Below are positions 1-64,000 of a stretch of 64,000 nucleotides of DNA, in pieces. The notes under the pieces were generated by a model that saw only the letters and a program-made list of their open reading frames with translations, was not told where the DNA came from and searched no databases. Origin of the DNA: Acidobacteriota bacterium (lineage in GTDB: Bacteria; Acidobacteriota; Thermoanaerobaculia; Multivoradales; J023); the NCBI GenBank assembly GCA_029263395.1, contig JAJCXO010000187.1, positions 62,001-126,000 on the forward strand, in the 5' to 3' direction. Each line of letters opens with the position of its first letter. Position 1 is the first letter of the stretch. The position numbers and the translations under genes are program-made.

Positions 1-1
1 A

Positions 2-2002
2 CAGATTCTTCTCGCAGCAGCTTCCGTCGGCCTGACCTTCGATCTACTGCGGCGGCGGGTAACCACCGGACTCGCTCTGGCTGCAGCTGTGGTCATGGCT
101 TTTGATCGAAATCTGCTGATTTATGCCCGCATTCTCGAGCCGGAAGTCATTCTGCTGTTCTGCTTGTTGATTGTCCTGGTATCGGTACGGCGACGACCTT
201 GGCTCGCCGGACTCTGTGCCGGTCTCTGCCTGGCCACTCGTCCGACGTTTCTGCCGGCATTCCTGCTCGTGCCGTTGGTCTACTGGGTCGAAGGTGACCG
301 TGGCAAACGCTGGCTCCAACGATCAAGCATTTTCCTGGCTCCGGTTGCAGCGACGCTCTTGTTGCTAGCCTGGCGGGCCGACTGGATCACAGGAAACCCG
401 AGGACACCGGTGATGAATCCGGGCACGGTGTTCTTCGAAGGCAACAACCCGTTGTCCCACGGCACCAGTGCCATCTATCCACCGGTGGTCCTGGCTTATC
501 TCCGCCATAGTGGCGACGTTCCTGACTCGGCCCACGAGCACTATCGCACCGTCGCTCGAGCTGACACCGGACGCCAGCTGTCGATAGCAGAGGTCAACGC
601 TTATTGGTCATCACGAGCCGTAAGCTTCATCCGCGCTGAGCCCGGTCGATTCATCAACCTCGTCGGGGCCAAGCTTGCGCGAGCTTTTCACAGCTTTCGT
701 TGGCACGATGTAAGGTTGGCTTGGCAACTCGATGGGCGGTTGGCCTGGATTCCAACGGTGCCGTTTGCCCTACTTTCCGCTTTCGCGCTGGTGGGAGCGC
801 TCTTCGAGGTCCGAAAGTGGCGCGCCAGCCTTCTGTTCTACGCGCTGGGGATGAGTCAACTGGCGGTGATGCTGGTTTTCTACGTCTCGGCTCGCCAACG
901 GTTGGTGCTGTTTCCGGCGCTGCTCTACTTCGCCGCGGTGGCTGCGCAACGGATACGGCAGGAACGGCGGCCCTGGCTCTGGTTGGCCCTCGTGGCTCTT
1001 CTCACGGTTTCGCTGTCCGTGCCCGACGACCCAATCCACGACGAACGTTACCGACGGGGTGCTGCTGTCGAAACCGAACGGTGGCTGGATCAAACCCGTG
1101 CCAAGAGTCGACAACAACCGCTAGCCCGCCATGCCGAGCTGGCGGTCGAATCGGTTGCCGCGGCACCTTGGTGGCTCGACTGGCTGCGGCCAGCCTACTT
1201 TCCCCAAGACCAGGGCACGCTCGATGACCGCGTCGCAGATCTCTTGTTGTCGCGTCCCTCCCGAGGAGCGCCCGCAGATTTTGATCTTGCTGCGGTTTTG
1301 ATCGAAGCCCAGCGAACCTCAGAAGCCCGTCGCTTGCTCGAGCCCCTGGTTGAGAACAATTGGGTTGTCTATCGTGGCGGGCAACAGCCTTCTCAACCGC
1401 AACAACTCCTCGCTAGAGCCATCGCCTTGGAGGGCGATCGGGAAGACGCTGTCGTGCAACTGAAACAGACGCTGGAGCGCTCGCCGGGAGATCCTTTTGT
1501 TCTCGCCGATCTCATTGCCCTTACCGGCGACCCGGCGTATCAGGCGTCGCTAGTGAAGTTTTGGAGCACTCTCGACGGACAGTTCTTGCTCGGCCGTGCC
1601 CTGGTGCGTTTCGGCCGCTACAGCGAGGCAACTCAGGCTCTCGGCTATGTTACCCAACGCCTACCCGAGTTTAGGGACGCCAAGGTGCTGTTGGCCGCTG
1701 CTCTCGGTCAGGCCGGCCGGTTCGACGAAGGGGCGAGGCAATACCTCGAGGCAACCGAGCTCCGCCTGGAGCCCATTTTGGCAAGCCGTGAAATTGCACA
1801 CCTCTTCCGGAACTGGTCCCGATCACACCCTGAAAGCATCCAGGTTCAACTCGCCACGGCTCAGGTGCTGCATCAACATGGGCACTTTGTCGAGGCCCTT
1901 GAAATTTTGCAAAGCGCAACTCCACCACAACACCTGACCGAAGCGGTTCAACGCGAAACCACCCAGATCCAGCGGGCGTTACGGCCGGACGCCAACAACT
2001 AA
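2..2002 (+). CDS. GT39/PMT-like membrane glycosyltransferase with TPR tail (5' partial)
   Basis: The frame is open from base 2, so the start lies outside the window; the first ATG at 89 is internal. The visible N-terminal half is strongly hydrophobic with many membrane segments and short basic loops, and has the look of dolichyl-phosphate-mannose-type (GT39/ArnT) transferases or their relatives. From about residue 380 the protein becomes soluble and alanine/leucine rich with A-E-A/L-L-x-A-L-G-Q-A-G-R helix pairs typical of tetratricopeptide repeats. A likely role is transfer of a lipid-linked sugar in the membrane, with the TPR part binding partners. The catalytic N-terminal loop (expected acidic residues) is missing from the window, so the family call is moderate. 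Its stop overlaps the stop of the convergent acyltransferase by 4 bp. Confidence 0.7.
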   Translation, partial: QILLAAASVGLTFDLLRRRVTTGLALAAAVVMAFDRNLLIYARILEPEVILLFCLLIVLVSVRRRPWLAGLCAGLCLATRPTFLPAFLLVPLVYWVEGDRGKRWLQRSSIFLAPVAATLLLLAWRADWITGNPRTPVMNPGTVFFEGNNPLSHGTSAIYPPVVLAYLRHSGDVPDSAHEHYRTVARADTGRQLSIAEVNAYWSSRAVSFIRAEPGRFINLVGAKLARAFHSFRWHDVRLAWQLDGRLAWIPTVPFALLSAFALVGALFEVRKWRASLLFYALGMSQLAVMLVFYVSARQRLVLFPALLYFAAVAAQRIRQERRPWLWLALVALLTVSLSVPDDPIHDERYRRGAAVETERWLDQTRAKSRQQPLARHAELAVESVAAAPWWLDWLRPAYFPQDQGTLDDRVADLLLSRPSRGAPADFDLAAVLIEAQRTSEARRLLEPLVENNWVVYRGGQQPSQPQQLLARAIALEGDREDAVVQLKQTLERSPGDPFVLADLIALTGDPAYQASLVKFWSTLDGQFLLGRALVRFGRYSEATQALGYVTQRLPEFRDAKVLLAAALGQAGRFDEGARQYLEATELRLEPILASREIAHLFRNWSRSHPESIQVQLATAQVLHQHGHFVEALEILQSATPPQHLTEAVQRETTQIQRALRPDANN

Positions 2003-2838
2003 TCGCGCCAGCGGCGGTGCCCCCAAAGATACTGATCGGGCGCCTGCCGAATCATCGTTTCCAGGTGTTCGTTGAGAGCTCCGAGAATGACTTGCACATC
2101 ATGTTTCTTGTTGCCACTGCGTTGGTGCTGGATCAACGGTGAGGTCATGAGCTCGAACCGCATCTCGCCAATTCGACGGCAGGCCGCGAAACACAACGGC
2201 GTACGAGTGACGAGGTGGAGCATGGCAGCCGTGGTGTAAGTTGCTGCGGGGTGACCGAAGAAATCCACCTGCATCCCACCGGAGCGGGCGTGTTGATCAG
2301 TCAGCAGGGCGAGGATCTCACAATCTTTCAAAACCGCAAGGAAGCGCCCAGGGTCTGCCGCATATTTGGGGATGGGGTGAAATCGATAGCGCGGTTTGCG
2401 GCGCTGGATCAACGCTTCGACCCGTGGATTGTTCATCGCCCGGGTGATGCCCGCCACTGGCTTGAAACGGGACAGCCACTGTGCCGCAATCTCCCAGTTG
2501 CCATAGTGACCCGAAGCCATAATCAACCCCTGATCGGGATCCTCCAACACCGCCATGACGTCGGGAGCAATCTTCAACTCAATATGGTCACTCCAGCGCT
2601 CTTCCTCGAGCACCGCGGCCGACTTGAGAGACTCGACGACAACCATCGCGAAGTGTTGCGCCGAGCCTCGACTGAGCGCACGGATGCGAGTGGGATCGGT
2701 TTCGATGCCGGCACGCAGGATGTTGTCTCGAGCCACACGGCGTCGCCGAACGTCCACCAGCCACCAGAGGTCGGCCAGCCGGCGGGAGAATCGTAGCGCG
2801 CTGCTTGGAGACGAGCGATCGAGTACCGCCAACGCCAT
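1999..2838 (-). CDS. LpxL/HtrB-family lysophospholipid acyltransferase
   Basis: A 279-residue protein with the family's catalytic block GHYGNWE (His-x4-Glu) near residue 110 and the later TDQHARSGG and DFFGHPA blocks typical of lipid A late acyltransferases. These enzymes move an acyl chain from acyl-ACP to a lipid A-like acceptor at the inner membrane. The gene is last in an apparent FabG-FabF-ACP-acyltransferase operon, so the ACP encoded just upstream is the obvious donor. The ATG at 2838 gives a slightly short N-terminus. The frame stays open upstream, and the preceding residues (L-R-H-F-A-E-Y-H-L-L-R) look like the usual start of this family, so a CTG at 2871, just after the ACP stop at 2876, may be the true start with translational coupling. 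The acceptor lipid is unknown. Confidence 0.82.
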   Translation of the reverse strand: MALAVLDRSSPSSALRFSRRLADLWWLVDVRRRRVARDNILRAGIETDPTRIRALSRGSAQHFAMVVVESLKSAAVLEEERWSDHIELKIAPDVMAVLEDPDQGLIMASGHYGNWEIAAQWLSRFKPVAGITRAMNNPRVEALIQRRKPRYRFHPIPKYAADPGRFLAVLKDCEILALLTDQHARSGGMQVDFFGHPAATYTTAAMLHLVTRTPLCFAACRRIGEMRFELMTSPLIQHQRSGNKKHDVQVILGALNEHLETMIRQAPDQYLWGHRRWRD

Positions 2839-2875
2839 CCGCAGCAGATGATATTCGGCGAAGTGACGCAGTGGG

Positions 2876-3121
2876 TCAGGCTCCGCGCTGCTTCAACAGG
2901 TTGGCGATCTCGCCCACCGTCCGCATATCGATCACTTCGGAGCCTTCGAGATGGATGTCGAACTCCTGATCGATGTCGTAGAGCAGGTCGAGGATCGAGA
3001 GTGAGTCAATGCCAAGAGACTCCATCGTAGTCTCGCCGTTGACGTGGCCCCAGTCTCGTTCCTCGGCGGAATTGTCACGCAGAATATTTCGCAGTCGAAT
3101 GATGATCGTTTCGTCGCTCAT
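2876..3121 (-). CDS. Acyl carrier protein (dedicated, cluster-encoded)
   Basis: An 81-residue acidic protein with the phosphopantetheine attachment motif G-I-D-S-L-S near residue 37, where the serine carries the prosthetic arm. Length and helix pattern fit a free-standing ACP. It lies between fabF and the LpxL-like acyltransferase on the same strand (31 bp and 37 bp gaps). A GGGGAG ribosome site sits about 7 bases before the ATG. Context suggests it serves a special acyl chain made by the neighbouring FabF/FabG rather than bulk fatty-acid synthesis. Confidence 0.88.
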   Translation of the reverse strand: MSDETIIIRLRNILRDNSAEERDWGHVNGETTMESLGIDSLSILDLLYDIDQEFDIHLEGSEVIDMRTVGEIANLLKQRGA

Positions 3122-3152
3122 TTCGATCTCCCCGGCTCAAGACCGAACCGGC

Positions 3153-4388
3153 CTAATCGGCTTTTCGCAGCACCAACACACCATTGCCGCCGCCAAAACC
3201 AAAACTGTTCTTCATGGCCAGCGGCGAGTCTATCCGTAGGGGCTCGTTGCCCACCAACTTCAGATCGCACTCTGGATCGGGTCGCTCTAAGTTGAGGTTC
3301 GGTGGTGCCAGACCCTGTTCCAGACCGAGCAGGGTCACAATGGTCTCGAGCGCCCCAGAGGCCCCCAAAGTATGACCGAAGTACGACTTGTTGGCCACCA
3401 CTGGTACCCGGTCGACCGCCTCGCCGAGCACTGCTTTGATCGATTGACTCTCGGTCAAGTCATTGGCGTGGGTGGCTGTACCGTGAGCGTTGATCATGCC
3501 CAGCTCGGATGGCTCGACACCCGCTTCAGCCAACGCTTGTCGCATTGCGGCGGCCTGCCCGTCGGCACTTGGGCTGGTGCGGTGCAGGGCGTCGGAGGAT
3601 TCCCCGTAGCCGATGATCTCGCCACGCATGTGGGCACCTCGCGCCAGGGCGCGCTCACGGGATTCGATCACCAAAGCTCCCGCACCTTCGCCGAGAACAC
3701 AGCCATCGCGATCAGCATCGAAAGGACGGCAAGCACGCGCTGGATCCGGGTTGGTGGACAACACCCCGAGGTTGTTCCAGACGCCATAAAAGAACGGGTC
3801 GAAGAAGCCCTCCGCACCACCGCACAGGACCGTCTCAGCATAACCGTCACGCACCATCCGGAAGGCCGAGCCAATGGCATTGGTGGCTGACGTGCAGGCC
3901 GACACGATCATGTAGTTGGGACCGCTCAATCGAAAGTGAATCGACAATCCCGAGGAGATGGCGTTGTACATACAGCGCGGCACCGTGGTCGGGCGCAAAC
4001 CCCGAGGGCCCCGCTTGAAAAAGGACGTGAATGCGGCGTGGTGGCTCTGAGCCGAGCCGACGCCGGTGCCAAAAATGACTGCAACGTTCTGCTCTTGATA
4101 CGGTGGCTCGCCCACCAACCCTGCCTGCTCGAGTGCATCAGCACCCGCTACCAGCGCCAGGTCCAAAGCGCGATCGATGGCGCGACGCCCCAGCTTCTCA
4201 AGCTTGGCGGTGACCGCCGGGCGATCAACCTCGGCGCCGATCGAGACCTTGTAATCCGTCGTATCCAATGCCTGCAATTGGTCGATCCCACCACGGGCAG
4301 CGAGGAGATTTGCCCACAACGTCTCCTCGTCGACCCCTATGGCACTCGCCACCCCAAGACCTGTCATGACAACCCGACGACGTTCCAT
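3153..4388 (-). CDS. fabF: Beta-ketoacyl-ACP synthase, KAS I/II type
   Basis: A 411-residue thiolase-fold condensing enzyme. The nucleophile is in V-S-A-C-T-S-A, and the two catalytic histidines are in N-A-H-G-T-A-T-H and Y-F-G-H-T-L-G-A-S-G, giving the full Cys-His-His triad. The N-terminal R-R-V-V-M-T-G-L-G-V and C-terminal F-G-F-G-G-N blocks are canonical for FabF. It would elongate acyl chains with malonyl-ACP. A CAAGGGTAA ribosome site overlaps the stop of the upstream reductase gene, so the two are coupled. The symbol is by family; the exact chain specificity cannot be read from sequence. Confidence 0.92.
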   Translation of the reverse strand: MERRRVVMTGLGVASAIGVDEETLWANLLAARGGIDQLQALDTTDYKVSIGAEVDRPAVTAKLEKLGRRAIDRALDLALVAGADALEQAGLVGEPPYQEQNVAVIFGTGVGSAQSHHAAFTSFFKRGPRGLRPTTVPRCMYNAISSGLSIHFRLSGPNYMIVSACTSATNAIGSAFRMVRDGYAETVLCGGAEGFFDPFFYGVWNNLGVLSTNPDPARACRPFDADRDGCVLGEGAGALVIESRERALARGAHMRGEIIGYGESSDALHRTSPSADGQAAAMRQALAEAGVEPSELGMINAHGTATHANDLTESQSIKAVLGEAVDRVPVVANKSYFGHTLGASGALETIVTLLGLEQGLAPPNLNLERPDPECDLKLVGNEPLRIDSPLAMKNSFGFGGGNGVLVLRKAD

Positions 4389-4393
4389 TGGAC

Positions 4394-5167
4394 TTACCCT
4401 TGCATCGTCAGGCCACCATCAACATGGAGCACCTGGCCAGTCAAGTAGGAGGATTCCGGAGACATCAGGAAAGCAACAACCTTGGCAACTTCTTCGGGCC
4501 TACCCAGACGCCCCAACGGAATCGCCAACCGTTTGCGATTCGCTTCGGAGAGAGCTGCTGTCATATCAGTGTCGATGAAGCCGGGGGATACCGCATTACA
4601 CCGGATGCCGAAACGCGCCGCCTCGAGCGCCAGGCTGCGGGTCAGACTCACCAACCCCGCTTTGGCAGCAGCGTAGTCCGCCCCCATCCACCGTCCTGGA
4701 CCGTGGGCCGCCAACGAGGCAATATTGACGATACAGCCACGACGAGATTTTCGCATCAGCTTGTAGGCTTGCTGTGAAGCGGTCAAGGCAGCTTCCAGGT
4801 TGAGCCGCTGGGTGGCTCGCCATTGGTCCAGACTCAGACCGCGAAACGCGATGGCTTGCCCGCCACCAGCGTTGTTGACCAAACCATCGAGTCGACGGCA
4901 TCGCTGTTGGACCGCAAGCACCAGTTCGCCGGCATCAGCCACCAGCAGATCAGCGGCAAAGGGCAGCGCCCGATCGGGATGCAGCTCACTACAGACCGTC
5001 TCGACCTGCCCCTGATCTCGTCCGTGCACCGCAACGGTGGCACCACGGCCGATGAACTCGGCTGCGATAGCGCGGCCGATCCCGCGGGTCGATCCGGTGA
5101 CGAGATAGACGTGGTCGGACAAGACCTTGTCGGAAGAAATTAGCCTGTCAGGCGGTTTCAAAGTCAT
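4394..5167 (-). CDS. fabG: SDR-family 3-oxoacyl-ACP reductase
   Basis: A classical short-chain dehydrogenase with the nucleotide-binding motif T-G-S-T-R-G-I-G, the N-N-A-G-G block, the catalytic Ser (I-V-N-I-A-S) and Y-A-A-A-K motif, and the F-I-D-T-D-M and [11 protein letters not shown] blocks of FabG. It would reduce 3-oxoacyl-ACP with NADPH. A longer form from a GTG at 5206 is possible, but the ATG at 5167 gives the usual N-terminus plus a short leader. Five bases separate its stop from fabF. As first enzyme of the acyl cassette it likely acts with FabF and the dedicated ACP. Confidence 0.88.
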
Positions 5168-5252
5168 GCTGGAAAGCTGCCCTTCTAAGACGAGGGACGA
5201 TACCACGGTGACAAGCAGGCCACCACCGAACCGGTCTCACGGTACGCCGATC

Positions 5253-6305
5253 TCACGGTACTACCTGCTTTTGCAGGCTGACCGTTTTGCCGTTGGCGTC
5301 GATGGAACGCAGGTAGTAGGTCCCTGGTGCTAGCTGACCTTGGATCTCCGTCGGCAACTCGGCAAGGGGTCGAGAGCCTGACGCCATTGGACAGCCGGCG
5401 GCGGGATAACCGGTGGCCAAAGGGGCCACTTCGAGCCAGGCGGCAAGCTGAGAGTCCTGGGGACCAACTGTCTCAGGAGCCGGAAGACTCGAGCCGACGC
5501 CTGGACTCAGAGCCTCGAGAGCACGGGTGAACGATGGACCGTAAGCACGGCGCCGAAATCGCCGACTGGACTCCAAGAACCAGTTCTGGGCCTGGCCTTC
5601 CTTGACCGTACTCTGAGCGTAGAGATGGACAGCTTCCGCCGCTGGCACGAATCGCCCAGCCAAACCGGCGCGTCGGATGCGTTGCAGCCAATCGGTTTCT
5701 TCAAAATACAGTCGATAACCTTCGTCGAAAGGACCCACCTGCTGCCAAGTCGAACGCCGAAAAGCCAGCAACGCTCCGCTGAGATCGAAACTCGCAATCG
5801 GCTGGTTCGCCAACCAGTGACGGCGAGCATGGCGCCGCCATTGGCGTCGAGCAAGCCGTGTCCATGGGTCACCCCGAAGGGCCAACACCCGCAACAACTC
5901 TCGCCAGCGCCCGACGGTCTCCGTCGGCGGCAGCAGAAAACGTTTGCCAGCGTCCCAGTAGAACCGCGGACCGGCGACGGCGGCCCCTTTTTCCAATGCC
6001 TGGCCAAGCGCTCGGAGGCATCCCGGAAACACCAGAACATCAGGATTCATCACAACGACAAAATCCGCCGAGGTTGCTTCGATGCCCAGATTGGCACCGC
6101 CGGCATACCCCAGGTTCTGCCCTGGATCGACTCGACGCGCTGGTAGCGCGGTCAAGCACTCTAGATCTTCGAGACGGCTGCCATTGTCTACAAGCACCAT
6201 TTCGAGCTCGAGCTTGCTGGTGGAAGCGTCCTGCAGCAGAGCCTCACAAGCGCGTTGCGCAAGCTCTGGGGTATGGTAGTGAACGAGGACGATAGCCAGT
6301 TTCAT
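5253..6305 (-). CDS. Glycosyltransferase family 2 (rhamnosyltransferase-like)
   Basis: A 350-residue GT-A fold enzyme. The N-terminal I-V-L-V-H-Y-H-T-P-E, V-L-V-D-N-G-S, N-L-G-Y-A-G-G-A-N and M-N-P-D-V blocks are the nucleotide-sugar binding and DxD-like signatures of WbbL-type GT2 enzymes. The D-E-G-Y-R-L-Y-F-E-E-T-D-W block is the expected acidic acceptor-site motif. It would add a sugar, often rhamnose, to a surface glycan on the cytoplasmic side. It precedes the FabG-FabF-ACP cassette by 85 bp on the same strand and diverges from the methyltransferase gene with only 38 bp between starts. Sugar identity is not predictable. Confidence 0.85.
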   Translation of the reverse strand: MKLAIVLVHYHTPELAQRACEALLQDASTSKLELEMVLVDNGSRLEDLECLTALPARRVDPGQNLGYAGGANLGIEATSADFVVVMNPDVLVFPGCLRALGQALEKGAAVAGPRFYWDAGKRFLLPPTETVGRWRELLRVLALRGDPWTRLARRQWRRHARRHWLANQPIASFDLSGALLAFRRSTWQQVGPFDEGYRLYFEETDWLQRIRRAGLAGRFVPAAEAVHLYAQSTVKEGQAQNWFLESSRRFRRRAYGPSFTRALEALSPGVGSSLPAPETVGPQDSQLAAWLEVAPLATGYPAAGCPMASGSRPLAELPTEIQGQLAPGTYYLRSIDANGKTVSLQKQVVP

Positions 6306-6343
6306 GACTTTGAAGGTCGGTTGTAGATATCCTTCGCTGCATC

Positions 6344-7477
6344 ATGCACTCTAACCCACCTCGAGGCGGCAAAGTCCTGTGGCTGAAGGTGCCACCCCAA
6401 AGATCCGTGGTGGCGGCACATCTACGTCACGTCAGGGGCCGATTTATTGCTGCGGGTTGGCATGTGGTGGAAGGCCTCGAACCTCCTACTACGGCGGATG
6501 GCACGCTGGCAGTGATGGACGACCCTTGGGTGGAACCACTGCCGGCGGTGGCCGACTTTCTGGCTGCGGCGGATACGGCAGACGACGCCTGGCGGGTGCC
6601 CAGAATCAATGGCGCTGCGCTGCCACAGGGTTGGCAGCCTGCCACCGGACCTTACACCGCGATCGACTACGAACGGATGGCTCTGGGTTCCCCATCCCCG
6701 GGACGAGCTACGGCTCTCGGCACCGCACCCTGGTGTGGTTTTGCAATCGCTTCCGCTGCGGGCGCGCCGAGCCTGTTGGCATCCGCATGGCCGCCGGATA
6801 CCGCACAGGTGCGATTGATTCCGGATGCGTATCTTTACCGCTACGACGACCCGGCGGGTCACGATCGTATTGAACTCGATCGATTCATTTCAGAAACTGC
6901 CGTCGTAGTAGTAGACGTGGGTTGTGGTCACGGCAGACTGGGAGCACGCCATCGCCGCGAGGGACGGACGGTTATCGGTATCGAGCCCGATTTCACTCTG
7001 GCACGAGAAGCTGCAAAACGCCTCGATCTAGTGCTGCCGTTGCCCGCCGAACACGGTCTAGACGCGTTACGCCCGAAGGTCGACTGTATGATTTTTGCCG
7101 ACGTTCTGGAGCATGTCCCAGATCCGGTCGGCGTCCTCCTCAAATCTGCACAAGCGCTCAGCGACTCGGGACGGATCATCGCCTCATTACCCAACACTGC
7201 CTGGGCACCGGTACTCCGAGCGCTTGCGGCGGGCCATTGGGACCCAACCGTGGCGGGGGTCCAAGCCCGCGATCATCTGACCCCGATGACTCCCAAGTCA
7301 TTCCGTCGTATGGCAGCGGAATGTGGCTTGGAAGTTATGGAAGAAATTCCGATGGCGGCCCCGCTATCTTGGCGCATGCGTTTGTGGGCATGGTTCATGG
7401 CTCGTGCTTCCGGCGGTGATTTACAGGACCTCCTGGTACCGCAGTGGATCGCGATCCTCGGAAAGCGACTATCTTGA
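6344..7477 (+). CDS. Class I SAM-dependent methyltransferase
   Basis: A 377-residue protein. The C-terminal half contains the SAM-binding motif V-V-D-V-G-C-G-H-G-R-L-G followed by V-I-G-I-E-P-D, and the post-motifs F-A-D-V-L-E-H-V-P-D-P and I-A-S-L-P-N of Methyltransf_11/23-type enzymes common in glycan clusters. The first ~180 residues have no recognised family and may bind the substrate. Its stop overlaps a TTG that probably starts the next gene (TTGA), which implies translational coupling to the SGNH hydrolase. Substrate is unknown; methylation of a sugar or glycan end is the simplest guess from context. Confidence 0.75.
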   Translation: MHSNPPRGGKVLWLKVPPQRSVVAAHLRHVRGRFIAAGWHVVEGLEPPTTADGTLAVMDDPWVEPLPAVADFLAAADTADDAWRVPRINGAALPQGWQPATGPYTAIDYERMALGSPSPGRATALGTAPWCGFAIASAAGAPSLLASAWPPDTAQVRLIPDAYLYRYDDPAGHDRIELDRFISETAVVVVDVGCGHGRLGARHRREGRTVIGIEPDFTLAREAAKRLDLVLPLPAEHGLDALRPKVDCMIFADVLEHVPDPVGVLLKSAQALSDSGRIIASLPNTAWAPVLRALAAGHWDPTVAGVQARDHLTPMTPKSFRRMAAECGLEVMEEIPMAAPLSWRMRLWAWFMARASGGDLQDLLVPQWIAILGKRLS

Positions 7478-8649
7478 GCTGGCAACGATTTATCAAGCAC
7501 TACCAGACCGCAGCGGTTCTGCTCTTGAACACCTTGCTGCTGGTAGCCGTGGTTTTGGCGATCTTCCACTTCGTCTTCCCGCTCGAGGACTCTATCTGGA
7601 ATCAGAATCTCGACGGGCGACGCATGTCCGAAGACTTCGTTCCGGGTCATTATTATTTCTCGGATGGCGAGGAGACCGAGGCGATTCGTCAAGCGCTCGA
7701 TGCTTACATTCTGCAAGGCCATTGGCAGGTCCATCCCTGGACCGGCCTGATCAACCGCGAATACAGCAGCCAGCATCTCAATATCGACGCCGAGGGCGGT
7801 CGCGCAGGCCGACCACCCAGCCTGCTACACAGGGAGGGCGAGCCGCTCACTCTGTGGAGCTTCGGTGGCTCGACACTCTTTGGCTGGGGGCTCGCCGACG
7901 GCGATACGATCCCGTCTCAACTACAAGTTGAGCTTCAACGGCTCCTTCCCCATCGGCATGTCCGAGTCAGCAACTTCGGAGTCCCGTGGTACAACTCTTC
8001 ACACGAGCTGGCTCTGCTGGTTGCGAATCTCCGTCGGCAGCCTCCTCCCGATGCGGTCGTGTTCCTCGATGGCCTGAACGATCTTGTCCACCGACTGCAT
8101 TACCAAACCGAATCACCGCTTCATCACCAACTCGAACGGGCTTGGGAAGACCGACTCGACGATCTTTTTGCGCCGCCACCCTGGCTGCACCTCACTGACA
8201 GCTTTCCGCTCTTCCGGGCGGCGCAGTCCGCCCGCCGCCCCTCGACCACAACGCTAGGCGGCATTTCCGGTTCGCAGACGGAAGACGATGCCAACGTGCT
8301 CACGCGTCAAGCAGCGGAGGGCTACTCAGCGAATCGCCGAACTGCGTCCGCTGTTTGTGAGCAATGGGGAATCACACCCACTTTCTTTCTCCAGCCGGTT
8401 CCGATGTGGCTCAATGATGCGCGTGACGCATCAACCGACCCCAAATACAACACTTTCGCCGATCTGGTTTTGGAACAAGGCGACCACAACCTCCATGATC
8501 TCCGTAGCAGCCTCGCCAGGCTCGACCAATCCTTTGCGATGACGGTTGAGGAAGTCGGAGTCCACTACAGTGACGCGGCCAGCCAGGTCCTGGCCAAGGC
8601 GATGGCAGAAATCATCGCCTCCGCGGAACCTTCCGAACGGGGGCTCTAG
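7474..8649 (+). CDS. Membrane-anchored SGNH/GDSL-like hydrolase
   Basis: A single hydrophobic segment lies at the N-terminus, followed by an SGNH fold: S-F-G-G-S-T-L-F-G-W-G (block I nucleophile), the N-F-G-V-P-W-Y-N-S-S block and L-D-G-L-N-D (block III Asn), with a C-terminal G-V-H-Y-S-D that may hold the catalytic His. Such proteins act as esterases or O-acetyl-modifying enzymes on glycans outside the membrane. I chose the TTG at 7474, which overlaps the methyltransferase stop; a GTG at 7444 in the same frame is the alternative. The protein resembles in layout the other SGNH gene at 11409-12581, so this locus carries two. Substrate unknown. Confidence 0.68.
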   Translation: MSWQRFIKHYQTAAVLLLNTLLLVAVVLAIFHFVFPLEDSIWNQNLDGRRMSEDFVPGHYYFSDGEETEAIRQALDAYILQGHWQVHPWTGLINREYSSQHLNIDAEGGRAGRPPSLLHREGEPLTLWSFGGSTLFGWGLADGDTIPSQLQVELQRLLPHRHVRVSNFGVPWYNSSHELALLVANLRRQPPPDAVVFLDGLNDLVHRLHYQTESPLHHQLERAWEDRLDDLFAPPPWLHLTDSFPLFRAAQSARRPSTTTLGGISGSQTEDDANVLTRQAAEGYSANRRTASAVCEQWGITPTFFLQPVPMWLNDARDASTDPKYNTFADLVLEQGDHNLHDLRSSLARLDQSFAMTVEEVGVHYSDAASQVLAKAMAEIIASAEPSERGL

Positions 8650-9010
8650 TCTGGATTACATCCTGCAACCCGTTTCTCGCCTCCTAGGCAGGCCGTGGCA
8701 AAGTCAGACCACGCTGAGCACGATCCTTTTTCACCAACTCTGCGTTACAAAATCTCTCGAGATCACCAGTATCCATGCGATTTTTGGCCTTGATTTGTCG
8801 AAAGACCCCTCGCTCTCAGCGCGAAACACTTTCACACGGCCTGCTAGGGAGCCACCTGTGGAGCGAGCACGCAGCGAGTATGTATGAGCAAGAGAACAGA
8901 CCTTGGCTCTCCAAACTATTGTAACCAATAGGTGAGGCGCCGAGGCGAGTTACGCAGCTACGCGCGCAGTCCACGGGGGCGACTGGACTTCCCACGTCCT
9001 TGGATAAAAT
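8650..9010. other. Intergenic stretch, no gene seen
   Basis: This gap lies between two convergent genes. It holds no convincing reading frame or RNA gene. A weak inverted repeat (AGTCCA at 8968-8973 against TGGACT at 8984-8989, 10-base loop) sits about 20 bp past the stop of the secreted protein encoded on the minus strand, but no T-run follows, so it is a poor terminator candidate. Confidence 0.4.
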
Positions 9011-11272
9011 CTAGTCTAGGAGCACAACCTGAGTTGTTTTCTGAAACGTGCCATGCTCATTGGTGACGGTCAGCGTGACGTCGAATAGTCCGCGGGCACC
9101 GCGTATTGCACCTCCCCATGCCGACATATCTCCAGACTCGAAACCATCCAGGAAGATTACGCTCGGATCGGGATCGATACCCGCGGTATCCCAGCTGAGT
9201 CCGGTTTCCCCACACACCAGGCCGGTGCCGGCACCGGTTGCGGTACAGGTCAGCGGTGGGTCATCCCCATCAACCTGAACAACGGTCCACTCGAACGATG
9301 TGGCCGGTTTGCCACCGATGCCTGGCGAGCCGTTGTTGACAGCCTGAAGATTCAGGTCTTGCCCAACCTCGTAGACCGGCGGCGGTCCTTCTTCTCGAGG
9401 ATTCTCGAGGATGTCGAAGGCTTCGAAGAAGGGGCGAGGGTCTTCAACTATCAGCGAAAGCTGATTGGTCGATGTGGCCAAGCCACCGCAATCGACCGAG
9501 GCGGACACTTGGATCGTCCGCATCGGACAAGTTGATGTCGGGTAGGTGTCAGCGCCGCACAGGTCAGCCCGGATTCTGGCCTGGTCACCGGCCAACGGTT
9601 CGATGATCGGCTGCGGGTCGTCCGCTGCCGTGCCGGCAGCGTTGGCGGCCATCCATTGCCAATTGGAGGCGACCGCTGAGTCGCAAGAGCCAGTGAGGGA
9701 GATCCATTCCGGTACATCCGGTGAGGCGCTGCTGAGCCAACGATCATCAGAACTGGTCTCGATCTGCGCTGAAGGATCGATCCAGCGGTGGATGTCGAAC
9801 ATGGTCTGGGCACCGCGATAGAAGTAATCGCCGTAGAATCTCCCGCTATGCGCTGCGAAGAAACTAAAGCCACCGGTCGATCGATCGGAATAGCTGGACC
9901 AATAGTCGATTCGACGCTGAGGGCCGGAATGATTCGGATCCAGGTACTGCTCGCCACGGATATCGACCACCGGTCCGCCAGTGGCCAAACCACTGAGCTC
10001 TAGCAGAATCTCCTGGTTCGGCTCCGCGGTCGAGGAAGGCCCTGAACACAGGCTGTGGTAGCTCTTGTAGAGAAAGGGCCGCCCGTTGCTCTCGGAGAAC
10101 TGCACAAATGAGCTGTGCGGCAAGGTCGAAGCGGTCGGTAGATCGAAACGCGGATTGTTCAGCGTGCAACCGGGCGAGCCGGTGACGCAGTTTGTCACGT
10201 CGTGGATCTCGAGATCCTTTTCGTTGATGGCCGCGAGGTAATAGCGTGATGCGATCTCGAAAAGATCGACGCCGAAGGAAATCGAGCTCAACCCTTCGAC
10301 ACGCGCAACACTGGTCGGAGGCAAGCTGGTGATGTCGGTGATCTCGCGGAGCTCGACGCCCAGAGGGCTGGCTGGGGTACCGTCACTCGCGGCGATGATG
10401 AACCGGGGTTGGCCAGAGACGTCAGCCTCCAACAGGTCGACATATCTTGCGCGACCCCAAGGCCAGGGCCCGATTCGGCCTCGCCACACAGGATTGGTGG
10501 CTCCACCGCAGAGGCTCGTCGCGGTGCTAGTGTTTTCGAAACAGGGTCCAACCTCCCGTGCTCGCGTCATATCGTAAACGTGGACCCCGTTGTTGACAGC
10601 GTAGAGCGCATAGGTGCGACTACCTATGTTGGCAGTGACCACCTGTACTCCCACCTTACCGGTATCCTGATAGAGCTGGAAGGGGCTGCTCTTGTTGCTG
10701 GCATCCCAGATCGTCGGCCCAACTTCGCCGTCACCGCTGACGGCAACCAAGGTATCGCCAGGAGCACCTACCGGATCAATCGCGTCGATATCCCAGATTG
10801 GAAGATAGTACTCGGTCGGTGGATCCGGGAAGACATGGAAACCATTGAACCAGCCATTGCGCGTTGATCGCAGGACTGGATCAGTGGCATTGTTGCCGGT
10901 GATATCCCAGATCTGGAAGCCGGAGTTGAATGCCATGTAGAGATACACAGAGCTTCCATCGGGCTCGATGTCGAGGCCATAGAAGAGCTCCAACCCCCCT
11001 GCACCTGGCAACTGATCGTCGTCACTGCTGTACTCCGTACTGTCCCGGTTGGCGGGCAACGGCTGCCCCAACGGATCGGCCGGCTCTAGGTTGGGAGACC
11101 ACATCTCGAACGTGCCTTGGCCTGCCACCGTACGGAATCTGTCGAGTGGCATCGCTGGGCTGCCTGTTTGGCAGTTGATGGTGTTGTTCTCGGCCAATGC
11201 TGAAACAGACGCCAAGACACCGACGGCCAGACAGCAAGCCATTCTGAAGCTGGAGTTTCTCTTGTGTTGCAC
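9011..11272 (-). CDS. Secreted propeller/PKD protein, paralogue 1 of 3
   Basis: Starts with a signal peptide (basic stretch, then a hydrophobic core ending near S-A-L-A-E). The mature part opens with a G-Q-G-T-F-E-M-W-S-P-N block and runs through repeated segments such as F-Q-I-W-D-I, T-I-W-D-A and V-H-V-Y-D-M-T-R-A-R-E, which look like blades of a LVIVD-type beta-propeller. Two Ig/PKD-like domains follow, the last split by a V-I-F-L-D-G-F-E-S-G-D-M-S-A-W tract before its T-V-T-N-E-H-G strand. The same architecture recurs at 16804-19722 and 30250-31851. The GTG at 11272 has a GAGGTGATC ribosome site; a GTG at 11281 is also possible. Function unknown; likely extracellular binding or surface-associated. 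Confidence 0.7.
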   Translation of the reverse strand: MQHKRNSSFRMACCLAVGVLASVSALAENNTINCQTGSPAMPLDRFRTVAGQGTFEMWSPNLEPADPLGQPLPANRDSTEYSSDDDQLPGAGGLELFYGLDIEPDGSSVYLYMAFNSGFQIWDITGNNATDPVLRSTRNGWFNGFHVFPDPPTEYYLPIWDIDAIDPVGAPGDTLVAVSGDGEVGPTIWDASNKSSPFQLYQDTGKVGVQVVTANIGSRTYALYAVNNGVHVYDMTRAREVGPCFENTSTATSLCGGATNPVWRGRIGPWPWGRARYVDLLEADVSGQPRFIIAASDGTPASPLGVELREITDITSLPPTSVARVEGLSSISFGVDLFEIASRYYLAAINEKDLEIHDVTNCVTGSPGCTLNNPRFDLPTASTLPHSSFVQFSESNGRPFLYKSYHSLCSGPSSTAEPNQEILLELSGLATGGPVVDIRGEQYLDPNHSGPQRRIDYWSSYSDRSTGGFSFFAAHSGRFYGDYFYRGAQTMFDIHRWIDPSAQIETSSDDRWLSSASPDVPEWISLTGSCDSAVASNWQWMAANAAGTAADDPQPIIEPLAGDQARIRADLCGADTYPTSTCPMRTIQVSASVDCGGLATSTNQLSLIVEDPRPFFEAFDILENPREEGPPPVYEVGQDLNLQAVNNGSPGIGGKPATSFEWTVVQVDGDDPPLTCTATGAGTGLVCGETGLSWDTAGIDPDPSVIFLDGFESGDMSAWGGAIRGARGLFDVTLTVTNEHGTFQKTTQVVLLD

Positions 11273-11326
11273 GTGGATCACCTCAGTGAGCTGAAGGCAA
11301 ATGTTCGAAATGGACAGACTGAAAAT

Positions 11327-11356
11327 GTTATAACAGCGATTATATCATGCTGTCAA
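11327..11356 (-). promoter_or_regulatory. Sigma70-like promoter for the secreted protein gene
   Basis: On the minus strand a perfect -35 TTGACA (11356-11351) is followed after 18 bp by TATAAC (11332-11327), one base off the -10 consensus. The predicted transcript start would lie near 11320, giving a leader of about 48 bases before the GTG at 11272. The surrounding AT-rich patch stands out from the GC-rich background. Confidence 0.55.
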
Positions 11357-11408
11357 CACATCAGGCACATAGAGACGGTCGATAAAGACGCGTCTGCGTT
11401 AATTGTCC

Positions 11409-12581
11409 TCAACGAACGAGAAGGACCGGTTCCAGGACACTCGCCAACAGCTCGGCGAACCTCCGGCTACCTTCCGGCGAGAAGTGCATCGCGTCGTCCC
11501 AAGCGGTATCGGGCCAATCGACGAAGTTCGGTTGCAGGTGTAGGCCGCTTTCCGCAGCCAACCGCAGGCCGACTTGGTTGAGCTTCTCGAGCTCACTAAC
11601 GGCTACTTCGGGAGCCAGCCCTGGAATCCACTGCTTGAGCAGTGATTGATCCTCCGCCAAGTACCGGCGTCGAAGTCGTATGGTTTGCGGAACCAGCACG
11701 ATACGGGCCTCATGGTCTCGCCCGAGAGCAATGATCGACCGGAGGTTGCGTTCGAAAACCGCAACCGCTGCTCGAGGTATCGCGGATTGTACGGTTTGAG
11801 CTGGATCTCCTGGGCGCACTTTGTCCCAGGGATTGGGTGTGTCCCCGAGCAAGCCTCTCAGCAACTCGAGCAACAAGCTCCTTTGATGCCAGGCCAGGGG
11901 CTCGAGCTCAAATCCAAGCGTGCGATGAGCAATGTCAGCATGCCCATGCTCGTACTGACCATCGAAAGGCGTATGCGATGCCGGCTGCAAATCGTTGATG
12001 CCCTGGAAGACGACGATCCAATCTGGCCTCAAATCACGATCACGGATGGCGAGCGAAATCAGGTTTTCCTGGCTCGTCCAACCCGGGAAGCCTGCGTTCC
12101 AAACTTCCACTGCGCGACCGCTGTCGACAAGCATCTGCTCGACAAGCCAGGGCCAAGTTGCTTCGTCGTTTGGCGCCAAGATGTCGAAGGTCGTCGATCC
12201 ACCGATACAGAGGATGCGAACAACTCCGCTGGGCTTGGCCAAGGGGCGCTCCGGAGAACGATACCCGAGGGTGTTGAAGGACGCCTGCCTACCAAAGGCT
12301 TTTACGTGTGCTCCCTCCCGGGGAGCGATATTGAGATAGGGGTGTCGACGGTAGAGCCCCAGAGCCGTCGTAATCTCGCCATAGAACCGACTGCCCCGCG
12401 TTGTCGGCCAACTGCCGTCTTGTGATCTTTTGCCAACACGGACCATGGCCTCCAAACCGATCAGCAGGCCAAGGGCCAACGCAGTCACGAGAACGGCGTC
12501 TGTCAGTCTTTTCCTGTAGGGACGCGTGACTGTGCTACCTCGTGTCCGACGCTTGCCTGGGGGTCCTTCTGGTGAGCTCAC
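11409..12581 (-). CDS. Membrane-anchored SGNH/GDSL hydrolase
   Basis: A 390-residue protein with one N-terminal membrane segment and a full SGNH set: C-I-G-G-S-T-T-F (nucleophile Ser), N-A-G-F-P-G-W (block II Gly), F-Q-G-I-N-D-L (block III Asn) and D-A-M-H-F-S-P-E-G (Asp-His pair). Likely an extracytoplasmic esterase or acyl/acetyl-modifying enzyme for the exported glycan. It is last in the operon Wzt - radical SAM - GT4/oxygenase - SGNH and overlaps the upstream gene by 4 bp (ATGA), so coupling is strong. Specificity cannot be told. Confidence 0.82.
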   Translation of the reverse strand: MSSPEGPPGKRRTRGSTVTRPYRKRLTDAVLVTALALGLLIGLEAMVRVGKRSQDGSWPTTRGSRFYGEITTALGLYRRHPYLNIAPREGAHVKAFGRQASFNTLGYRSPERPLAKPSGVVRILCIGGSTTFDILAPNDEATWPWLVEQMLVDSGRAVEVWNAGFPGWTSQENLISLAIRDRDLRPDWIVVFQGINDLQPASHTPFDGQYEHGHADIAHRTLGFELEPLAWHQRSLLLELLRGLLGDTPNPWDKVRPGDPAQTVQSAIPRAAVAVFERNLRSIIALGRDHEARIVLVPQTIRLRRRYLAEDQSLLKQWIPGLAPEVAVSELEKLNQVGLRLAAESGLHLQPNFVDWPDTAWDDAMHFSPEGSRRFAELLASVLEPVLLVR

Positions 12582-14323
12582 CAGTCCTCTTCATGCGTCT
12601 TCTTGAACACCGTATCGTGTGGCGCGGACCGTTCCTCTTGCGGTCGACCATTGGTGTAGTAGTACATCGAGATCGACTTGCGACTCATGGTCTCCGGACA
12701 GGTCAGCGGTACGGGATGACCATGGAACGAGTAATCGGTCGTGTTGAAGACGGCGGTGCGATTGAACACCGGAAGGATCTTCTGCTCACACGAGGTCATG
12801 TCTCGATTCCACAACTCGAGGTGACCACCATACTCTTCTCGCCAGTCTTTGTTGAGGTAGATCAAGAGGTTGACCCGACGATCGAGCTCCAACTTGGGAT
12901 GCCAGTTGAAGTCGCTGTGGATCTTGAGAAAGCCACCTCGAAGAGATTGGTGTGGTCCGGCGCCTCCAAAATAGGGGTCCGGAATCAGGCCCTCGATACC
13001 GGTTAGAGCCTCGAGAAACTCCAACATCGGTGCTGAGTTCAGGAAGTAGAGGAAACGCTGTAACTCGTCACCCACTGACGTCCGGTAGTCGAAGCCCGCT
13101 TTCTTTTCCTTGGCGTTGTCGAAGGTTCGCCAGCTCGTTTCACCCGGGGCTGGGAAGTCACGGAGTACCACGTCCAACAACTGCGGTGCGAAAAGGTCAT
13201 CGAGAGCGATGTGCGGAAAAGGCGATGCTGCCTCGTAGTCGGCTCGATGCATGGCTGGATCCAGTCGCAGCTCGACGCTCGACAGACTTGGCCTCGTATC
13301 AGCCTGACGTTGGCCGACTATCGGCGCACCCTCCAACGCGAAGGCCCGTTCCATACGATCCAGTACCAGATCCAAGTCGTACGATTGGGCGCAGACGCGC
13401 CCGGCGCTGCGCAACCGACGACGAAGATTTGAATCTTGGAGCTGCTCGATCAGCGGCACGAGGGATTCTGGGTCCGCAGGGCGGAAACGCAACACGGCGT
13501 CATCGGGAAGCACCGCAAAGGATCGAATTGTCGTCAGAGCGACCGGCACACCACAAGCCATCGCTTCGAGCGGCGGCAACGGGAAGCCTTCTTCGTCGTG
13601 GGAAGGATGCACCAACACGTCGAGGTCGTGGTAGAAGCCCACCATTTGCTCGGTGGAGAGCCGATGGAAAAATTGGTCAGTAACGCCCATCGCTTCCTCG
13701 GCGTCGGTGATCGGATCCGCGGACGCCCGGTGAACTTCGAGAGCCACGCCGCGCTGCCGCGCCATTTCAAGTCCTTCGAGCGCCTCGCCGATACCCTTTG
13801 GACGCTGATCGAAGGGCCCGACAACACCAACTCTTAGAGGTCCGGACTCTTGGAATGGCCCAGGGTGGAAGAAGGACGTGTCAATCGCCTGGCTGATGAG
13901 ATGGGTCCGGATGCCGTTGAAGTTAGCGTGAAGGATCGGATCCAGATGGGTGGAGATCAGCAACTTGGGGATCGGAAGGCGGTAGACGGCTTCGATCTGC
14001 GGCAAGATCGGTCCATACTCTCGATGCACCCCTTCGTAGCCCTGGCACAGGTGAAAGACTTGGCGGGCGCCAGAGTTGTAGGCGTGCTCTACCGTACTCC
14101 AGAACGTACCGATGCAAATATCAGCCTCGGGAATAGCTCCCGGCTGCCCCAATGGGATCTGCTGGTACGGCACGGTCATCGTGTGCCAGTCCGGTGGCAG
14201 CTCAGGACTCACGACGACAACGTCGTAGCCGCGGTTTTGTAGCCCCTCGGCGTGCTCGAAGATGACCCGATTACCACCGTGAAGCGAGGTGGCCGGCATG
14301 ACGTAAACAACTTTGGGTGCCAT
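12578..14323 (-). CDS. GT4 glycosyltransferase fused to a 2OG-Fe(II) oxygenase domain
   Basis: Residues ~1-330 are a GT-B family 4 glycosyltransferase: the S-L-H-G-G-N-R-V-I-F start, the Q-R-P-K-G loop and the H-P-S-H-D-E-E-G-F-P-L-P-P-L-E-A-M-A block with the donor-binding E-x7-E. Residues ~355-581 are a prolyl-4-hydroxylase-like 2-oxoglutarate/iron oxygenase: iron ligands His469 and Asp471 (H-S-D), His534 (F-H-G-H-P), and Arg548 for 2-oxoglutarate. One chain could therefore add a sugar and hydroxylate the product or a carrier. One base separates it from the radical SAM gene and it overlaps the SGNH gene by 4 bp. The domain assignments rest on visible motifs; the combined reaction is inference. 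Confidence 0.8.
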   Translation of the reverse strand: MAPKVVYVMPATSLHGGNRVIFEHAEGLQNRGYDVVVVSPELPPDWHTMTVPYQQIPLGQPGAIPEADICIGTFWSTVEHAYNSGARQVFHLCQGYEGVHREYGPILPQIEAVYRLPIPKLLISTHLDPILHANFNGIRTHLISQAIDTSFFHPGPFQESGPLRVGVVGPFDQRPKGIGEALEGLEMARQRGVALEVHRASADPITDAEEAMGVTDQFFHRLSTEQMVGFYHDLDVLVHPSHDEEGFPLPPLEAMACGVPVALTTIRSFAVLPDDAVLRFRPADPESLVPLIEQLQDSNLRRRLRSAGRVCAQSYDLDLVLDRMERAFALEGAPIVGQRQADTRPSLSSVELRLDPAMHRADYEAASPFPHIALDDLFAPQLLDVVLRDFPAPGETSWRTFDNAKEKKAGFDYRTSVGDELQRFLYFLNSAPMLEFLEALTGIEGLIPDPYFGGAGPHQSLRGGFLKIHSDFNWHPKLELDRRVNLLIYLNKDWREEYGGHLELWNRDMTSCEQKILPVFNRTAVFNTTDYSFHGHPVPLTCPETMSRKSISMYYYTNGRPQEERSAPHDTVFKKTHEEDW

Positions 14324-14324
14324 A

Positions 14325-15452
14325 TCAATCCGTCAGCGCAAAAACGCAGCTCCTACAAATGAAATCGTCGGGGGCTTCATCGAGTCCGTAGACCAGGCGG
14401 CGCATCGCGGCGAGCTTGGGACCGGTGAGAATCTCGTGGATGGTACTTTCACCGAGATGTCCAACTTCATAGTTGTGGTCATAGTCCTCGGAGCAAAGCA
14501 GGCACTGGCCGTACGGAGAAATGTGCAGATGTTGTAAGGGTCGAGAGCCAACGACCTGGCAACCACGCAGCTTCTTGTGAGGTTCCGACGGTCGCAGACC
14601 GACTTCGAGGTAGCCAGCACGATCCATGACCTCGTAATACTTCGCGTCGAAGCGGCTGTCGCCGAATCGCTCACAGATCTGGTCGTAGTCGCGTTTGTGT
14701 ACATCGTCCCCTGTACCCAGCACGACAATCTCCATCTGAGGGGCGACCGGACGATCCTTGGCGTACTCCATGTTCCGCAGCACCAGATCGAGATGGTCTT
14801 CACCGCGGTCCGCCGTGTACTTCTCTCGGTCCAGGGTCGAAATGTTGATCGAGAGATAGCGCAACCCACCCATTTCGACGATTGCGTCGATGCGTTTGGG
14901 AGTCAATCCGGTACCGTTGGTCAGTACGGCGGGTGGCAGCCCAGCTTCCTTGATACTTCGAACCTGATCGATAAACCGTTTATCGAGGGTTGGCTCGTTG
15001 TAGTTGATCAGCTTAACGCCATCAATCGTCTCTTTGTAGCGCGACAATTGGACGAGAATATCGTCGAACAACTCTGTCGGCATGAAGTACGGTTTTCTTG
15101 GATCGTAGGCCACCGGACAGAAGTAGCACTTCTGATTGCAGACCGTGTGGGTCTCGATCGAGACGTACTTGAGGTGGAATCTCGTGTCCAGGTCGTCAGC
15201 ATCAGCGGCAACCAGCCAGCCTTGCGCCGCGAGGAATTCCAGCGTTGAAGATGCCAGGTCTGTTGCTTGACGCTCCTGGGTCAGTAGCGCCCGAAAATCA
15301 GCGTATGACTCCTCTTTGTCGTGGAGCGTCCGGTCGGTGAGGGGATTGTAGACACGGTCGGGCCCTACATGCAGGTAGGGTTCTGGAATCCAAGCTGGTG
15401 TTCCAGCCTGCTTATTTATCTCGGGAGCGACGGCCGTCACGGGTGCGTTCAT
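14325..15452 (-). CDS. Radical SAM/SPASM-domain enzyme
   Basis: The radical SAM motif C-N-Q-K-C-Y-F-C is at residues ~105-112, followed by N-Y-N-E-P-T and L-T-N-G-T-G blocks of the TIM-barrel. The C-terminal part has P-Y-G-Q-C-L-L-C-S-E-D and C-R-S-C cysteines for an auxiliary SPASM-type cluster. It would use SAM-derived radicals to modify a sugar, lipid or peptide. The ATG at 15452 overlaps the ABC-ATPase stop (ATGA); a GTG at 15461 is the alternative. Its place inside a glycan-export operon suggests the glycan or its lipid carrier as substrate rather than a RiPP, since no precursor peptide is visible nearby. Confidence 0.85.
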   Translation of the reverse strand: MNAPVTAVAPEINKQAGTPAWIPEPYLHVGPDRVYNPLTDRTLHDKEESYADFRALLTQERQATDLASSTLEFLAAQGWLVAADADDLDTRFHLKYVSIETHTVCNQKCYFCPVAYDPRKPYFMPTELFDDILVQLSRYKETIDGVKLINYNEPTLDKRFIDQVRSIKEAGLPPAVLTNGTGLTPKRIDAIVEMGGLRYLSINISTLDREKYTADRGEDHLDLVLRNMEYAKDRPVAPQMEIVVLGTGDDVHKRDYDQICERFGDSRFDAKYYEVMDRAGYLEVGLRPSEPHKKLRGCQVVGSRPLQHLHISPYGQCLLCSEDYDHNYEVGHLGESTIHEILTGPKLAAMRRLVYGLDEAPDDFICRSCVFALTD

Positions 15453-16717
15453 GGCCGACACTCTATGGCTTCTGGGCCCTCGACCTCAACCGGGACGTCA
15501 TTCGGTGTGCTGCCGTGCTCCGAAACAACTGGTGAAGAAGTCGTGGACCAGCGGTGGTCAACCTGCATGAACCCGAATTTGTAGATTGCCGAGGCCGCTG
15601 AGAATGCAGCAGGAAGGAACTCTTGGGCGTACACATGCAGCCCCTTTTCATCGAGGACGTAGACGTAGAGACTGAACTCTCCCTTGGTGAAAGGCAATTC
15701 CGATATCACCAGACTCGCTTTGTAGTTTCGCTTGCCGGTAAAACATGGCTGAGCATCCTGGTGGCTACCAAACGAACAGACTTGGACGTGATTGACCGTA
15801 TTGATCGTCACTCCCAGGTGCATCGTAAGCTCTGGAGACTCCGCTCGCCACTCGATCTCTAGCTCCCACGGCTGCTGTGGCTCGAAGGGCTTCTGATCGA
15901 GGCCACACGGCCGATCCGCAAATCGCAACCCAGTAATCCTGGCCGGGCCCCGGACCGCAGTCTGAGTTTCGACGTCAGACGCCGTCTTGGTTGCCAGGTA
16001 GTTCTCGTAGGCTCTGACGACATCTTCCGACGGGCCATACGCTTCTGCTCGCCCATGATGCAGCCACAGCGCCCGTTGACAGAAGTAGGAGATGTAATAC
16101 ATCGCATGCGAACAAAAGAGCAGGGTTCGACCACTCTCGACGAAGTGCCGGATGCGATCCATACACTTCTTCTGAAAGTAGCCGTCACCGACAGACAGCG
16201 CTTCGTCGATGATCAAGACCTCAGGCTCCACCTGCACCGCGATGGCGAAACCCAGCCGCATTGCCATACCAGTGGAGTAGGTCTTGACCGGCCGGTCGAT
16301 GAAGTCACCGAGCTCGCTGAAAGCGAGGATCTCCGGTACTTTCTGCTGCGCCTCCTGCTCGGACAAACCCAACATGGCGGCATTCAGCAGGATGTTTTGG
16401 CGGCCTGTCAACTCAGGATGGAACCCCATACCAAGCTCAAGTAAAGAGGCGATTTTGCCGTTGACCCGAAGCTCGCCGCGGCTGGGCGAGGTCACTCCCG
16501 AAAGGATGCTCAAGAGGGTGCTCTTGCCAGCACCGTTCTCGCCAATAATCCCGAGACTTTCCCCGGGCCCGAGTTGAAAGCTAACGCCGTCCAGAGCATC
16601 GATGCCCTGGTATTGGGCTTTTCCCGTGACCAACTCGCGCAAGCGATCCCAAGGCCGAGCATACGCCCGGTAGGTCTTGCCGATCCCGTTCGCAAAAACT
16701 ACCTGATCACCTGTCAC
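15449..16717 (-). CDS. Wzt-like ABC transporter ATPase with C-terminal glycan-binding domain
   Basis: Residues ~1-250 are an ABC ATPase: Walker A G-E-N-G-A-G-K-S-T at 59-67, the Y-S-T-G-M-A-M-R-L signature used by polysaccharide/teichoic exporters, and Walker B V-L-I-I-D-E-A. Residues ~255-400 form a beta-rich extension like the Wzt C-terminal domain that recognises the end of the O-polysaccharide. It would power export of a lipid-linked glycan across the inner membrane. Its permease is most likely the ABC-2 protein at 23924-24700, separated here by three secreted-protein genes. It starts the operon that continues into the radical SAM gene. Confidence 0.88.
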   Translation of the reverse strand: MTGDQVVFANGIGKTYRAYARPWDRLRELVTGKAQYQGIDALDGVSFQLGPGESLGIIGENGAGKSTLLSILSGVTSPSRGELRVNGKIASLLELGMGFHPELTGRQNILLNAAMLGLSEQEAQQKVPEILAFSELGDFIDRPVKTYSTGMAMRLGFAIAVQVEPEVLIIDEALSVGDGYFQKKCMDRIRHFVESGRTLLFCSHAMYYISYFCQRALWLHHGRAEAYGPSEDVVRAYENYLATKTASDVETQTAVRGPARITGLRFADRPCGLDQKPFEPQQPWELEIEWRAESPELTMHLGVTINTVNHVQVCSFGSHQDAQPCFTGKRNYKASLVISELPFTKGEFSLYVYVLDEKGLHVYAQEFLPAAFSAASAIYKFGFMQVDHRWSTTSSPVVSEHGSTPNDVPVEVEGPEAIECRP

Positions 16718-16803
16718 GGGGACACCTTAGCATCCCGGTCGCCAGGGAAACACCCGACGACCGGCGCTGAAAGATCTCACGCTGCGCCGACTCTAGCGAG
16801 CGG

Positions 16804-19722
16804 CTATTTGATGATGAGCGGTATGGGCATGGTGGGCGAGATGTTGGTCAGATTGTCCTGGGTATCGCAGAGCGCTCCCAGACACGCGGTGGCAGACAGG
16901 TTGTAGGTCCCTGCGCTGCTGTAGGTGCGACTGTAGGTCGGCGCATCGCACGCCAAGCCACCAGTGGACCCGTTGCCCCAGTTGAACGACAGATCATCAC
17001 ACTCGCCAGTGACATCTACCGTAAACGTCACCGGTCCCGCCGGACAGGCACACTGTCCACCGAAACACGAGCAATCCGTGCCCACAGTCACAACTCGAAA
17101 GTTGGTGATCTCCGGTGCCTCGAGGCCGACAACCGTGACATTTTCGACCGTACGGCTGGTCGAAATCGGCGCAACGGCGGAATCACAATTACTGATCTCG
17201 AGCCAAACCTCGTAGTCGTCACCATCGACGTTACCGTTGGGCCAATCGTATTGGACGTTCGGCGAAGTGGTTGTACGGATCTCACAAGGCGTGACCAACC
17301 GGCATCCAACATCGCCGGCTTGTGACGGGTCCTGCTCGAACTCCCAGCGGTACAGCGTTGCGCTTTCGGCAGTCGCGGTGAAGGAGTAGATGCCATCGCT
17401 GGGCGGCGTTGACGGGATCGTGAAGCCATCACCATTGAAGGCCAAGGCAGCCAGCGGCGTCAGGGTCAACTGGGTCGTCTGTTGGATCGAACCATGCTCA
17501 TTGGTTGCAGTCAGCATGATATCGAACGTCGATCCGATCACCCCTCTCCTCGCTCTCTCGGTCTCCCAGGCTGACGTATCGCCCGACTCGAAGCCGTCCG
17601 CGAATATCGATGTCGGATCTCCGACCTCGACATCTTCGGTGTTCCAGGTCAACTGGCTCTGCGTGCAAGTCAAGCCGGTGCCAGCACCGGTAGCATCACA
17701 GGCGAGTGGCGTGCCGCCAGTGGTCTGCACGATCTCCCAAGAGAACGAGGTCAGCGATTTACCACCAATTCCACTGAGACCACCGTTGAGTGGCCGCAGG
17801 TTGAGGGTAGAACAAACTGGGTATTGCGGTGGCGGCCCCGGGTCTTCTGGGCTCTCTAGGATGCTGAGGCTAGTGAAAAAAGGTCGCGGATCCGTCAGGG
17901 TCATAGACAGCTGATTGGAGGTCACATTGGTACTGTCACACACCACGTCAGCCTCTACCTGTATCGTTCTGTCCTGACATACATTGGCAGGGTAGGGATC
18001 GGTTCCGCATAGATCACCGCGTACTTGCGCTAGGCTGCCAGCAAGCTCCTGGACCACTGGATCCGGGTCGGTCGCCGACGTGCCGAGTTCGTTGTCTGCA
18101 CTCCAAGACCAACCACTACCAGCGCCTACGCTGCACGTACCGTTGAGGCCAACCCACTCGAGTTCCCCAGGGCTGCTCAGCCAACGATCGGTCGTCGTCG
18201 TTTCGATCGCGACGCTAGCTGGCACGTCCCCTACCCACTTGTGGATATCGAACATAGTCTGCGCACCACGGTAGAAATAATCGCCGTGAAAACGGCCACT
18301 ATGCGGCGAGAAGGTGCTGTAACCATTGTTGGCTTGGTCGTAGTATGAGGACCAGTAGTCGATTTTCTGGGTTGAAACTTGGCCCTGCTCCACATACTGC
18401 TCTCCACGCACTTCAACGGCCTGCCCGCTTGCGATCTCGCGCAGATCGAGCAGGTACTCGGGATTGCCTTGGGTGGTCGTGGGCGGTGAGCTGCAGAGCG
18501 TATGAAACCCTTTGTGGAGGAACGGTATACCGTTGCTCTCGGAGTACGAAACAAAGGCGAGGTCATGCCCGACGGTGGGGAATTGGGCCTTGCGATTGCT
18601 GAGACTACAACCCGGACTGCCACTCAGGCAGGGTGTGACGTCGTAGACCTCGAAATTATCGCGATCCGTAGTGCCCAGGTAATAGCGACTCTCATACTCG
18701 AAGAGAGCAACACCGTAAGAGGTCGTGCTGAGACCCTCGATGATGGCCGTGCTGCTAGGCGGTAGGCTGGTAGCACTGGTGATTTCGCGCAGTTCGACGC
18801 CGAGGCTGTTGCTGAAGAAGGCATCAGTTGTGGCAAGGAACGTCTTGGACTGGCCACCGATCGAGGTCGTCAAGACGTCGACATAACGCGCTCGGCCCCA
18901 CGGCCACGGCTCAATCCGCCCACGATAGACCGGGTTGGAATTACCCCCGCACAAACTTGTTGCGGTCGATGTGGTCTCAAAACATGCGCCAATTTCGCGC
19001 GCACGGGTCATGTCATAGAGATGCACACCATTCGTCGCCGCGACGAAGGCGTACGTTCTGCCACCAATGTTGGTCGCGGTGACTTGATTACCTGTCTTGG
19101 ACGTATCCCCGTAGAGCTGCGTTGGATTCGTACGGCTAGCCGCGTTCCAGATCGTAAAGCCGGTCAACGCCGAGTCGGAGGCGATGGCCACCAGCGTCTG
19201 GTTGCTAGATGGCGGATTGATCGCGTCGATGTCCCAGAGCGGGAAATAGAACTCCGTGACGTTCGGGCCCCAACTATTGAACGCACCGTCCCAGCCGTCT
19301 TTCTGACTCAAAAGAACAGGATTGGCAGCACGGGGGCCACGAATATCCCAGATTTGGAAACCCGAGTTATAGACGATGTACAAGCTGGTGCTGGATGAAT
19401 CTTCGACGATGTCGAGTTGGTAGAAAAACTCCAACCCACCAGCGCGGCCAGGGCGCTGGAAACCGTTATAGGAAGTACTGTCCCTAGCGCTCGGCAAGGT
19501 CTGACCCACAGGATCCGCAGGCTCGAGGTTAGGAGGCCACATCTCGAACGTTCCTTGGCCGCCAATGGTGCGGAACTGCTCTACCGGCCTTGCCGGATCA
19601 CCATCTTGGCAGAGCGTCGTTCCCGCTCCACCTGCAAACGCGGCGGCAGGCACCAAGCCAAGACCGAACAGAACCGCAACTGTCGCGAGGATGCGACTCT
19701 TTTTCCAGACTTCGAGCTTCAT
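16804..19722 (-). CDS. Secreted propeller/PKD protein, paralogue 2 of 3 (longest)
   Basis: A 972-residue secreted protein with a clear signal peptide ending near A-A-F-A-G. It shares the G-Q-G-T-F-E-M-W-P-P-N opening, the F-Q-I-W-D-I and V-H-L-Y-D-M-T-R-A-R-E blades and the P-W-P-W-G-R-A-R-Y-V-D block with the genes at 9011 and 30250. It carries an I-F-A-D-G-F-E-S-G-D-T-S-A-W tract inside a PKD-like domain and continues with two more PKD/Ig-like domains, a cysteine cluster (C-S-C-F-G-G-Q-C-A-C) and a T-Y-S-R-T-Y-S-S-A-G-T-Y-N-L strand. AAGGAG precedes the ATG by 8 bases. It starts 350 bp downstream of the 496-aa secreted protein gene. Function unknown; extracellular. Confidence 0.72.
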   Translation of the reverse strand: MKLEVWKKSRILATVAVLFGLGLVPAAAFAGGAGTTLCQDGDPARPVEQFRTIGGQGTFEMWPPNLEPADPVGQTLPSARDSTSYNGFQRPGRAGGLEFFYQLDIVEDSSSTSLYIVYNSGFQIWDIRGPRAANPVLLSQKDGWDGAFNSWGPNVTEFYFPLWDIDAINPPSSNQTLVAIASDSALTGFTIWNAASRTNPTQLYGDTSKTGNQVTATNIGGRTYAFVAATNGVHLYDMTRAREIGACFETTSTATSLCGGNSNPVYRGRIEPWPWGRARYVDVLTTSIGGQSKTFLATTDAFFSNSLGVELREITSATSLPPSSTAIIEGLSTTSYGVALFEYESRYYLGTTDRDNFEVYDVTPCLSGSPGCSLSNRKAQFPTVGHDLAFVSYSESNGIPFLHKGFHTLCSSPPTTTQGNPEYLLDLREIASGQAVEVRGEQYVEQGQVSTQKIDYWSSYYDQANNGYSTFSPHSGRFHGDYFYRGAQTMFDIHKWVGDVPASVAIETTTTDRWLSSPGELEWVGLNGTCSVGAGSGWSWSADNELGTSATDPDPVVQELAGSLAQVRGDLCGTDPYPANVCQDRTIQVEADVVCDSTNVTSNQLSMTLTDPRPFFTSLSILESPEDPGPPPQYPVCSTLNLRPLNGGLSGIGGKSLTSFSWEIVQTTGGTPLACDATGAGTGLTCTQSQLTWNTEDVEVGDPTSIFADGFESGDTSAWETERARRGVIGSTFDIMLTATNEHGSIQQTTQLTLTPLAALAFNGDGFTIPSTPPSDGIYSFTATAESATLYRWEFEQDPSQAGDVGCRLVTPCEIRTTTSPNVQYDWPNGNVDGDDYEVWLEISNCDSAVAPISTSRTVENVTVVGLEAPEITNFRVVTVGTDCSCFGGQCACPAGPVTFTVDVTGECDDLSFNWGNGSTGGLACDAPTYSRTYSSAGTYNLSATACLGALCDTQDNLTNISPTMPIPLIIK

Positions 19723-20072
19723 GTGTGATCTCCTTCACCAGCCATCGAGCACCACAGGGAATCGGCAGCGGTTGTGTGGCAGGACGGATTTCGCCGATCT
19801 GTTTGGAAAGTTACGAGGCCAAGACCTCGCTGGAATTTGCCTTCCGAGGACTCCGGAAGCTGATGATGTTATCAGAGCATGGCAAGCTCAGCAAGATATT
19901 TTGTTGTTCTTAGGATTGACGTCATGTCGCCAGGAAGGCGAGTGGGAGGGGGTACCCCGACAATTGGATGGGGCACGGGACTGGCGCCAGGAAAGCAAAA
20001 GCGGGTACAGCGTTAGCCGTACCCGCTTTTCTAGCCGATCCTCTGAGGATCAGCCATATGAGAGAGAACGGG
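19723..20072. other. Intergenic region upstream of paralogue 2
   Basis: This holds the terminator of the 496-aa secreted protein gene at its right end (19997-20030) and presumably the promoter for the 972-aa secreted protein at its left. No convincing -35/-10 pair or small gene was found; the stretch around 19870-19925 is locally AT-rich. Confidence 0.4.
19997..20030 (-). terminator. Rho-independent terminator
   Basis: A perfect 12-bp stem AAAAGCGGGTAC / GTACCCGCTTTT with a 10-base loop lies about 43 bp past the stop of the 496-aa secreted protein gene. The flanking A and T runs make it work in either direction; only the minus strand has an upstream gene. Confidence 0.8.
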
Positions 20073-21563
20073 TCACGGAGTCCCGAAATCTCCCATGATC
20101 ACTGGGTTGGCCGCGCTGCAAGCGCTGGTCAACTGAGTTGCCGCGAAACCAACACTGAAAGCACCAGCGTCGGAATCGAGCTCAGTTGTCATCCAACTCT
20201 GAGCGATGTCACCGAAGAGACCATCGGTGGAACACGGAGTCGGGGACCCCGAGGTATCACCCAAAGTGAAGTTCAAGTTGACGTACATCCAGCCGAAGTC
20301 GTACGGCGGATCCAGATCGTTCTCACCAACTCTGTACCGACCGGTCTCGAGCGGGAAGCAGAAGATCTCTTCGAGCTCGTCCGGATCCGGAGGCGAAACG
20401 CCGCCGCCGCCAGGCGTGAAGTTGTCGGTGCAGATCTGAGTAGCGTCTTCCTGAGTGTCGAAGGAGACCACCTGGGTCTCATCGAGCGGCCACCACGGAG
20501 GCGTGCCGTTGTCGACCATACAGCCGTTGCCGAAACCCGAAACCGAAGTCTGGCACTTGGAGTCTCTCCAGACCATCAGCGAGGTGCCACCACTGAAGGC
20601 AGCGCCAGGCTCGAAGTAGCGGGTGGCCCAGGTCGAGCCAAGCGGCTCACGCTGGTCGGTGGCCAAACCATCTACGTAACGACCGTAGAAGGTGTAGTCA
20701 CCAGGCGCGAAAAACGGATTTTGGGGATCATCGCTGGCTTCGATCGCGACCAGGCTGTCGCCGATAGCGCGACCTTCCTGGACGATGAACCAGTCACCCC
20801 AGAGCTGATTGTTCTCGTTCGTCAAGCCAGAGCCGAAGTAGCCAGCCTGGTTCGGGAAGAGAAGGTTACAGTCATTGACGTTGTCGATCGTGATGTAACC
20901 ACGAGCGATGAAGTCACTACCTTCGCCACCGGTCTCGTTCTGAACGCCACCGATGCAGGACACTTCGTCGCACGCGAGACCACGGCCGGTGTGGCCGCAG
21001 CGAACGCGATCGATGAACGAACCTTCCAAGACTGGGTTCGTGCCCAAAGGCAGGTTGGTGTCACAACCCGGGAAGAGCGGATTGCCAACGCCATCCGGCG
21101 CGGAATCCCAGATCGGGTTCTCGGAGAGGCCCGGGAACGGGCCACTGGCATTTGCCGGATCATTGAGCGCACGACCATGCGGGCTGATGGTGTCATCAGG
21201 ATCGTTGGTGGCGTGGGCAGTGATCGGCAAGTTGCCGTTGTTGAACAGGTCGCCGAGACTGACAGTCTCGACATCGTAGCCAGTCAGGAAGATGTCGAAA
21301 TCGATCGACGGCAACGACCAATCACCCCAGAGCACGACGTGTGCGACTGTGGGAGAAGCCGAGGCGTTGTTGACCGAGAAAAAAGTGTCGACATCCCGAT
21401 CCGCGTCGACAGGATCCCTGTCCGTCGGGGTCAGGCTGACTTCGAAGTACGGCAACAGCAACGTCGCTGCCGGCACCGCGTCGATCGTACATAGCTCAGC
21501 GAAGGTCTGACCACCAAGGGCCAGCAAACTCACGAGAGCTACTAGAAGGACTGTTCTTCGCAT
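20073..21563 (-). CDS. Secreted protein of unknown function (496 aa)
   Basis: A signal peptide (M-R-R-T-V-L-L-V-A-L-V then a small-residue cleavage site near T-F-A-E) is followed by an acidic, Asp/Gly/Asn-rich mature protein with at least 10 cysteines and no membrane segment. The start of the mature part, C-T-I-D-A-V-P-A-A-T-L-L-L-P-Y-F-E-V, looks like a conserved family signature, and I associate similar openings with secreted proteins of Acidobacteriota, but I cannot name a domain. The ATG has a GGATTAGGAG ribosome site, a long structured leader and a strong terminator, suggesting a separately regulated, well expressed single gene. A long frame on the opposite strand is a shadow. Confidence 0.75.
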   Translation of the reverse strand: MRRTVLLVALVSLLALGGQTFAELCTIDAVPAATLLLPYFEVSLTPTDRDPVDADRDVDTFFSVNNASASPTVAHVVLWGDWSLPSIDFDIFLTGYDVETVSLGDLFNNGNLPITAHATNDPDDTISPHGRALNDPANASGPFPGLSENPIWDSAPDGVGNPLFPGCDTNLPLGTNPVLEGSFIDRVRCGHTGRGLACDEVSCIGGVQNETGGEGSDFIARGYITIDNVNDCNLLFPNQAGYFGSGLTNENNQLWGDWFIVQEGRAIGDSLVAIEASDDPQNPFFAPGDYTFYGRYVDGLATDQREPLGSTWATRYFEPGAAFSGGTSLMVWRDSKCQTSVSGFGNGCMVDNGTPPWWPLDETQVVSFDTQEDATQICTDNFTPGGGGVSPPDPDELEEIFCFPLETGRYRVGENDLDPPYDFGWMYVNLNFTLGDTSGSPTPCSTDGLFGDIAQSWMTTELDSDAGAFSVGFAATQLTSACSAANPVIMGDFGTP

Positions 21564-21674
21564 TTATACGTTCTCCTAATCCTCAAAAGTATGTCTGAAT
21601 AAGTTGGGACCACGTGCTTAGGCTTCCGGGAACGGACATCTCCAAGGAGATTTTCATCGAAAGCAGCTTCGCGA

Positions 21675-21709
21675 CTCAGGAACGTCGAGGCGTCCCTACT
21701 TCCTGAGTT
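21675..21709 (-). promoter_or_regulatory. Leader hairpin upstream of the 496-aa secreted protein gene
   Basis: A perfect 9-bp inverted repeat (ACTCAGGAA at 21675-21683, TTCCTGAGT at 21701-21709) with a 17-base loop lies 112-146 bp upstream of the ATG. In the minus direction it would form in the mRNA leader. Read on the plus strand it is followed by a T-run, so a terminator for plus-strand transcription is the alternative. Confidence 0.4.
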
Positions 21710-21755
21710 TTTCGGACGTGTTATCACCCCCCGTTTAATGCTTTTCGGTCTCTCG

Positions 21756-21778
21756 AGCCCCCGCAGAGCTAGGGGGCT
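21756..21778 (-). promoter_or_regulatory. Second GC-rich hairpin in the same leader
   Basis: AGCCCCC (21756-21762) pairs perfectly with GGGGGCT (21772-21778) across a 9-base loop. It stands 47 bp upstream of the 9-bp hairpin in the same leader. Two stable hairpins in a ~300-base leader hint at RNA-level control or a terminator/antiterminator arrangement, but I recognise no riboswitch class. Confidence 0.35.
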
Positions 21779-21938
21779 GATGATTCTGTGTTTCGTCACT
21801 GTATTTATGCTGTGTCTTTGTTCTGTAAAAAGACCAGAAGGAGACACCCACACCACTGAACTGAGTGCTGATTTTCGCTCGCCCAGGTGATCATGGCATA
21901 TATGGGGCCCATTCGGGTTGATTTCGCATGGTATTAAA

Positions 21939-21960
21939 GCCCCTGACAGGTGTCAAGGGC
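21939..21960 (-). terminator. Rho-independent terminator of the FG-GAP gene
   Basis: On the minus strand GCCCTTGACA and TGTCAGGGGC form a 10-bp stem with one mismatch and a tight loop, followed by TTTAAT. It lies 64 bp past the stop of the FG-GAP protein gene. Confidence 0.6.
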
Positions 21961-22023
21961 CTCATGCGCCACCCCCCTCTACACATCGTCGATATCGGAG
22001 CCGGCGAGACAGCAGCTTTGTGT

Positions 22024-23772
22024 TCATCGGGAAGGCGCGATCGGCGCCGAGGGTGCTTCGGCTCGAGCGGTCCACACTCTGAGGCTGCCACCTTGCACAC
22101 ACCCGGGAGAGTTCCCAAGACCAACACCGCCCCCTCGTTCTCCGGCGAAGCCGACGATCAACTCGTCCTGGCCATCCCCGTTCAGATCGTTCAGGCGCAT
22201 GGCATATCCGCGGCAACCCTTGATCGACTCCGGCAGTTCGGGCGAGGTCTCGCTGGCGAAGAAGCCCGCTGCATCGCCGAGGAACACCATCACCTCGCCG
22301 TCACCACTAGCCACCGTAATGTCGCGACGCCCGTCGCCATCCAGATCTCCGATTGCCAGTCCGTAGATGCCTTGTTTGCCTTCGGTCGCATAGAGAGTGC
22401 GCCGCTCCCAGTCGCCTTCCTTGCTGCCAAACAGCACATCGACCCCGGTGCGCCAAAGCTTGTGTTCACGACCGACGAAGCCGATCACCAGATCGTCGAG
22501 GCCGTCATCGTTGAGATCACCGGCAGTGACGGTGCGAAGGTACGCTTGGGGGCGTGCTTCTCTCACCCAGCGTGTCTCCCATTCGTCATCCTCCTCGCCA
22601 AGGTTCAGGATGGAGTGATCGACCGAATTACTCGCCGTCACAAAGTCCTCGCGACCGTCACCGTTGAAATCGCCCAGTGCCAGAGAGTCGCCGAAAACCT
22701 TCGAGTCGCGACCTTTCGGCAGCCAAGAGCCATTGCCTTGATTGAGGAAGAAAATCGGACCGTTGGCGGCCTTGATATCACCTTCACCAGCAACGACCCG
22801 TGCGATGCCTTTTGGCCCCTCGCCGAGCGCCAGCAAATCAGGCTTGCCGTCACGATTCCAATCCGTGACTTCGATGGCACGCGACGAAAAGGTCGACGCA
22901 CCACCACCCTTACTGGGATCTTCGAGGCCAATACCCCGACTCCAGGGCTGAAAACGCCCCTGGCCGTCACCCACCAAGACCAGCAGGCCCTTGAGGTGAA
23001 TCCCCAACGCCAGATCCATGTGGCCATCACCATTGAAGTCAGCAACTGCGGCGTCCCCATAGTCGTAGGGAAGCGGGGGGTAGCGCGCTTCCGGCCAGCT
23101 GCGCCAGCCACCTTCACCATCGCCAAGAAAGATGTTGGGGCGCGCTGGATAAGATTTGCGAGCTGCTCCGAACACGATGTCCTGGAAACCGTCACCGTTC
23201 ATATCGGCAACATCGAAGCCATTGCGCCATTGCCCCCGACTAGGTAGGCCACGGTCGAAGGATTCGAGGCGTATCCGATCACTGGTCTCTAGATCCGCCC
23301 GATAGGACTCGGCGATTTTTTCGGCCAACTCCTGGTCTTTGCGGTCCCGTTCTTCCTTCTCACGCTGCTTGTCCTCGGGGGTCTTCAGTGGGACGTTGAT
23401 ACGCTCGTAGATCTTGATTGAGAACGAATCCTCGTCGTGACCGACGATGTCGTATTGAACCCCATACTGAACCTGGATTCGGTTTTCGCCGATCCATATC
23501 CATTCGCGACCCTCGATTCCCTTCTTGAATTCGGTCACGTAATACCTGGCACCAGATTCGTCAGTGAACCACTCCACTTCGGGCTCTGCGGATTCATCAG
23601 CCGAAGCAGGCTCTGTTTCCGCGGCAGACTCGGTTTCCGCGGCAGACTCTGTTGCCGCGGCAGACTCTGATGCCACAATGGCATCATCTGGAGCCGTCGA
23701 GGCACGCGAGTCTGAGGTACTGGCCGCCAGCAAGACAGTCAACAAAACCACTAGATGTGTTCTTAGTCGCAT
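22024..23772 (-). CDS. Secreted FG-GAP/VCBS-repeat beta-propeller protein
   Basis: After a signal peptide comes a low-complexity Glu/Ser/Ala segment built from repeated A-E-T-E-S-A units (around residues 40-65), then a charged helix, then at least seven calcium-binding FG-GAP motifs such as D-M-N-G-D-G-F-Q-D, D-F-N-G-D-G-H-M-D, D-L-N-D-D-G-L-D-D and D-L-D-G-D-G-R-R-D spaced about 50 residues apart: a seven-bladed integrin-type propeller. Likely an extracellular ligand-binding or adhesion protein. The ATG at 23772 has a GGAG site 8 bases upstream; a GTG at 23781 is an alternative. Partner unknown. Confidence 0.82.
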   Translation of the reverse strand: MRLRTHLVVLLTVLLAASTSDSRASTAPDDAIVASESAAATESAAETESAAETEPASADESAEPEVEWFTDESGARYYVTEFKKGIEGREWIWIGENRIQVQYGVQYDIVGHDEDSFSIKIYERINVPLKTPEDKQREKEERDRKDQELAEKIAESYRADLETSDRIRLESFDRGLPSRGQWRNGFDVADMNGDGFQDIVFGAARKSYPARPNIFLGDGEGGWRSWPEARYPPLPYDYGDAAVADFNGDGHMDLALGIHLKGLLVLVGDGQGRFQPWSRGIGLEDPSKGGGASTFSSRAIEVTDWNRDGKPDLLALGEGPKGIARVVAGEGDIKAANGPIFFLNQGNGSWLPKGRDSKVFGDSLALGDFNGDGREDFVTASNSVDHSILNLGEEDDEWETRWVREARPQAYLRTVTAGDLNDDGLDDLVIGFVGREHKLWRTGVDVLFGSKEGDWERRTLYATEGKQGIYGLAIGDLDGDGRRDITVASGDGEVMVFLGDAAGFFASETSPELPESIKGCRGYAMRLNDLNGDGQDELIVGFAGERGGGVGLGNSPGCVQGGSLRVWTARAEAPSAPIAPSR

Positions 23773-23888
23773 AACTCTCACTCCATGGACGTCTAGGCGC
23801 TCTCGCCCGGAAAGGCTCGGCTACTGGAAGGATCTCGAGTAGATCCTCTAATCTCGGCAGGAAGGCTTGCTAAAGCAAGAGCGGTGCC

Positions 23889-23910
23889 GGCTTGTGTAAG
23901 GCTTGTGTAA
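23889..23910. repeat. Tandem 11-bp duplication
   Basis: Two exact copies of GGCTTGTGTAA sit head to tail between the permease stop and the FG-GAP gene start, about 120 bp upstream of the latter. It may be a chance slippage event or a repeated protein-binding site; nothing else marks it. Confidence 0.5.
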
Positions 23911-23923
23911 ATAGGGGGGTGGC

Positions 23924-24700
23924 TCAAACCTCGTCAACGAAGTGTTTTTCGAGTCGACGGAACAGCCCGAGCCCCATCAACAATACCACACTCGCGATCA
24001 CCAACAGCCTGAACGTACCCGGTACCCAAACCAACTCTCCACTGAGCAGCGCCTGCCGGTAGAGATCCACCAACGGTACGATCGGATTGATATCGAACCA
24101 CCGTCGTGCTTCCGACGGCAACATCGCGATCGAGTAGACGATCGGCGTGAGATAGAACCAACCCATCATCACCATCCCCACCACTTGCGCCGTATCCCGA
24201 AAGAACGTGTGAATCGCAGACAGAAGCAATCCAAGGCCAACGGTGAGTGCTAGTTGCAGCGGCAGCGCTAGTAACAACAAAGGCAGACTGGCCCAGCCGA
24301 GCTCACCAACAACAGCCAGAACCACCATGAACACCGCGGCGGCAATGCCGGCATGTACCAAAGCACTAGCTATTGGCGCCAGGATCAACGCCCGAAGCGG
24401 CAGCCTTGCCTTCTTGATCACGTTGGCGTTGTCGACGATTGCTGTCGACGCTCTAGTCACCCCTTCTTGAAACGCCATCCAGGGCAACAGGCCACAAAAG
24501 AGGAAGATCCCAAAACTCTCCGTATGTTCGACCTCGAGCGAGACCTTCGCTCCCATGATTCGCGCAAATACGAACGTGAACAACCACAGCTGCCACAAAG
24601 GCAGTGCAAAGGACCATAGGAATCCCAGCATCGAGCCAGCGTAACGGGCCTGGAAGTCCCGGCGTATGAGCTCCTTGAGAAGAAAAAGGCCACCACTCAA
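23924..24700 (-). CDS. ABC-2 type polysaccharide export permease (Wzm/TagG-like)
   Basis: A 258-residue protein with six hydrophobic segments and the ABC-2 N-terminus L-K-E-L-I-R-R-D-F-Q-A-R-Y-A-G-S-M-L-G-F-L-W, then the F-G-I-F-L-F-C-G-L-L-P-W and N-A-N-V-I-K-K coupling-helix blocks of O-antigen and teichoic acid exporters. It would form the channel for the Wzt-like ATPase at 15449-16717. The start is a TTG with GAGGA upstream; no better ATG exists. The wide separation from its ATPase is unusual, as wzm and wzt are normally adjacent. Confidence 0.87.
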   Translation of the reverse strand: MSGGLFLLKELIRRDFQARYAGSMLGFLWSFALPLWQLWLFTFVFARIMGAKVSLEVEHTESFGIFLFCGLLPWMAFQEGVTRASTAIVDNANVIKKARLPLRALILAPIASALVHAGIAAAVFMVVLAVVGELGWASLPLLLLALPLQLALTVGLGLLLSAIHTFFRDTAQVVGMVMMGWFYLTPIVYSIAMLPSEARRWFDINPIVPLVDLYRQALLSGELVWVPGTFRLLVIASVVLLMGLGLFRRLEKHFVDEV

Positions 24701-24996
24701 TGTTCGTGATCCTCGGGTGTCGATATCGAACGTCTCTGATCAAGCTCTGTCGAGCAGGTCGTGCTGCGGGGCGATTCTCATGAGATCTTGACTTTATTGC
24801 AATGCTCAAATAGCATCTTATTTCCGAGCATGACTGCCGAGACTAGCAAGAATCACCTCTGATCAAGATCCAACAAAGGGTCTTGGAGAAGGGGTTTCGC
24901 AAAGCGACGTCTCGAGCGTCATGATTCTGGCTTCGGAACAGTCTCGGGCGGCGGCAATGCCAGCCTACCGTCACAGTCCAAGGAGGCGCGAGCGCG

Positions 24997-25404
24997 ATGG
25001 TTTTCATTCATAAGATTCGCCAAGTACAGTTGGTCGGCCCCAAGATCCGCCAGCTGCGCAAAGAGCGTAAACTGACCCAGACCGAACTCGCCTCTCGCAT
25101 CGGTATCCAGCAATCCGATCTTTCGCGGATGGAGAAGGGCGAGTATCGAGTCAGCCTCGATACTCTGTTCAAGATCCTAGCCGTATTCAACGTCAGCATC
25201 AGCGAGTTCTTCGATGATGTCAACAAAGAGTCTCTGACGCCTCGTGACGTGCAGCTTATGCGTGATCTCAAACGACTTCCGAATACCGCACGCCGCGAAG
25301 TCGAAGAGTTCATTGCCTTCAAGCGTGGCCAGACCGATACGGCCCCTGAGCCTGCCGCCGAAGAGATTCCGCGTACCGCCGAGCAACGCCGTACGCTGGG
25401 TTAG
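24997..25404 (+). CDS. XRE-family helix-turn-helix regulator
   Basis: A 135-residue protein. Residues ~8-65 form a Cro/CI-type HTH (I-R-Q-L-R-K-E-R-K-L-T-Q-T-E-L-A-S-R-I-G then I-S-E-F-F). The C-terminal half is charged and has an M-R-D-L-K-R-L-P block, possibly for dimerisation. AAGGAGG lies 10 bases before the ATG. It diverges from the ABC permease gene across a 296-bp gap, so control of the export permease is plausible, but no operator was identified. Confidence 0.85.
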   Translation: MVFIHKIRQVQLVGPKIRQLRKERKLTQTELASRIGIQQSDLSRMEKGEYRVSLDTLFKILAVFNVSISEFFDDVNKESLTPRDVQLMRDLKRLPNTARREVEEFIAFKRGQTDTAPEPAAEEIPRTAEQRRTLG

Positions 25405-25417
25405 ATTTAGATATCCG

Positions 25418-25436
25418 GGCTCGCCATGGGCGAGCC
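25418..25436. terminator. Hairpin between convergent genes
   Basis: GGCTCGCC and GGCGAGCC form a perfect 8-bp stem with a 3-base loop between the XRE gene and the peptidase gene that converges on it. No T-run follows on either strand, so intrinsic termination would be weak; it may still act as a bidirectional transcription block. Confidence 0.4.
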
Positions 25437-25442
25437 AAGGCC

Positions 25443-26807
25443 TCAGCGTCCGATTTCGCCCATTGGGCCATTGCTCCATCGCGCTATCGTTGCCGAACTC
25501 ACTGGCAGCGGCGGCTCAGGCGCGGCCAGCGGTTCTCCTGTCTCCAGTGCTAGCCTCAAAGCATCACGTCGCTCGTAGTAAAGCGTCTGCTCATGAGCAG
25601 GAATGGGCTCAATCGACTCGCTCTTGAGGCTGAGAGGATTCAGCCATCGACCGTTGCGCTTCACCCTGTAATCCAAGTGCGGGCCGGTCGAAAGCCCGGT
25701 CGAACCAACATAACCGATGACGTCCCCCTGGGCGACTCGGCGCCCACTTCGAACCCCGCTCGCATAACCGGACAGGTGCAGGTAAGAGCTTTCATAGCCG
25801 TTTGTGTGCCGAACTTTGACCATCTTGCCAGCACCACCGCTGCGTCCTGCGAACGCAACTACCCCACCCGCTGTCACCCTCACAGGGGTCCCTTTAGGCG
25901 CCCCATAGTCAACACCGTAGTGCGGTCGGTTGACTTTGAGGATCGGATGGAAGCGACGCATCGTAAAACCCGATGTGATGCGGGTAAACGGCAGGGGAGA
26001 ACGCAAGAACATCTTCTGCAAGGGTCGCCCATCGGCATCGTAATAACCAGCCGAGCCATAACTATAGGCTTCCAGTCGCCGACCACGGTTGGTGTAAACC
26101 AACGCCAGGATCTCTCCTAACCCAGAAAACTCACCATCGAGATACTCTTCTTCGTAGAGGAGCTGGAACCGGTCTCCGATTCTGAGATCGCGGTTGAAAT
26201 CGAGGTCCCACTGCAAGACGTGAGACATGGCATAGGCCAACTGCGCCCGTCCGCCTGCGCCTCGGATGGCAGATTCCAAGGAACTTGTGACTTCGCCCTC
26301 GATGCGCCGGGTTTCGACCCGCTGCGAGAACTCATGGACCGAACGGGCCCAGTTGTCTTGTAACGGCTTCAGCTCTACCCATCCTTTACCGGCGACCTCG
26401 AACCGCAGGCCAGCCAATTCGGCGGAAGGGGCAAAATAGGCCACCCCAATATCGCCGGGCTGGATCTTACGGACGTCGACATAACCATCGAGGGCCTCTA
26501 CGACGCCTTTCGCTTGCGTCGGGGCAAGGCCTAAATCCCCCACCAGTAGACTGCCGAGTGTTTGGCCTCGGCGCAGCTGAATCAACTGTGGTACTTCGGC
26601 CCGATCTAGATTGAGCGGTATCTCGGTGGGATGGTGCTTCGTCGCTAGAATCTCGTCATAGGGCAGCGTCGCCGTGATCGGGTGTGGCGACCGGAGACGC
26701 TCGTCGATGCGCCCTAGCCACACCGCCAAACAGCAAGCGGTAATCAATGGCCCGATTGTCAGCCAAGTCCGCCACCGGGTGGGCGGATAGATCTTGCGTG
26801 TCCACAT
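25443..26807 (-). CDS. M23-family peptidoglycan endopeptidase, membrane-anchored
   Basis: An N-terminal hydrophobic segment (residues ~15-30) is followed by a LysM/OapA-like region (~75-130), a middle domain and a C-terminal M23 lysostaphin-type domain. Zinc motifs visible are H-Y-G-V-D (His and Asp ligands), S-Y-L-H-L-S, and P-H-L-D-Y-R, where the usual second His of the HxH pair is Asp, a substitution I have seen in other M23 proteins. It would cut peptide cross-links in the cell wall. The ATG is divergent from the HAD gene. Confidence 0.85.
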   Translation of the reverse strand: MWTRKIYPPTRWRTWLTIGPLITACCLAVWLGRIDERLRSPHPITATLPYDEILATKHHPTEIPLNLDRAEVPQLIQLRRGQTLGSLLVGDLGLAPTQAKGVVEALDGYVDVRKIQPGDIGVAYFAPSAELAGLRFEVAGKGWVELKPLQDNWARSVHEFSQRVETRRIEGEVTSSLESAIRGAGGRAQLAYAMSHVLQWDLDFNRDLRIGDRFQLLYEEEYLDGEFSGLGEILALVYTNRGRRLEAYSYGSAGYYDADGRPLQKMFLRSPLPFTRITSGFTMRRFHPILKVNRPHYGVDYGAPKGTPVRVTAGGVVAFAGRSGGAGKMVKVRHTNGYESSYLHLSGYASGVRSGRRVAQGDVIGYVGSTGLSTGPHLDYRVKRNGRWLNPLSLKSESIEPIPAHEQTLYYERRDALRLALETGEPLAAPEPPLPVSSATIARWSNGPMGEIGR

Positions 26808-26910
26808 AAGCGACAGATATTAACACTGCTACCGATTGCTGCAAGTTTCCAGCAGGACGGCATCGTTATCGACCGCCCTGGATCGATACACTAGGCCAAG
26901 GAGAATCAAG

Positions 26911-27642
26911 ATGCATATAGCCTTCGATGCCGACGACACTCTATGGCACAACGAGCCAATCTTCGATCTGACCCAAGATCGAGTCGCGGAGCTGCTGCGA
27001 GACTGGGTGCCTCCCGAAGAGTTGGGCGAGCAGCTCAACCGGATGGAGAAGCGCAATCTGCAGCTTTTCGGCTACGGTTCGAAGGGATTCACCCTGTCAT
27101 TGATCGAGACCGCGTTGGAAGTCAGTCGGGGCGAAATTCCTGGCGCTGTGATCCAAGAAATCCTGGATGCTGGCAAGGCGATGATCGAGCACCCGATAGA
27201 ACTCTTACCCGGGGTTGTCGAGACCCTCGAGCGGCTTGCGTCGCAGCACCCGTTGTTGCTCATTACCAAAGGTGATCTCTTTCATCAGGAGACCAAAATC
27301 GCCCGCTCGGGTTTGGCGGAACGTTTTGCGGGAATCGAGATCGTATCCGAGAAAGACGACGCAACTTACCGTCGTATTCTCGATCGTTACGGAATTGATG
27401 CCGAGCGCTTCGTGATGGTCGGTAACTCTGTCCGATCTGACATCCTGCCCGTCCTACAAATCGGCGGCAACGCGATCCACATTCCTTATGAATCCAACTG
27501 GGAACTCGACAAGATCGAGCATCGCGGCGCCGAAAAAGAAGGCTTCTTCGTCGCCGAATCGATGCTCGAGGTGCCGACCAGCCTGCAAGAAATCGCCGCT
27601 CTCGGCTGGACAGCACCCACCGTCGCACCCACGGATGCCTGA
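26911..27642 (+). CDS. HAD-superfamily hydrolase
   Basis: A 243-residue phosphatase-type HAD protein. Motif I is F-D-A-D-D-T-L-W, motif II is I-T-K-G-D, motif III a downstream lysine, and motif IV is G-N-S-V-R-S-D-I. The helical cap between motifs I and II fits the C1 cap of YjjG/phosphoglycolate phosphatase relatives. The ATG at 26911 is chosen over upstream in-frame starts because AAGGAGA lies 6-7 bases before it. Likely a cytoplasmic small-molecule phosphatase; substrate unknown. Confidence 0.88.
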   Translation: MHIAFDADDTLWHNEPIFDLTQDRVAELLRDWVPPEELGEQLNRMEKRNLQLFGYGSKGFTLSLIETALEVSRGEIPGAVIQEILDAGKAMIEHPIELLPGVVETLERLASQHPLLLITKGDLFHQETKIARSGLAERFAGIEIVSEKDDATYRRILDRYGIDAERFVMVGNSVRSDILPVLQIGGNAIHIPYESNWELDKIEHRGAEKEGFFVAESMLEVPTSLQEIAALGWTAPTVAPTDA

Positions 27643-27666
27643 ACAGTCGGCCGATTGATACCAGCT

Positions 27667-29922
27667 CTACGGAACCGTCGTTGACCAGGCAGACGTATCG
27701 CCGGATTCAAAGCCATTGCTGAATAGCTCAGAGCCTCGGTCGCCATTGACCACCAGGGCAAACACTGCATCGAGCGCGGCGGTGTCGGGATGGGCATCTT
27801 GCACGATCTCGTCGCCGACCACCTCAATTGTCCAGATCCCGGCTTCCGGATTGGCGATGAAAACATTCTCCACGGTATCGATGGTGTTGGAGCTACCACC
27901 AGGAGTTGAAGTGTTGCCGGCCGCAAGACCATTGTTTCCCCAATAGACCACTGCCGATGGCGACGTGACACGTAACGACAAATCGTTGATACGAGCCTGG
28001 GCGGCGCCCGGGGTACCCATGGGATCAACGTAGACCAACGTCACCGCAAGCTCGGTCTCGCCATCTACCACATCGGCGCTGTAGGACTTGGTTTCCAATG
28101 GGACGATGATCTCGGTCTCATCGATAACAAAAGTCTTCGCTGCACGATCATAGAGTCGCCGGACATCGGCGGTGCCCCAACCCTGCTTGTTCCGGTCCAT
28201 GTCGCCAAAGGCGCAGGCCCCTGGATTGGCCCAGTCGTAGCGGTGGGCTGCGTTGATCATCAGAGCTTTGGCGGTGGCCATGTTCGGCCGGCTATCGAAG
28301 ACGTCACTGCCACCGCCGTGGCCGGCCCAGATGCCCTCGTGCCACATCTGGAACAGGAGACCGAAGTAGCCCGAGGTCTGCGGTGTCGCCGAACTCGTGC
28401 CACCGAACTGCGTATAGTTTGTATCGCCGCTGCCGGAAGCTGAGAAGATCGAATCGTAGAAGAAGGCCAAGTCCGGCTTGATCCGACCATCAGCGGCCGG
28501 ACCGATGCTGGCAGTAAAACTCCAGTTGTCGTCACACCGGTCGGCAGTGCTTTCGTGATTGAAGCCCCCGACGGAAACAATGTTCTTGGCCCATGCTTGC
28601 GGCCGCGACTGTTGGTTGCCAGAGTTGCTCTGACTCTGCGTCGACAGAATCTGATGCAAGAACAAGTAGTCATCAACCTCGGCGGAGATCGTCGAGTACG
28701 TGGTGTTACGAGTGGACCCGACACTCGACGTTTGGTAAACCGCACGATAGACCCCGCCAGGATCGATCAGCTCGGCATTGGCGTCGTAACGTGATGTCCC
28801 GCCGCCAAACTGCGTCGATTCGGACAGGCAAAAGAAGATACCTTGGGCATCCGGCACCACACCCCGGGCCGGCGCGCTGGTGCCTCCAGCAAAGTTGTTG
28901 CTGTAGGAGCTGGTACCGTGGAGCACGCTGCAGGAAGAGGCGACGCTATGTAGGATCGGTGCTGTTGGCCATTCCTGGTGCGTCGTCAGTAGCTCGCTGT
29001 CGAACACTTCGCCACGGACCCCTTGACCGGTGAAACCCTCGATGCCCTCCAGATAGTCGCCGCCACCAACCTCGCGCACGATATCCATATCAACTTCGCC
29101 CGGCCCTCCCCAACGGTCGACGAAGAGCACCCGATGATCGTGCGCCACCTCGACCAGCTGTTCTTGCGTCAACGTCGCTTCGACCCGAACACCCCCGCCT
29201 TCGATCAACTCCATCAACCCTCCCAAGCTCTGGATCCGAGCGGCCAATCCAGCCTGTTTTTCAGCGCTCCGCTGACCTAGCATGATGGAGTAACGCTGAC
29301 GCTCGAGCCGGGCTGCGTGCCCTTCGATCGCATCCCGTAGCGGCGCTTCCAATCGAAACGCAGGGTGATAGGGCCCGATCCAACGGACGTAGGGTAGGAA
29401 GCTGAGCTCGTTCAACACATCCGGTTCGGCATCGACCACAAAGGTGTGGTTGGTCAGGAACCGTAAAACCGTACCTCCCAATGTATCGATAGCGGCCCGG
29501 AACTCCGGTAGCGGAGCGCTGTGGAACTGGACCAGATGCAGTCGGTTGCTGGCACGCGCCGCGAGATCCAGACTGACGACGGGAGGTTCCACTGCCAGCG
29601 GATCGAACCGGTGATCGCGCAGTCGTACGACATAGTCGGTGGCGCGCACCCTACCTCGTAGAACACCGCCATCACTGACCGCGTAGAACGCTTGTGATTC
29701 GCCGGAAGCCTGCATTTCTCGCCATAAGTGGAGTTTGACCTCGCTGCTGGGCAACGCGATCGAACGGTGATCTTGCACCTCAGAATCGGTTTTGTGAAAC
29801 CGCTCCCCTGACGAGAGCACAAACGGCTCGTCGGAGGGGCTCTGGGCTCCCAGCGCAGACAGAGGCATCAAGGCTGCCACCGAAAGAACACAGACCAAAC
29901 CAGCGCGTCGGAGAGAAAACAT
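27667..29922 (-). CDS. Secreted subtilisin-like (S8) serine protease with C-terminal FESGDTSAW tract
   Basis: The start at 29922 gives a clean signal peptide (M-F-S-L-R-R-A-G-L-V-C-V-L-S). A long pro-region follows, then the S8 catalytic domain: Asp in G-E-V-F-D-S-E, His in L-H-G-T-S-S-Y-S, and Ser in G-T-S-S-A-T-P-Q. A P-domain-like beta region (T-L-V-Y-V-D-P, then I-W-T-I-E-V-V-G-D) precedes the last residues F-S-N-G-F-E-S-G-D-T-S-A-W. The tract is at the very C-terminus here, whereas two other proteins in this window carry it internally. Likely an extracellular protease. It converges on the HAD gene with a 24-bp gap. Confidence 0.87.
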   Translation of the reverse strand: MFSLRRAGLVCVLSVAALMPLSALGAQSPSDEPFVLSSGERFHKTDSEVQDHRSIALPSSEVKLHLWREMQASGESQAFYAVSDGGVLRGRVRATDYVVRLRDHRFDPLAVEPPVVSLDLAARASNRLHLVQFHSAPLPEFRAAIDTLGGTVLRFLTNHTFVVDAEPDVLNELSFLPYVRWIGPYHPAFRLEAPLRDAIEGHAARLERQRYSIMLGQRSAEKQAGLAARIQSLGGLMELIEGGGVRVEATLTQEQLVEVAHDHRVLFVDRWGGPGEVDMDIVREVGGGDYLEGIEGFTGQGVRGEVFDSELLTTHQEWPTAPILHSVASSCSVLHGTSSYSNNFAGGTSAPARGVVPDAQGIFFCLSESTQFGGGTSRYDANAELIDPGGVYRAVYQTSSVGSTRNTTYSTISAEVDDYLFLHQILSTQSQSNSGNQQSRPQAWAKNIVSVGGFNHESTADRCDDNWSFTASIGPAADGRIKPDLAFFYDSIFSASGSGDTNYTQFGGTSSATPQTSGYFGLLFQMWHEGIWAGHGGGSDVFDSRPNMATAKALMINAAHRYDWANPGACAFGDMDRNKQGWGTADVRRLYDRAAKTFVIDETEIIVPLETKSYSADVVDGETELAVTLVYVDPMGTPGAAQARINDLSLRVTSPSAVVYWGNNGLAAGNTSTPGGSSNTIDTVENVFIANPEAGIWTIEVVGDEIVQDAHPDTAALDAVFALVVNGDRGSELFSNGFESGDTSAWSTTVP

Positions 29923-30249
29923 CGTGTAGGTTCCCTTTGGGTCGGACGTAGATCGAGCCTCGCGGAGGCCTGCCGCGAAACAACTTGCTTGCCTGATCTC
30001 TGAAACGGGACAAATCCGCCGTATCCTGTTAGGGCACGTGCACACCCTGACCTTGCTCTCGAGTACGGACTCCAGGAGACGGATTTTGGTGGGCTGATCA
30101 TAACCCCCTGCCGACCTTTGCCGAAACTCTGCCTTGGTTCCGAAGCCACCTATCCGGGACGGAGCCAGTCCAGAAAATGCAGCGGTCGTCTTCCGATGTC
30201 GCCAGCGACCCGCGCTGCTATCTCATAGCATCAAGCGGCCAGTCCCCGC

Positions 30250-31851
30250 TCAGCGGGTGGGTGATGGAAACGTCTCATCCCAAGCCGAGGTGCCGCCAGA
30301 CTCGAAACCGTCAGCAAAAACGTCGTCGGACGGAGGCGGCGGACCGGTCCAACGATGGATGTCGAAAACGGTTTGAGCGCTGCGATAGAAGAAGCGACCA
30401 TGGAATTGCCCGCCATGGGGGGCGAACGCGCTCAGGCCATCCGTCGACTGATCGTAGTAGCTCGACCAATAGTCGATCCGGCGTTGTGGACCCGCATGGT
30501 TGGGATCGTTGTAAGTCTCACCACGGATGTCGACGATCGGCCCGCCGCTGGCGAGCCCCTCGAGATCGAGCAAATGCTCGATATTGTTCTCTCCGGTTGT
30601 CGGCGGGGCGCTACACAACGAATGAAAGCCCTGGTAGAGGAACGGTCTGCCTATGCTGGTGGAAAACTGCAGATACGCGAACGAAGGCAGATTACCAAGA
30701 GGCTGACGATAACGGCGGTTGCCAGCACTGAAAGCACAAGCCTGCCCTGGCACCGAAGCCGGGGCAAGGCAGGCGGTGAGGTCGTAGATCACCAAAGACC
30801 CGGCGTCGATCGCACCGAGGTAATAACGGTCGCGATGATAAGCCCGTTCGGGGATGGTGAAAAGATCAAGCCCTGCGTTGAGGGTGTTCAAACCTTCAAC
30901 AACCGAGACACTGGCAGGCGGCAACTGTGTGACGTCGAGGATCTCGCGAATCTCCGCTCCTAAGTCCTCGAATAAGAACTCGTCACTGACCGCCACGAAA
31001 TGCCGCATCTCCCCATCGATCTCCGCCGACATCACATCTAGATAAGCGGCGCGCCCCCATGGCCAAGGCTCCAGCCGCCCTCGCCACACTGGATCGGCAT
31101 CACCACCACACAGACTTCCGGCGGAAGACGTGCTCTCGAAACAGGGGCCAACTTCACGCGCTCGGCTCATATCGTAAACATCAACGCCTCTATTGCTCGC
31201 GTAGAAAGCGTAACTCCGGCCACCGATGTTGGTTACCGATACCTGGACGCCGACTTTCCCAGTATCCTGATAAAGCTGTATCGGGTTCGACTTATTGGTT
31301 GCGTCCCAAACTGTAAGACCGACTGCAGTTTCGCCAGGTAACACAACGAAGGTCGCTCCGGGCTCGTCGGGCGGGTCGATGGCCGCGATATCCCAGATCT
31401 TGAAGTATTGATGTGCGGGGATATCGAACTCGTGGAAATCACCAAGCCAGCCATCCCGCTGGGAGAGACGCACCGGAGTTCTGGCCAACGCGCCCTGGAT
31501 GTCCCAGATCTGGAAGCCAGCGTTGTAGGACAAGAAGAGATGTGCGCTGCTGTCGGTGGCGACGATGTCCAGATCGTTGAAAAACTCCAAGCCATTCGCT
31601 TCCCCAGGCGGCACCTCGAATCCGGTGTAGGCAGTGCTATCCCGGGTTGCCGGCAGCGGCTGACCGATCGACTCGGCGGGCTGAAAGTTCGTCGGCCACA
31701 TGGCAAACGTTCCCTGGCCATCAATGGATCGCGAGGGCTCGATCGGTAATGCCGGGGTGCCATCAAAACACGCCGTCGTGCCGGGCTCGCCAGCCGACAC
31801 GACCGGCGCGAACACGGATGTCGCGAGCAAGGCCAGAAGCCAGGTCTTCAT
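30250..31851 (-). CDS. Secreted propeller protein, paralogue 3 of 3 (short form)
   Basis: The start at 31851 gives a signal peptide (M-K-T-W-L-L-A-L-L-A-T then V-V-S-A). The body matches the other two paralogues blade for blade (G-Q-G-T-F-A-M-W-P, F-Q-I-W-D-I, V-D-V-Y-D-M-S-R-A-R-E, R-R-I-D-Y-W-S-S-Y). It stops straight after V-F-A-D-G-F-E-S-G-G-T-S-A-W, without the PKD domains present in the two longer copies. It therefore shows the tract as a C-terminal element on the same backbone. Function unknown, extracellular. Confidence 0.72.
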   Translation of the reverse strand: MKTWLLALLATSVFAPVVSAGEPGTTACFDGTPALPIEPSRSIDGQGTFAMWPTNFQPAESIGQPLPATRDSTAYTGFEVPPGEANGLEFFNDLDIVATDSSAHLFLSYNAGFQIWDIQGALARTPVRLSQRDGWLGDFHEFDIPAHQYFKIWDIAAIDPPDEPGATFVVLPGETAVGLTVWDATNKSNPIQLYQDTGKVGVQVSVTNIGGRSYAFYASNRGVDVYDMSRAREVGPCFESTSSAGSLCGGDADPVWRGRLEPWPWGRAAYLDVMSAEIDGEMRHFVAVSDEFLFEDLGAEIREILDVTQLPPASVSVVEGLNTLNAGLDLFTIPERAYHRDRYYLGAIDAGSLVIYDLTACLAPASVPGQACAFSAGNRRYRQPLGNLPSFAYLQFSTSIGRPFLYQGFHSLCSAPPTTGENNIEHLLDLEGLASGGPIVDIRGETYNDPNHAGPQRRIDYWSSYYDQSTDGLSAFAPHGGQFHGRFFYRSAQTVFDIHRWTGPPPPSDDVFADGFESGGTSAWDETFPSPTR

Positions 31852-31958
31852 ATGGATGGAACGCACTAAGGATCCCCAACTGTCTTCCCAGTAGTCCATG
31901 TTACCACAGCATCAAGCGCCTCGAATACCTCCTTCTTTGCCTCATCCTTATCCGCGTC

Positions 31959-32732
31959 CTAGTCACACACATACCGGGGATACGTTGTCTTGGCCGTGTC
32001 GGCCACCGCCAGATCGATGTCACAAGTCAGAAACGGTTGGTCGCCCGAGGTTGTTCCCAAAACCTCCCCTTCCTCAGGCTCGACGATCCAGCCCAGGCCG
32101 GCCCAGTCCCCGCCGTCAGTGTTGCCAGCAAAATTCGACGACAGACAGTAGGCCCCCGAGACCACCGCACAAGCACGGCCACCAGCTAGCCATTTGTCAC
32201 CCGACGGCTTCATCGTGGCACGGGGAGCGGCGATCAGCTGCACTCCTTGCTGGCCGTACGCACGAGCGTGCTGCTGAAACCACATCTCGGTGCAGATCAT
32301 GAATCCAACCCGCCCGTGCGGTGTATCGGACGGTGTGAACTGACCGTCACCCCGCTCGTACCACCGTGCTTCCCAAAAACCAGGTTCTTCCGGTAGGTAA
32401 CACTTGCGGTGGACGGGACGCCTGGTGCGATCCTCGGCAGTCCAGACCGAGCCTTCGTTGAAGTGTTGACCTGCTTCGATCACTGCTGCAGTCCACAACA
32501 CCGTCGGTGCGCCAAGCTCAGGCAGCCGCCCAAGCCAAGCCTCATGTGCTCGGACCGAATCCGCCCAGGCTCCAGCATCCACTTCTCGGCTCGCCGCCAA
32601 CCATGGGTAGAACGGCATCTCCGGCAACAACACCACATCGCTGGCCTCGGCTCGAACGTGTTCGGCCAGCGCTGACCAATCTTGCTCGAGACCTTCGGGA
32701 TCGTTGCGGAGCTCGCATACAGTCACTTTCAA
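31959..32732 (-). CDS. Carbon-nitrogen hydrolase (nitrilase superfamily)
   Basis: The Glu-Lys-Cys triad is visible: L-L-P-E-M-P-F, H-R-K-C-Y-L-P-E-E-P and M-I-C-T-E-M-W-F. The W-Y-E-R-G-D and P-R-A blocks fit amidase-type members such as N-carbamoyl amidases. I place the start at a TTG (32732), since AAGGAG lies 6 bases upstream and the product then begins K-V-T-V-C-E-L-R, the normal first strand of this fold; the frame itself is open much further up. It would hydrolyse an amide or carbamoyl bond in the cytoplasm. No pathway partner is nearby. Confidence 0.8.
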   Translation of the reverse strand: MKVTVCELRNDPEGLEQDWSALAEHVRAEASDVVLLPEMPFYPWLAASREVDAGAWADSVRAHEAWLGRLPELGAPTVLWTAAVIEAGQHFNEGSVWTAEDRTRRPVHRKCYLPEEPGFWEARWYERGDGQFTPSDTPHGRVGFMICTEMWFQQHARAYGQQGVQLIAAPRATMKPSGDKWLAGGRACAVVSGAYCLSSNFAGNTDGGDWAGLGWIVEPEEGEVLGTTSGDQPFLTCDIDLAVADTAKTTYPRYVCD

Positions 32733-33172
32733 GAGCTGCTCCTTTGTGCTGGATTCAACATAGGAAAAGTCGACAGATTTCCTCGGCCTCAACATTATCC
32801 TCCGACCGCCCATAAGCCTATAGAACGCATCGAGAATCGGTCTCGGCGTCAAGGTGGCCCTTGGCCTCGATCGAGGTGCAGCCTTTCAATGGCCATACAT
32901 CCCTTTGGTTGGCTCCTGACGATCGAAAGGTCTTCTCCCGGCGGGAGGGCCCTAGTCTTCGACGCCCGAAGGGTCTTCTCCCGAGGGCCTTTTTCGAGAC
33001 CGCTCGGACGAATCACCCAATACAGCCCCCAATTCGCCCGATTCGGCCAAATTTGACCCACAAACCACCCTGACCCTGACGATCACCGTCACCGTCACCG
33101 GGCAGCCTGCCTGATCGAGCGGAGCGATCAGCGCGCAATGCGGACCCTGGCCTTGGCTGCGGCCACCAATAG

Positions 33173-33478
33173 AGATCGGCACCAGAAGCTCGTACGAGCG
33201 ATCATCCCGTTGCCGAGCAGTGCCTGATAGCTCCAGAAAAGATCACAGCACAGCAGACCGGCATCCCGATCGATGGCTTCTGGGTTACCGAAGAGATGTA
33301 TCACCAACCGTTCGATCCGCAGAAGATCGATCGTTGGCGGCAGTCTCTGCCGCTAACGACTCGAGTGTTGGGGAACTTGTTGATGGCAACCAACCTACGC
33401 CGGTTGTCCTATCCGGTCGGTGAGACCTATTTGCCGGCAAACCGCGCTCTACGATGGTTACACCAGCGCCTACCTTGA
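33173..33478 (+). pseudogene. Possible C-terminal remnant of a broken gene
   Basis: The frame is open from a TAG at 33170-33172 to a stop at 33478 and reads like real protein over ~100 residues (for example I-D-G-F-W-V-T-E-E-M-Y-H-Q-P-F-D-P), but has no usable start until residue ~42 (ATG 33296). No family is recognised. The rest of the 787-bp gap around it (32733-33519) holds only GC-rich sequence with a duplicated GGTCTTCTCCCG. I read it as a decayed gene end; a chance frame is possible. Confidence 0.3.
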
Positions 33479-33519
33479 AGACAAGCACGCGGCTCAGCCT
33501 GAGATAGAGTCCACCCACT

Positions 33520-34233
33520 GTGCCAGCCACCACGTTTTTACTGCTCGTTGCAACGATCTTGAGTGTCCAAGAAGGCATCGCTACCATCGATCACGGCAGC
33601 CTCGAGGGGTTACGCCCAGGCGACTCCGGCGTCTTCTTCTATGAGCTCACGATAGGTGAAGGAACCAAGCGGATCGAGATCGGAACCGGTAGGCTGATCG
33701 AGACCGAAGAGACTCGATCTCTGGTCGAGATCACAGGCGACATCGACGTACGACCGGGAATCGCGATCGAGTTCAGGATTCCGGTCTCCCCCGATGCCAG
33801 GGAGGACCTCCTGCGAGATGCCCGACAGGCGCCAGCCAGAAGCCCACCAACCGCCGGCTCGACGCCTTCAGAGTCGATGGTGGACGCGGCGGTTCGAGAG
33901 GTTGTCCTGAAGTGGGCCGCGGCCTGGTCAGACCAACGGGTTGATGACTACCTAGCCTTGTATGCCCAAGGCTTTCGACCACCCCTCGGGGTTAGTCGCA
34001 GGGCTTGGGAAGCTTCGCGCAGAGATCGTGTCTCGAGCCCCACGTCGATCCTTGTTAGCCTGGAACAACTCGATATTGTTTCGGTCGCATCCAGAGCCGC
34101 AGTGGCAACCTTCATCCAAACCTACCGATCGGACACCTATCAAGACAGGGTCTCCAAGTTGCTGGATCTCGTTCGGGAGGACGGTGATTGGAAGATTCTG
34201 GAGGAGAAAGAGGTCGTGCCAGCGCCTCGATGA
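33520..34233 (+). CDS. Secreted protein with NTF2-like C-terminal domain
   Basis: A 237-residue protein. The short hydrophobic N-terminus (M-P-A-T-T-F-L-L-L-V-A-T) looks like a signal peptide. Residues ~25-95 form a small beta-rich domain. Residues ~125-235 match the NTF2/SnoaL-like fold seen at the end of Cds6-type and DUF4440 proteins: W-A-A-A-W-S-D-Q-R-V-D-D-Y-L-A-L-Y, an R-V-S-S-P-T turn, and D-G-D-W-K-I-L-E-E. Likely a periplasmic binding or accessory domain. It precedes the heparinase-like gene by 109 bp on the same strand. Confidence 0.6.
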   Translation: MPATTFLLLVATILSVQEGIATIDHGSLEGLRPGDSGVFFYELTIGEGTKRIEIGTGRLIETEETRSLVEITGDIDVRPGIAIEFRIPVSPDAREDLLRDARQAPARSPPTAGSTPSESMVDAAVREVVLKWAAAWSDQRVDDYLALYAQGFRPPLGVSRRAWEASRRDRVSSPTSILVSLEQLDIVSVASRAAVATFIQTYRSDTYQDRVSKLLDLVREDGDWKILEEKEVVPAPR

Positions 34234-34342
34234 TCGTCATAACGATGGACTGGGAGACCTAGATCCTAGAAACGGATGAGACCCGCTTGACCAAGCAAGC
34301 TCCCGGCATCGTCTGCTGCGCCTCTCAGGAACAAGCCGCGCC

Positions 34343-36088
34343 GTGATCCCCAACGTGTTTCAGACTGTCCGCCACCTGCGACCCTCTCAGGTGCTCTGGC
34401 GCCTACGGTATGTTGTCGAGCATCAACTCGTTGGCACTCTGGGCCTTTCCCGGCAACGTCGAGCATGGAACGTACCCGACCGGCCGGCGATTCGAAACGA
34501 TTTCCCCCAAGTCCCGCAGCTTCCGTCACCGAGCCTGAAACGGCGTGTCTCGATGGAAGATCTCAACAACGGCATTTTGGAGCTCCTGAACGAACGCGTC
34601 AAAATCGGGCGCAGTCAACCCGACTGGCGACTCGGCGAACGCTCCAACGACCGACTGTGGACGGTAACCCTCCACTATCACGAGTGGCTCGAATCCCTGG
34701 CTGAGACCAAGGGAGAACAAAGGGCCGAAGCGGGCGCGCTGGTTCGCCACTATCTTTTCGATTGGCTCAAGCGTTGTCACGTCGATCAGCCCGGCGCCCC
34801 GGCGCTGGCTTGGAATGCCTACGCCATCGCAACCCGCCTGGGGGCTTGGATACGCTTGTTCCAAGGCGCTAGACCGTGGGTCTTCGAGCCGCAGCCAGAA
34901 CTCGAGCTCCAATTCTTGCGCAGCCTTTGGCAGCAGGCCAGCTATTTGAACGACCACATCGAATGGCATCTGCGCGGCAATCATCTGATGCGTGATGCAG
35001 TGGGCCTGGCCTGGGCAGGACGGTTCCTCGATGGCCCTGAGCCCCATGCCTGGCTACGGCAGGCGACATCCTTGGCCATCGAGCAGGCTACAGAACAGGT
35101 GCTGCCGGACGGTGGACATTTCGAGCGTAGCCCCGGCTACCACGTCGAGATCATGGAGGACCTGCTGGTACTGATCTTCCTCCTCGAAGACCGCGAGGCT
35201 CAGGAGAAACTGCGACAAACCTGGGCCAAGATGGCCGAGCACCTGGCTTGGATGCGTCACCCAGACGGTGACATCCCGTTGTTCAATGATGCAGCTCTGC
35301 GTGGAGCCGGCACGATCTCCAATTTATTCAGTCTGGGCGAACGCCTCGACGTTGCAGTGGATGCCTCGCCGAGGCGTGGTGGCAGGGTGTTTGCCGACAC
35401 TGGCATGGTGGTCTGGCAGGGAGCCCGCTGGACGCTGTTCTTCGACGTCGGCCTGGTTGGGCCGGATTTTCAACCCGGCCATGCCCATGCCGACACTTTG
35501 ACTATCGAAAGCTCGTTCGACGGTCGACGCCTTTTCGTCGATCCCGGATGCATCTGTTACGACGACGACCATCGGCGCCGCTACGATCGCAGCACCGAGG
35601 CCCACAATACGGTCTGTATCGACACCACCGATTCGAGCCAAATGTGGAAGATCTTCCGAGTCGGTCGCCGCGCCCGCCCCCTCGATGGGGTGACCGAGAT
35701 CCGCACGGACGGCTTGAGCGCAGCGAGTTCCCATGATGGTTACGACCACCTGCCGGGGAAGCCACGGCATCGTCGTGAGGTGACCGTTGAAGAAGGTGGC
35801 CCGCTGGTACTGCAAGACCATGTTGCGGGATCTGGACACCATCACGTCCAAGGCGGCTTGCTTGTCGCACCGTCATGGACTGTCGAAGCAACGGCCGATG
35901 GCTGGCGACTCTCGGACGAGGGCCACTGCGTGAAGGTGTCGCTAGACAGCAACCGAACCCTCGAGCGATGCATCGAACCCCGCCCCTATCACCCGTGTTA
36001 CGGCGTCGAACAGCAGGCGACACGCATCGGCTGGCGATGGCACGGAGAGCTCCCGGTGGACGTCCGCACCGTGGTCGAGCCGGGTTGA
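34343..36088 (+). CDS. Heparinase II/III-family protein
   Basis: A 581-residue protein. The N-terminal ~330 residues are an alpha/alpha toroid (R-G-N-H-L-M-R-D and G-H-F-E-R-S-P-G-Y-H blocks). The C-terminal ~240 residues are a beta-sandwich with G-H-A-H-A-D and the A-H-N-T-V block typical of Hepar_II_III. Such proteins cleave or remodel uronate-containing glycans and are frequent in exopolysaccharide clusters next to AsnB-like proteins and flippases, as here. The start is GTG 34343 with a weak upstream site. Whether it acts as a lyase on the locus's own glycan is inference. Confidence 0.87.
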   Translation: MIPNVFQTVRHLRPSQVLWRLRYVVEHQLVGTLGLSRQRRAWNVPDRPAIRNDFPQVPQLPSPSLKRRVSMEDLNNGILELLNERVKIGRSQPDWRLGERSNDRLWTVTLHYHEWLESLAETKGEQRAEAGALVRHYLFDWLKRCHVDQPGAPALAWNAYAIATRLGAWIRLFQGARPWVFEPQPELELQFLRSLWQQASYLNDHIEWHLRGNHLMRDAVGLAWAGRFLDGPEPHAWLRQATSLAIEQATEQVLPDGGHFERSPGYHVEIMEDLLVLIFLLEDREAQEKLRQTWAKMAEHLAWMRHPDGDIPLFNDAALRGAGTISNLFSLGERLDVAVDASPRRGGRVFADTGMVVWQGARWTLFFDVGLVGPDFQPGHAHADTLTIESSFDGRRLFVDPGCICYDDDHRRRYDRSTEAHNTVCIDTTDSSQMWKIFRVGRRARPLDGVTEIRTDGLSAASSHDGYDHLPGKPRHRREVTVEEGGPLVLQDHVAGSGHHHVQGGLLVAPSWTVEATADGWRLSDEGHCVKVSLDSNRTLERCIEPRPYHPCYGVEQQATRIGWRWHGELPVDVRTVVEPG

Positions 36089-36204
36089 TGCGCATCCGCA
36101 GTACTTGCCATGCAAGAGAACTGGGTGATCCGTGAGTTACGGCGACTCGCGAGCTTGCTCTGCGACCGCAGTGACCCGTGACTCGGTCTCTGCTGCGGAC
36201 TTTT

Positions 36205-36274
36205 GCTCGCTAACCGGCGCTCACTAACCGGCGCTCACTAACCGGCGTTCGCTAACCGGTATTCGCTAACCGGG
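36205..36274. repeat. Five tandem 14-bp repeats
   Basis: Five head-to-tail copies of a 14-bp unit, roughly GCTCGCTAACCGGC, drifting at the first and fifth bases and at the last. The last copy overlaps the end of the flippase gene and supplies its TAG stop (minus strand, 36268-36266). Since 14 is not a multiple of 3, unit number changes would alter the downstream tail, not the frame of the gene. Confidence 0.85.
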
Positions 36275-37897
36275 TGACCGTCTGAGCAACTGCTGACGCA
36301 CCCAAGAGCGAAGCCGGTCACGCTCGTCCGGCAGGATAGCCAGCCACCACGCCAACCCCGCGAACGTCGCAGCGGTCAGCCCCGCTCCGACGATGAGCAG
36401 CACAACTGGCTGGAGGTCGATCAAGACTCGACGCAGCATGACTCCGACTGCCCCCGCCACCAGTCCACAAAAACCGATGCGGGACAACGCCCCCCACGGA
36501 ACATACAACCTCTTTCCCGCCTTTTTCGGGGCAACATAAAGTAACAACAAGCTCGCGGCTACCAAGCCACTGGCTACCATCGCCGTAGCAACGCCTTCGA
36601 CGCCCAACCTGCCTACGAGCCATAGGCTCAGACCAAAAACACTCAGACCCTCGATCAACGTCACTTGCATCACGAGGTGGATGCGGTTGAGTCCGGCGAG
36701 CAGGTTGTTGCAGGCGTGCACTGCGGTTTGAGTCAACAGCCAGATCGCGAGCAAAGCGAGTAACGTGGCCGAAGGCTCGATCTGACGGGGAATCCAGACA
36801 GCTATCACCATATCCCCAAACAGCGCGCCAAGGACGGCAAACAAGGCACTCACACCGATTGCGGTCTTCGCCGACAAATCAAACGCTCGTTGTATCCACT
36901 GCCACTCGCCACGTGCTGCAGCCTCCCCAAAGGCTGGCCAGAAGCTCGCCGAGACGAGGCTGGCAATGCTGTAGGCGGTCATAAAGAGAGCCATCGATAC
37001 GGAGAAGACCGGCACCGCTGCAGGGCCCATTCCGTGGGAGATGATCGAGCTGCCCAAGGTGAACTTGAAGAGGTTCGCGAGGTTCGTCACCAGGAACATC
37101 AGGCTGGTGGAAAACAGCACTGGTGCCAGCGACCGAGAGGCCGCGCCGAGATGTAAGGCAAGCTCGGGCTGACGCTTGACAGCGTAGAAGGCAAGCACAA
37201 TCCAGTGCACCAATTCCCCGACGACCGTGGCGGTGACCACCGCCACTAATTGCCCGCGAAACAACACGACGCCGCAGGCCAGCAGCGCAAGTTGAAAGAG
37301 ACTCGAGAACGAACGATAAATCGAGACGGTGTATTGCTTTTGGAATCCGTCCAGGCCAGCGGCAAAAACTTTGAGCGGCAGAGGTAACAGCAGGCTCGCC
37401 ATCGCCAACAACACGACGTGCCGGGCCTGGGGGACTTGATCGAGCCCGATTCCAAGCAGGACATGCAGCGGTGCCAGCCAGACGGCGGGCAAGATCAACA
37501 CGACACAGGTCGCGGCGATCGCCGAATAAATCAAGAATGCGGTTGCAATCGTTTGGCGGATGGACTTCTCGTCATCGTTCCCCCGCGCCGAGGCAACGTT
37601 GTTGACAACGCCGAAGTGAAGACCAAAATCCAGCAGATTTGCCGCCGCAACCAAGCCTAAAATCGCCATGTAGAGGCCGTATTGGTAGAGTTCCAGGCCC
37701 CAAATCAGCAGCGGCACGCGGATCAGCGAAACCACCGCGCTGATGCCTCGATCGAGTCCACCAAACGCCACCGCCAGCCGAGCGAGCTGGAATCGTCGAG
37801 CTGAACGTGCCGCTGGCCTTGGCGTCAGACCTGGCTTCGGCGTCAGACCCGACGCCTCGGCAGGCAGCTCCTGGGCACCAGGTCCGTCGACATTCAA
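36266..37897 (-). CDS. Polysaccharide flippase (Wzx/MOP superfamily)
   Basis: About a dozen hydrophobic segments spread over ~500 residues, with the Polysacc_synt start (R-G-I-S-A-V-V-S-L-I-R-V-P-L-L-I-W) and Y-Q-Y-G-L-Y block. It would flip lipid-linked glycan units across the inner membrane. The frame is open up to an ATG at 38005, but that would start 2 bp from the asnB remnant. A TTG at 37897 with GAGGAG 6 bases upstream is a better start, leaving a 43-residue Pro/Ala-rich cytoplasmic head. The presence of both a flippase and an ABC exporter suggests two glycan routes. Confidence 0.83.
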   Translation of the reverse strand: MNVDGPGAQELPAEASGLTPKPGLTPRPAARSARRFQLARLAVAFGGLDRGISAVVSLIRVPLLIWGLELYQYGLYMAILGLVAAANLLDFGLHFGVVNNVASARGNDDEKSIRQTIATAFLIYSAIAATCVVLILPAVWLAPLHVLLGIGLDQVPQARHVVLLAMASLLLPLPLKVFAAGLDGFQKQYTVSIYRSFSSLFQLALLACGVVLFRGQLVAVVTATVVGELVHWIVLAFYAVKRQPELALHLGAASRSLAPVLFSTSLMFLVTNLANLFKFTLGSSIISHGMGPAAVPVFSVSMALFMTAYSIASLVSASFWPAFGEAAARGEWQWIQRAFDLSAKTAIGVSALFAVLGALFGDMVIAVWIPRQIEPSATLLALLAIWLLTQTAVHACNNLLAGLNRIHLVMQVTLIEGLSVFGLSLWLVGRLGVEGVATAMVASGLVAASLLLLYVAPKKAGKRLYVPWGALSRIGFCGLVAGAVGVMLRRVLIDLQPVVLLIVGAGLTAATFAGLAWWLAILPDERDRLRSWVRQQLLRRSPG

Positions 37898-38007
37898 CAA
37901 TCTCTCCTCGATGCGATCACGGTTCTTCGCGCTCCAGAGCGCAAACCACCCGATACCCGATCGGGAGTCGAGCCGCGCCGGCAGGCGGATGCTAACATGC
38001 GGCATCG

Positions 38008-38118
38008 ATGTGTGGGATCACGGGGATCGTTTCGGCGTCGCGGGCGAACCCCGTTGCTGTGCAGGCGATGAGCGATCTGCTGGACGACCGTGGACCCGAC
38101 GGCGAAGATACCTTGCGG
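38008..38118 (+). pseudogene. asnB: Asparagine synthetase N-terminal remnant
   Basis: The first ~35 codons read as the start of a class II glutamine amidotransferase AsnB: M-C-G-I-T-G-I-V with the Cys2 nucleophile, then L-L-D-D-R-G-P-D-G-E. Homology stops abruptly after that, and the sequence then turns, in another frame, into an antitoxin gene. AsnB-type proteins usually sit beside heparinase and flippase genes in glycan loci, so this is the stump of a neighbour removed by deletion or insertion. Confidence 0.65.
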
Positions 38119-38180
38119 CCCACCCATCAAGACCGGCACTCCTCCACCTCGGTAGTACTGACAACAACAGGCCGCTCCTT

Positions 38181-38486
38181 GTGCCGGCAGCTGCATTCGC
38201 TGCGTTCGCCGCGATTCTCAGTGAGCTGGCATCTGGCCACGCCGTCACCGTAGCGGCTGCCCAGGCTGAATTGACAACCCAACAGGCTGCCGATCTGCTC
38301 AACGTTTCGCGTCCGTTTCTCATCGGCCTTCTCGATAAAGAAGAAATACCTCATCGGCGGGTGGGCAATCGACGCAAGATTCTTCTGGCCGATCTACTCG
38401 ACTTCAAGCGCATCGACGACGCCCGTCGCCGCGCCATCCTCGACGGCTTGACTGCCGAAGCACAGGAGCTGGGGCTCTACGATTGA
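38181..38486 (+). CDS. Orphan excisionase-like HTH antitoxin, probably 5' truncated
   Basis: The core L-T-T-Q-Q-A-A-D-L-L-N-V-S-R-P-F-L, then E-I-P-H-R-R-V-G and R-R-K-I-L-L-A-D-L-L-D-F-K, is the excisionase-type winged HTH of a common antitoxin family usually followed by a PIN-domain toxin. The frame is open well upstream into the flank of the asnB remnant, so the original start was probably lost; GTG 38181 is the best remaining one. No PIN gene follows: the next gene is a convergent one whose end overlaps by 10 bp. Whether it is still expressed is unknown. Confidence 0.6.
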   Translation: MPAAAFAAFAAILSELASGHAVTVAAAQAELTTQQAADLLNVSRPFLIGLLDKEEIPHRRVGNRRKILLADLLDFKRIDDARRRAILDGLTAEAQELGLYD

Positions 38487-39004
38487 GCCTGCGACGCCGA
38501 CTCATCGCGATAGTTGACCACTCTCGAGAGGCGTTCGATCGCCCGGTTGGCAATACCCGCGGGTACTGAACGCAGCAGCCGGACCACTCGCTGGAAACAG
38601 TCTCTCCCTGCAACGTGGGCGCCGTACCAGACCTCCAGCCGGGTGACGATCTTGATCAGCGGCTCCTTGTCTGATTCCGCAGAACGACGGGCCATCGCCT
38701 GCGACATTTCAATCAGCTCCCGGTAAGGGATCTCGAGGTTGGGATCGAGTACGTCGCGGGGCGTTTCCCAGGTCGCCCCGAGCAACGTCTCCAGGATCTC
38801 GAAGGTGAAGAGGCCATCCGCCAAACGGGCGACATTGGCATCGTCCGCCATCTGCTGCAGTTGGTCCATCTCCGCAGCGACGCGGGGGTCGTGGCGGATC
38901 AGCGGCGCCAGGCGACGGGCGGTGTCGTCAGGGATGTTGCCGGTGCCGTCCGCTAAGATAGCGAGGTCTCGGAGCGTCAGGCCAATTGCGGTCTGGGATG
39001 CCAT
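38477..39004 (-). CDS. Hypothetical protein (175 aa)
   Basis: A soluble, charged, mostly helical protein with no recognised domain. Visible features are T-L-R-D-L-A-I-L-A-D-G-T-G near the start, a D-D-A-N-V-A-R-L-A-D-G-L-F segment and an R-V-V-R-L-L-R-S-V-P-A-G-I-A-N-R tail. The first part, with H-D-P-R-V-A-A-E-M, loosely recalls anti-sigma or zinc-finger-like regulators, but no Cys/His cluster is present. The ATG at 39004 has AGAGGA 8-9 bases upstream; an upstream in-frame ATG at 39118 lacks such a site. It is convergent with the orphan antitoxin and overlaps it by 10 bp. Confidence 0.6.
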   Translation of the reverse strand: MASQTAIGLTLRDLAILADGTGNIPDDTARRLAPLIRHDPRVAAEMDQLQQMADDANVARLADGLFTFEILETLLGATWETPRDVLDPNLEIPYRELIEMSQAMARRSAESDKEPLIKIVTRLEVWYGAHVAGRDCFQRVVRLLRSVPAGIANRAIERLSRVVNYRDESASQAQS

Positions 39005-39421
39005 AGTCGTGTCCTCTCGGTAAGGTCTCAACAGGGTTTTGGCGGATGTCTTCGCACGGGTTCGGGGCGTTGGCTCCTGGGCTTCTTCGTCTTTGCGGCA
39101 GTGATATGGCAAGGCCAAGACTTAACACAAGACTTAACACAAGACTTAAGAGCACATAAATTCAACTCAGGGACATAAATAGGTGCTTTTGTTGTAGCCA
39201 GCCAAAACTATTACCCCTTTGAAGACGTCTTCACTTCAAGATAGAGTTAATGCTAAGCTTCTAGAATGTAGTTCGTCAACAGTTTTTAATCAAGTTAAAG
39301 ACATTTTCTATATTTGCGCTTTCATATAAGTTGGGGTAGCCTCGTCAGCGGGGTCTTACACCCCAGAAAGACGTATGCCAATGACAGCGTCTGCCAAAAA
39401 AAATAGAGGTGACATCTCTCC
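39005..39421. other. AT-rich divergent intergenic region
   Basis: This 417-bp gap separates the 175-aa hypothetical gene (minus) from the XRE gene (plus). Its middle (about 39120-39330) is clearly richer in A/T than the flanks and includes a duplicated ACACAAGACTTAA at 39126-39150. It should hold both promoters. No small gene was supported. Confidence 0.45.
39405..39419 (+). promoter_or_regulatory. Near-palindrome over the XRE gene ribosome site
   Basis: AGAGGTGACATCTCT is a 15-bp near-perfect palindrome with one mismatched pair, ending 2 bases before the ATG at 39422 and overlapping the AGAGG ribosome site. Its place fits an autoregulatory operator for the XRE protein or an RNA hairpin that masks translation start. 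Confidence 0.4.
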
Positions 39422-39895
39422 ATGACCTACCATCGTGACGACATAGGCCCAGCCCTGAAGGCGATGCGCAAAGCTCGCCGCCTGAAGCAGTTCGAAGTGG
39501 CACAGAAAATTGGTCGCTCAGAACCCAGCATCAGTCGACTCGAGCGAGCCGGTTCGAACCCCCAAGTATCGAACCTGCTGTCGTATCTGGACGCGCTCGG
39601 CGCCAACTTGCTCGACCTGCATCACCAGCTGACCCACCGGGACCCAGTCAGTTTGGTGCTCGAGCAGCAGGTGGCCCAAGGTGAGCAGCGACTGAGAGTG
39701 GAGCCGGCCTACCGTCAAATGGCGCGGGACCTGATCGAGCGTTTCGGTGGCACCGACCTGCCACCCGGCCTGCGCGCCTTGGCCGGCCTGCTCGACGAGC
39801 ACGACGCGCGCCTGCGGGCGATCGAGGACCGGTTAACTCTGGGTAGCGAGGAGGGCGGAGCGGACGGAGCGGACAGTAGCCTGGTCGAGGGTTAG
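39422..39895 (+). CDS. XRE-family helix-turn-helix regulator
   Basis: A 157-residue protein with a Cro/CI HTH at ~8-65 (M-R-K-A-R-R-L-K-Q-F-E-V-A-Q-K-I-G, I-S-R-L-E-R) and a helical C-terminal half, ending in a Gly/Asp-rich tail. It converges on the TPR protein gene and overlaps it by 63 bp at the 3' ends. The close pairing of a small HTH with a TPR protein suggests a sensor/regulator pair. Confidence 0.85.
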   Translation: MTYHRDDIGPALKAMRKARRLKQFEVAQKIGRSEPSISRLERAGSNPQVSNLLSYLDALGANLLDLHHQLTHRDPVSLVLEQQVAQGEQRLRVEPAYRQMARDLIERFGGTDLPPGLRALAGLLDEHDARLRAIEDRLTLGSEEGGADGADSSLVEG

Positions 39896-40864
39896 CTCCG
39901 ACGCCGCTTGATGCAGAACCTTGAGCGCCTTGTAGGCCTCGGTTTCGTTGCGGAGTGCCTGCAACACGCCAAACGACGACAGCGCCAGGGTGCGGGCACT
40001 GCCCGCATCTCCACGCTCGAGATGAACTTCCGCCAGATCCAACAACAGCAAGGCACGATCGTAGCCATCGGCACGTGCTTCGATGCCGACACGGGCGCGT
40101 TCGAGAGCGGCAACCGCGTTGTCGAGTTGGCCCAAACGCCGCATCAATTTGCCGACCAGCCAGTGCATCCGCAATTCCGTAAAGGTGCCAGCCTGCGTAT
40201 AGCGCCCAGCTTCGGCTACATTCAGGGCGGCCGCCTGGAGTTCACGCCGACTGGAACTCAGCTCAAGGCGGGCAGCAGCTAGGTTGTAAACCGCCGAGAG
40301 ATGGAATCGATCGCCGTTGTGTTGCAACAGCGTCAGAGCTTCTTCGGCATCGGCAGCGACACGAGCAAATTCGTAGAACCTGCCGTGAATCGCTGCTGAC
40401 GAAATCAGGCGCTTGCCTAACTCTCGACCACCACGGGGCCGCCAATAAGCCATCACTGCATCCATCATCTCGAAAGCTTCTGCTTTTCGGCGCTGATCGG
40501 CGCGCAGATAGGCCAACCGACGCAGCACTTCAGCGCGATTAAGAATATCTGACGCTGGTAACACTCGGGCAGCGATGAGCAGCGCAGCTTCAGCTTCGTC
40601 AAACCGTGCCATCGCACGGCACGCAGAGCCGTAGGTCCACCAGGCAAGGGCGACCAATCTGGGCCATCGGGACTGCGGCGGTAATTTGGCTTGGGCTTCG
40701 AGGACTGTTTCAGCCACACCTACCGCTGCTGGCGGGTCCAAGAAACGAAGCTCCTCAGCACGCAGAGCCACCGCCCGCACCAACGCGGGTGACGGCGCAC
40801 CCTCTAGCACCTTGCGAGCACTCGCCTGATCGGCAATCACCCCTGCCTCGGCAATCCTTCCCAT
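39833..40864 (-). CDS. TPR-repeat protein
   Basis: About 343 residues of alpha-helical repeats: A-E-A-A-L-L-I-A-A-R-V-L, D-A-E-E-A-L-T-L-L, A-V-A-A-L-E-R-A-R-V-G and L-A-E-V-H-L-E-R-G-D blocks, each like a TPR helix pair. No enzyme domain or membrane segment. I use the ATG at 40864 (M-G-R-I-A-E-A-G); an upstream start at 40903 is possible. Likely a protein-protein interaction scaffold tied to the neighbouring XRE genes. Confidence 0.75.
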   Translation of the reverse strand: MGRIAEAGVIADQASARKVLEGAPSPALVRAVALRAEELRFLDPPAAVGVAETVLEAQAKLPPQSRWPRLVALAWWTYGSACRAMARFDEAEAALLIAARVLPASDILNRAEVLRRLAYLRADQRRKAEAFEMMDAVMAYWRPRGGRELGKRLISSAAIHGRFYEFARVAADAEEALTLLQHNGDRFHLSAVYNLAAARLELSSSRRELQAAALNVAEAGRYTQAGTFTELRMHWLVGKLMRRLGQLDNAVAALERARVGIEARADGYDRALLLLDLAEVHLERGDAGSARTLALSSFGVLQALRNETEAYKALKVLHQAASELTLDQATVRSVRSALLATQS

Positions 40865-41384
40865 AGGTGCCTGACGGTAGCAAAGTCTCCTACCGGGCTG
40901 CAAGCGAGCGGCGGCCGGTTCCCGGCTCGCCGCGATCTTAAAGAAGCATCTAGCCTTCTGGATCCATCAACGGACCATGACCTGCAATCACCGAAGTTTG
41001 CACGTGCATCAGGTTGCTCCAAATCAACCCGAGTCGTGGGCGGCGAAATTGCGGCCCTGCGCTCGGACCAAGGCCGATTCTCTCCTATTTGCCACCAACT
41101 TTACATTGAGCGCAAGTTCGGCGCATCCTGTGGGCATTCTGCACCCACCACACAGAGAAGACTCGATTCTGAGCATCAAGTCGCCTTTGGGGCGGGCGAG
41201 AGATTTGCCCGATCGAACCAAAACCGGACATAGAGTCCTGAATTGCCCCGACACTCGGCACGTTGAACGTTTCCGTCGAACGAAAGATCTGCCTGTTACA
41301 AGTTGATTCCTACTGCATATCTTTCGAATTCTCGGAAGGATCCGCAAGACCGAGACAAATCTCTATTTATGGCGACAAGTCACG
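40865..41384. other. Divergent intergenic region, no gene seen
   Basis: A 520-bp gap between the TPR gene (minus) and the HTH-like gene (plus). I found no convincing reading frame, RNA gene or repeat. The last ~80 bp are AT-rich and likely carry the promoter of the gene at 41385. Confidence 0.4.
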
Positions 41385-42008
41385 TTGAATCAGAGCTTTA
41401 CCTCACTTGAGCAGATCGCCGCCGATGTGGTACTCATGACCACCATGAGCATGTTCTCCGACATCCTCAAGGAGATTGGCGGCGACTTTCTCTTCCAGAT
41501 GATGCGTCGCGTAAACACCGAGAGTCAGGCCGTTTTCGCCAAGAAAACCGACCTGGGCGAGAGCAAGATCAGTGAATACAAGAACAGCAAAAGGTGCCCC
41601 ACTACCGCCCTGGAAAAAATTTCGGAAGTCACCAACCTGAATGCTCATCAGCTCGGCTGGTTGATCGGCTACCTACTCGAGCAAACATATCGACCCCATC
41701 GCTTTGAGCTCTACAGTCGCGGGGACGACGCCAAGGCCGACGAGGTGCGCGAGCCGCACATCCCCTATGGCAAGCCAACCCTCGAGGAGCGACTCGAGAT
41801 GCTCCAGCGGCTCGACCTCAACAGACTCAACGTCAGCTCCGAGGATCGTATTGTCCTCGCCAGAACGTACAAGACCTTGCGGCAGACTTGCGAACGCACC
41901 CTGACGGCCCATCAGCAACTGGCGGCGGATCTGGAAGAGCTGATCAACGGATTCGAAGACAGCATCCAGGCCGCGCGTCTGCGCCAGGCGCGGAACGCCA
42001 AGGATTGA
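41385..42008 (+). CDS. Helix-turn-helix-like DNA-binding protein
   Basis: A 207-residue protein. Residues ~40-85 form an HTH of the XRE type (A-V-F-A-K-K-T-D-L-G-E-S-K-I-S-E-Y-K, then P-T-T-A-L-E-K-I). The C-terminal ~90 residues are long charged helices. The start is a TTG without an obvious ribosome site; the ATGs at 41436 onward are alternatives. It has its own 520-bp upstream region. Targets unknown. Confidence 0.65.
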   Translation: MNQSFTSLEQIAADVVLMTTMSMFSDILKEIGGDFLFQMMRRVNTESQAVFAKKTDLGESKISEYKNSKRCPTTALEKISEVTNLNAHQLGWLIGYLLEQTYRPHRFELYSRGDDAKADEVREPHIPYGKPTLEERLEMLQRLDLNRLNVSSEDRIVLARTYKTLRQTCERTLTAHQQLAADLEELINGFEDSIQAARLRQARNAKD

Positions 42009-42168
42009 CCCCAGACAGGGGATCGCGAGGGTAAAGGCAGTAGGGGCGCACGGCCGCGCGCCCGTCTGCCGAATCGGGCCGGGCACGAGACAACCTCGCC
42101 AAGAGACCGGGGCCACCAGTGTCTCTCTATGGCAAAGAAAAGATCCTCAAGACGGAGATCCAGGGTCA

Positions 42169-42193
42169 AATCTTGCCCTGCAAGGGCAAGATT
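42169..42193. repeat. Perfect 11-bp inverted repeat hairpin
   Basis: AATCTTGCCCT and AGGGCAAGATT pair perfectly across a 3-base loop, 160 bp past the stop of the HTH-like gene and 206 bp before the next gene. No T-run follows. It lies in a 390-bp gap (42009-42398) with no convincing gene. It could be a transcription terminator of unusual type, an mRNA-stabilising stem or a small binding site. Confidence 0.6.
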
Positions 42194-42398
42194 GCCCCAT
42201 CTTTCCCGAGATCTTTACCTTCCCGGGCATTGCTCTCTCAAATCTCTCCAGGGCAGAATATTTTCTGTCACGAGACACCAGACGACGCAAACAAACAACT
42301 GGTGAGCGTGAAAATCACAGTTGTTGCCAACGCCAACGCCTGCTGTCTCTGACAAATAAAGGTTCTCGATTCCTCAAAATCGAAGAAAGGAGCTAGCA

Positions 42399-42767
42399 AT
42401 GCAACCAGTCCAACCCGACCTGAAGGAGATGAAAGCAGAGAGAACCCAATTCGACTTGAGTCTATTGGATGGCTGGGTCCCGATCAACGGATCCAGAGCG
42501 TCGGCAATCAGGGAACAGAAGATCGAAGGCCTGTGGACGGCACTCGAGATGACTGACCACCTGGAAGCCTGCGAGACCGTGGCCGAGCTCGGCCGGATCG
42601 CGGAACCGTTCTCCGTGACGCCCGATCTCGACGTGCGCGGCAAGATCGTCTACGTGACGATCGGCGCCGAGCACAAGGAAGTGACCCGGGCCGAATTCGA
42701 GTTTGCCCTCGAAGTCGACCGCCAACTTGGGGATGGCTCCAAATGCCAAGCCCTGGTCGGCAAATAA
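42399..42767 (+). CDS. Pterin-4a-carbinolamine dehydratase-like protein lacking the HHP motif
   Basis: A 122-residue protein whose second half follows the PCD (PhhB/DCoH) pattern: L-L-D-G-W-V near the start, then E-A-C-E-T-V-A-E-L-G, P-D-L-D-V-R, I-V-Y-V-T-I and T-R-A-E-F-E-F-A-L-E-V-D. In active enzymes the P-D-L-D-V block is preceded by His-His; here it reads S-V-T-P-D-L-D-V, so the catalytic histidines are gone. It is probably a non-enzymatic member, or only fold-related. AGGAG lies 7 bases before the ATG. It sits 233 bp before the next same-strand gene. Confidence 0.55.
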   Translation: MQPVQPDLKEMKAERTQFDLSLLDGWVPINGSRASAIREQKIEGLWTALEMTDHLEACETVAELGRIAEPFSVTPDLDVRGKIVYVTIGAEHKEVTRAEFEFALEVDRQLGDGSKCQALVGK

Positions 42768-43000
42768 CCCTTTGACCCGCCGGCGCCCTGCGGGGTCACG
42801 CACGAGATGGCGTACACCCCCCAACGGGCGCCGACGTCCCCCGAGGATCCCAGGTCTTGCTCGTCAGAAGGTCTGCTGGCGGGACCCGATCTTCGGCACA
42901 ACTGAAGCCCCCGAACCGCTACCGGGCCGAAATCCCAACACGACCCGAACGGTTCGGGCTCCATCCAAATTTGTCTCGAACTTTCAAAGGAGAAAAAGCT

Positions 43001-43870
43001 ATGCCAAATAAAAACGTCAACATGCCTTCGAGAACGCTCATGAGTCGCCTGGTCTCTTGCCGGGTGGTGCTTTGGGCTCTCGGAACCCACGGGCCGCGAT
43101 TGCTGGAGAAGGTCACCGGACCAACTCTGCGGTTCCTGCCAAGTGGTGTCGCCGATCTTTTCGGGCCACTCCCGGCCGACCTGGCTGAGTTGCTGCGATC
43201 CGCCCGCGATCTCATGATCCAAGCGGAGCGCACCCATCGCGACCAGACGGCACGCACCGCCTCGTTCCGCCGCCAACGGGACAGCTCAGCCAGCGGAGTG
43301 GCTCCGTTGGTCGCCGGTCTGCGGGACGCCTTTCGAGGCGTCTACGGTCCGGAAGCTGCTGAAGAAATCGGCTTTGCGCTGCGCACCCCGCAGCGGGCCG
43401 ACGAGTTGTTCGAGCAAGCGGAGCACCTGCTCCAACGGCTCGGCAACGAGGAAGCAACCTTACCCGACTCCAGGTTCCGCACATTGACCTTCGACGTGAT
43501 CGGATTAGCAACAGAGTTGCAGCCAAAGATCGCCGAGCTTGGCGAAGCGCTCGAAAACGTCAGCCGCGAAGCACGGCAAGCCGAAGCGACCAAAATCGCC
43601 AAGGACGAAGCTGTGCAAGCGTATGACCTCTCGTTCCTCTTGGCGGCGCGTACTGCCGAGACGATGTTCAAGCTGGTCGATTTGCCGGAGATCGCCAGCC
43701 GCGTGCGGCCGTCGACTCGTCGCCCAGGTGTCACTGTCGAAGTGGCAACACAGCGACCGACGGATGAGCCTGACGAGCCCACGGACTCCGATGGCGACAC
43801 TCCCGACCCATCGCCGGACCTGCCGGATCTGCCGGACGAGGATCCTAACGAGCCCTCTGATGTGAACTAG
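43001..43870 (+). CDS. Hypothetical helical protein with acidic Pro/Asp tail
   Basis: A 289-residue protein: a mildly hydrophobic N-terminal ~50 residues (V-V-L-W-A-L-G, F-L-P-S-G-V-A-D-L-F), a long charged alpha-helical middle likely to form coiled coils, and a C-terminal tail rich in Asp, Glu and Pro with repeated D-E-P and P-D-L-P units. No family recognised. AAAGGAG lies 10 bases before the ATG, and a strong terminator follows, so this is a complete transcription unit end. Confidence 0.6.
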   Translation: MPNKNVNMPSRTLMSRLVSCRVVLWALGTHGPRLLEKVTGPTLRFLPSGVADLFGPLPADLAELLRSARDLMIQAERTHRDQTARTASFRRQRDSSASGVAPLVAGLRDAFRGVYGPEAAEEIGFALRTPQRADELFEQAEHLLQRLGNEEATLPDSRFRTLTFDVIGLATELQPKIAELGEALENVSREARQAEATKIAKDEAVQAYDLSFLLAARTAETMFKLVDLPEIASRVRPSTRRPGVTVEVATQRPTDEPDEPTDSDGDTPDPSPDLPDLPDEDPNEPSDVN

Positions 43871-43892
43871 GACAACACGGGTTGTCCCTGCG

Positions 43893-43923
43893 AGCCGCGG
43901 CGCTTTGCGTCGCGGCTTTTTTT
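43893..43923 (+). terminator. Rho-independent terminator
   Basis: AGCCGCGGCGC pairs with GCGTCGCGGCT (11 bp, one mismatch, 3-base TTT loop) and is followed by TTTTTT. It begins 23 bp after the stop of the acidic-tail protein gene. Confidence 0.85.
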
Positions 43924-43980
43924 CAACCTTCCCAGCGGAGCGGGGTCCCATCTTTAGCAGGCGCTGTCTCGGTGATCGCA
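43921..43980 (+). repeat. 60-bp direct repeat, copy 1
   Basis: This block aligns without gaps to 46131-46190 (35 of the first 40 bases and 47 of 60 overall identical). It starts in the T-run of the terminator and ends 107 bp before the DnaJ-zinc-finger gene. It may be a shared promoter/leader or the scar of a duplication that placed both accessory genes. Confidence 0.65.
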
Positions 43981-44087
43981 TCGTTTTGGTTCTGAGAACA
44001 AAGAGAGCTCTCATTGGAGCCTGATCGTCAAACAACTACGATGAGATGTCATCTGAATCTCTCGACAACACTGCCTGGAGAGCTGTG

Positions 44088-46082
44088 ATGACTACGACGA
44101 GGGCAATGAATGATCTAGGGGAGCGAGCGATTCAGATCGCGGCTGCTTGGGCAGCACGGCAGTTCATCTCACGAAAGACCTTCAGAGCTTCGGTGATCTC
44201 GACCGAAGACGAGAGCCTGCGGTTCACCCGGATTCGATGGCTAGGACGGACCCGGCGGGTGAAAGTCTGCACGGCAGAAACTTCAAGCCGTTCTCGGAAG
44301 ACGCTTCCTCCTCCAGATCCTTCGTCCGTCGATCCGTGGAACGCGCCTCAGACGCTGCCCGACGAGACACGCTGTCTCGTTCAGTGCTCAGCCTGTTCGG
44401 GAGCCAAGAGGGTCACCTGCCCGACATGCCAGGGCGCATCCTGGGTCCAATGTACTGAGTGCAGCGGTGGCGGGCGAGTGGTTTCCACGAGGACTGGAAA
44501 AGTGATCAACTGCAAGCGATGCAGAGGCAAGGGGCAGCGTCGATGCCGTTGCCGGAACGGAGTTGTCAAGTGCGAGATCTGCTCCGGGAAAGGCAAGGTC
44601 GAGCAGTGGCTGGAGATCGCAGAAGAGCGTTTTGTCCACGTCACTCAAAGCATACCGAACCCGCTGAGTGAAGCTTTCGAGAGGGCTGGTGATCCGGAAG
44701 ACTTTGACAGCGAACAGCGGTGGCCAGTGGCGCTTGGCCTGTCCTGGTCGGGTCAAGCGCTGGAAGCCGCACCGGCGGATGCTCGAGAGCTACTCCACCA
44801 CTCGCCGAGTCTCGTCTGGCACGCAGCTTCGGGTGCCGATCGGCTGGATCGAATAGACGTCCAATCGTTTCGATCCGAGCTCTCGACCGTGACCTACCAG
44901 CTTTTTGGTCGCCCAGGTGAGATCGAGGTACCGATTTGGCAGGAGCACCCGTTGGAGTCGACGGAGGCTTTGGCTCCGTTGACTCGCCGCCTATGGATTC
45001 TAGGGTCGGTTGCAGCAACCGCTTTGACCCTCGGCTTGGTGCTGACGTTCTGGTTCGGCTCACGCCACCCTTTCTACCTCGACACGCAAAACGCAACCTG
45101 GCTCTTGTGGCTCTCGACCTTTCTCGGGTTCCTGGTCATACCTCCCGTGTCAATGCTGGCTCCACCAGCTCCAACTCGCCGAAAGACCTGGCCGCTGGCT
45201 GCCCTGCCAGCCCTTTTGGTGGCTACCGCACTGGTGGCGCTCTCAGCGACTGGCCACCCGTCGGTCGAGCACGCTCGGGCGCTGATGCATGCCGGAGCTA
45301 CCGGTAATGCGATCGCTGAATTGCGGGCAGGTGTCGAACTCGGTATCGATGTCGAGGCTGCCGAATTGCTTCACGATGAACTCCAAGTAGGCTTCGTTGA
45401 AGGGATCGTAGAAGCAAATGACGTGTGGATCGACATCGAATCACGCCACTTCTACACCGGGGCTGGACGTCAGCGAGCGGAAGCTCACGGCCTCGAGTTG
45501 ACAGTCGGAGAGGCAGGCTCTCGCCTTGAAGAAGATGAAGATCCAGCCAGCGAAGCGCTACTGAAGCTGATTCCCCCGAGGCTTCAGGATGAGGAGGATG
45601 TGCTGGATCTCTGGCGTCGCATTCACGAGTTGCGGGTGACTACAGGCTGGGCTGAGATCCGCTCGAGGCAATTAAGTCTTGCGACTCGAATGGCGGTGTG
45701 CGAGGCCATCGAGCCCGCTACGAGGTACCTCGAGGAATATGGCAACAGCCTGACCCAGTCGGCAGCACCGACTAAAGAGACGGTGGACCAACAGTGCGAG
45801 CGTTTGGCGGAGCAGCAACGCCAAGAAATCGATCGAGCGCAGCGCAGAGCGGAACAGGAGCGAGCGCGGCAGGAGCGTGAAGCCGAGCTGACGCAGAAAC
45901 GTAAGGAGCAAGCCTACCTGTCCGCGGTGTGGGCATGGCAGCGCGCGCCGCTCCTGTGCCGAGACGGCACGATGTCGCCGTCCTGTGTCTGCGGGCAGGG
46001 ATCTCGAAGAGGCTGCTGCTCCCACCACCGAGGGGTATCAGGTTGTTCACAGCGGCATCCCCAAAAACAAGACTTCCAGTAG
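44088..46082 (+). CDS. Membrane protein with DnaJ-type zinc finger and Cys-rich C-terminus
   Basis: About 664 residues. After ~80 residues comes a cluster of C-x-x-C-x-G-x-G-like repeats (C-S-A-C-S-G, C-P-T-C-Q-G, C-T-E-C-S-G-G-G, C-K-R-C-R-G-K-G, C-E-I-C-S-G-K-G), the DnaJ cysteine-rich fold without a J domain. Three membrane helices lie around residues 310-400. A Glu/Arg/Gln-rich coiled coil is followed by a C-terminal C-R-D-G-T-x-S-P-S-C / C-C-S-H-H-R-G-V-S-G-C motif that recalls DUF3761-type Cys/His ends. Possibly a membrane-bound redox or chaperone-like protein. The ATG at 44088 has GGAGAG upstream; 44046 is an alternative start. Confidence 0.7.
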   Translation: MTTTRAMNDLGERAIQIAAAWAARQFISRKTFRASVISTEDESLRFTRIRWLGRTRRVKVCTAETSSRSRKTLPPPDPSSVDPWNAPQTLPDETRCLVQCSACSGAKRVTCPTCQGASWVQCTECSGGGRVVSTRTGKVINCKRCRGKGQRRCRCRNGVVKCEICSGKGKVEQWLEIAEERFVHVTQSIPNPLSEAFERAGDPEDFDSEQRWPVALGLSWSGQALEAAPADARELLHHSPSLVWHAASGADRLDRIDVQSFRSELSTVTYQLFGRPGEIEVPIWQEHPLESTEALAPLTRRLWILGSVAATALTLGLVLTFWFGSRHPFYLDTQNATWLLWLSTFLGFLVIPPVSMLAPPAPTRRKTWPLAALPALLVATALVALSATGHPSVEHARALMHAGATGNAIAELRAGVELGIDVEAAELLHDELQVGFVEGIVEANDVWIDIESRHFYTGAGRQRAEAHGLELTVGEAGSRLEEDEDPASEALLKLIPPRLQDEEDVLDLWRRIHELRVTTGWAEIRSRQLSLATRMAVCEAIEPATRYLEEYGNSLTQSAAPTKETVDQQCERLAEQQRQEIDRAQRRAEQERARQEREAELTQKRKEQAYLSAVWAWQRAPLLCRDGTMSPSCVCGQGSRRGCCSHHRGVSGCSQRHPQKQDFQ

Positions 46083-46130
46083 CCGTCTCGCAAGGCGTAG
46101 GAGTGGACCGCTCTACGCTTTCGCGGACCT

Positions 46131-46190
46131 TTTCAACCTTCTCACCGGACCGGGGTCACATCTTTAGAAGGTGATCCACCAATGATCGCA
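46131..46190 (+). repeat. 60-bp direct repeat, copy 2
   Basis: Second copy of the repeat at 43921-43980. Here it ends 34 bp before the zinc-ribbon gene start at 46224. The C-terminal end of the membrane protein gene lies between the two copies. Confidence 0.65.
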
Positions 46191-46223
46191 CCCTTTGATC
46201 TAGACAACCCACGGAGGAGCCTC

Positions 46224-46370
46224 ATGCCAAACATTGGAGAGAAGCCAGGCAAAGGAACGTACTGCTGCACAAAATGCGACTGGAGCGTCACTCTTGACGA
46301 CGCCAGCGACAAGTTGCCGCCCTGCGGTAACTGCCCTAAGGGCACGAAGACTACCTACAAGAAGTGTTGA
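46224..46370 (+). CDS. Small zinc-ribbon protein (48 aa)
   Basis: A 48-residue protein with C-C-T-K-C-D-W and P-P-C-G-N-C cysteine pairs, a rubredoxin-like zinc knuckle, plus a T-L-D-D-A-S-D-K-L turn. GGAGGAG lies 5 bases before the ATG; an in-frame ATG at 46182 lacks such a site. Likely a small metal-binding regulator or accessory protein. Its role next to the Cys-rich membrane protein is unknown. Confidence 0.75.
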   Translation: MPNIGEKPGKGTYCCTKCDWSVTLDDASDKLPPCGNCPKGTKTTYKKC

Positions 46371-46463
46371 AGAGCCGATCGCCGGACCGAAGCGGCCTAT
46401 CGGTTCGGGCCGGCGATCATCTCGAAATCCAGTACCGATCCAACTCGAAACCCGATTCGACTT

Positions 46464-48542
46464 TCAGCTACCAAAAGCCAGCTTACCGGGTTCCCAATCG
46501 TGCGGTGTGCACGTGACGCGGGAACTCTGGCCGTCCGCCTCTCGAGTAACCTCGATAGCCATCAAAGAGCTGTCTTTGTGAGTCGGCCCGAGCTCGAGAC
46601 ACAGAAAATCGAAGAGTGATCTCTCGTGCACCGCAACAAAGAGTTGGCGGCCGGCATCGTGTGCCAGGGAGCGCAGAAGGCTCGCTACCTGAACGAGATG
46701 GAGATCGTCCATGTTCTGCACCGGATCGTCGAGCACGAGGCAGTTCATCTTGGGCTTCTCGATCAGGTTCAGAGCCAGGTAGAGTGTCAGCCCTGCCGTG
46801 TTCAGGTTTCCGGAGCTCAGGACTGAACCCAAGTGCTCAAAATCGTCGTCGATGCCACTCGCTTTGGCGCGAGTCCAGGAGCGCCGTTTGCCCAGCCAGC
46901 TAGCAGGGTCTGCAAGTTCCGGTGCAAAAGTCTCCCCGGGGGCTAGGCGACGGAAGAGATTGCGCCAGAGATCGTTGAGTGGCTGAGCGAATACCTGACG
47001 CAGAAGATCTTGGCGTATCTCACCTGCAATCTTCCGAATACTCTTTGCAGTCTTCACAACCTTGCCGATACCCGCGGTGGCCCGGTCAATTTCGTTTTGC
47101 CGTTGCTCCAATTCGGTTCTCGTGCGGTCGAGGTTGGACCGCTCCCGAGCTATCGCTTCAGCCTCGTAGAGCGCAGGATCGAGTTGCCCAAGGTCATTGG
47201 CGCTACGTTGCAGCTTTTGCCCCTCCAGCCGGCTTCGAATCGCGACAAAGTGCGTCTCGAGGCGAGCCATCAGCTCCGCTGGAGTTCCAGTGTCCTGCCG
47301 ACTCTCGATTCCGACTTTCTCTGCCAGGTCTCGGAGTGCCCTTTCTGCTTCAAAGCGCTGCTCGCCCGGGCGTTCCGTCTCTTCTAACGTCCGGCTGCTC
47401 GCGTCAAGCGTTTCAACATTTTCACCAGCCAACATGTCAACTGCCGATGTGACACTCGGACGCGTCGTCGCCATTCGCTCAATTTCGGCATCAACCCGCT
47501 GAGCCAAACTCCCCTGATTTAGCTCACCGAAATCTCGCCCACAAACGGGGCAGTCGTCGCCCTCGAGGTGCTTCCGCACCAGTCGCAGCACCTCCACTAA
47601 ATCGCTGCCACCGGCGACTCCCAATGCTGCTTCGTCGTCGAACTGGCGGCTCTTCCGATCAGAACCGAGGTTGGAAGGGACTTGTGGAAGTTGGGGTGCA
47701 GTCAGGATCTCCTTCAGCGAAGCCAGGCGGCCCTCGCGCCTAGCGAGGCTCTGTTTCTGACTATCGAGCTGTCGCTGTTTTGCTTGTTGTTTTGAACGAA
47801 TAGCCTCTCGGGTCTGGCGCAATGTGGAAACAATGTCCTCCTTTTGGGCACCTGAATCCAGCGCGACGCCAACTGCCAACTCTTGCAAAACCTCATTGTT
47901 CTTACGCTCGCGAGCTGTCAGCTTCTCCCAATCACCCTGCCACCTCTTTTTGTCCTGCTCCAGACGTTTACCGGCATCAACTACCCAGCGAGACTCCTCA
48001 CACGCCTTGCGTACATTACGGATATCTCCTGCGACTCCGAGGCCTTGCTCTAGATTGTCTAGTTGGTTTCGCCCTAGAACCTCTGAAAGGAAACGAACTA
48101 GAGGTATCTCGTCACTCTTGGGACTCGACTTCTGGTAATCATTAACCAGTCGACTCAAGCGATTCTGGGGCAGACAGCATCGGTCTCTAAAGTACTCTTG
48201 ATCCTCGGGGAGGATAGTAAAAGTAGATATCTCGCCATTCTCCGGCTTCAAAGCTAAGAGCTGCTCCGCAGTCCCGTTATCGTCGATATACCGTAAGCGA
48301 GTCGTTGTCGGCTTGGAGGGATCCGCGTATACATTTCTGAGGCAGCGAGGGTAGTCTTTTTCAAAACGGGCGAGATCCTCGACATGGCCCGTAACAGCAA
48401 ACTCCAACGCGCTGACCAGGCTCGACTTGCCAGAGCCGTTGGCGCCGTGTACAAGCACAATATCTGCGTCGAGCGGGATTGTATGCCGCCCTCTGAAGAG
48501 GCGAAAATTGTTGAGCTCTAGCTCTAGTAGTCGCTGGATCAT
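46464..48542 (-). CDS. Rad50/SMC-like ABC ATPase with zinc hook (defence operon)
   Basis: A 692-residue ATPase. Walker A G-A-N-G-S-G-K-S at 33-40, long coiled-coil arms at ~180-280 and ~355-520 joined by a C-P-V-C zinc hook at 331-334, a degenerate signature S-S-G-N-L-N-T-A-G near 577, and Walker B C-L-V-L-D-D-P-V-Q near 601-609. It is shorter than SbcC or SMC and fits the ATPase of ABC-three-component conflict systems. The ATG overlaps the stop of the middle gene (ATGA). It probably senses aberrant DNA or nucleoprotein and controls the SIR2 protein; that is inference. Confidence 0.85.
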   Translation of the reverse strand: MIQRLLELELNNFRLFRGRHTIPLDADIVLVHGANGSGKSSLVSALEFAVTGHVEDLARFEKDYPRCLRNVYADPSKPTTTRLRYIDDNGTAEQLLALKPENGEISTFTILPEDQEYFRDRCCLPQNRLSRLVNDYQKSSPKSDEIPLVRFLSEVLGRNQLDNLEQGLGVAGDIRNVRKACEESRWVVDAGKRLEQDKKRWQGDWEKLTARERKNNEVLQELAVGVALDSGAQKEDIVSTLRQTREAIRSKQQAKQRQLDSQKQSLARREGRLASLKEILTAPQLPQVPSNLGSDRKSRQFDDEAALGVAGGSDLVEVLRLVRKHLEGDDCPVCGRDFGELNQGSLAQRVDAEIERMATTRPSVTSAVDMLAGENVETLDASSRTLEETERPGEQRFEAERALRDLAEKVGIESRQDTGTPAELMARLETHFVAIRSRLEGQKLQRSANDLGQLDPALYEAEAIARERSNLDRTRTELEQRQNEIDRATAGIGKVVKTAKSIRKIAGEIRQDLLRQVFAQPLNDLWRNLFRRLAPGETFAPELADPASWLGKRRSWTRAKASGIDDDFEHLGSVLSSGNLNTAGLTLYLALNLIEKPKMNCLVLDDPVQNMDDLHLVQVASLLRSLAHDAGRQLFVAVHERSLFDFLCLELGPTHKDSSLMAIEVTREADGQSSRVTCTPHDWEPGKLAFGS

Positions 48543-49126
48543 CGCGTGTCCTCTGAAAGAGTACTCTGACGCCGCACATGGTCGAGAAAGCTACGTTCGA
48601 CATTTGATTTGCCCTTCTCTGCCGAAGCCATCAGGTCTGTAACCAGTTCAGAGATGGATTCGTCACTCCGCAAGACTGCAAGCTTCTCTTCGAGTCGTTC
48701 GCGCAATGCTGTCGACCGCGACTCTCCCAAGTCGCGGCGCTCGATCAACGGCAAAGGCAACAGAATGGCAAGCTCATCTCGCAGGGCATCCTGCTCAATA
48801 TCATTAGGGACGATCAGCACGCGGCACAGCTGGCGGAGCCGCGAGATTTCGTCCGGCGAAGGCTCGGTTGCAACAACAACAAGGGACAGAGGGCAACTGG
48901 ATTCAGAACGCTCGAGCGTCAAGGTGAGGGCTTTCACTCGCCTCCACAGCTCGCGGATTTCCGCGGTGCCAACTTGTGCGACAAGGACCATCGTCTTCTG
49001 CGGCTGAGGACCTTGAAGCACAGCTTCGAACTCGAAAGCCACATCGGCGACTCGGAGCGGCTCTTTTGCTGCCTCATAGTTACCCTCAACCAATAACTTG
49101 ACGATACTACCGACGATGTCAGTCAA
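48539..49126 (-). CDS. Middle component of the SIR2-ATPase operon
   Basis: A 195-residue soluble protein with no family I can name. It has an alpha/beta first half (K-T-M-V-L-V-A-Q-V-G, L-S-L-V-V-V-A-T-E-P-S-P, C-R-V-L-I-V-P-N-D) with alternating strands and helices, and a helical second half. It starts at a TTG that overlaps the SIR2 stop (TTGA), with GGAG 5 bases upstream, and its own stop overlaps the ATPase start. Size, place and coupling match the small middle component of ABC-three-component systems, which links ATPase and effector. Confidence 0.6.
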   Translation of the reverse strand: MTDIVGSIVKLLVEGNYEAAKEPLRVADVAFEFEAVLQGPQPQKTMVLVAQVGTAEIRELWRRVKALTLTLERSESSCPLSLVVVATEPSPDEISRLRQLCRVLIVPNDIEQDALRDELAILLPLPLIERRDLGESRSTALRERLEEKLAVLRSDESISELVTDLMASAEKGKSNVERSFLDHVRRQSTLSEDTR

Positions 49127-50847
49127 GGTAGCTCCTTTTCTAGCAGCTCTTGAAAACTCCGGTTGGTGTTGTCCGCAAGAAGGTCCTCGATCCAGATCTC
49201 GGTCGGCTCGCTGGGCACGGTTCCCGGCAGCTTTCGCCCAATCGCTGCAGACTGTTTATGCTTGAAACCACTTCCTCGGACATAGACAATTAGGCAGCCT
49301 TCTGGTTGACCCCAATCAACTATTTTCTTTCGGAACAACTCATGGGCACCAACCGCCGAGTTCAGGATGACATGGAGCTTGAGGTCTTGAAAGTCCCTGC
49401 CAAGCACAAGTTGCCCAAACGAGGCATCCCACCCTTGCGCAGGCGCGAGCCTCCAGTACCCTTCGGTACTACCCGACTGGAGAGCCGCCAGCAGCAGCAC
49501 CAACCGATGAAACCCATAACCCGGCAATTCCGCATCGTTTCGTATCGCTTCTAGGTTGTCCGGTCGCACTGGGCGGTAGTCCCACGACTGTTCATCAGGT
49601 AATTCACCGCTGTTGAACAAGCGTAAGAATCGCGAGACAGCTCGTGGAAGTTCACGAGCAAGGCTGCGCCATCGATCATTTACATCGGCGATACCATCGT
49701 AGCGATTGATAAGGAGCTCTTGGAACGCTTGGAGGCCTTCGTCCACAGTTTGGTCGCGGTCAGGGCTGCGCTCTACTTCCGGGGCGATTTCGTAGAACAC
49801 CCGAATCTTCTCGAGAAGGCAATAGACGAACAGTGAGCCAAGCAGCGGCTTGGAATACAGAGGCAGAGCCGCCCGGCGATCGATATCGTCAGCGTTGGTA
49901 CCATAATCACCATTGTTATCCTTATTCAGGGCTTTCAGAATGCCCTTCTGCGGGGGATCAAGATCAGGCTTGGCAAAGACTACACGATCGCGAGGAAAGC
50001 CATTCTCGGCGACCAGAGGTCCAACTGCACGCTTGAAGAGCAATTGTATGTTCTCATCTTGGCCGGAGAGGCCGACGAAAAGCGCCCGTCGCTGACGGAT
50101 GAGATCCTTTAGCCTGGATCGGAGCGGCTCCCATCTCTCGTCATCGATCCAGTCGCGGATCTGACTAGCTGTTGCGACTAACCATTGCCGATGTTCTTTG
50201 GGCTCTTCGTGCATATGTCGAGCACAGCCATGAATCTTGTAGACAACGATGGGTTTCGTGTCGAAAACACCCGAGCCAGTCGTAAACAGTGAAATTTTCT
50301 CCTTCTTATCCCTGTCAGGCGGACAACCAAGGTAAGCGTCTTCTATCAGAGGATCCCAGTTGGCAGTCACGACTTCTTGAACTACTCTTTCGTCGATCAG
50401 CAGGGCAATAAATCGGTGGTCAGCATCTGGCTCGACGCCGGTCTTGCTGTACTCTTCCGGCAGCTTCAGAAGCTCCCAGGGGATAAAATCGTCGGGTTTA
50501 CCACTAACGGTAACATCGAGAACTGTAGCGTATTTGTTGACTAGCCGGTCGAGGATTGACTGTAGATCGTTCCATGTCTTCGGAGGATGGCTCAGATCGT
50601 GAGTTTTGCAGTCAGCAAGACCCAGGATCTCTATCAAACATTTCTTATAGGGCTCTTCGTCGATTCGACCGTAGAGTGCCGTAAGCAAGCCCTTGAGAAG
50701 GCCAGAAAGATCCGGGTTACGTTCCCTCGAAACTTGTGAGCCGATCCATAGGGAATACTTCCCATTCAGAAAATGATCACCAAATTCCCGCCACTCTCCC
50801 CTCAGTAAATCAAGGCATTCGCGCAACGTTGCATCCGAAGCATTCAA
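49123..50847 (-). CDS. SIR2-domain effector-like protein
   Basis: A 574-residue protein whose first ~330 residues follow the SIR2-like fold: a Rossmann start at L-W-I-G-S-Q-V-S (residues ~33-40, where the usual G-A-G is G-S-Q), T-A-N-W-D-P-L-I-E at 161-169 (the T-N-Y-D motif), K-I-H-G at 204-207 and F-V-G-L-S-G-Q-D-E-N at 257-266. Similar domains in bacterial defence degrade NAD+ on activation. The C-terminal ~240 residues are of unknown fold. The start is a TTG with GGAGG 10 bases upstream. It leads the three-gene operon, 151 bp after sbcC. Confidence 0.78.
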   Translation of the reverse strand: MNASDATLRECLDLLRGEWREFGDHFLNGKYSLWIGSQVSRERNPDLSGLLKGLLTALYGRIDEEPYKKCLIEILGLADCKTHDLSHPPKTWNDLQSILDRLVNKYATVLDVTVSGKPDDFIPWELLKLPEEYSKTGVEPDADHRFIALLIDERVVQEVVTANWDPLIEDAYLGCPPDRDKKEKISLFTTGSGVFDTKPIVVYKIHGCARHMHEEPKEHRQWLVATASQIRDWIDDERWEPLRSRLKDLIRQRRALFVGLSGQDENIQLLFKRAVGPLVAENGFPRDRVVFAKPDLDPPQKGILKALNKDNNGDYGTNADDIDRRAALPLYSKPLLGSLFVYCLLEKIRVFYEIAPEVERSPDRDQTVDEGLQAFQELLINRYDGIADVNDRWRSLARELPRAVSRFLRLFNSGELPDEQSWDYRPVRPDNLEAIRNDAELPGYGFHRLVLLLAALQSGSTEGYWRLAPAQGWDASFGQLVLGRDFQDLKLHVILNSAVGAHELFRKKIVDWGQPEGCLIVYVRGSGFKHKQSAAIGRKLPGTVPSEPTEIWIEDLLADNTNRSFQELLEKELP

Positions 50848-50998
50848 TGAAATTATTCCTCCAATCTGCTCACCAATAGAGCGATATCAGCTCAAGACTT
50901 TAATCTATTCTCTCACCAACAATCGGAAAGTGCCAGGTGTGCCCAACGAGACTTGGCGTAACGTTAAAACCCCGCATCGTTCCCGCACACTTCGCAAG

Positions 50999-53900
50999 TT
51001 ACATTTCGCTCACTGTCTCGAGGCGGCTACGGCCTGCACCCACCTTGACGATTCGCACTTGGACGCCGATCCGCTGATCCAGATCCTGAACATGAGAGAT
51101 GATGCCAATTTGGTGCCCCGATGCTCGAAGCGCATCGAACGCGGAGAGTGCGATCTCCAAGGTTTGGGAGTCGAGGGTGCCGAAGCCTTCGTCAATGAAG
51201 AGTGATTCGACCAGGGTCTCCGAAGCCGAGAGTGACGACAGACCGAGGGCCAACGCCAGAGAGGCAAGGAAGGTCTCGCCACCGGAGAGGCTCTTGATGG
51301 AACGGACATCGTCCCCCATGTCACAGTCGATCACCTGCAACTCGAGATCTTCTCCTGGCACGCGCTCCAAGCGGTAGCGAGGCGCCAGTTGCCGCAAGTG
51401 CTCGTTGGCGAAGGCCAGAAGAGTATCGAGGGTCAGACCCTGGGCGAATTTGCGAAACTTCCCGCCATCGCGGGAGCCGATCACCTCGGTCAGTTTCTCC
51501 CAGAGAGCGGACTGAGCTCCTTGCCGGGCGATGTCGGTAGCAAGCAGGGCACTTTTTTCGCGGGCGTCATCGTCTAGTCTGATCTTGAGCCGCAGGCTTT
51601 GTGCTGCCTCATCGGCACGCTGATGGTCCTCAGCAGCAATCTGTTGCTGGGATGTCGCTTCCGACTCGGAGAGCTCGGGGTGATCTGAGTTCTCGTGTTC
51701 TTCACGCCGCGCTCGACGTTCCTCGAGCACCGTCTGAGCTTCTTGAACGGCTTGATGGATACGCTCGAGGTGGCGAGCTTCATCGTCACACCACGCGGCA
51801 TCGCGCTGCAAACGCTGGCGGAGGATTGCGAGGTCGATCCCATGTTCGGTCAACGCCACCTGCAGGGCTGACTCGGCGTCCTGCAACGCAGAGGCTTCCG
51901 TACGAAGCTGCTGACGAGCATTTTCGACGTTCGCCTCTGTTGTTTGGGACCGATCTCGCGCCTCACGCTCCATCACTCTTGCGGAATCGAGAGCTTGATC
52001 CGCCGCCGTACTGGCCGCTGCTAGGGCTCGCTTCACATCGGCGACCGGCTCTCCGCCTAACAGCAGACTCCGCTCAGACAGCAACGTGTCCCGGTTCGCG
52101 CAGAGCTGCCGCGCCAACTCTTCTTGCTTTGCCGCTGAGTCTTTTGCTGCTCGAGCCTCTGTGGCGACCTTGACCGCACGAGGACTGAGCTCGGCCAGCG
52201 CAGCGCAAGCCAGCTCATGAGCCTGAGTCTGCTGGTCAAAATCATCCACCTCTTGCTGGCACGATTCTCGGAAGGCGTGGTTATCTTGGTCGAGTTGCTC
52301 TTCCCAACCCGGCCGGGCATTCAATGACGTTTCAAGAGATTTCTTCGCTGCCCCGATCCGCCGGTGTTCGGCCTCTCGCAGGCGCATCGCCTCAGCGAGA
52401 GCATCCTCGGCGCGCTGAGCAGCCGCCTTCGCGATCTCACGCGAGACATTGCACTCGTCATGTTGCTGGCGAGCGGCATCTCTTGCCTTTCGGCACGTTG
52501 CGGCTGCCTTGTCGAGCTCACCGAGGTCCTCTTCTTTTTGCTCGACGTTGTCCAGTTCTTGCCGCGCCATCGAGACCAGGCGCTCGAGCGTCGCCTCGGC
52601 ACCGGCGGAGCGAGGATCGTCCGGTAGCTCGAGCTCCGGTTGGCCAATCTGCTGGATGGTGTCGAGAGCTTCCTGCCAAGATTTCAATGGAGCAGTCAGC
52701 TGCTCGTTCGCTTGCGCTGCTTGCTCGGTCTGCTTGCGGATTTCTTGCTCATGCGTTTTTACCTGGTGTTGAGCACCAGTGAGTTCCGCGGTCAGTTGCT
52801 GGCTTTGCTCTTCCAGCGATTGCACCCGCTGCTTCTGACTGGCGAGAGCGTCGGGGGCTCCGTCGTGCTGGAAAGGGTGAGCCGTGGAGCCGCACAGCGG
52901 GCAAGGTTCACCGTCTACGAGATCGGAGCGTCGTTCGGCGAGGTCGCGGATGGCTTCAGCTTCTCTGAGACTGCTGCTTGCCTCATCGAGACGAATAGCA
53001 TGGTCACGGAGCGCAGCGGCGGTGGCCTCGATAACCTCTTGGGCCGCTAGCTGCTGCTCCCGTGCTGCTTGCGCCTCCTGCTCGGCACGCTGTTGGGCGA
53101 CTCGTGCTCGTTGAATATCTGTCAAAGCCTGTTTGGCTTCTCGGGCAGAGTCCCAGCGACGCTGGAAGGTCGCTCGCTGACCTGCGAGTTTGTCGCGGCG
53201 GCCCTTGGGGATCGCCGCTTCGGCACCCTCAACGGCTTGCTGGCACCTCTCGAGATGTTGTTTTGCCGTGTCTAGTGTGGCGGACGTAGCCTCGGCGTCT
53301 CGAGTGGCCCGTAGCGCAGCAGACTCCAGACTGGGCAGGCTCTGGTCTAATTCGGCGAGCACCGTCTCAGCCTGAGAATAGTCACCGAGGGCAGCCCGCA
53401 GATGGGTCCAGGCGCCGCTCAATGCCTGGGCATGAGGATGGTCCTTCAACCAACCCTCCGCGATCGCTTGCTTCTGCTGTGCCTCGTCCTTAGCCTGGGC
53501 AGCATCAGCGGCTGTTTTCGTCGCCTGTTGGGCAGCCAGATTGGTACTCGCCGCGGCGTCAGTCGCATCATCAACTTCGCGTTGGGCCGCGACGAGGCGG
53601 GCGTCGAGCAGTAGTGCTTTTTCCAACTCCGGTGCCTTGGTCTCGGACTCCAGCTGAACCCGCTCCTGGTCCAGACGGGCTTTGTCGAGTTGCCGTGAAG
53701 CCTTCGTGAAGCCTTCGCTGGCATCTTGCTGGTGGTCGCGCTCCTCATCGAGGCGCTGGATCGCCTGGTCTCGGCGCTCCAGCGCCCTGTCCTGGTGGTC
53801 CACTAGCGAGCGCAGGGGTTGAGCTGCCGAGACCTGCCTCAGCACCTCGCGACGCTCTGCGGCCTTCTGCCACCGCTCCGCAGCTTCTAGAGACTTCCGG

Positions 53901-54742
53901 TTGCCCTTGTCCTCGAGTCCACACAGCCTCGACCGCTCGGCATACCACTGGACGGCAGTTACAGCACTATCGAGTGCCCGCTTGGCCTCGACTAGTGTTG
54001 CCGAGGCCTTCTCCAAGTGCTGCTCTGCCTCGTGACGGGCTTCGGGACTCAGCAGCCCGAGATTGGAGCGCTGTAGGTTCAACGCGTCCAACGTGTTCCG
54101 CTCGACTTTGGCCCGTTCGAAGGCAGCGGCGGACAGGCGCGCATAAATCTCCGTGCCGGTGACTTTCTCCAACAACTCAGCCCGCGCTGGCGGGGCGGCG
54201 CGTAGGAACGCGTCGAAATCCCCCTGAGCGAGAAGCACCGAACGCCTGAACTGTTCGAAAGACAGTCCGATCCGCTCTTGGATAGCTTCACGCACCTGAG
54301 TTTTCTTATCCCCGACAAAACCACCGCTATCGAGATCCTGGAGAGAGAGTTTCTGCGGCTGCAGCCTGCCACGCGCGCTGTCGCGCGCTTTGCGGACCTC
54401 CCAGCGGGCTCGCCACCGGCGGCCGTCCTGGCTCGCGAAGTCGACTTCAGCAAAGGCATGCGCCTGGCCACGGGTGAGGAGCCCGCGCACATCTTTGGAG
54501 CGGATGCGCTGGGTCTCTTCTTCGTCGGCTCGGCCAACCCACGCACCACCGCTACCGTCCAACCGTGGTGTCTTGTCGAACAGTGCCAGGCAAAGAGCAT
54601 CGAGCAGCGTGCTCTTACCAGCACCGGTTGGCCCGGTTATCGCGAACAGGCCGGCCGACGCAAAAGGCTCGGCCGCCAGATCGAGCTCAAAATGGCCGCG
54701 CAGGCTGGCCAAGTTGCAGCCACGGATGGCGAGGATCTTCAT
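50999..54742 (-). CDS. sbcC: SbcC, exonuclease ATPase subunit
   Basis: A 1247-residue Rad50-family protein: N-terminal A-I-R-G-C-N-L-A-S-L and Walker A G-P-T-G-A-G-K-S-T near 37-45, very long Gln/Ala/Glu-rich coiled coils, a central zinc hook C-P-L-C, and C-terminal S-L-S-G-G-E-T-F-L-A-S-L-A-L-A-L signature with the F-I-D-E-G-F-G-T-L-D Walker B. With SbcD it cleaves hairpins and processes blocked DNA ends. It overlaps sbcD by 4 bp and is followed by the SIR2 operon. Confidence 0.95.
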   Translation of the reverse strand: MKILAIRGCNLASLRGHFELDLAAEPFASAGLFAITGPTGAGKSTLLDALCLALFDKTPRLDGSGGAWVGRADEEETQRIRSKDVRGLLTRGQAHAFAEVDFASQDGRRWRARWEVRKARDSARGRLQPQKLSLQDLDSGGFVGDKKTQVREAIQERIGLSFEQFRRSVLLAQGDFDAFLRAAPPARAELLEKVTGTEIYARLSAAAFERAKVERNTLDALNLQRSNLGLLSPEARHEAEQHLEKASATLVEAKRALDSAVTAVQWYAERSRLCGLEDKGNRKSLEAAERWQKAAERREVLRQVSAAQPLRSLVDHQDRALERRDQAIQRLDEERDHQQDASEGFTKASRQLDKARLDQERVQLESETKAPELEKALLLDARLVAAQREVDDATDAAASTNLAAQQATKTAADAAQAKDEAQQKQAIAEGWLKDHPHAQALSGAWTHLRAALGDYSQAETVLAELDQSLPSLESAALRATRDAEATSATLDTAKQHLERCQQAVEGAEAAIPKGRRDKLAGQRATFQRRWDSAREAKQALTDIQRARVAQQRAEQEAQAAREQQLAAQEVIEATAAALRDHAIRLDEASSSLREAEAIRDLAERRSDLVDGEPCPLCGSTAHPFQHDGAPDALASQKQRVQSLEEQSQQLTAELTGAQHQVKTHEQEIRKQTEQAAQANEQLTAPLKSWQEALDTIQQIGQPELELPDDPRSAGAEATLERLVSMARQELDNVEQKEEDLGELDKAAATCRKARDAARQQHDECNVSREIAKAAAQRAEDALAEAMRLREAEHRRIGAAKKSLETSLNARPGWEEQLDQDNHAFRESCQQEVDDFDQQTQAHELACAALAELSPRAVKVATEARAAKDSAAKQEELARQLCANRDTLLSERSLLLGGEPVADVKRALAAASTAADQALDSARVMEREARDRSQTTEANVENARQQLRTEASALQDAESALQVALTEHGIDLAILRQRLQRDAAWCDDEARHLERIHQAVQEAQTVLEERRARREEHENSDHPELSESEATSQQQIAAEDHQRADEAAQSLRLKIRLDDDAREKSALLATDIARQGAQSALWEKLTEVIGSRDGGKFRKFAQGLTLDTLLAFANEHLRQLAPRYRLERVPGEDLELQVIDCDMGDDVRSIKSLSGGETFLASLALALGLSSLSASETLVESLFIDEGFGTLDSQTLEIALSAFDALRASGHQIGIISHVQDLDQRIGVQVRIVKVGAGRSRLETVSEM

Positions 54743-55977
54743 CCGCTCTCCTGCTCGACGTGTTCCACAAGCTCATGAAAGGCAGCGATCAGTTCAGCGC
54801 TCGGAGGCTCCTCATACTTCACATGCCAGCACTTCAAGAAGACGTCCTCGACCCCCAGCTCGTTAAGCGGCTGTGGCTCGACGGTATCTCCAAGAGCCGC
54901 ACCGGTACCGGTGTATTCGGTGTGGAGACCCACCAAGCGTACACGCCGGCTTTCAAGCGCGGACTCAACGTCGGCGCGCAAGGTCGGCTCAGGCGTCGGC
55001 AAACTGACATGGATCTCCAGGTAGGGCCACTCATCCTGTGATTCCTGATCAGCCATTGGCAACGCATGGAGGTGCGACAGGATTTCAGCTAGCGGCCTTG
55101 ACCCTTGCTCGGGTATCCGCAGCAGCTCCACGGTGCGAGGGATATACAGCGGCCGAATAGACACCCGTTCAGCGTCTTCCAGCTCCACCAATAGAACTTG
55201 GTGCCGGTAGGTGCGTTCCTTTAGCGAGAGTGGGATCGGCGAGCCGCTATATCGAATGTGGCCTGGCACAACGTACTGCGGTAGATGCAGATGACCGAGG
55301 GCTACATAGGCGACACCGTCAGGAAAAATATCGGCAGGAAGTGCATGTTGGTTGCCGCCGAGAATAGGACGCTCCGAACGCTCGCTGAGCTGGGAACCGA
55401 ACATGTAGCAATGACCCATTGCCAACAACGCTTGATCAGCGCTGCAACGCTCTCGAGCTGCTGCGATCACTTCTGCGTAGACCTGCCTCACCCCGCCAAT
55501 AAGGCGATCTTCGACATCCTCGATCCGAGGTAGATCCCCTCTCCGCAGATAGGGCACAGCCGCCACCCAGGCCTTCACGCAACCGTCTGAATCGTGGAGC
55601 GGAGCCAACAGCCGATCCATCTCCAACCCACCGTCGGCTTGTCGAGGAAGACCGCCGACCATAAACACGTCTTGAGCCGACAGGATCGGCCGCGGTGCGT
55701 CGAGCCGGGCGGCAGAATCATGGTTGCCGCCAATCACGACAATGTCCAGCTTTGGATAGCGGCGACGGGCCTCTGCCAGGAAGCGGTACCACATCTCTTG
55801 CGCCATCGCGGAGGGATTGGCGGTCTCGAAGATGTCACCCGCTATGAGCAGTGCATCGGCTCGTTGCTCGCCAAGGGCATCCAGAAACCAGGCAAGGAAA
55901 TGACGATGCTCTAACTCGCGAGAGAACTCGTGCAGCGTGTGGCCCAAATGCCAGTCTGCTGTATGAATGATGCGCAC
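54739..55977 (-). CDS. sbcD: SbcD, exonuclease nuclease subunit
   Basis: A Mre11-type metallophosphoesterase with the motifs H-T-A-D-W-H-L-G, A-G-D-I-F-E, G-N-H-D-S and G-H-L-H, all metal ligands present, and the SbcD C-terminal capping domain. The GTG at 55977 has GGGAGGGA upstream and starts the protein at R-I-I-H-T-A-D; an in-frame ATG at 55995 is the longer alternative. It forms the nuclease complex with SbcC. The gene is first in the sbcDC pair. Confidence 0.94.
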   Translation of the reverse strand: MRIIHTADWHLGHTLHEFSRELEHRHFLAWFLDALGEQRADALLIAGDIFETANPSAMAQEMWYRFLAEARRRYPKLDIVVIGGNHDSAARLDAPRPILSAQDVFMVGGLPRQADGGLEMDRLLAPLHDSDGCVKAWVAAVPYLRRGDLPRIEDVEDRLIGGVRQVYAEVIAAARERCSADQALLAMGHCYMFGSQLSERSERPILGGNQHALPADIFPDGVAYVALGHLHLPQYVVPGHIRYSGSPIPLSLKERTYRHQVLLVELEDAERVSIRPLYIPRTVELLRIPEQGSRPLAEILSHLHALPMADQESQDEWPYLEIHVSLPTPEPTLRADVESALESRRVRLVGLHTEYTGTGAALGDTVEPQPLNELGVEDVFLKCWHVKYEEPPSAELIAAFHELVEHVEQESG

Positions 55978-56248
55978 CGGCAGTATCCCTCCCATGGGAC
56001 GTCAGTCCGACTCGGACGCGTAACAAATCATCGAAAGACTGAATTGTACTGGATATCTTAACTGTACTCCAATGGCTTACAACTCGAGACACTCGCGCAC
56101 AACCAAATGCAGAGCGCAGCTGAAGGCCCTATTAGGTGGCCACCAGACCGCCCACCACGTAGCCATTTTGACCGGACGAGCTTGAAACCGCCTGATTTTG
56201 GTCTTTCTAGCCGAAATCCCCTCAATATTTTTCGCCAAGACCTTTCTG

Positions 56249-56620
56249 AACCGCCAAAAACGGTTTGGGCAGAATGCCATTGAGCTTTATGACCGCCAAA
56301 AACGTTCCTGGCAAAATGCCATTGAGCTTTATGACCGCCAAAAACGTTCCTGGCAAAATGCCATTGAGCTTTATGACCGCTGGAAACGCTCCTGGCAAAA
56401 TGCCTTTGAGCTTCTTGACCGTCAACAACGCTCTTGGGAAAAAATCAAAGCGTTCTCGGCCGTCCACAGTCCCCTCGAAAAAAGAATCAATCCATCCGCG
56501 GCGGTGAACAAAGCTCCAAAATAGGATCTAGAGCCTTCTTGGCGATCCACAGTGCGCTTGGATTTGATCCAGGGTCTTAGCGGCGATCATCAGCGCGCTT
56601 GGGAAGAAATCAGAGCCTTG
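56249..56620. repeat. 42-bp tandem repeat array, near-identical then decaying
   Basis: Four contiguous 42-bp units (56249-56416), two of them identical, are followed by about four or five diverged units of 41-42 bp down to ~56620. On the plus strand the units encode a 14-residue repeat D-R-Q-K-R-S-W-Q-N-A-I-E-L-Y, but the frame breaks in the diverged part and no convincing start or family supports a real protein. There are no unique spacers, so this is not CRISPR. The 700-bp gap from 55978 to 56679 holds nothing else. Confidence 0.8.
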
Positions 56621-56679
56621 GTGATCACGTTAGGGTTCGGCGCCAATGGCTACATCAGGCACCCAGAGAACAGCATCAG

Positions 56680-56718
56680 CTACTGAAGCGCAGAGACTAC
56701 GTTGGTGTCAAGAATCAC
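56680..56718 (-). pseudogene. Truncated PIN-domain (VapC-like) toxin stub
   Basis: A GTG at 56718 overlaps the antitoxin stop (GTGA) and opens a frame V-I-L-D-T-N-V-V-S-A-L-Q followed by TAG. L-D-T-N is the first catalytic Asp strand of PIN ribonucleases. The reading ends after 12 codons, next to the 42-bp satellite, so the toxin has been lost. The antitoxin is left alone. Confidence 0.7.
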
Positions 56719-56963
56719 CGCCAGGCGTCCGGATCGACTGTCTCGAACTCCTGAGCGACGATCGCATCCACTTCCGCAACATCCTCTGGACGAGCTTGGC
56801 CGTAGACTCGGCGCCACCCAGACGAGTCCTGTTCCACCGATTCGTTGGCTTCGAGACGAGCCCGAAGCGAATCCGTGACAAAGTCCTTGAAACTCTCTCC
56901 CCGCATCGCCGCCGCCTTACTCCTCCGGAACACCGGGTCGGGTATTTCGATCATCGTCTTCAT
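56715..56963 (-). CDS. VapB-type antitoxin (orphaned)
   Basis: An 82-residue protein starting M-K-T-M-I-E-I-P-D-P-V-F-R-R, then F-K-D-F-V-T-D-S-L-R, the ribbon-helix-helix-like DNA-binding part of antitoxins, and a toxin-binding tail ending E-F-E-T-V-D-P-D-A-W-R. In intact pairs the PIN toxin follows with overlap; here only its first 12 codons remain. It likely still binds its own promoter if expressed. Confidence 0.82.
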   Translation of the reverse strand: MKTMIEIPDPVFRRSKAAAMRGESFKDFVTDSLRARLEANESVEQDSSGWRRVYGQARPEDVAEVDAIVAQEFETVDPDAWR

Positions 56964-57124
56964 CGACCCATTTGCCCATATTTTGGTCTCACTCCAACCA
57001 ACTCACTTTCGACCCATTCATCTACACGGGGTTGCTGGACACAGAGGCGAATGGGTCCTCGAAATAGCCTTAGCCTCGGACTTGGGACCTGTGAACGTTT
57101 CAATCGGAGTGCCGCTCGCGGAAC

Positions 57125-57220
57125 CCTCGGCTCAGGCGTCGCTACGGTCGTCCCTCCCTGCGCGCTCGCTGAGCCTCTTCCCGGGCGCTCCGCGCTCCAG
57201 ACCTACCGCGCTCCGCGCCC
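57125..57220. repeat. 95-bp repeat, copy A, at the end of the TIR-kinase-FGE gene
   Basis: Nearly identical (94 of 96 aligned positions) to 60408-60502. It covers the last codons and the 3' flank of this FGE gene. Copy A has one extra base that creates the TAG stop; the copy at 60408-60502 lacks it. Confidence 0.85.
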
Positions 57221-59524
57221 CGGACCTAGGGCCAGGCGGAAGCCCAGGTCGCCGTCGCGGCTGCCCGGCGCCCAGCGAATGCGGCACGCCGCACGCACGA
57301 TCCGTGCGTTCGAGTACCACGAGCCGCCACGTCCGACACGGTTCCCACCTTCTCTCACAGGATCGACCTCGGGACCTTCCTCGTACTCCGCCCATCCGTC
57401 TTCGCACCACTCAAAAACGTTGCCCAGCATGTCGTACAGACCCCAGGGGTTCGCCAGCTTCTGACCCACATCCCGAGTGCCAGCCAACGTATGGGGATGT
57501 TGTTTCTCGGGCCAATCCGAAGAGTCGTGGCCGTCTTTCAAGTCGAACTCCACACCACTATTGCCGCCATACCAGGCGATGGCGTCGAGATCCGGTGCGT
57601 TGCGCTGGCCTAGGATCTCCAAGCTCCCCCGCCAAGTTGCTGCCTTGGTGCCCGCACGGCAGGCGTACTCCCACTCGGCTTCGCTGGGTAGCCTGGCCTC
57701 CAGACCGGGAATCAACGTGTTCGATCGCTCGATGAACCGCTGGCAGTCCTCCCAACTCACCCGCTCTACAGGACGATGTGGCGAACGGAAACGACTCGGG
57801 TTCTCAACCATTACCGCTTCCCACAACGCCTGCGTGCACGGAGTCTTTGCCAGCCAGAAACCTTGCGTGAGCGTGACTTGGTGCTGCGGACCTTCTGCGC
57901 CCCACCGCCCCGCCTCGGACTCTGGAGTCCCCATCGTGAACTTACCTGGTGGGATCCACCGCAGGCGCTGCTCCACACCACCTACTTCAAAGCTTGCCCA
58001 CTCGCCGTAGCTGTCTTGGCCTGATCGGCTCGGCCAGCTCACCACCGCGGCTTCTTGATGGACAGTAGGCGGTACTGGATCTGGCACTGGCTGGATCTCT
58101 GTCGGCTCTGGAGCGTGCTTCAGCGCCTTGCAGAAATCCAACACTGAGCCAAACCGCTCCGAAGCCTCCAACGCGGTCGCCCGACGCAGCGCTTCTTTCA
58201 CACCTTCGGGAACCTCGAGGCCAGCGAAGAACGACTCCGCATCGCGCAGATACGTCGCGGGGATCTCCTCACCGTGCAGCACAAACGCCGCCGTCATCGC
58301 CAACGAATAAACATCCGCGGCGGCGTCCGCAAGCTCCGCAGACATCATCGCCTCTGGCGCCATATAGAGCACCGTGCCGAGCATGCTGCCAGTTCGCGTG
58401 CCGGCCGTCGTGTCCAGGGCTCGCACCAGGTCAAAGTCGGTCAGCTTCGCTTTGCCGTCCGTGGTCAGCAGGATGTTGGCGGGCTTGACGTCGCGATGGA
58501 TCACACCGCAACGGTGAGCGAGGTCCAGCGCTTCGGCGACTTCATCTAGCAGGGCCAGCCCCTCGACGCCGCTGACTTCCCCTGTTCTCACCGCCTGACG
58601 AAGATCGCCGCCTTGCACGTACTCCATCACGAAGTAGTGCGTGCCCTCGTCCTGACCCTTGGGATCGATCACCCGCACGATCGCTTGATGCTGGAGCTCC
58701 CCCATCTTGCGGGCGCCACGGAAGAATCGATCGCGACGGGTTTTGTCTTGAGCGTATTGCGCGTGCAGCACTTTCACCGCCACTAACCCGCGAGTCTGAC
58801 GGTCGTAGGCTTTGAACACCTTGGAGAAGCCACCGCTGCCCAAGACGTCCAGCAAGCGGTAGCGGCCTTCAGCGAGAAAGTCGCCGGGCTTGAGCTGCCC
58901 TTCGATCCGTAGCCGGCGCTTCAAGTCCAGAATCGTCTCCAGCGACTCCGTGGCGTCACCGCCGGTGCTCACCAGCTCTTCGTGACGCTGATAGGCCGCG
59001 TCCAGGGCCTCGGCAAGCTCCTTCGAAGGCGCGTCTGGGTAGCTAGGGGCAGGACCCTGATCGGGCTGCTGCAACACTGGCGCTTCGGCCAGTTGCAGAA
59101 TCTCCGTAACGATTGCCGACCAGGCTTCCTCCCGCGCATTGCCACGGAGAGACATCAACGGCCGAGCATCCGTTGGACGCATCTGCATCGACAACCACGG
59201 GATCTTGGCCCAGGCGCAGCTTTTCAACAGCACCGGCACGATCGTCAACCCGTCTTGCTCACGACGCCGCAGCAGTCGTGGCACTTCTTCTTTCAAAATG
59301 AAGTCCGACGCCAGAAAATCCGCCGAGATCAACAACACCGCCACGTTAGCGGTTGCAATCGCCTTTTCGATCTCGGCATACCAGTCATCACCCGCGTTTA
59401 GCTGGCGGTCTTCCCACACCGCCAGCCGGCCACGCAGGACACTGAGATGTGTCGCCAGGCGGTCTTTCTGGCGCTCGTCGCGGTGGCTACAACTGACAAA
59501 AACGGTTGGCGATTCAGATAACAC
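57203..59524 (-). CDS. TIR - Ser/Thr kinase - FGE-sulfatase-like fusion protein
   Basis: A 773-residue three-domain protein. TIR at ~6-146 (T-V-F-V-S-C-S-H-R-D-E; the E of A-S-D-F-I-L-K-E-E is the likely NADase Glu). Kinase at ~222-475: G-S-G-G-F-S loop, V-A-V-K-V, H-R-D-V-K-P-A-N, and T-D-F-D instead of DFG. FGE/SUMF1 domain at ~519-771 with F-T-M-G-T, P-S-E-A-E-W-E-Y-A-C and R-G-G-S-W, but without the two catalytic cysteines of true formylglycine enzymes. The GTG at 59524 is supported by the matching start and leader of the paralogue at 61651; a TTG at 59566 is longer. Context of toxin-antitoxin modules suggests a conflict or sensing role. Confidence 0.85.
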   Translation of the reverse strand: MLSESPTVFVSCSHRDERQKDRLATHLSVLRGRLAVWEDRQLNAGDDWYAEIEKAIATANVAVLLISADFLASDFILKEEVPRLLRRREQDGLTIVPVLLKSCAWAKIPWLSMQMRPTDARPLMSLRGNAREEAWSAIVTEILQLAEAPVLQQPDQGPAPSYPDAPSKELAEALDAAYQRHEELVSTGGDATESLETILDLKRRLRIEGQLKPGDFLAEGRYRLLDVLGSGGFSKVFKAYDRQTRGLVAVKVLHAQYAQDKTRRDRFFRGARKMGELQHQAIVRVIDPKGQDEGTHYFVMEYVQGGDLRQAVRTGEVSGVEGLALLDEVAEALDLAHRCGVIHRDVKPANILLTTDGKAKLTDFDLVRALDTTAGTRTGSMLGTVLYMAPEAMMSAELADAAADVYSLAMTAAFVLHGEEIPATYLRDAESFFAGLEVPEGVKEALRRATALEASERFGSVLDFCKALKHAPEPTEIQPVPDPVPPTVHQEAAVVSWPSRSGQDSYGEWASFEVGGVEQRLRWIPPGKFTMGTPESEAGRWGAEGPQHQVTLTQGFWLAKTPCTQALWEAVMVENPSRFRSPHRPVERVSWEDCQRFIERSNTLIPGLEARLPSEAEWEYACRAGTKAATWRGSLEILGQRNAPDLDAIAWYGGNSGVEFDLKDGHDSSDWPEKQHPHTLAGTRDVGQKLANPWGLYDMLGNVFEWCEDGWAEYEEGPEVDPVREGGNRVGRGGSWYSNARIVRAACRIRWAPGSRDGDLGFRLALGPGRGAR

Positions 59525-59537
59525 AGCACACTCCCGG

Positions 59538-59555
59538 GGCGGATTGTACTGAATC
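59538..59555 (-). promoter_or_regulatory. Shared promoter element A of the TIR-FGE genes
   Basis: An 18-bp block with TACAAT (minus strand 59548-59543) is identical to one upstream of the second TIR-FGE gene (61666-61683). It is followed by a GGGAG ribosome site and GTG start 18 bases on. A -10 box with a very short leader is the simplest reading. Confidence 0.5.
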
Positions 59556-59631
59556 TCTTGAGGCAAGCGGAGTCAGGTCACACGCTGTCTCACGCCGAAC
59601 CGTTCTGGGCGGCCGTCAGCTAGGCGTGCCT

Positions 59632-60048
59632 TCAACTGGCCAGCCGGCAGACCAACTGCTGATCGGGAGCGATGGCCTGCAAGAGCTCGTCTAGCTTCTC
59701 GATCGTCGGCACTGCTTTCCCCTGCTCGTAACGAGCATACGCATTGCGAGACTTCTGGTGCAGTTTCGCAGCAGCTTCCGCCAAAGTGATGCCACGGGTC
59801 TCTCGCTGTCGACGGAGCAGGAGCGCTACCAGGACCTTGACGTCGTTGGCACCCAACTCGAGCTGACCGGCAGCCTGAGGAAAGACGGTCGCCTCGAACC
59901 CCTCGGTATCGGCCATCGTTTCGACCAAGTCTTGCATCATCTCGTAGGCGTCCTGCTCACTCGTCCCTTGGGTGATGGCATGCAGAGCTGGCACCTCGAT
60001 CAGCCAGTGGTCATTGTCTTTCCAGACTCGGCCTTCGAATCGCATCAC
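59632..60048 (-). CDS. hicB: HicB-family antitoxin with C-terminal HTH
   Basis: A 138-residue protein. The N-terminal ~70 residues are the HicB partial RNase-H-like fold (W-L-I-E-V-P-A-L-H-A-I-T-Q-G, A-Y-E-M-M-Q-D). The last ~50 are an XRE HTH (L-A-E-A-A-A-K-L-H-Q-K-S-R-N-A-Y-A-R-Y-E-Q-G). It begins (GTG 60048 or ATG 60045) at the end of hicA. As an intact DNA-binding antitoxin beside a frameshifted toxin it may persist as a lone regulator. A palindrome upstream of hicA is its likely operator. Confidence 0.85.
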   Translation of the reverse strand: MMRFEGRVWKDNDHWLIEVPALHAITQGTSEQDAYEMMQDLVETMADTEGFEATVFPQAAGQLELGANDVKVLVALLLRRQRETRGITLAEAAAKLHQKSRNAYARYEQGKAVPTIEKLDELLQAIAPDQQLVCRLAS

Positions 60049-60224
60049 TTACTCCCCGGCGTGTTTGAGAATGACTTTCGCCAGAATTTCGTTGATGTCG
60101 GCGTGTCTCGGGACGTACTCGATCTTGGTCTGTTCGGCATTCGTCCAACATCATGTTTCCCACCATGGCGAAGACATCGCCAACCAAGCGCACGGAGCTT
60201 CTTCTCCAGTCGACGACGCTTCAT
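60049..60224 (-). pseudogene. hicA: HicA toxin gene with a 1-bp frameshift
   Basis: From the ATG at 60224 the product starts M-K-R-R-R-L-E-K-K-L-R-A-L-G-W, then H-G-G-K-H-D-V, the HicA dsRNA-binding-like fold with its catalytic His. One base is missing near 60145-60149; in the next frame the sequence continues W-T-N-A-E-Q-T-K-I-E-Y-V-P-R-H then I-N-E-I-L-A to a TAA at 60049, exactly where hicB begins. The 176-bp length equals 59 codons minus one base. A real inactivating mutation or a sequencing error would look the same. Confidence 0.8.
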
Positions 60225-60232
60225 GGATCAAA

Positions 60233-60252
60233 TGTACACTGATCCGTGTACA
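60233..60252 (-). promoter_or_regulatory. Palindromic operator of the hicAB locus
   Basis: TGTACAC (60233-60239) and GTGTACA (60246-60252) are perfect 7-bp arms around a 6-bp centre, ending 9 bp upstream of the hicA ATG. The place and symmetry fit autorepression by the HTH of HicB. Confidence 0.65.
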
Positions 60253-60407
60253 AGATCAACTCCTCTCGACGATCGCACGAATCTGGCGGCACCACGACTG
60301 GCAGTCCGAAACGTTGGGTAAAGCGCCATAGGGCGTCTGTACCGTCCGAACGGCGTTGAGTAAAACAACCAAAGCTCGCGGGCGGTCAGGCCCCTGACTA
60401 GTTCAGA

Positions 60408-60502
60408 CCTCGGCTCAGACGTCGCTACGGTCGTCCCTCCCTGCGCGCTCGCTGAGCCTCTTCCCGGGCGCTCCGCGCTCCAGACCTACGCGCTCCGCGC
60501 CC
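60408..60502. repeat. 95-bp repeat, copy B, at the end of the TIR-FGE gene
   Basis: Partner of 57125-57220. Missing one base relative to copy A, it reads through the stop and adds a 20-residue basic tail to the protein encoded here. Confidence 0.85.
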
Positions 60503-61651
60503 TGGACCTCGAGATAGGCGGAAGCCCAGGCGGCCGCTGCGGAGGCCAGGATCTCTGCCGTAGCGGAACGCCGCACGCACGTACCGTGCATGGACGATCC
60601 AGGAACCTCCGCGAATAACCCGGAGGGTGCCGCCCAAGGGGCCTTCCGGGTCTGTCTCGGCATGCTTCGCATACGACCGCTGTCCATCCTGGCACCACTC
60701 CCACACATTGCCCAACATGTCGTAGAGCCCCCATGGATTAGCCTGCTTCTGGCCTAACTCACGGGTCCCCCTTGCCGTACCTCGGTTGCCGTCGTACCAA
60801 GCGATCGCGTCCAAGGCCCCTGACGGCCCAGCGACCGTCTCCAACTCGCCGTTCCAAGTAGCAGCCTGGGTGCCGGCCCGGCAGGCATATTCCCACTCCG
60901 CCTCACTCGGCAACTTCGCCTCCAACCCCGGAAGGAGCTGATTCAACCGCTTCAGGAATTCCTGGCAGTCGTACCAGCTCACGGTTTCGACCGGGCGTTC
61001 CGGCGATTTGTAGCGGCTCGGGTTCTCCCCCATCACCGCCTGCCATAACGCCTGGGTGCAAGGCATCTCCGCTAGCCAATAGCCCTCCGTCAAGGTGACT
61101 TCATGTGCGGGGCCCTCATTCTCTAGCCGTCCTAATTCGGATTCCGGAGACCCCATAGTGAACTTGCCTGGTGGGATCCACCGGAACCGCTGTTGCACCA
61201 CGGGTGCTTCGGCCAATTGCAGAATTTCCGTGACAATCGCCGACCAGGCTTCCTCCCGTGCATTGCCACGGAGAGACATCAACGGTCGAGCATCCGTTGG
61301 ACGCATCTGCATCGCCGACAACCACGGGATCTTGGCCCAGGCACAGCTTTTCAACAGCACCGGCACGATCGTCAGCCCGTCCTGCTCACGACGCCTCAGC
61401 AGCCGCGGCACTTCTTCCTCGGAGATGAAGTCCGAGGCCAGAAAATCCGCCGATATCAGCAACACCGCCACGTTGGCGGTCGCCATCGCCTTTTCGATTT
61501 CGGCGTACCAGTCGTCACCCGCGTTCAGCTTGCGATCGTCCCACACCGCCAGCCGGCCACGCAGGACACTGAGATGTGTCACCAAGCGGTCTTTATACCG
61601 CTCGTCGCGGTGGCTATAGCTGACAAAAACCGTTGGCGATTCAGAAGACAC
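60425..61651 (-). CDS. TIR - FGE-sulfatase-like protein
   Basis: A 408-residue two-domain protein. The TIR domain (~4-146) is nearly identical to that of the kinase fusion (T-V-F-V-S-Y-S-H-R-D-E, A-S-D-F-I-S-E-E-E). The FGE domain (~156-388) follows directly without a kinase: F-T-M-G-S-P-E-S-E, P-S-E-A-E-W-E-Y-A-C, G-N-V-W-E-W-C, R-G-G-S-W. No FGE catalytic cysteines. A basic tail (~389-408, R-S-G-A-R-S-A-R-E-E-A-Q) arises from a 1-bp indel that removes the stop seen in the paralogue. GTG start with GGGAGG 5 bases upstream. Likely TIR NADase-type effector tethered to a variable recognition domain. Confidence 0.85.
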   Translation of the reverse strand: MSSESPTVFVSYSHRDERYKDRLVTHLSVLRGRLAVWDDRKLNAGDDWYAEIEKAMATANVAVLLISADFLASDFISEEEVPRLLRRREQDGLTIVPVLLKSCAWAKIPWLSAMQMRPTDARPLMSLRGNAREEAWSAIVTEILQLAEAPVVQQRFRWIPPGKFTMGSPESELGRLENEGPAHEVTLTEGYWLAEMPCTQALWQAVMGENPSRYKSPERPVETVSWYDCQEFLKRLNQLLPGLEAKLPSEAEWEYACRAGTQAATWNGELETVAGPSGALDAIAWYDGNRGTARGTRELGQKQANPWGLYDMLGNVWEWCQDGQRSYAKHAETDPEGPLGGTLRVIRGGSWIVHARYVRAAFRYGRDPGLRSGRLGFRLSRGPGRGARRSGARSAREEAQRARREGRP

Positions 61652-61665
61652 AGCATCCTCCCGTG

Positions 61666-61683
61666 GGCGGATTGTACTGAATC
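61666..61683 (-). promoter_or_regulatory. Shared promoter element B of the TIR-FGE genes
   Basis: Exact copy of the 18-bp block at 59538-59555, with TACAAT at 61676-61671 and the GTG start 19 bases downstream. Conservation of this block points to a common promoter. Confidence 0.5.
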
Positions 61684-61801
61684 CCTAGCTTGATGGATCT
61701 GTGGTCTGCGATCTCAGCGCGTTCGTTCGTCTGCTCTGGTCAGCTCTCGGAGCCAACCAGCTCACGCCTTGGCTGAATCAGCGGGTGGTAAGATCTGTGC
61801 C

Positions 61802-62203
61802 ATGGTCGACTTGGCCCCAGTCATCAAGATCTTGGAATCACTGCCCACTGTGCGGCTAGCAGTGACGTTCGGATCCACTGCACGTGGTGAGGCTCACCCG
61901 CGCAGTGATCTCGATCTGGGCCTACTCCTGACACCCAATACGTTGGCCGCGCGCCAGGAAGTAGAGGTTGCGGCTGGACGAGCGGCACGGTGCCGGGTCG
62001 ATATCATTTATCTCGACGAGGCGCCGCCGCTGTTGCGCTTCGAGATTGCCCGCGATGGCGACGTACTGGTGGAAAAACAGCCGAGGCTGTGGACAGATTT
62101 CAAGAGCAAAGCGATGATCGACTGGTGGGATTGGGGACCCACTGCCCGCAAGATGCATGCGGTCTACATTCAACGATTGCGCGAACAAGTGACCCATGGT
62201 TAG
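61802..62203 (+). CDS. mntA: MNT-domain nucleotidyltransferase antitoxin
   Basis: A 133-residue protein with the minimal nucleotidyltransferase motif F-G-S-T-A-R-G-E then S-D-L-D-L-G (GSx10DxD) and a third acidic residue in V-D-I-I-Y. MntA proteins adenylylate the HepT toxin and silence it. The ATG at 61802 is used, since the upstream extension from 61769 is unlike the family. It overlaps hepT by 8 bp, the usual order and coupling. Confidence 0.87.
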   Translation: MVDLAPVIKILESLPTVRLAVTFGSTARGEAHPRSDLDLGLLLTPNTLAARQEVEVAAGRAARCRVDIIYLDEAPPLLRFEIARDGDVLVEKQPRLWTDFKSKAMIDWWDWGPTARKMHAVYIQRLREQVTHG

Positions 62204-62615
62204 CGTTGACGTCGCGTCGCGCAAGGTCGCCAGCGCGACGGCTCGGCTCACCGATGTCGACGACATCCTAGGGACTGGGCACGCAGATTTCTTCACCGAC
62301 ATCAAGCGTCGAGACCTAGCGACGTTTTATCTCTTCCTGGCGATCCAAGATTGCCTCGACCTGGCAAGCCACTGGGTGTCTGATGCCGGTTGGCCGCCAC
62401 CGAGTGACGCTGCCGAGGCTTTCGACTGCCTGGCGGATCATGGAGCGATCGACCGCGAGCTGGCTACCTCGATGCGGGCCGCGACTGGACTTCGCAACCG
62501 TATCGCCCACGGCTATGCATCCGTCAATCACGATCGCCTCTTCAAAGAATACGGCGAGGGTAGCGGCGCCCTGAAGAAGTTCCTGAATCTGGTTGCTGAG
62601 GCGGCAGGCCTTTGA
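62196..62615 (+). CDS. hepT: HepT-like ribonuclease toxin (DUF86)
   Basis: A 139-residue all-helical HEPN protein with the catalytic R-N-R-I-A-H-G-Y motif (Arg-x4-His-x-Tyr), where the Tyr is the AMP acceptor for MntA. Both partner genes appear intact, in contrast to the broken vapC and hicA nearby. It ends 50 bp before the end of the convergent third TIR-FGE gene. Confidence 0.87.
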   Translation: MVSVDVASRKVASATARLTDVDDILGTGHADFFTDIKRRDLATFYLFLAIQDCLDLASHWVSDAGWPPPSDAAEAFDCLADHGAIDRELATSMRAATGLRNRIAHGYASVNHDRLFKEYGEGSGALKKFLNLVAEAAGL

Positions 62616-62665
62616 AACCATCGTGGAGCCCCCGCCGCTGGTTCGAGCGCTCCGCAAGCTGACCC

Positions 62666-64000
62666 TTACATCGCTCCGCGCTCCGGACCTTGAGACAGGC
62701 GGAAACCCAGGAAGATGTAGCGGTAGCTGGCGTCGTACTTATAGCGATAGGCGGCCCGCACTTGATCTGCATCCGACAGCCACGAACCTCCCCGAATCGC
62801 ATACCAAGTACGCTCTGAGGAGCCTTCGGGGTCGGTCGCTGGATCCTCGGTGTACCACCGTCGACCATCTCGACACCATTCGTCGACATTGCCCAACATA
62901 TCGTAAAGGCCCCATGGATTTGCGATCTTCTGGGCGACCTCGCGTGACCCTGCTTCGAGGTGCGGGTGCTGCTTCCCGGGCCAGTTTGAAGAATCAAGAC
63001 CGAACTCCAAGTCGTACTCGAGGCCACTGTTGCCGCCATACCATGCCAGAGCGTGTAAACGTGGTGCATTGTTTTGCCCCAGGATCTCCAGATCACCCTG
63101 CCAAGTGGCAGTCGTTGTGCCAGCACGGCAGCTGTATTCCCATTCAGCCTCACTCGGCAATCTCAGATCCAGCCCTGCGATACGTTGGTTCAAACGTTTG
63201 ATGAACCGTTGGCAATCTTCCCAACTCACCCTATCGACGGGTCGTTGTGGACTCAGGAATAAGCTCGGATTCTGACCCATCACCGCTTCCCATAGTGCCT
63301 GAGTACATGGCGTGTTCGCGAGCCAGAACCCCTGCGTTAGGGACACCTCGTGAACCGGCCCCTCATCGCCAAATCGGCCATCCTCGGTTTCTGGGGAGCC
63401 CATCGTGAAGCTTCCGGGGGCGATCCACTGCATACGCTGCTCTACACCCTCCACTTCGAAGCTCGCCCACTCCCCATAACTATCCTTCCCCGATCGACTG
63501 GCCCAAGATGGCGGCGAGTGCAACTCCCCCGACTCCTGGGCGGTGGCCCGCAGCTGCGTTGACTCCGAAGCCCCTGGGGGCTTCGACCCAGGCACCGGTC
63601 GTGGTTTCTTTTCGGCCAACCGCAAGACTTCCGTCGCGATCGCTGCCAGAGCCTCTTCGCGCGCATTGCCACGCAAAGCCATCAGCGGCCGCGCGTCTGT
63701 CGGGCGCATCTGCATCGCAGACAACCATGAGATCTCAGCCCAGGCACACCCCTTCAACAACACCGGAACAATCGTCAAACCTTCCTGCTGACGACGTTTC
63801 AGCAGCCGCGGAACCTCTTCCTTTGCGATGAAGTCTGACGCTAAGAAATCCGCCGAGATCAGCAACACTGCCACGTTGGCGGTCGCTATCGCCTGCTCGA
63901 TTCCCGCGTACCAGTCGTCGCCAGCTTGCAGCTGGCGATCGTCCCACACCGCCAGCCGGCCACGCAGGACGCTGAGATGCGTCGCCAAGCGTTCTTTTTG
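62666..64000 (-). CDS. TIR - FGE-sulfatase-like protein, third copy (5' partial)
   Basis: The frame is open to the right edge; comparison with the two copies to the left suggests only ~15-20 N-terminal residues are missing. TIR domain with A-S-D-F-I-A-K-E-E, a ~60-residue Pro/Ser/Gly linker, a conserved Y-G-E-W-A-S-F-E-V segment also present in the kinase fusion, then an FGE domain (F-T-M-G-S-P-E-T-E, P-S-E-A-E-W-E-Y-S-C, R-G-G-S-W). The C-terminal segment after R-G-G-S-W differs strongly from the other two. It ends G-P-E-R-G-A-M and lacks the 95-bp repeat except for a short GC-rich part. Confidence 0.83.
   Translation of the reverse strand, partial: QKERLATHLSVLRGRLAVWDDRQLQAGDDWYAGIEQAIATANVAVLLISADFLASDFIAKEEVPRLLKRRQQEGLTIVPVLLKGCAWAEISWLSAMQMRPTDARPLMALRGNAREEALAAIATEVLRLAEKKPRPVPGSKPPGASESTQLRATAQESGELHSPPSWASRSGKDSYGEWASFEVEGVEQRMQWIAPGSFTMGSPETEDGRFGDEGPVHEVSLTQGFWLANTPCTQALWEAVMGQNPSLFLSPQRPVDRVSWEDCQRFIKRLNQRIAGLDLRLPSEAEWEYSCRAGTTTATWQGDLEILGQNNAPRLHALAWYGGNSGLEYDLEFGLDSSNWPGKQHPHLEAGSREVAQKIANPWGLYDMLGNVDEWCRDGRRWYTEDPATDPEGSSERTWYAIRGGSWLSDADQVRAAYRYKYDASYRYIFLGFRLSQGPERGAM

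Follow-up and report, generated by a model that had tools for sequence, protein, structure and literature searches.

What is a short tract that recurs in four secreted proteins of one locus, at the end of some and inside others? The window, i.e. the whole 64,000-nucleotide stretch of DNA that was analysed, encodes all four proteins on the minus strand, and the tract is located in each as described in the initial annotation, twice at the C-terminus and twice internally. The S8 subtilase (27667..30045, minus strand; Pfam PF00082, 4.4e-07) starts with a signal-peptide-like N-terminus and ends with LFSNGFESGDTSAWSTTVP followed by the stop codon (27667..27726). The short protein at 30250..31899 (minus strand), labelled propeller-type in the initial annotation and without a Pfam match, ends with VFADGFESGGTSAWDETFPSPTR and stop (30250..30321). 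In the 972-residue long propeller-PKD protein (16804..19722, minus strand), which has no C-terminal tag and whose last domain is matched by Pfam PKD (2.4e-06), the internal tag IFADGFESGDTSAW (17566..17607) is located in the loop of a PKD-like domain. The equivalent loop of a second, shorter propeller-PKD protein (9011..11272, minus strand, start codon uncertain; stop-to-stop frame 9011-11344) carries IFLDGFESGDMSAW (9116..9157), with the stop 34 residues downstream. This protein, L204, shares 56% identity with residues 12-501 of the short propeller protein. The interval 27667-31851, for which the tract was first noted, contains both C-terminal copies only, and the internal ones lie outside of it.

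The internal copies had been read as interruptions of an existing domain. The homologue L203 from a genome of the same genus bears this out, as its PKD-like domain has no insert and the tract is found at its own C-terminus. A PKD fragment of the window that includes the internal tag was modelled with a mean pLDDT of 49.6, and this structure was not used as evidence. In 10 other genomes with tags, the subtilase homologue also has the tag or a close variant at its end, and the homologue in G091 has a C-terminus without it. The Cys-rich tail of this G091 protein was considered as a substitute tag and rejected, as the 28 genomes searched have between 0 and 5 matches each and G091 itself has one.

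Over all 291 contigs of the genome (10.68 Mb), the pattern [DN]GFExG has 109 matches compared to 5 for the reversed pattern, and the tract is therefore not a product of chance. Class-wide, Fx[DN]GFE[ST]G is found at up to 140 places per genome, with the reversed pattern at 0 or 1 per strand. High copy numbers are restricted to this class among the samples of the phylum, and the named relatives are metagenome-assembled genomes of Thermoanaerobaculia/Acidobacteriota. All 76 tags read in context differ as DNA, use both serine codon families and vary at synonymous sites, so that it is the peptide that is conserved and not a recent DNA repeat. The residues [DN], G, F, E and G are invariant by design, as they are fixed in the search pattern; Trp, which is not fixed by it, is kept in 69 of 70 tags. 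The exact tract strings are absent from the 5.39 million open papers searched, and the matches listed for Thermoanaerobaculia combined with sorting or surface topics include no relevant work.

As the initial annotation had supposed, the tract is portable. The 76 tags are found in unrelated kinds of proteins, mostly secreted, and besides the C-terminus they occupy mature N-termini and loops of PKD and RHS domains. A stop codon follows within 25 residues in 70/76 tags, and in 62 of these 70 the tail after the Trp position comprises 0-6 residues. Each of 189/189 tagged frames examined contains exactly one tag. The strict signal-peptide test is passed by 50/108 tagged frames compared to 35/302 untagged ones; by a crude test, export is mostly of Sec type, with at least one Tat-like case.

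A single copy at the C-terminus is what would be expected for a processing signal recognised by a peptidase of the sortase, exosortase or rhomboid type, and such a signal had been among the functions first proposed. The shape of the tails argues against it. No hydrophobic helix or basic tail follows the motif in the C-terminal tags read in context, most tags end almost directly after Trp, there are N-terminal as well as internal copies, and cleavage at the latter would break the PKD-like domains. The anticipated co-occurrence with a sortase-like gene did not emerge either. Sortase PF04203 is matched in 5/15 tag-rich and 6/13 tag-poor genomes, with no match in G058 (completeness 100). Exosortase PF09721 is matched in 14/15 tag-rich and 10/13 tag-poor genomes, overall in 24/28 irrespective of tags, and has no match in the tag-rich genome G041. 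We regard a processing signal as very improbable. The tag resembles PEP-CTERM, GlyGly-CTERM and MYXO-CTERM in that, within each genome, short and similar C-terminal tails are found on dozens of exported proteins of unrelated kinds. It differs from them by the missing transmembrane helix and basic tail, by its additional locations inside domains and at N-termini, and by the lack of a linked peptidase among sortase PF04203 and exosortase PF09721.

The tag could alternatively be a sorting signal for a secretion or anchoring machine, such as the receptor of type II secretion or an outer-membrane factor yet to be described. The similarity to a jelly-roll domain discussed below would then be history only, and the tagless jelly-roll proteins would be otherwise employed. 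The strong C-terminal bias (70/76 and 41/42) and the higher frequency of signal peptides among tagged frames are in line with this reading. So are the secretin matches in 55/55 genomes tested, among which the five genomes of the tagless genus g23 have none but the weaker matches. However, secretin matches are equally present in every tag-poor genome tested, and the tag is not confined to C-termini but occurs at mature N-termini and within loops of PKD and RHS domains as well. Nor does this reading account for the coincidence that the clients have gained exactly the segment that the acceptor lacks. We consider it rather unlikely. Type II secretin, exosortase and sortase were rejected as the tag-linked machine, as their presence fails to discriminate tag-rich from tag-poor genomes. 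For SprA of the T9SS, 0/19 genomes were matched, and no control genome gave a match either.

The origin of the tract points in another direction. Judged from sequence, the tract corresponds to the beginning of a Cip1/PL20-like beta-jelly-roll, namely strand 1, the N-terminal calcium loop and the first part of strand 2. A profile of domains carrying the segment in cis (A5), in which the tract letters were pre-set by the search pattern and the remaining letters were not, finds Cip1 in the PDB (3zyp, 1.2e-12) with an alignment starting SDDFESGwDQTKW, and also 8q28 (2.5e-07). Profile A4, built from stand-alone bodies only, finds nothing in the PDB at E <0.4, and a single-sequence phmmer search with L367, assessed for the in-cis form of the domain, finds no relative there. 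The predicted structure of L367 (pLDDT 76.9, pTM 0.79) is a jelly-roll fold, matched best by PL20 2zzj (Z 16.8, rmsd 3.0, 201 aligned) and Cip1 3zyp (Z 16.2, rmsd 2.9, 185 aligned). Neither the tag nor the acceptor was assigned to a family when the four window proteins and several acceptors were scanned with Pfam and NCBIfam. The start of the MAM domain was rejected as origin of the tag: it shows resemblance only, and the spacing differs.

In Cip1, three elements surround the Ca2+: the N-terminal loop Phe6-Trp15, the bent-fingers loop and, in the last strand, Asp206. The Glu7 side chain and the Asp5 main chain are among the ligands (PMC3764139). The in-cis bodies align with Cip1 in the Glu7/Asp5 region, which makes this a predicted metal site by sequence. 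Could the tag alone then be a minimal peptide that binds glycan or metal? This would fit its descent from a Ca2+ site and from a fold that is common among proteins active on carbohydrates, but only part of the Ca2+ site is in the tag, and the ligand face proposed for the fold is located in the body (PMC10916295). We consider such a minimal peptide improbable.

Cip1, PL20 glucuronan lyase and X122 (3zyp, 2zzj, 8q28) share the fold and, as calcium ligand, the Asp of the last strand, and Cip1 and X122A have an N-terminal DxFES-type segment as in the tag. In these structures, segment and body are one chain, whereas here the segment mostly occurs alone and the body also occurs without it. The initial annotation had reasoned that its portable signal would fail if the tract were a normal conserved strand of one domain family found in unrelated phyla without position bias. 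The first half of this holds, since the tract is one of the conserved stretches of a domain family that has further members on IMG/VR contigs and in fungi (Cip1). The second does not: in this class, the tract is mostly found without the jelly-roll domain and its C-terminal bias is strong. A tag with the stop directly after Trp has 0 matches in viral_contigs. Because the tag loci of this genome contain no jelly-roll body match, the tails are not frameshifted jelly-roll domains. That the segment is the beginning of such a domain would also suit functionless tails decaying from a formerly complete one. We find this scarcely credible, given that no two of the 76 copies have the same DNA and synonymous sites vary while the peptide is kept, and that the tag persists in the subtilase homologues of ten genomes from several families.

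The jelly-roll bodies fall into two groups according to their position in the protein. A tag-like segment is present in cis in 36/42 bodies that do not directly follow a signal peptide (32 by a permissive regular expression and 4 by eye); one of the remaining six, L348, ends at a contig edge. The segment is missing in 30/32 bodies directly following a signal peptide, as judged by eye, with L347 and L357 as exceptions. The Asp206 equivalent is D in 30/30 stand-alone and 20/20 in-cis bodies aligned, and the bent-fingers glycine is found in 28/30 stand-alone bodies and only 14/20 in-cis ones. The tagless acceptor may fold without the segment, which would speak against docking. In four acceptors, SLH anchors follow the jelly-roll, and L336 bears a dockerin.

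With modest confidence, we therefore regard the tract as the N-terminal segment of the jelly-roll, detached from its body and used as a portable docking tag, which would bind the secreted, tagless acceptor in trans. The exported clients have a single copy of the segment, as a rule at the C-terminus, and genomes of the same class encode small secreted jelly-roll acceptors without it. The acceptor retains its own half of the predicted calcium site, i.e. the Asp206 equivalent and mostly also the bent-fingers glycine. In the proposed mechanism, the tag would occupy the groove left empty at the N-terminus of the acceptor, and the Ca2+ site would be completed by the Glu of FESG and the main chain of the residue that precedes F. 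The client would thereby be held non-covalently and calcium-dependently at the location of the acceptor, which may be surface glycan or an S-layer-like layer. The anchoring role first suggested is thus plausible on indirect grounds: the tagless acceptor, the four SLH-fused acceptors and the sulfatase-type neighbourhoods.

The two partners largely co-occur, in line with docking, although there are misses that speak against it. Body matches are found in 44/64 genomes with tag compared to 2/84 without, and in 23/25 genera with at least five tags in a genome compared to 6/44, counts that are corrected for relatedness at the genus level and partly include in-cis domains whose segment can match the tag pattern. 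With the five-sequence body profile, which is weak and for which at most 23 candidates were scored per genome, 20/64 tag-bearing genomes give no body match, among them the tag-rich genomes G058 (88 tags), G084, G100, G102 and G103. The stand-alone protein of G041 scores 35.2 bits with this profile and 160.6 with a later one. In G021, G090 and G105, an acceptor is present together with one tag match each. Sulfatase-family homologues are found at 12/20 acceptor loci compared to 4/60 and 5/71 tag loci. A partner gene adjoining the tags was also sought, and recurrent untagged neighbour clusters did not point to one.

Cohesin-dockerin pairs likewise employ a portable docking module on many secreted enzymes and a separate receptor module, with calcium involved. 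The dockerin is a complete folded domain, in contrast to the proposed tag, a fragment that would itself complete the receptor fold. Pfam finds no dockerin in the four window proteins; for 72 tagged proteins, the Pfam families considered are the best 25 of 84. In donor-strand complementation in pili and in SpyTag/SpyCatcher, a peptide completes a beta-sandwich that is without that strand. The proposed pair differs from these by its fold, its calcium site and one acceptor for many clients, and no covalent bond is suggested.

A natural split-domain display, in which up to about a hundred exported tagged proteins per genome complete in trans one or two secreted tagless jelly-rolls, some of them S-layer-anchored, appears to us to have a little less than an even chance of being correct. 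Engineered pairs of peptide tag and catcher would then have a natural equivalent, gated by calcium and used by an entire exoproteome. If docking is true, it would provide a new genetically encoded, calcium-switchable tag-acceptor pair, many unexplained tails would gain meaning, and it would explain how a large set of exoenzymes stays together.

All four tracts lie where the initial annotation placed them, on the minus strand: at the C-terminus of the subtilase and the short propeller protein, and internally in the two propeller-PKD proteins. Across the source genome (10.68 Mb, 291 contigs), [DN]GFExG gives 109 matches vs 5 for the reversed pattern. We read 99 of these 109 places in sequence, including the four in the window, and 76 of the 99 distinct motif-bearing frames contain the fuller form [IVLMF]Fx[DN]GFExG. 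The C-terminal placement holds genome-wide, with a stop at most 25 residues from the tag in 70 of the 76 frames; in three further genomes the stop follows within 12 residues in 41 of 42. Invariance of [DN], G, F, E and G is set by the search pattern and is no evidence. A Trp that the pattern does not set stands at constant distance in 69 of the 70 C-terminal tags. From this position, 0–6 residues remain to the C-terminus in 62 of the 70, most commonly five after Trp (15 tags), and 9 end exactly at Trp. The six remaining frames comprise both PKD proteins of the window, two RHS-like proteins, one with the tag right after the signal peptide and one with it 35 residues before the stop. Each of 189 distinct closed tagged frames carries exactly one tag. 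Among loci read later, tandem jelly-roll proteins have one segment for each body, and L231 combines a DDFESG domain start with a C-terminal tag. In the RHS-like L072 and L087 (about 1600 residues), a single tag lies between YD-type repeats with cysteines nearby.

The 72 aligned tagged proteins of the source genome match 84 Pfam families; the 25 families listed include S8, M12B, M28, M36 and C25 peptidases, GH85, FG-GAP, BNR, beta-helix and RHS. A crude signal-peptide test is passed at the called start by 50 of 108 complete tagged frames vs 35 of 302 untagged ones, and at the loosest start by 72 vs 81. The tagged L006 appears to be a Tat substrate by its twin-arginine-like signal (STRRGFITG), and the tag is therefore probably not confined to Sec-exported proteins. 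Ten subtilase homologues outside the source genome, all from tag-bearing genomes, have the tag or a variant close to it as their C-terminus, and the homologue of the tagless G091 (L218, G091:C190) has no C-terminal tag; this comparison leaves out the G105 homologue and the source-genome paralogue L186, whose ends are unreadable. L218 has a Cys-rich tail, CCSNSCKGRNGAKTCR, at the place of the tag. In the propeller family, eight proteins carry the segment in the PKD-like loop (degenerate in L189) and none of these has a C-terminal tag; L203 lacks the loop insert and carries the tag C-terminally.

Behind some of the DDFE matches stands a domain of roughly 190 residues; the members scanned match no Pfam or NCBIfam family. 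A profile of 16 in-cis domains, drawn from 22 IMG/VR domains after removal of four doubtful and two near-duplicate rows, matches Cip1 (3zyp) at 1.2e-12, aligned from Cip1 residue 3, SDDFESG. The predicted model of L367, one of these domains, is a jelly-roll (pLDDT 76.9, pTM 0.79), closest to the PL20 lyase 2zzj and Cip1. Many further jelly-roll proteins, such as toxin-binding domains, also match, and the common fold alone shows no function. The Cip1 report (PMC3764139) places a structural calcium between the N-terminal loop Phe6–Trp15, another loop and the final strand, bound by the side chains of Glu7, Ser37 and Asp206 and the main chains of Asp5, Ser37 and Asn40. From the alignment and this layout, the tag corresponds to strand 1, the N-terminal calcium loop and the beginning of strand 2. 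The Asp206 equivalent is present in 30/30 stand-alone and 20/20 in-cis bodies, the loop glycine in 28/30 and 14/20. We identify the tag as a segment that became detached from a jelly-roll domain.

A first profile, built from five bodies without the tract, matched 46 of 148 genomes of the class: 44 of 64 tag-bearing vs 2 of 84 tagless genomes (G046 and G117, both with the in-cis form). By genus, matches occur in 23 of 25 with at least five tags in a genome vs 6 of 44 others. Twenty tag-bearing genomes gave no match, including G058 (completeness 100). This profile is weak: a G041 protein scored 35.2 bits with it vs 160.6 with a second profile. The latter, from 21 stand-alone bodies plus L305, was run on the collected loci and yielded 74 bodies. 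Of these, 42 are not placed immediately behind a signal peptide, and a tag-like segment precedes 36 of them (32 matched by a permissive regular expression, 4 judged by eye); of the 32 placed immediately behind one, 30 lack the segment. Segment-free stand-alone bodies were read in 28 genomes, each with at least one tag match, and with only one in G021, G090 and G105. Five long proteins (L310, L313, L316, L323, L324; open frames of about 1300–2400 residues) contain tandem whole-domain copies, each with its own N-terminal segment in the parts read, one degenerate. Seven others (L075, L113, L228, L248, L250, L253, L290) have the tag or DDFE variant soon after the signal peptide, followed by GH114, beta-helix, Ig-like or other domains.

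Downstream of the body, four putative acceptors (secreted bodies without the segment) carry SLH anchors (L317, L354, L358, L359) and one a dockerin (L336). Sulfatase-family homologues occur at 12 of 20 acceptor loci vs 4 of 60 and 5 of 71 tag loci; in length, the acceptor loci mostly resemble the 71-locus set. The 12 loci (among L327–L346) come from families f1, f2, f3, f6, f7 and f13. Glycosyltransferases lie near two acceptors among the loci examined.

The tag pattern occurs in 64 of 148 genomes of the class, with up to 140 places per genome. The phylum sample comprised 247 genomes, of which 22 matched, class members and non-members counted together; beyond the class, we observe at most two places per genome. 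A tag with a stop directly after Trp was found in 71 stretches of a GTDB-based collection (84,980 species genomes), titled as Acidobacteriota lineages, mostly Thermoanaerobaculia, with one exception, 'uncultured bacterium'. The DDFE variant is present in 51 of 148 class genomes, 47 of them also tag-bearing, and lies at most 17 residues from the end in 17 of 30 loci read. On IMG/VR contigs, at least 58 residues follow the tract in 26 of 32 cases, it is C-terminal in five, and one frame leaves the contig end. The downstream parts are mostly jelly-roll-like by eye, and three match the body profile. By eye, L378 looks related to the window's propeller protein, so the five contigs with C-terminal tags (L375, L377, L378, L382, L385) could represent proviruses or host sequence wrongly assigned to viruses.

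The initial annotation proposed a portable processing, sorting or anchoring signal. Sortase is found in 5 of 15 tag-rich and 11 of 28 genomes overall and exosortase in 24 of 28, and neither tracks the tag. The exosortase-family protein (L225, L226), mostly small, is present irrespective of the tag. Secretin matches occur in 55/55 genomes without tracking the tag, and SprA in 0/19, by a search without a working control. None of the tested machines tracks the tag, and a processing signal is unlikely. Clients carry a segment that the acceptors lack, and the two are adjacent when in one chain, as would be expected of fusions between parts that interact. The tag is likely a portable docking or anchoring tag, through which clients would dock on a surface-held acceptor in a calcium-dependent manner.
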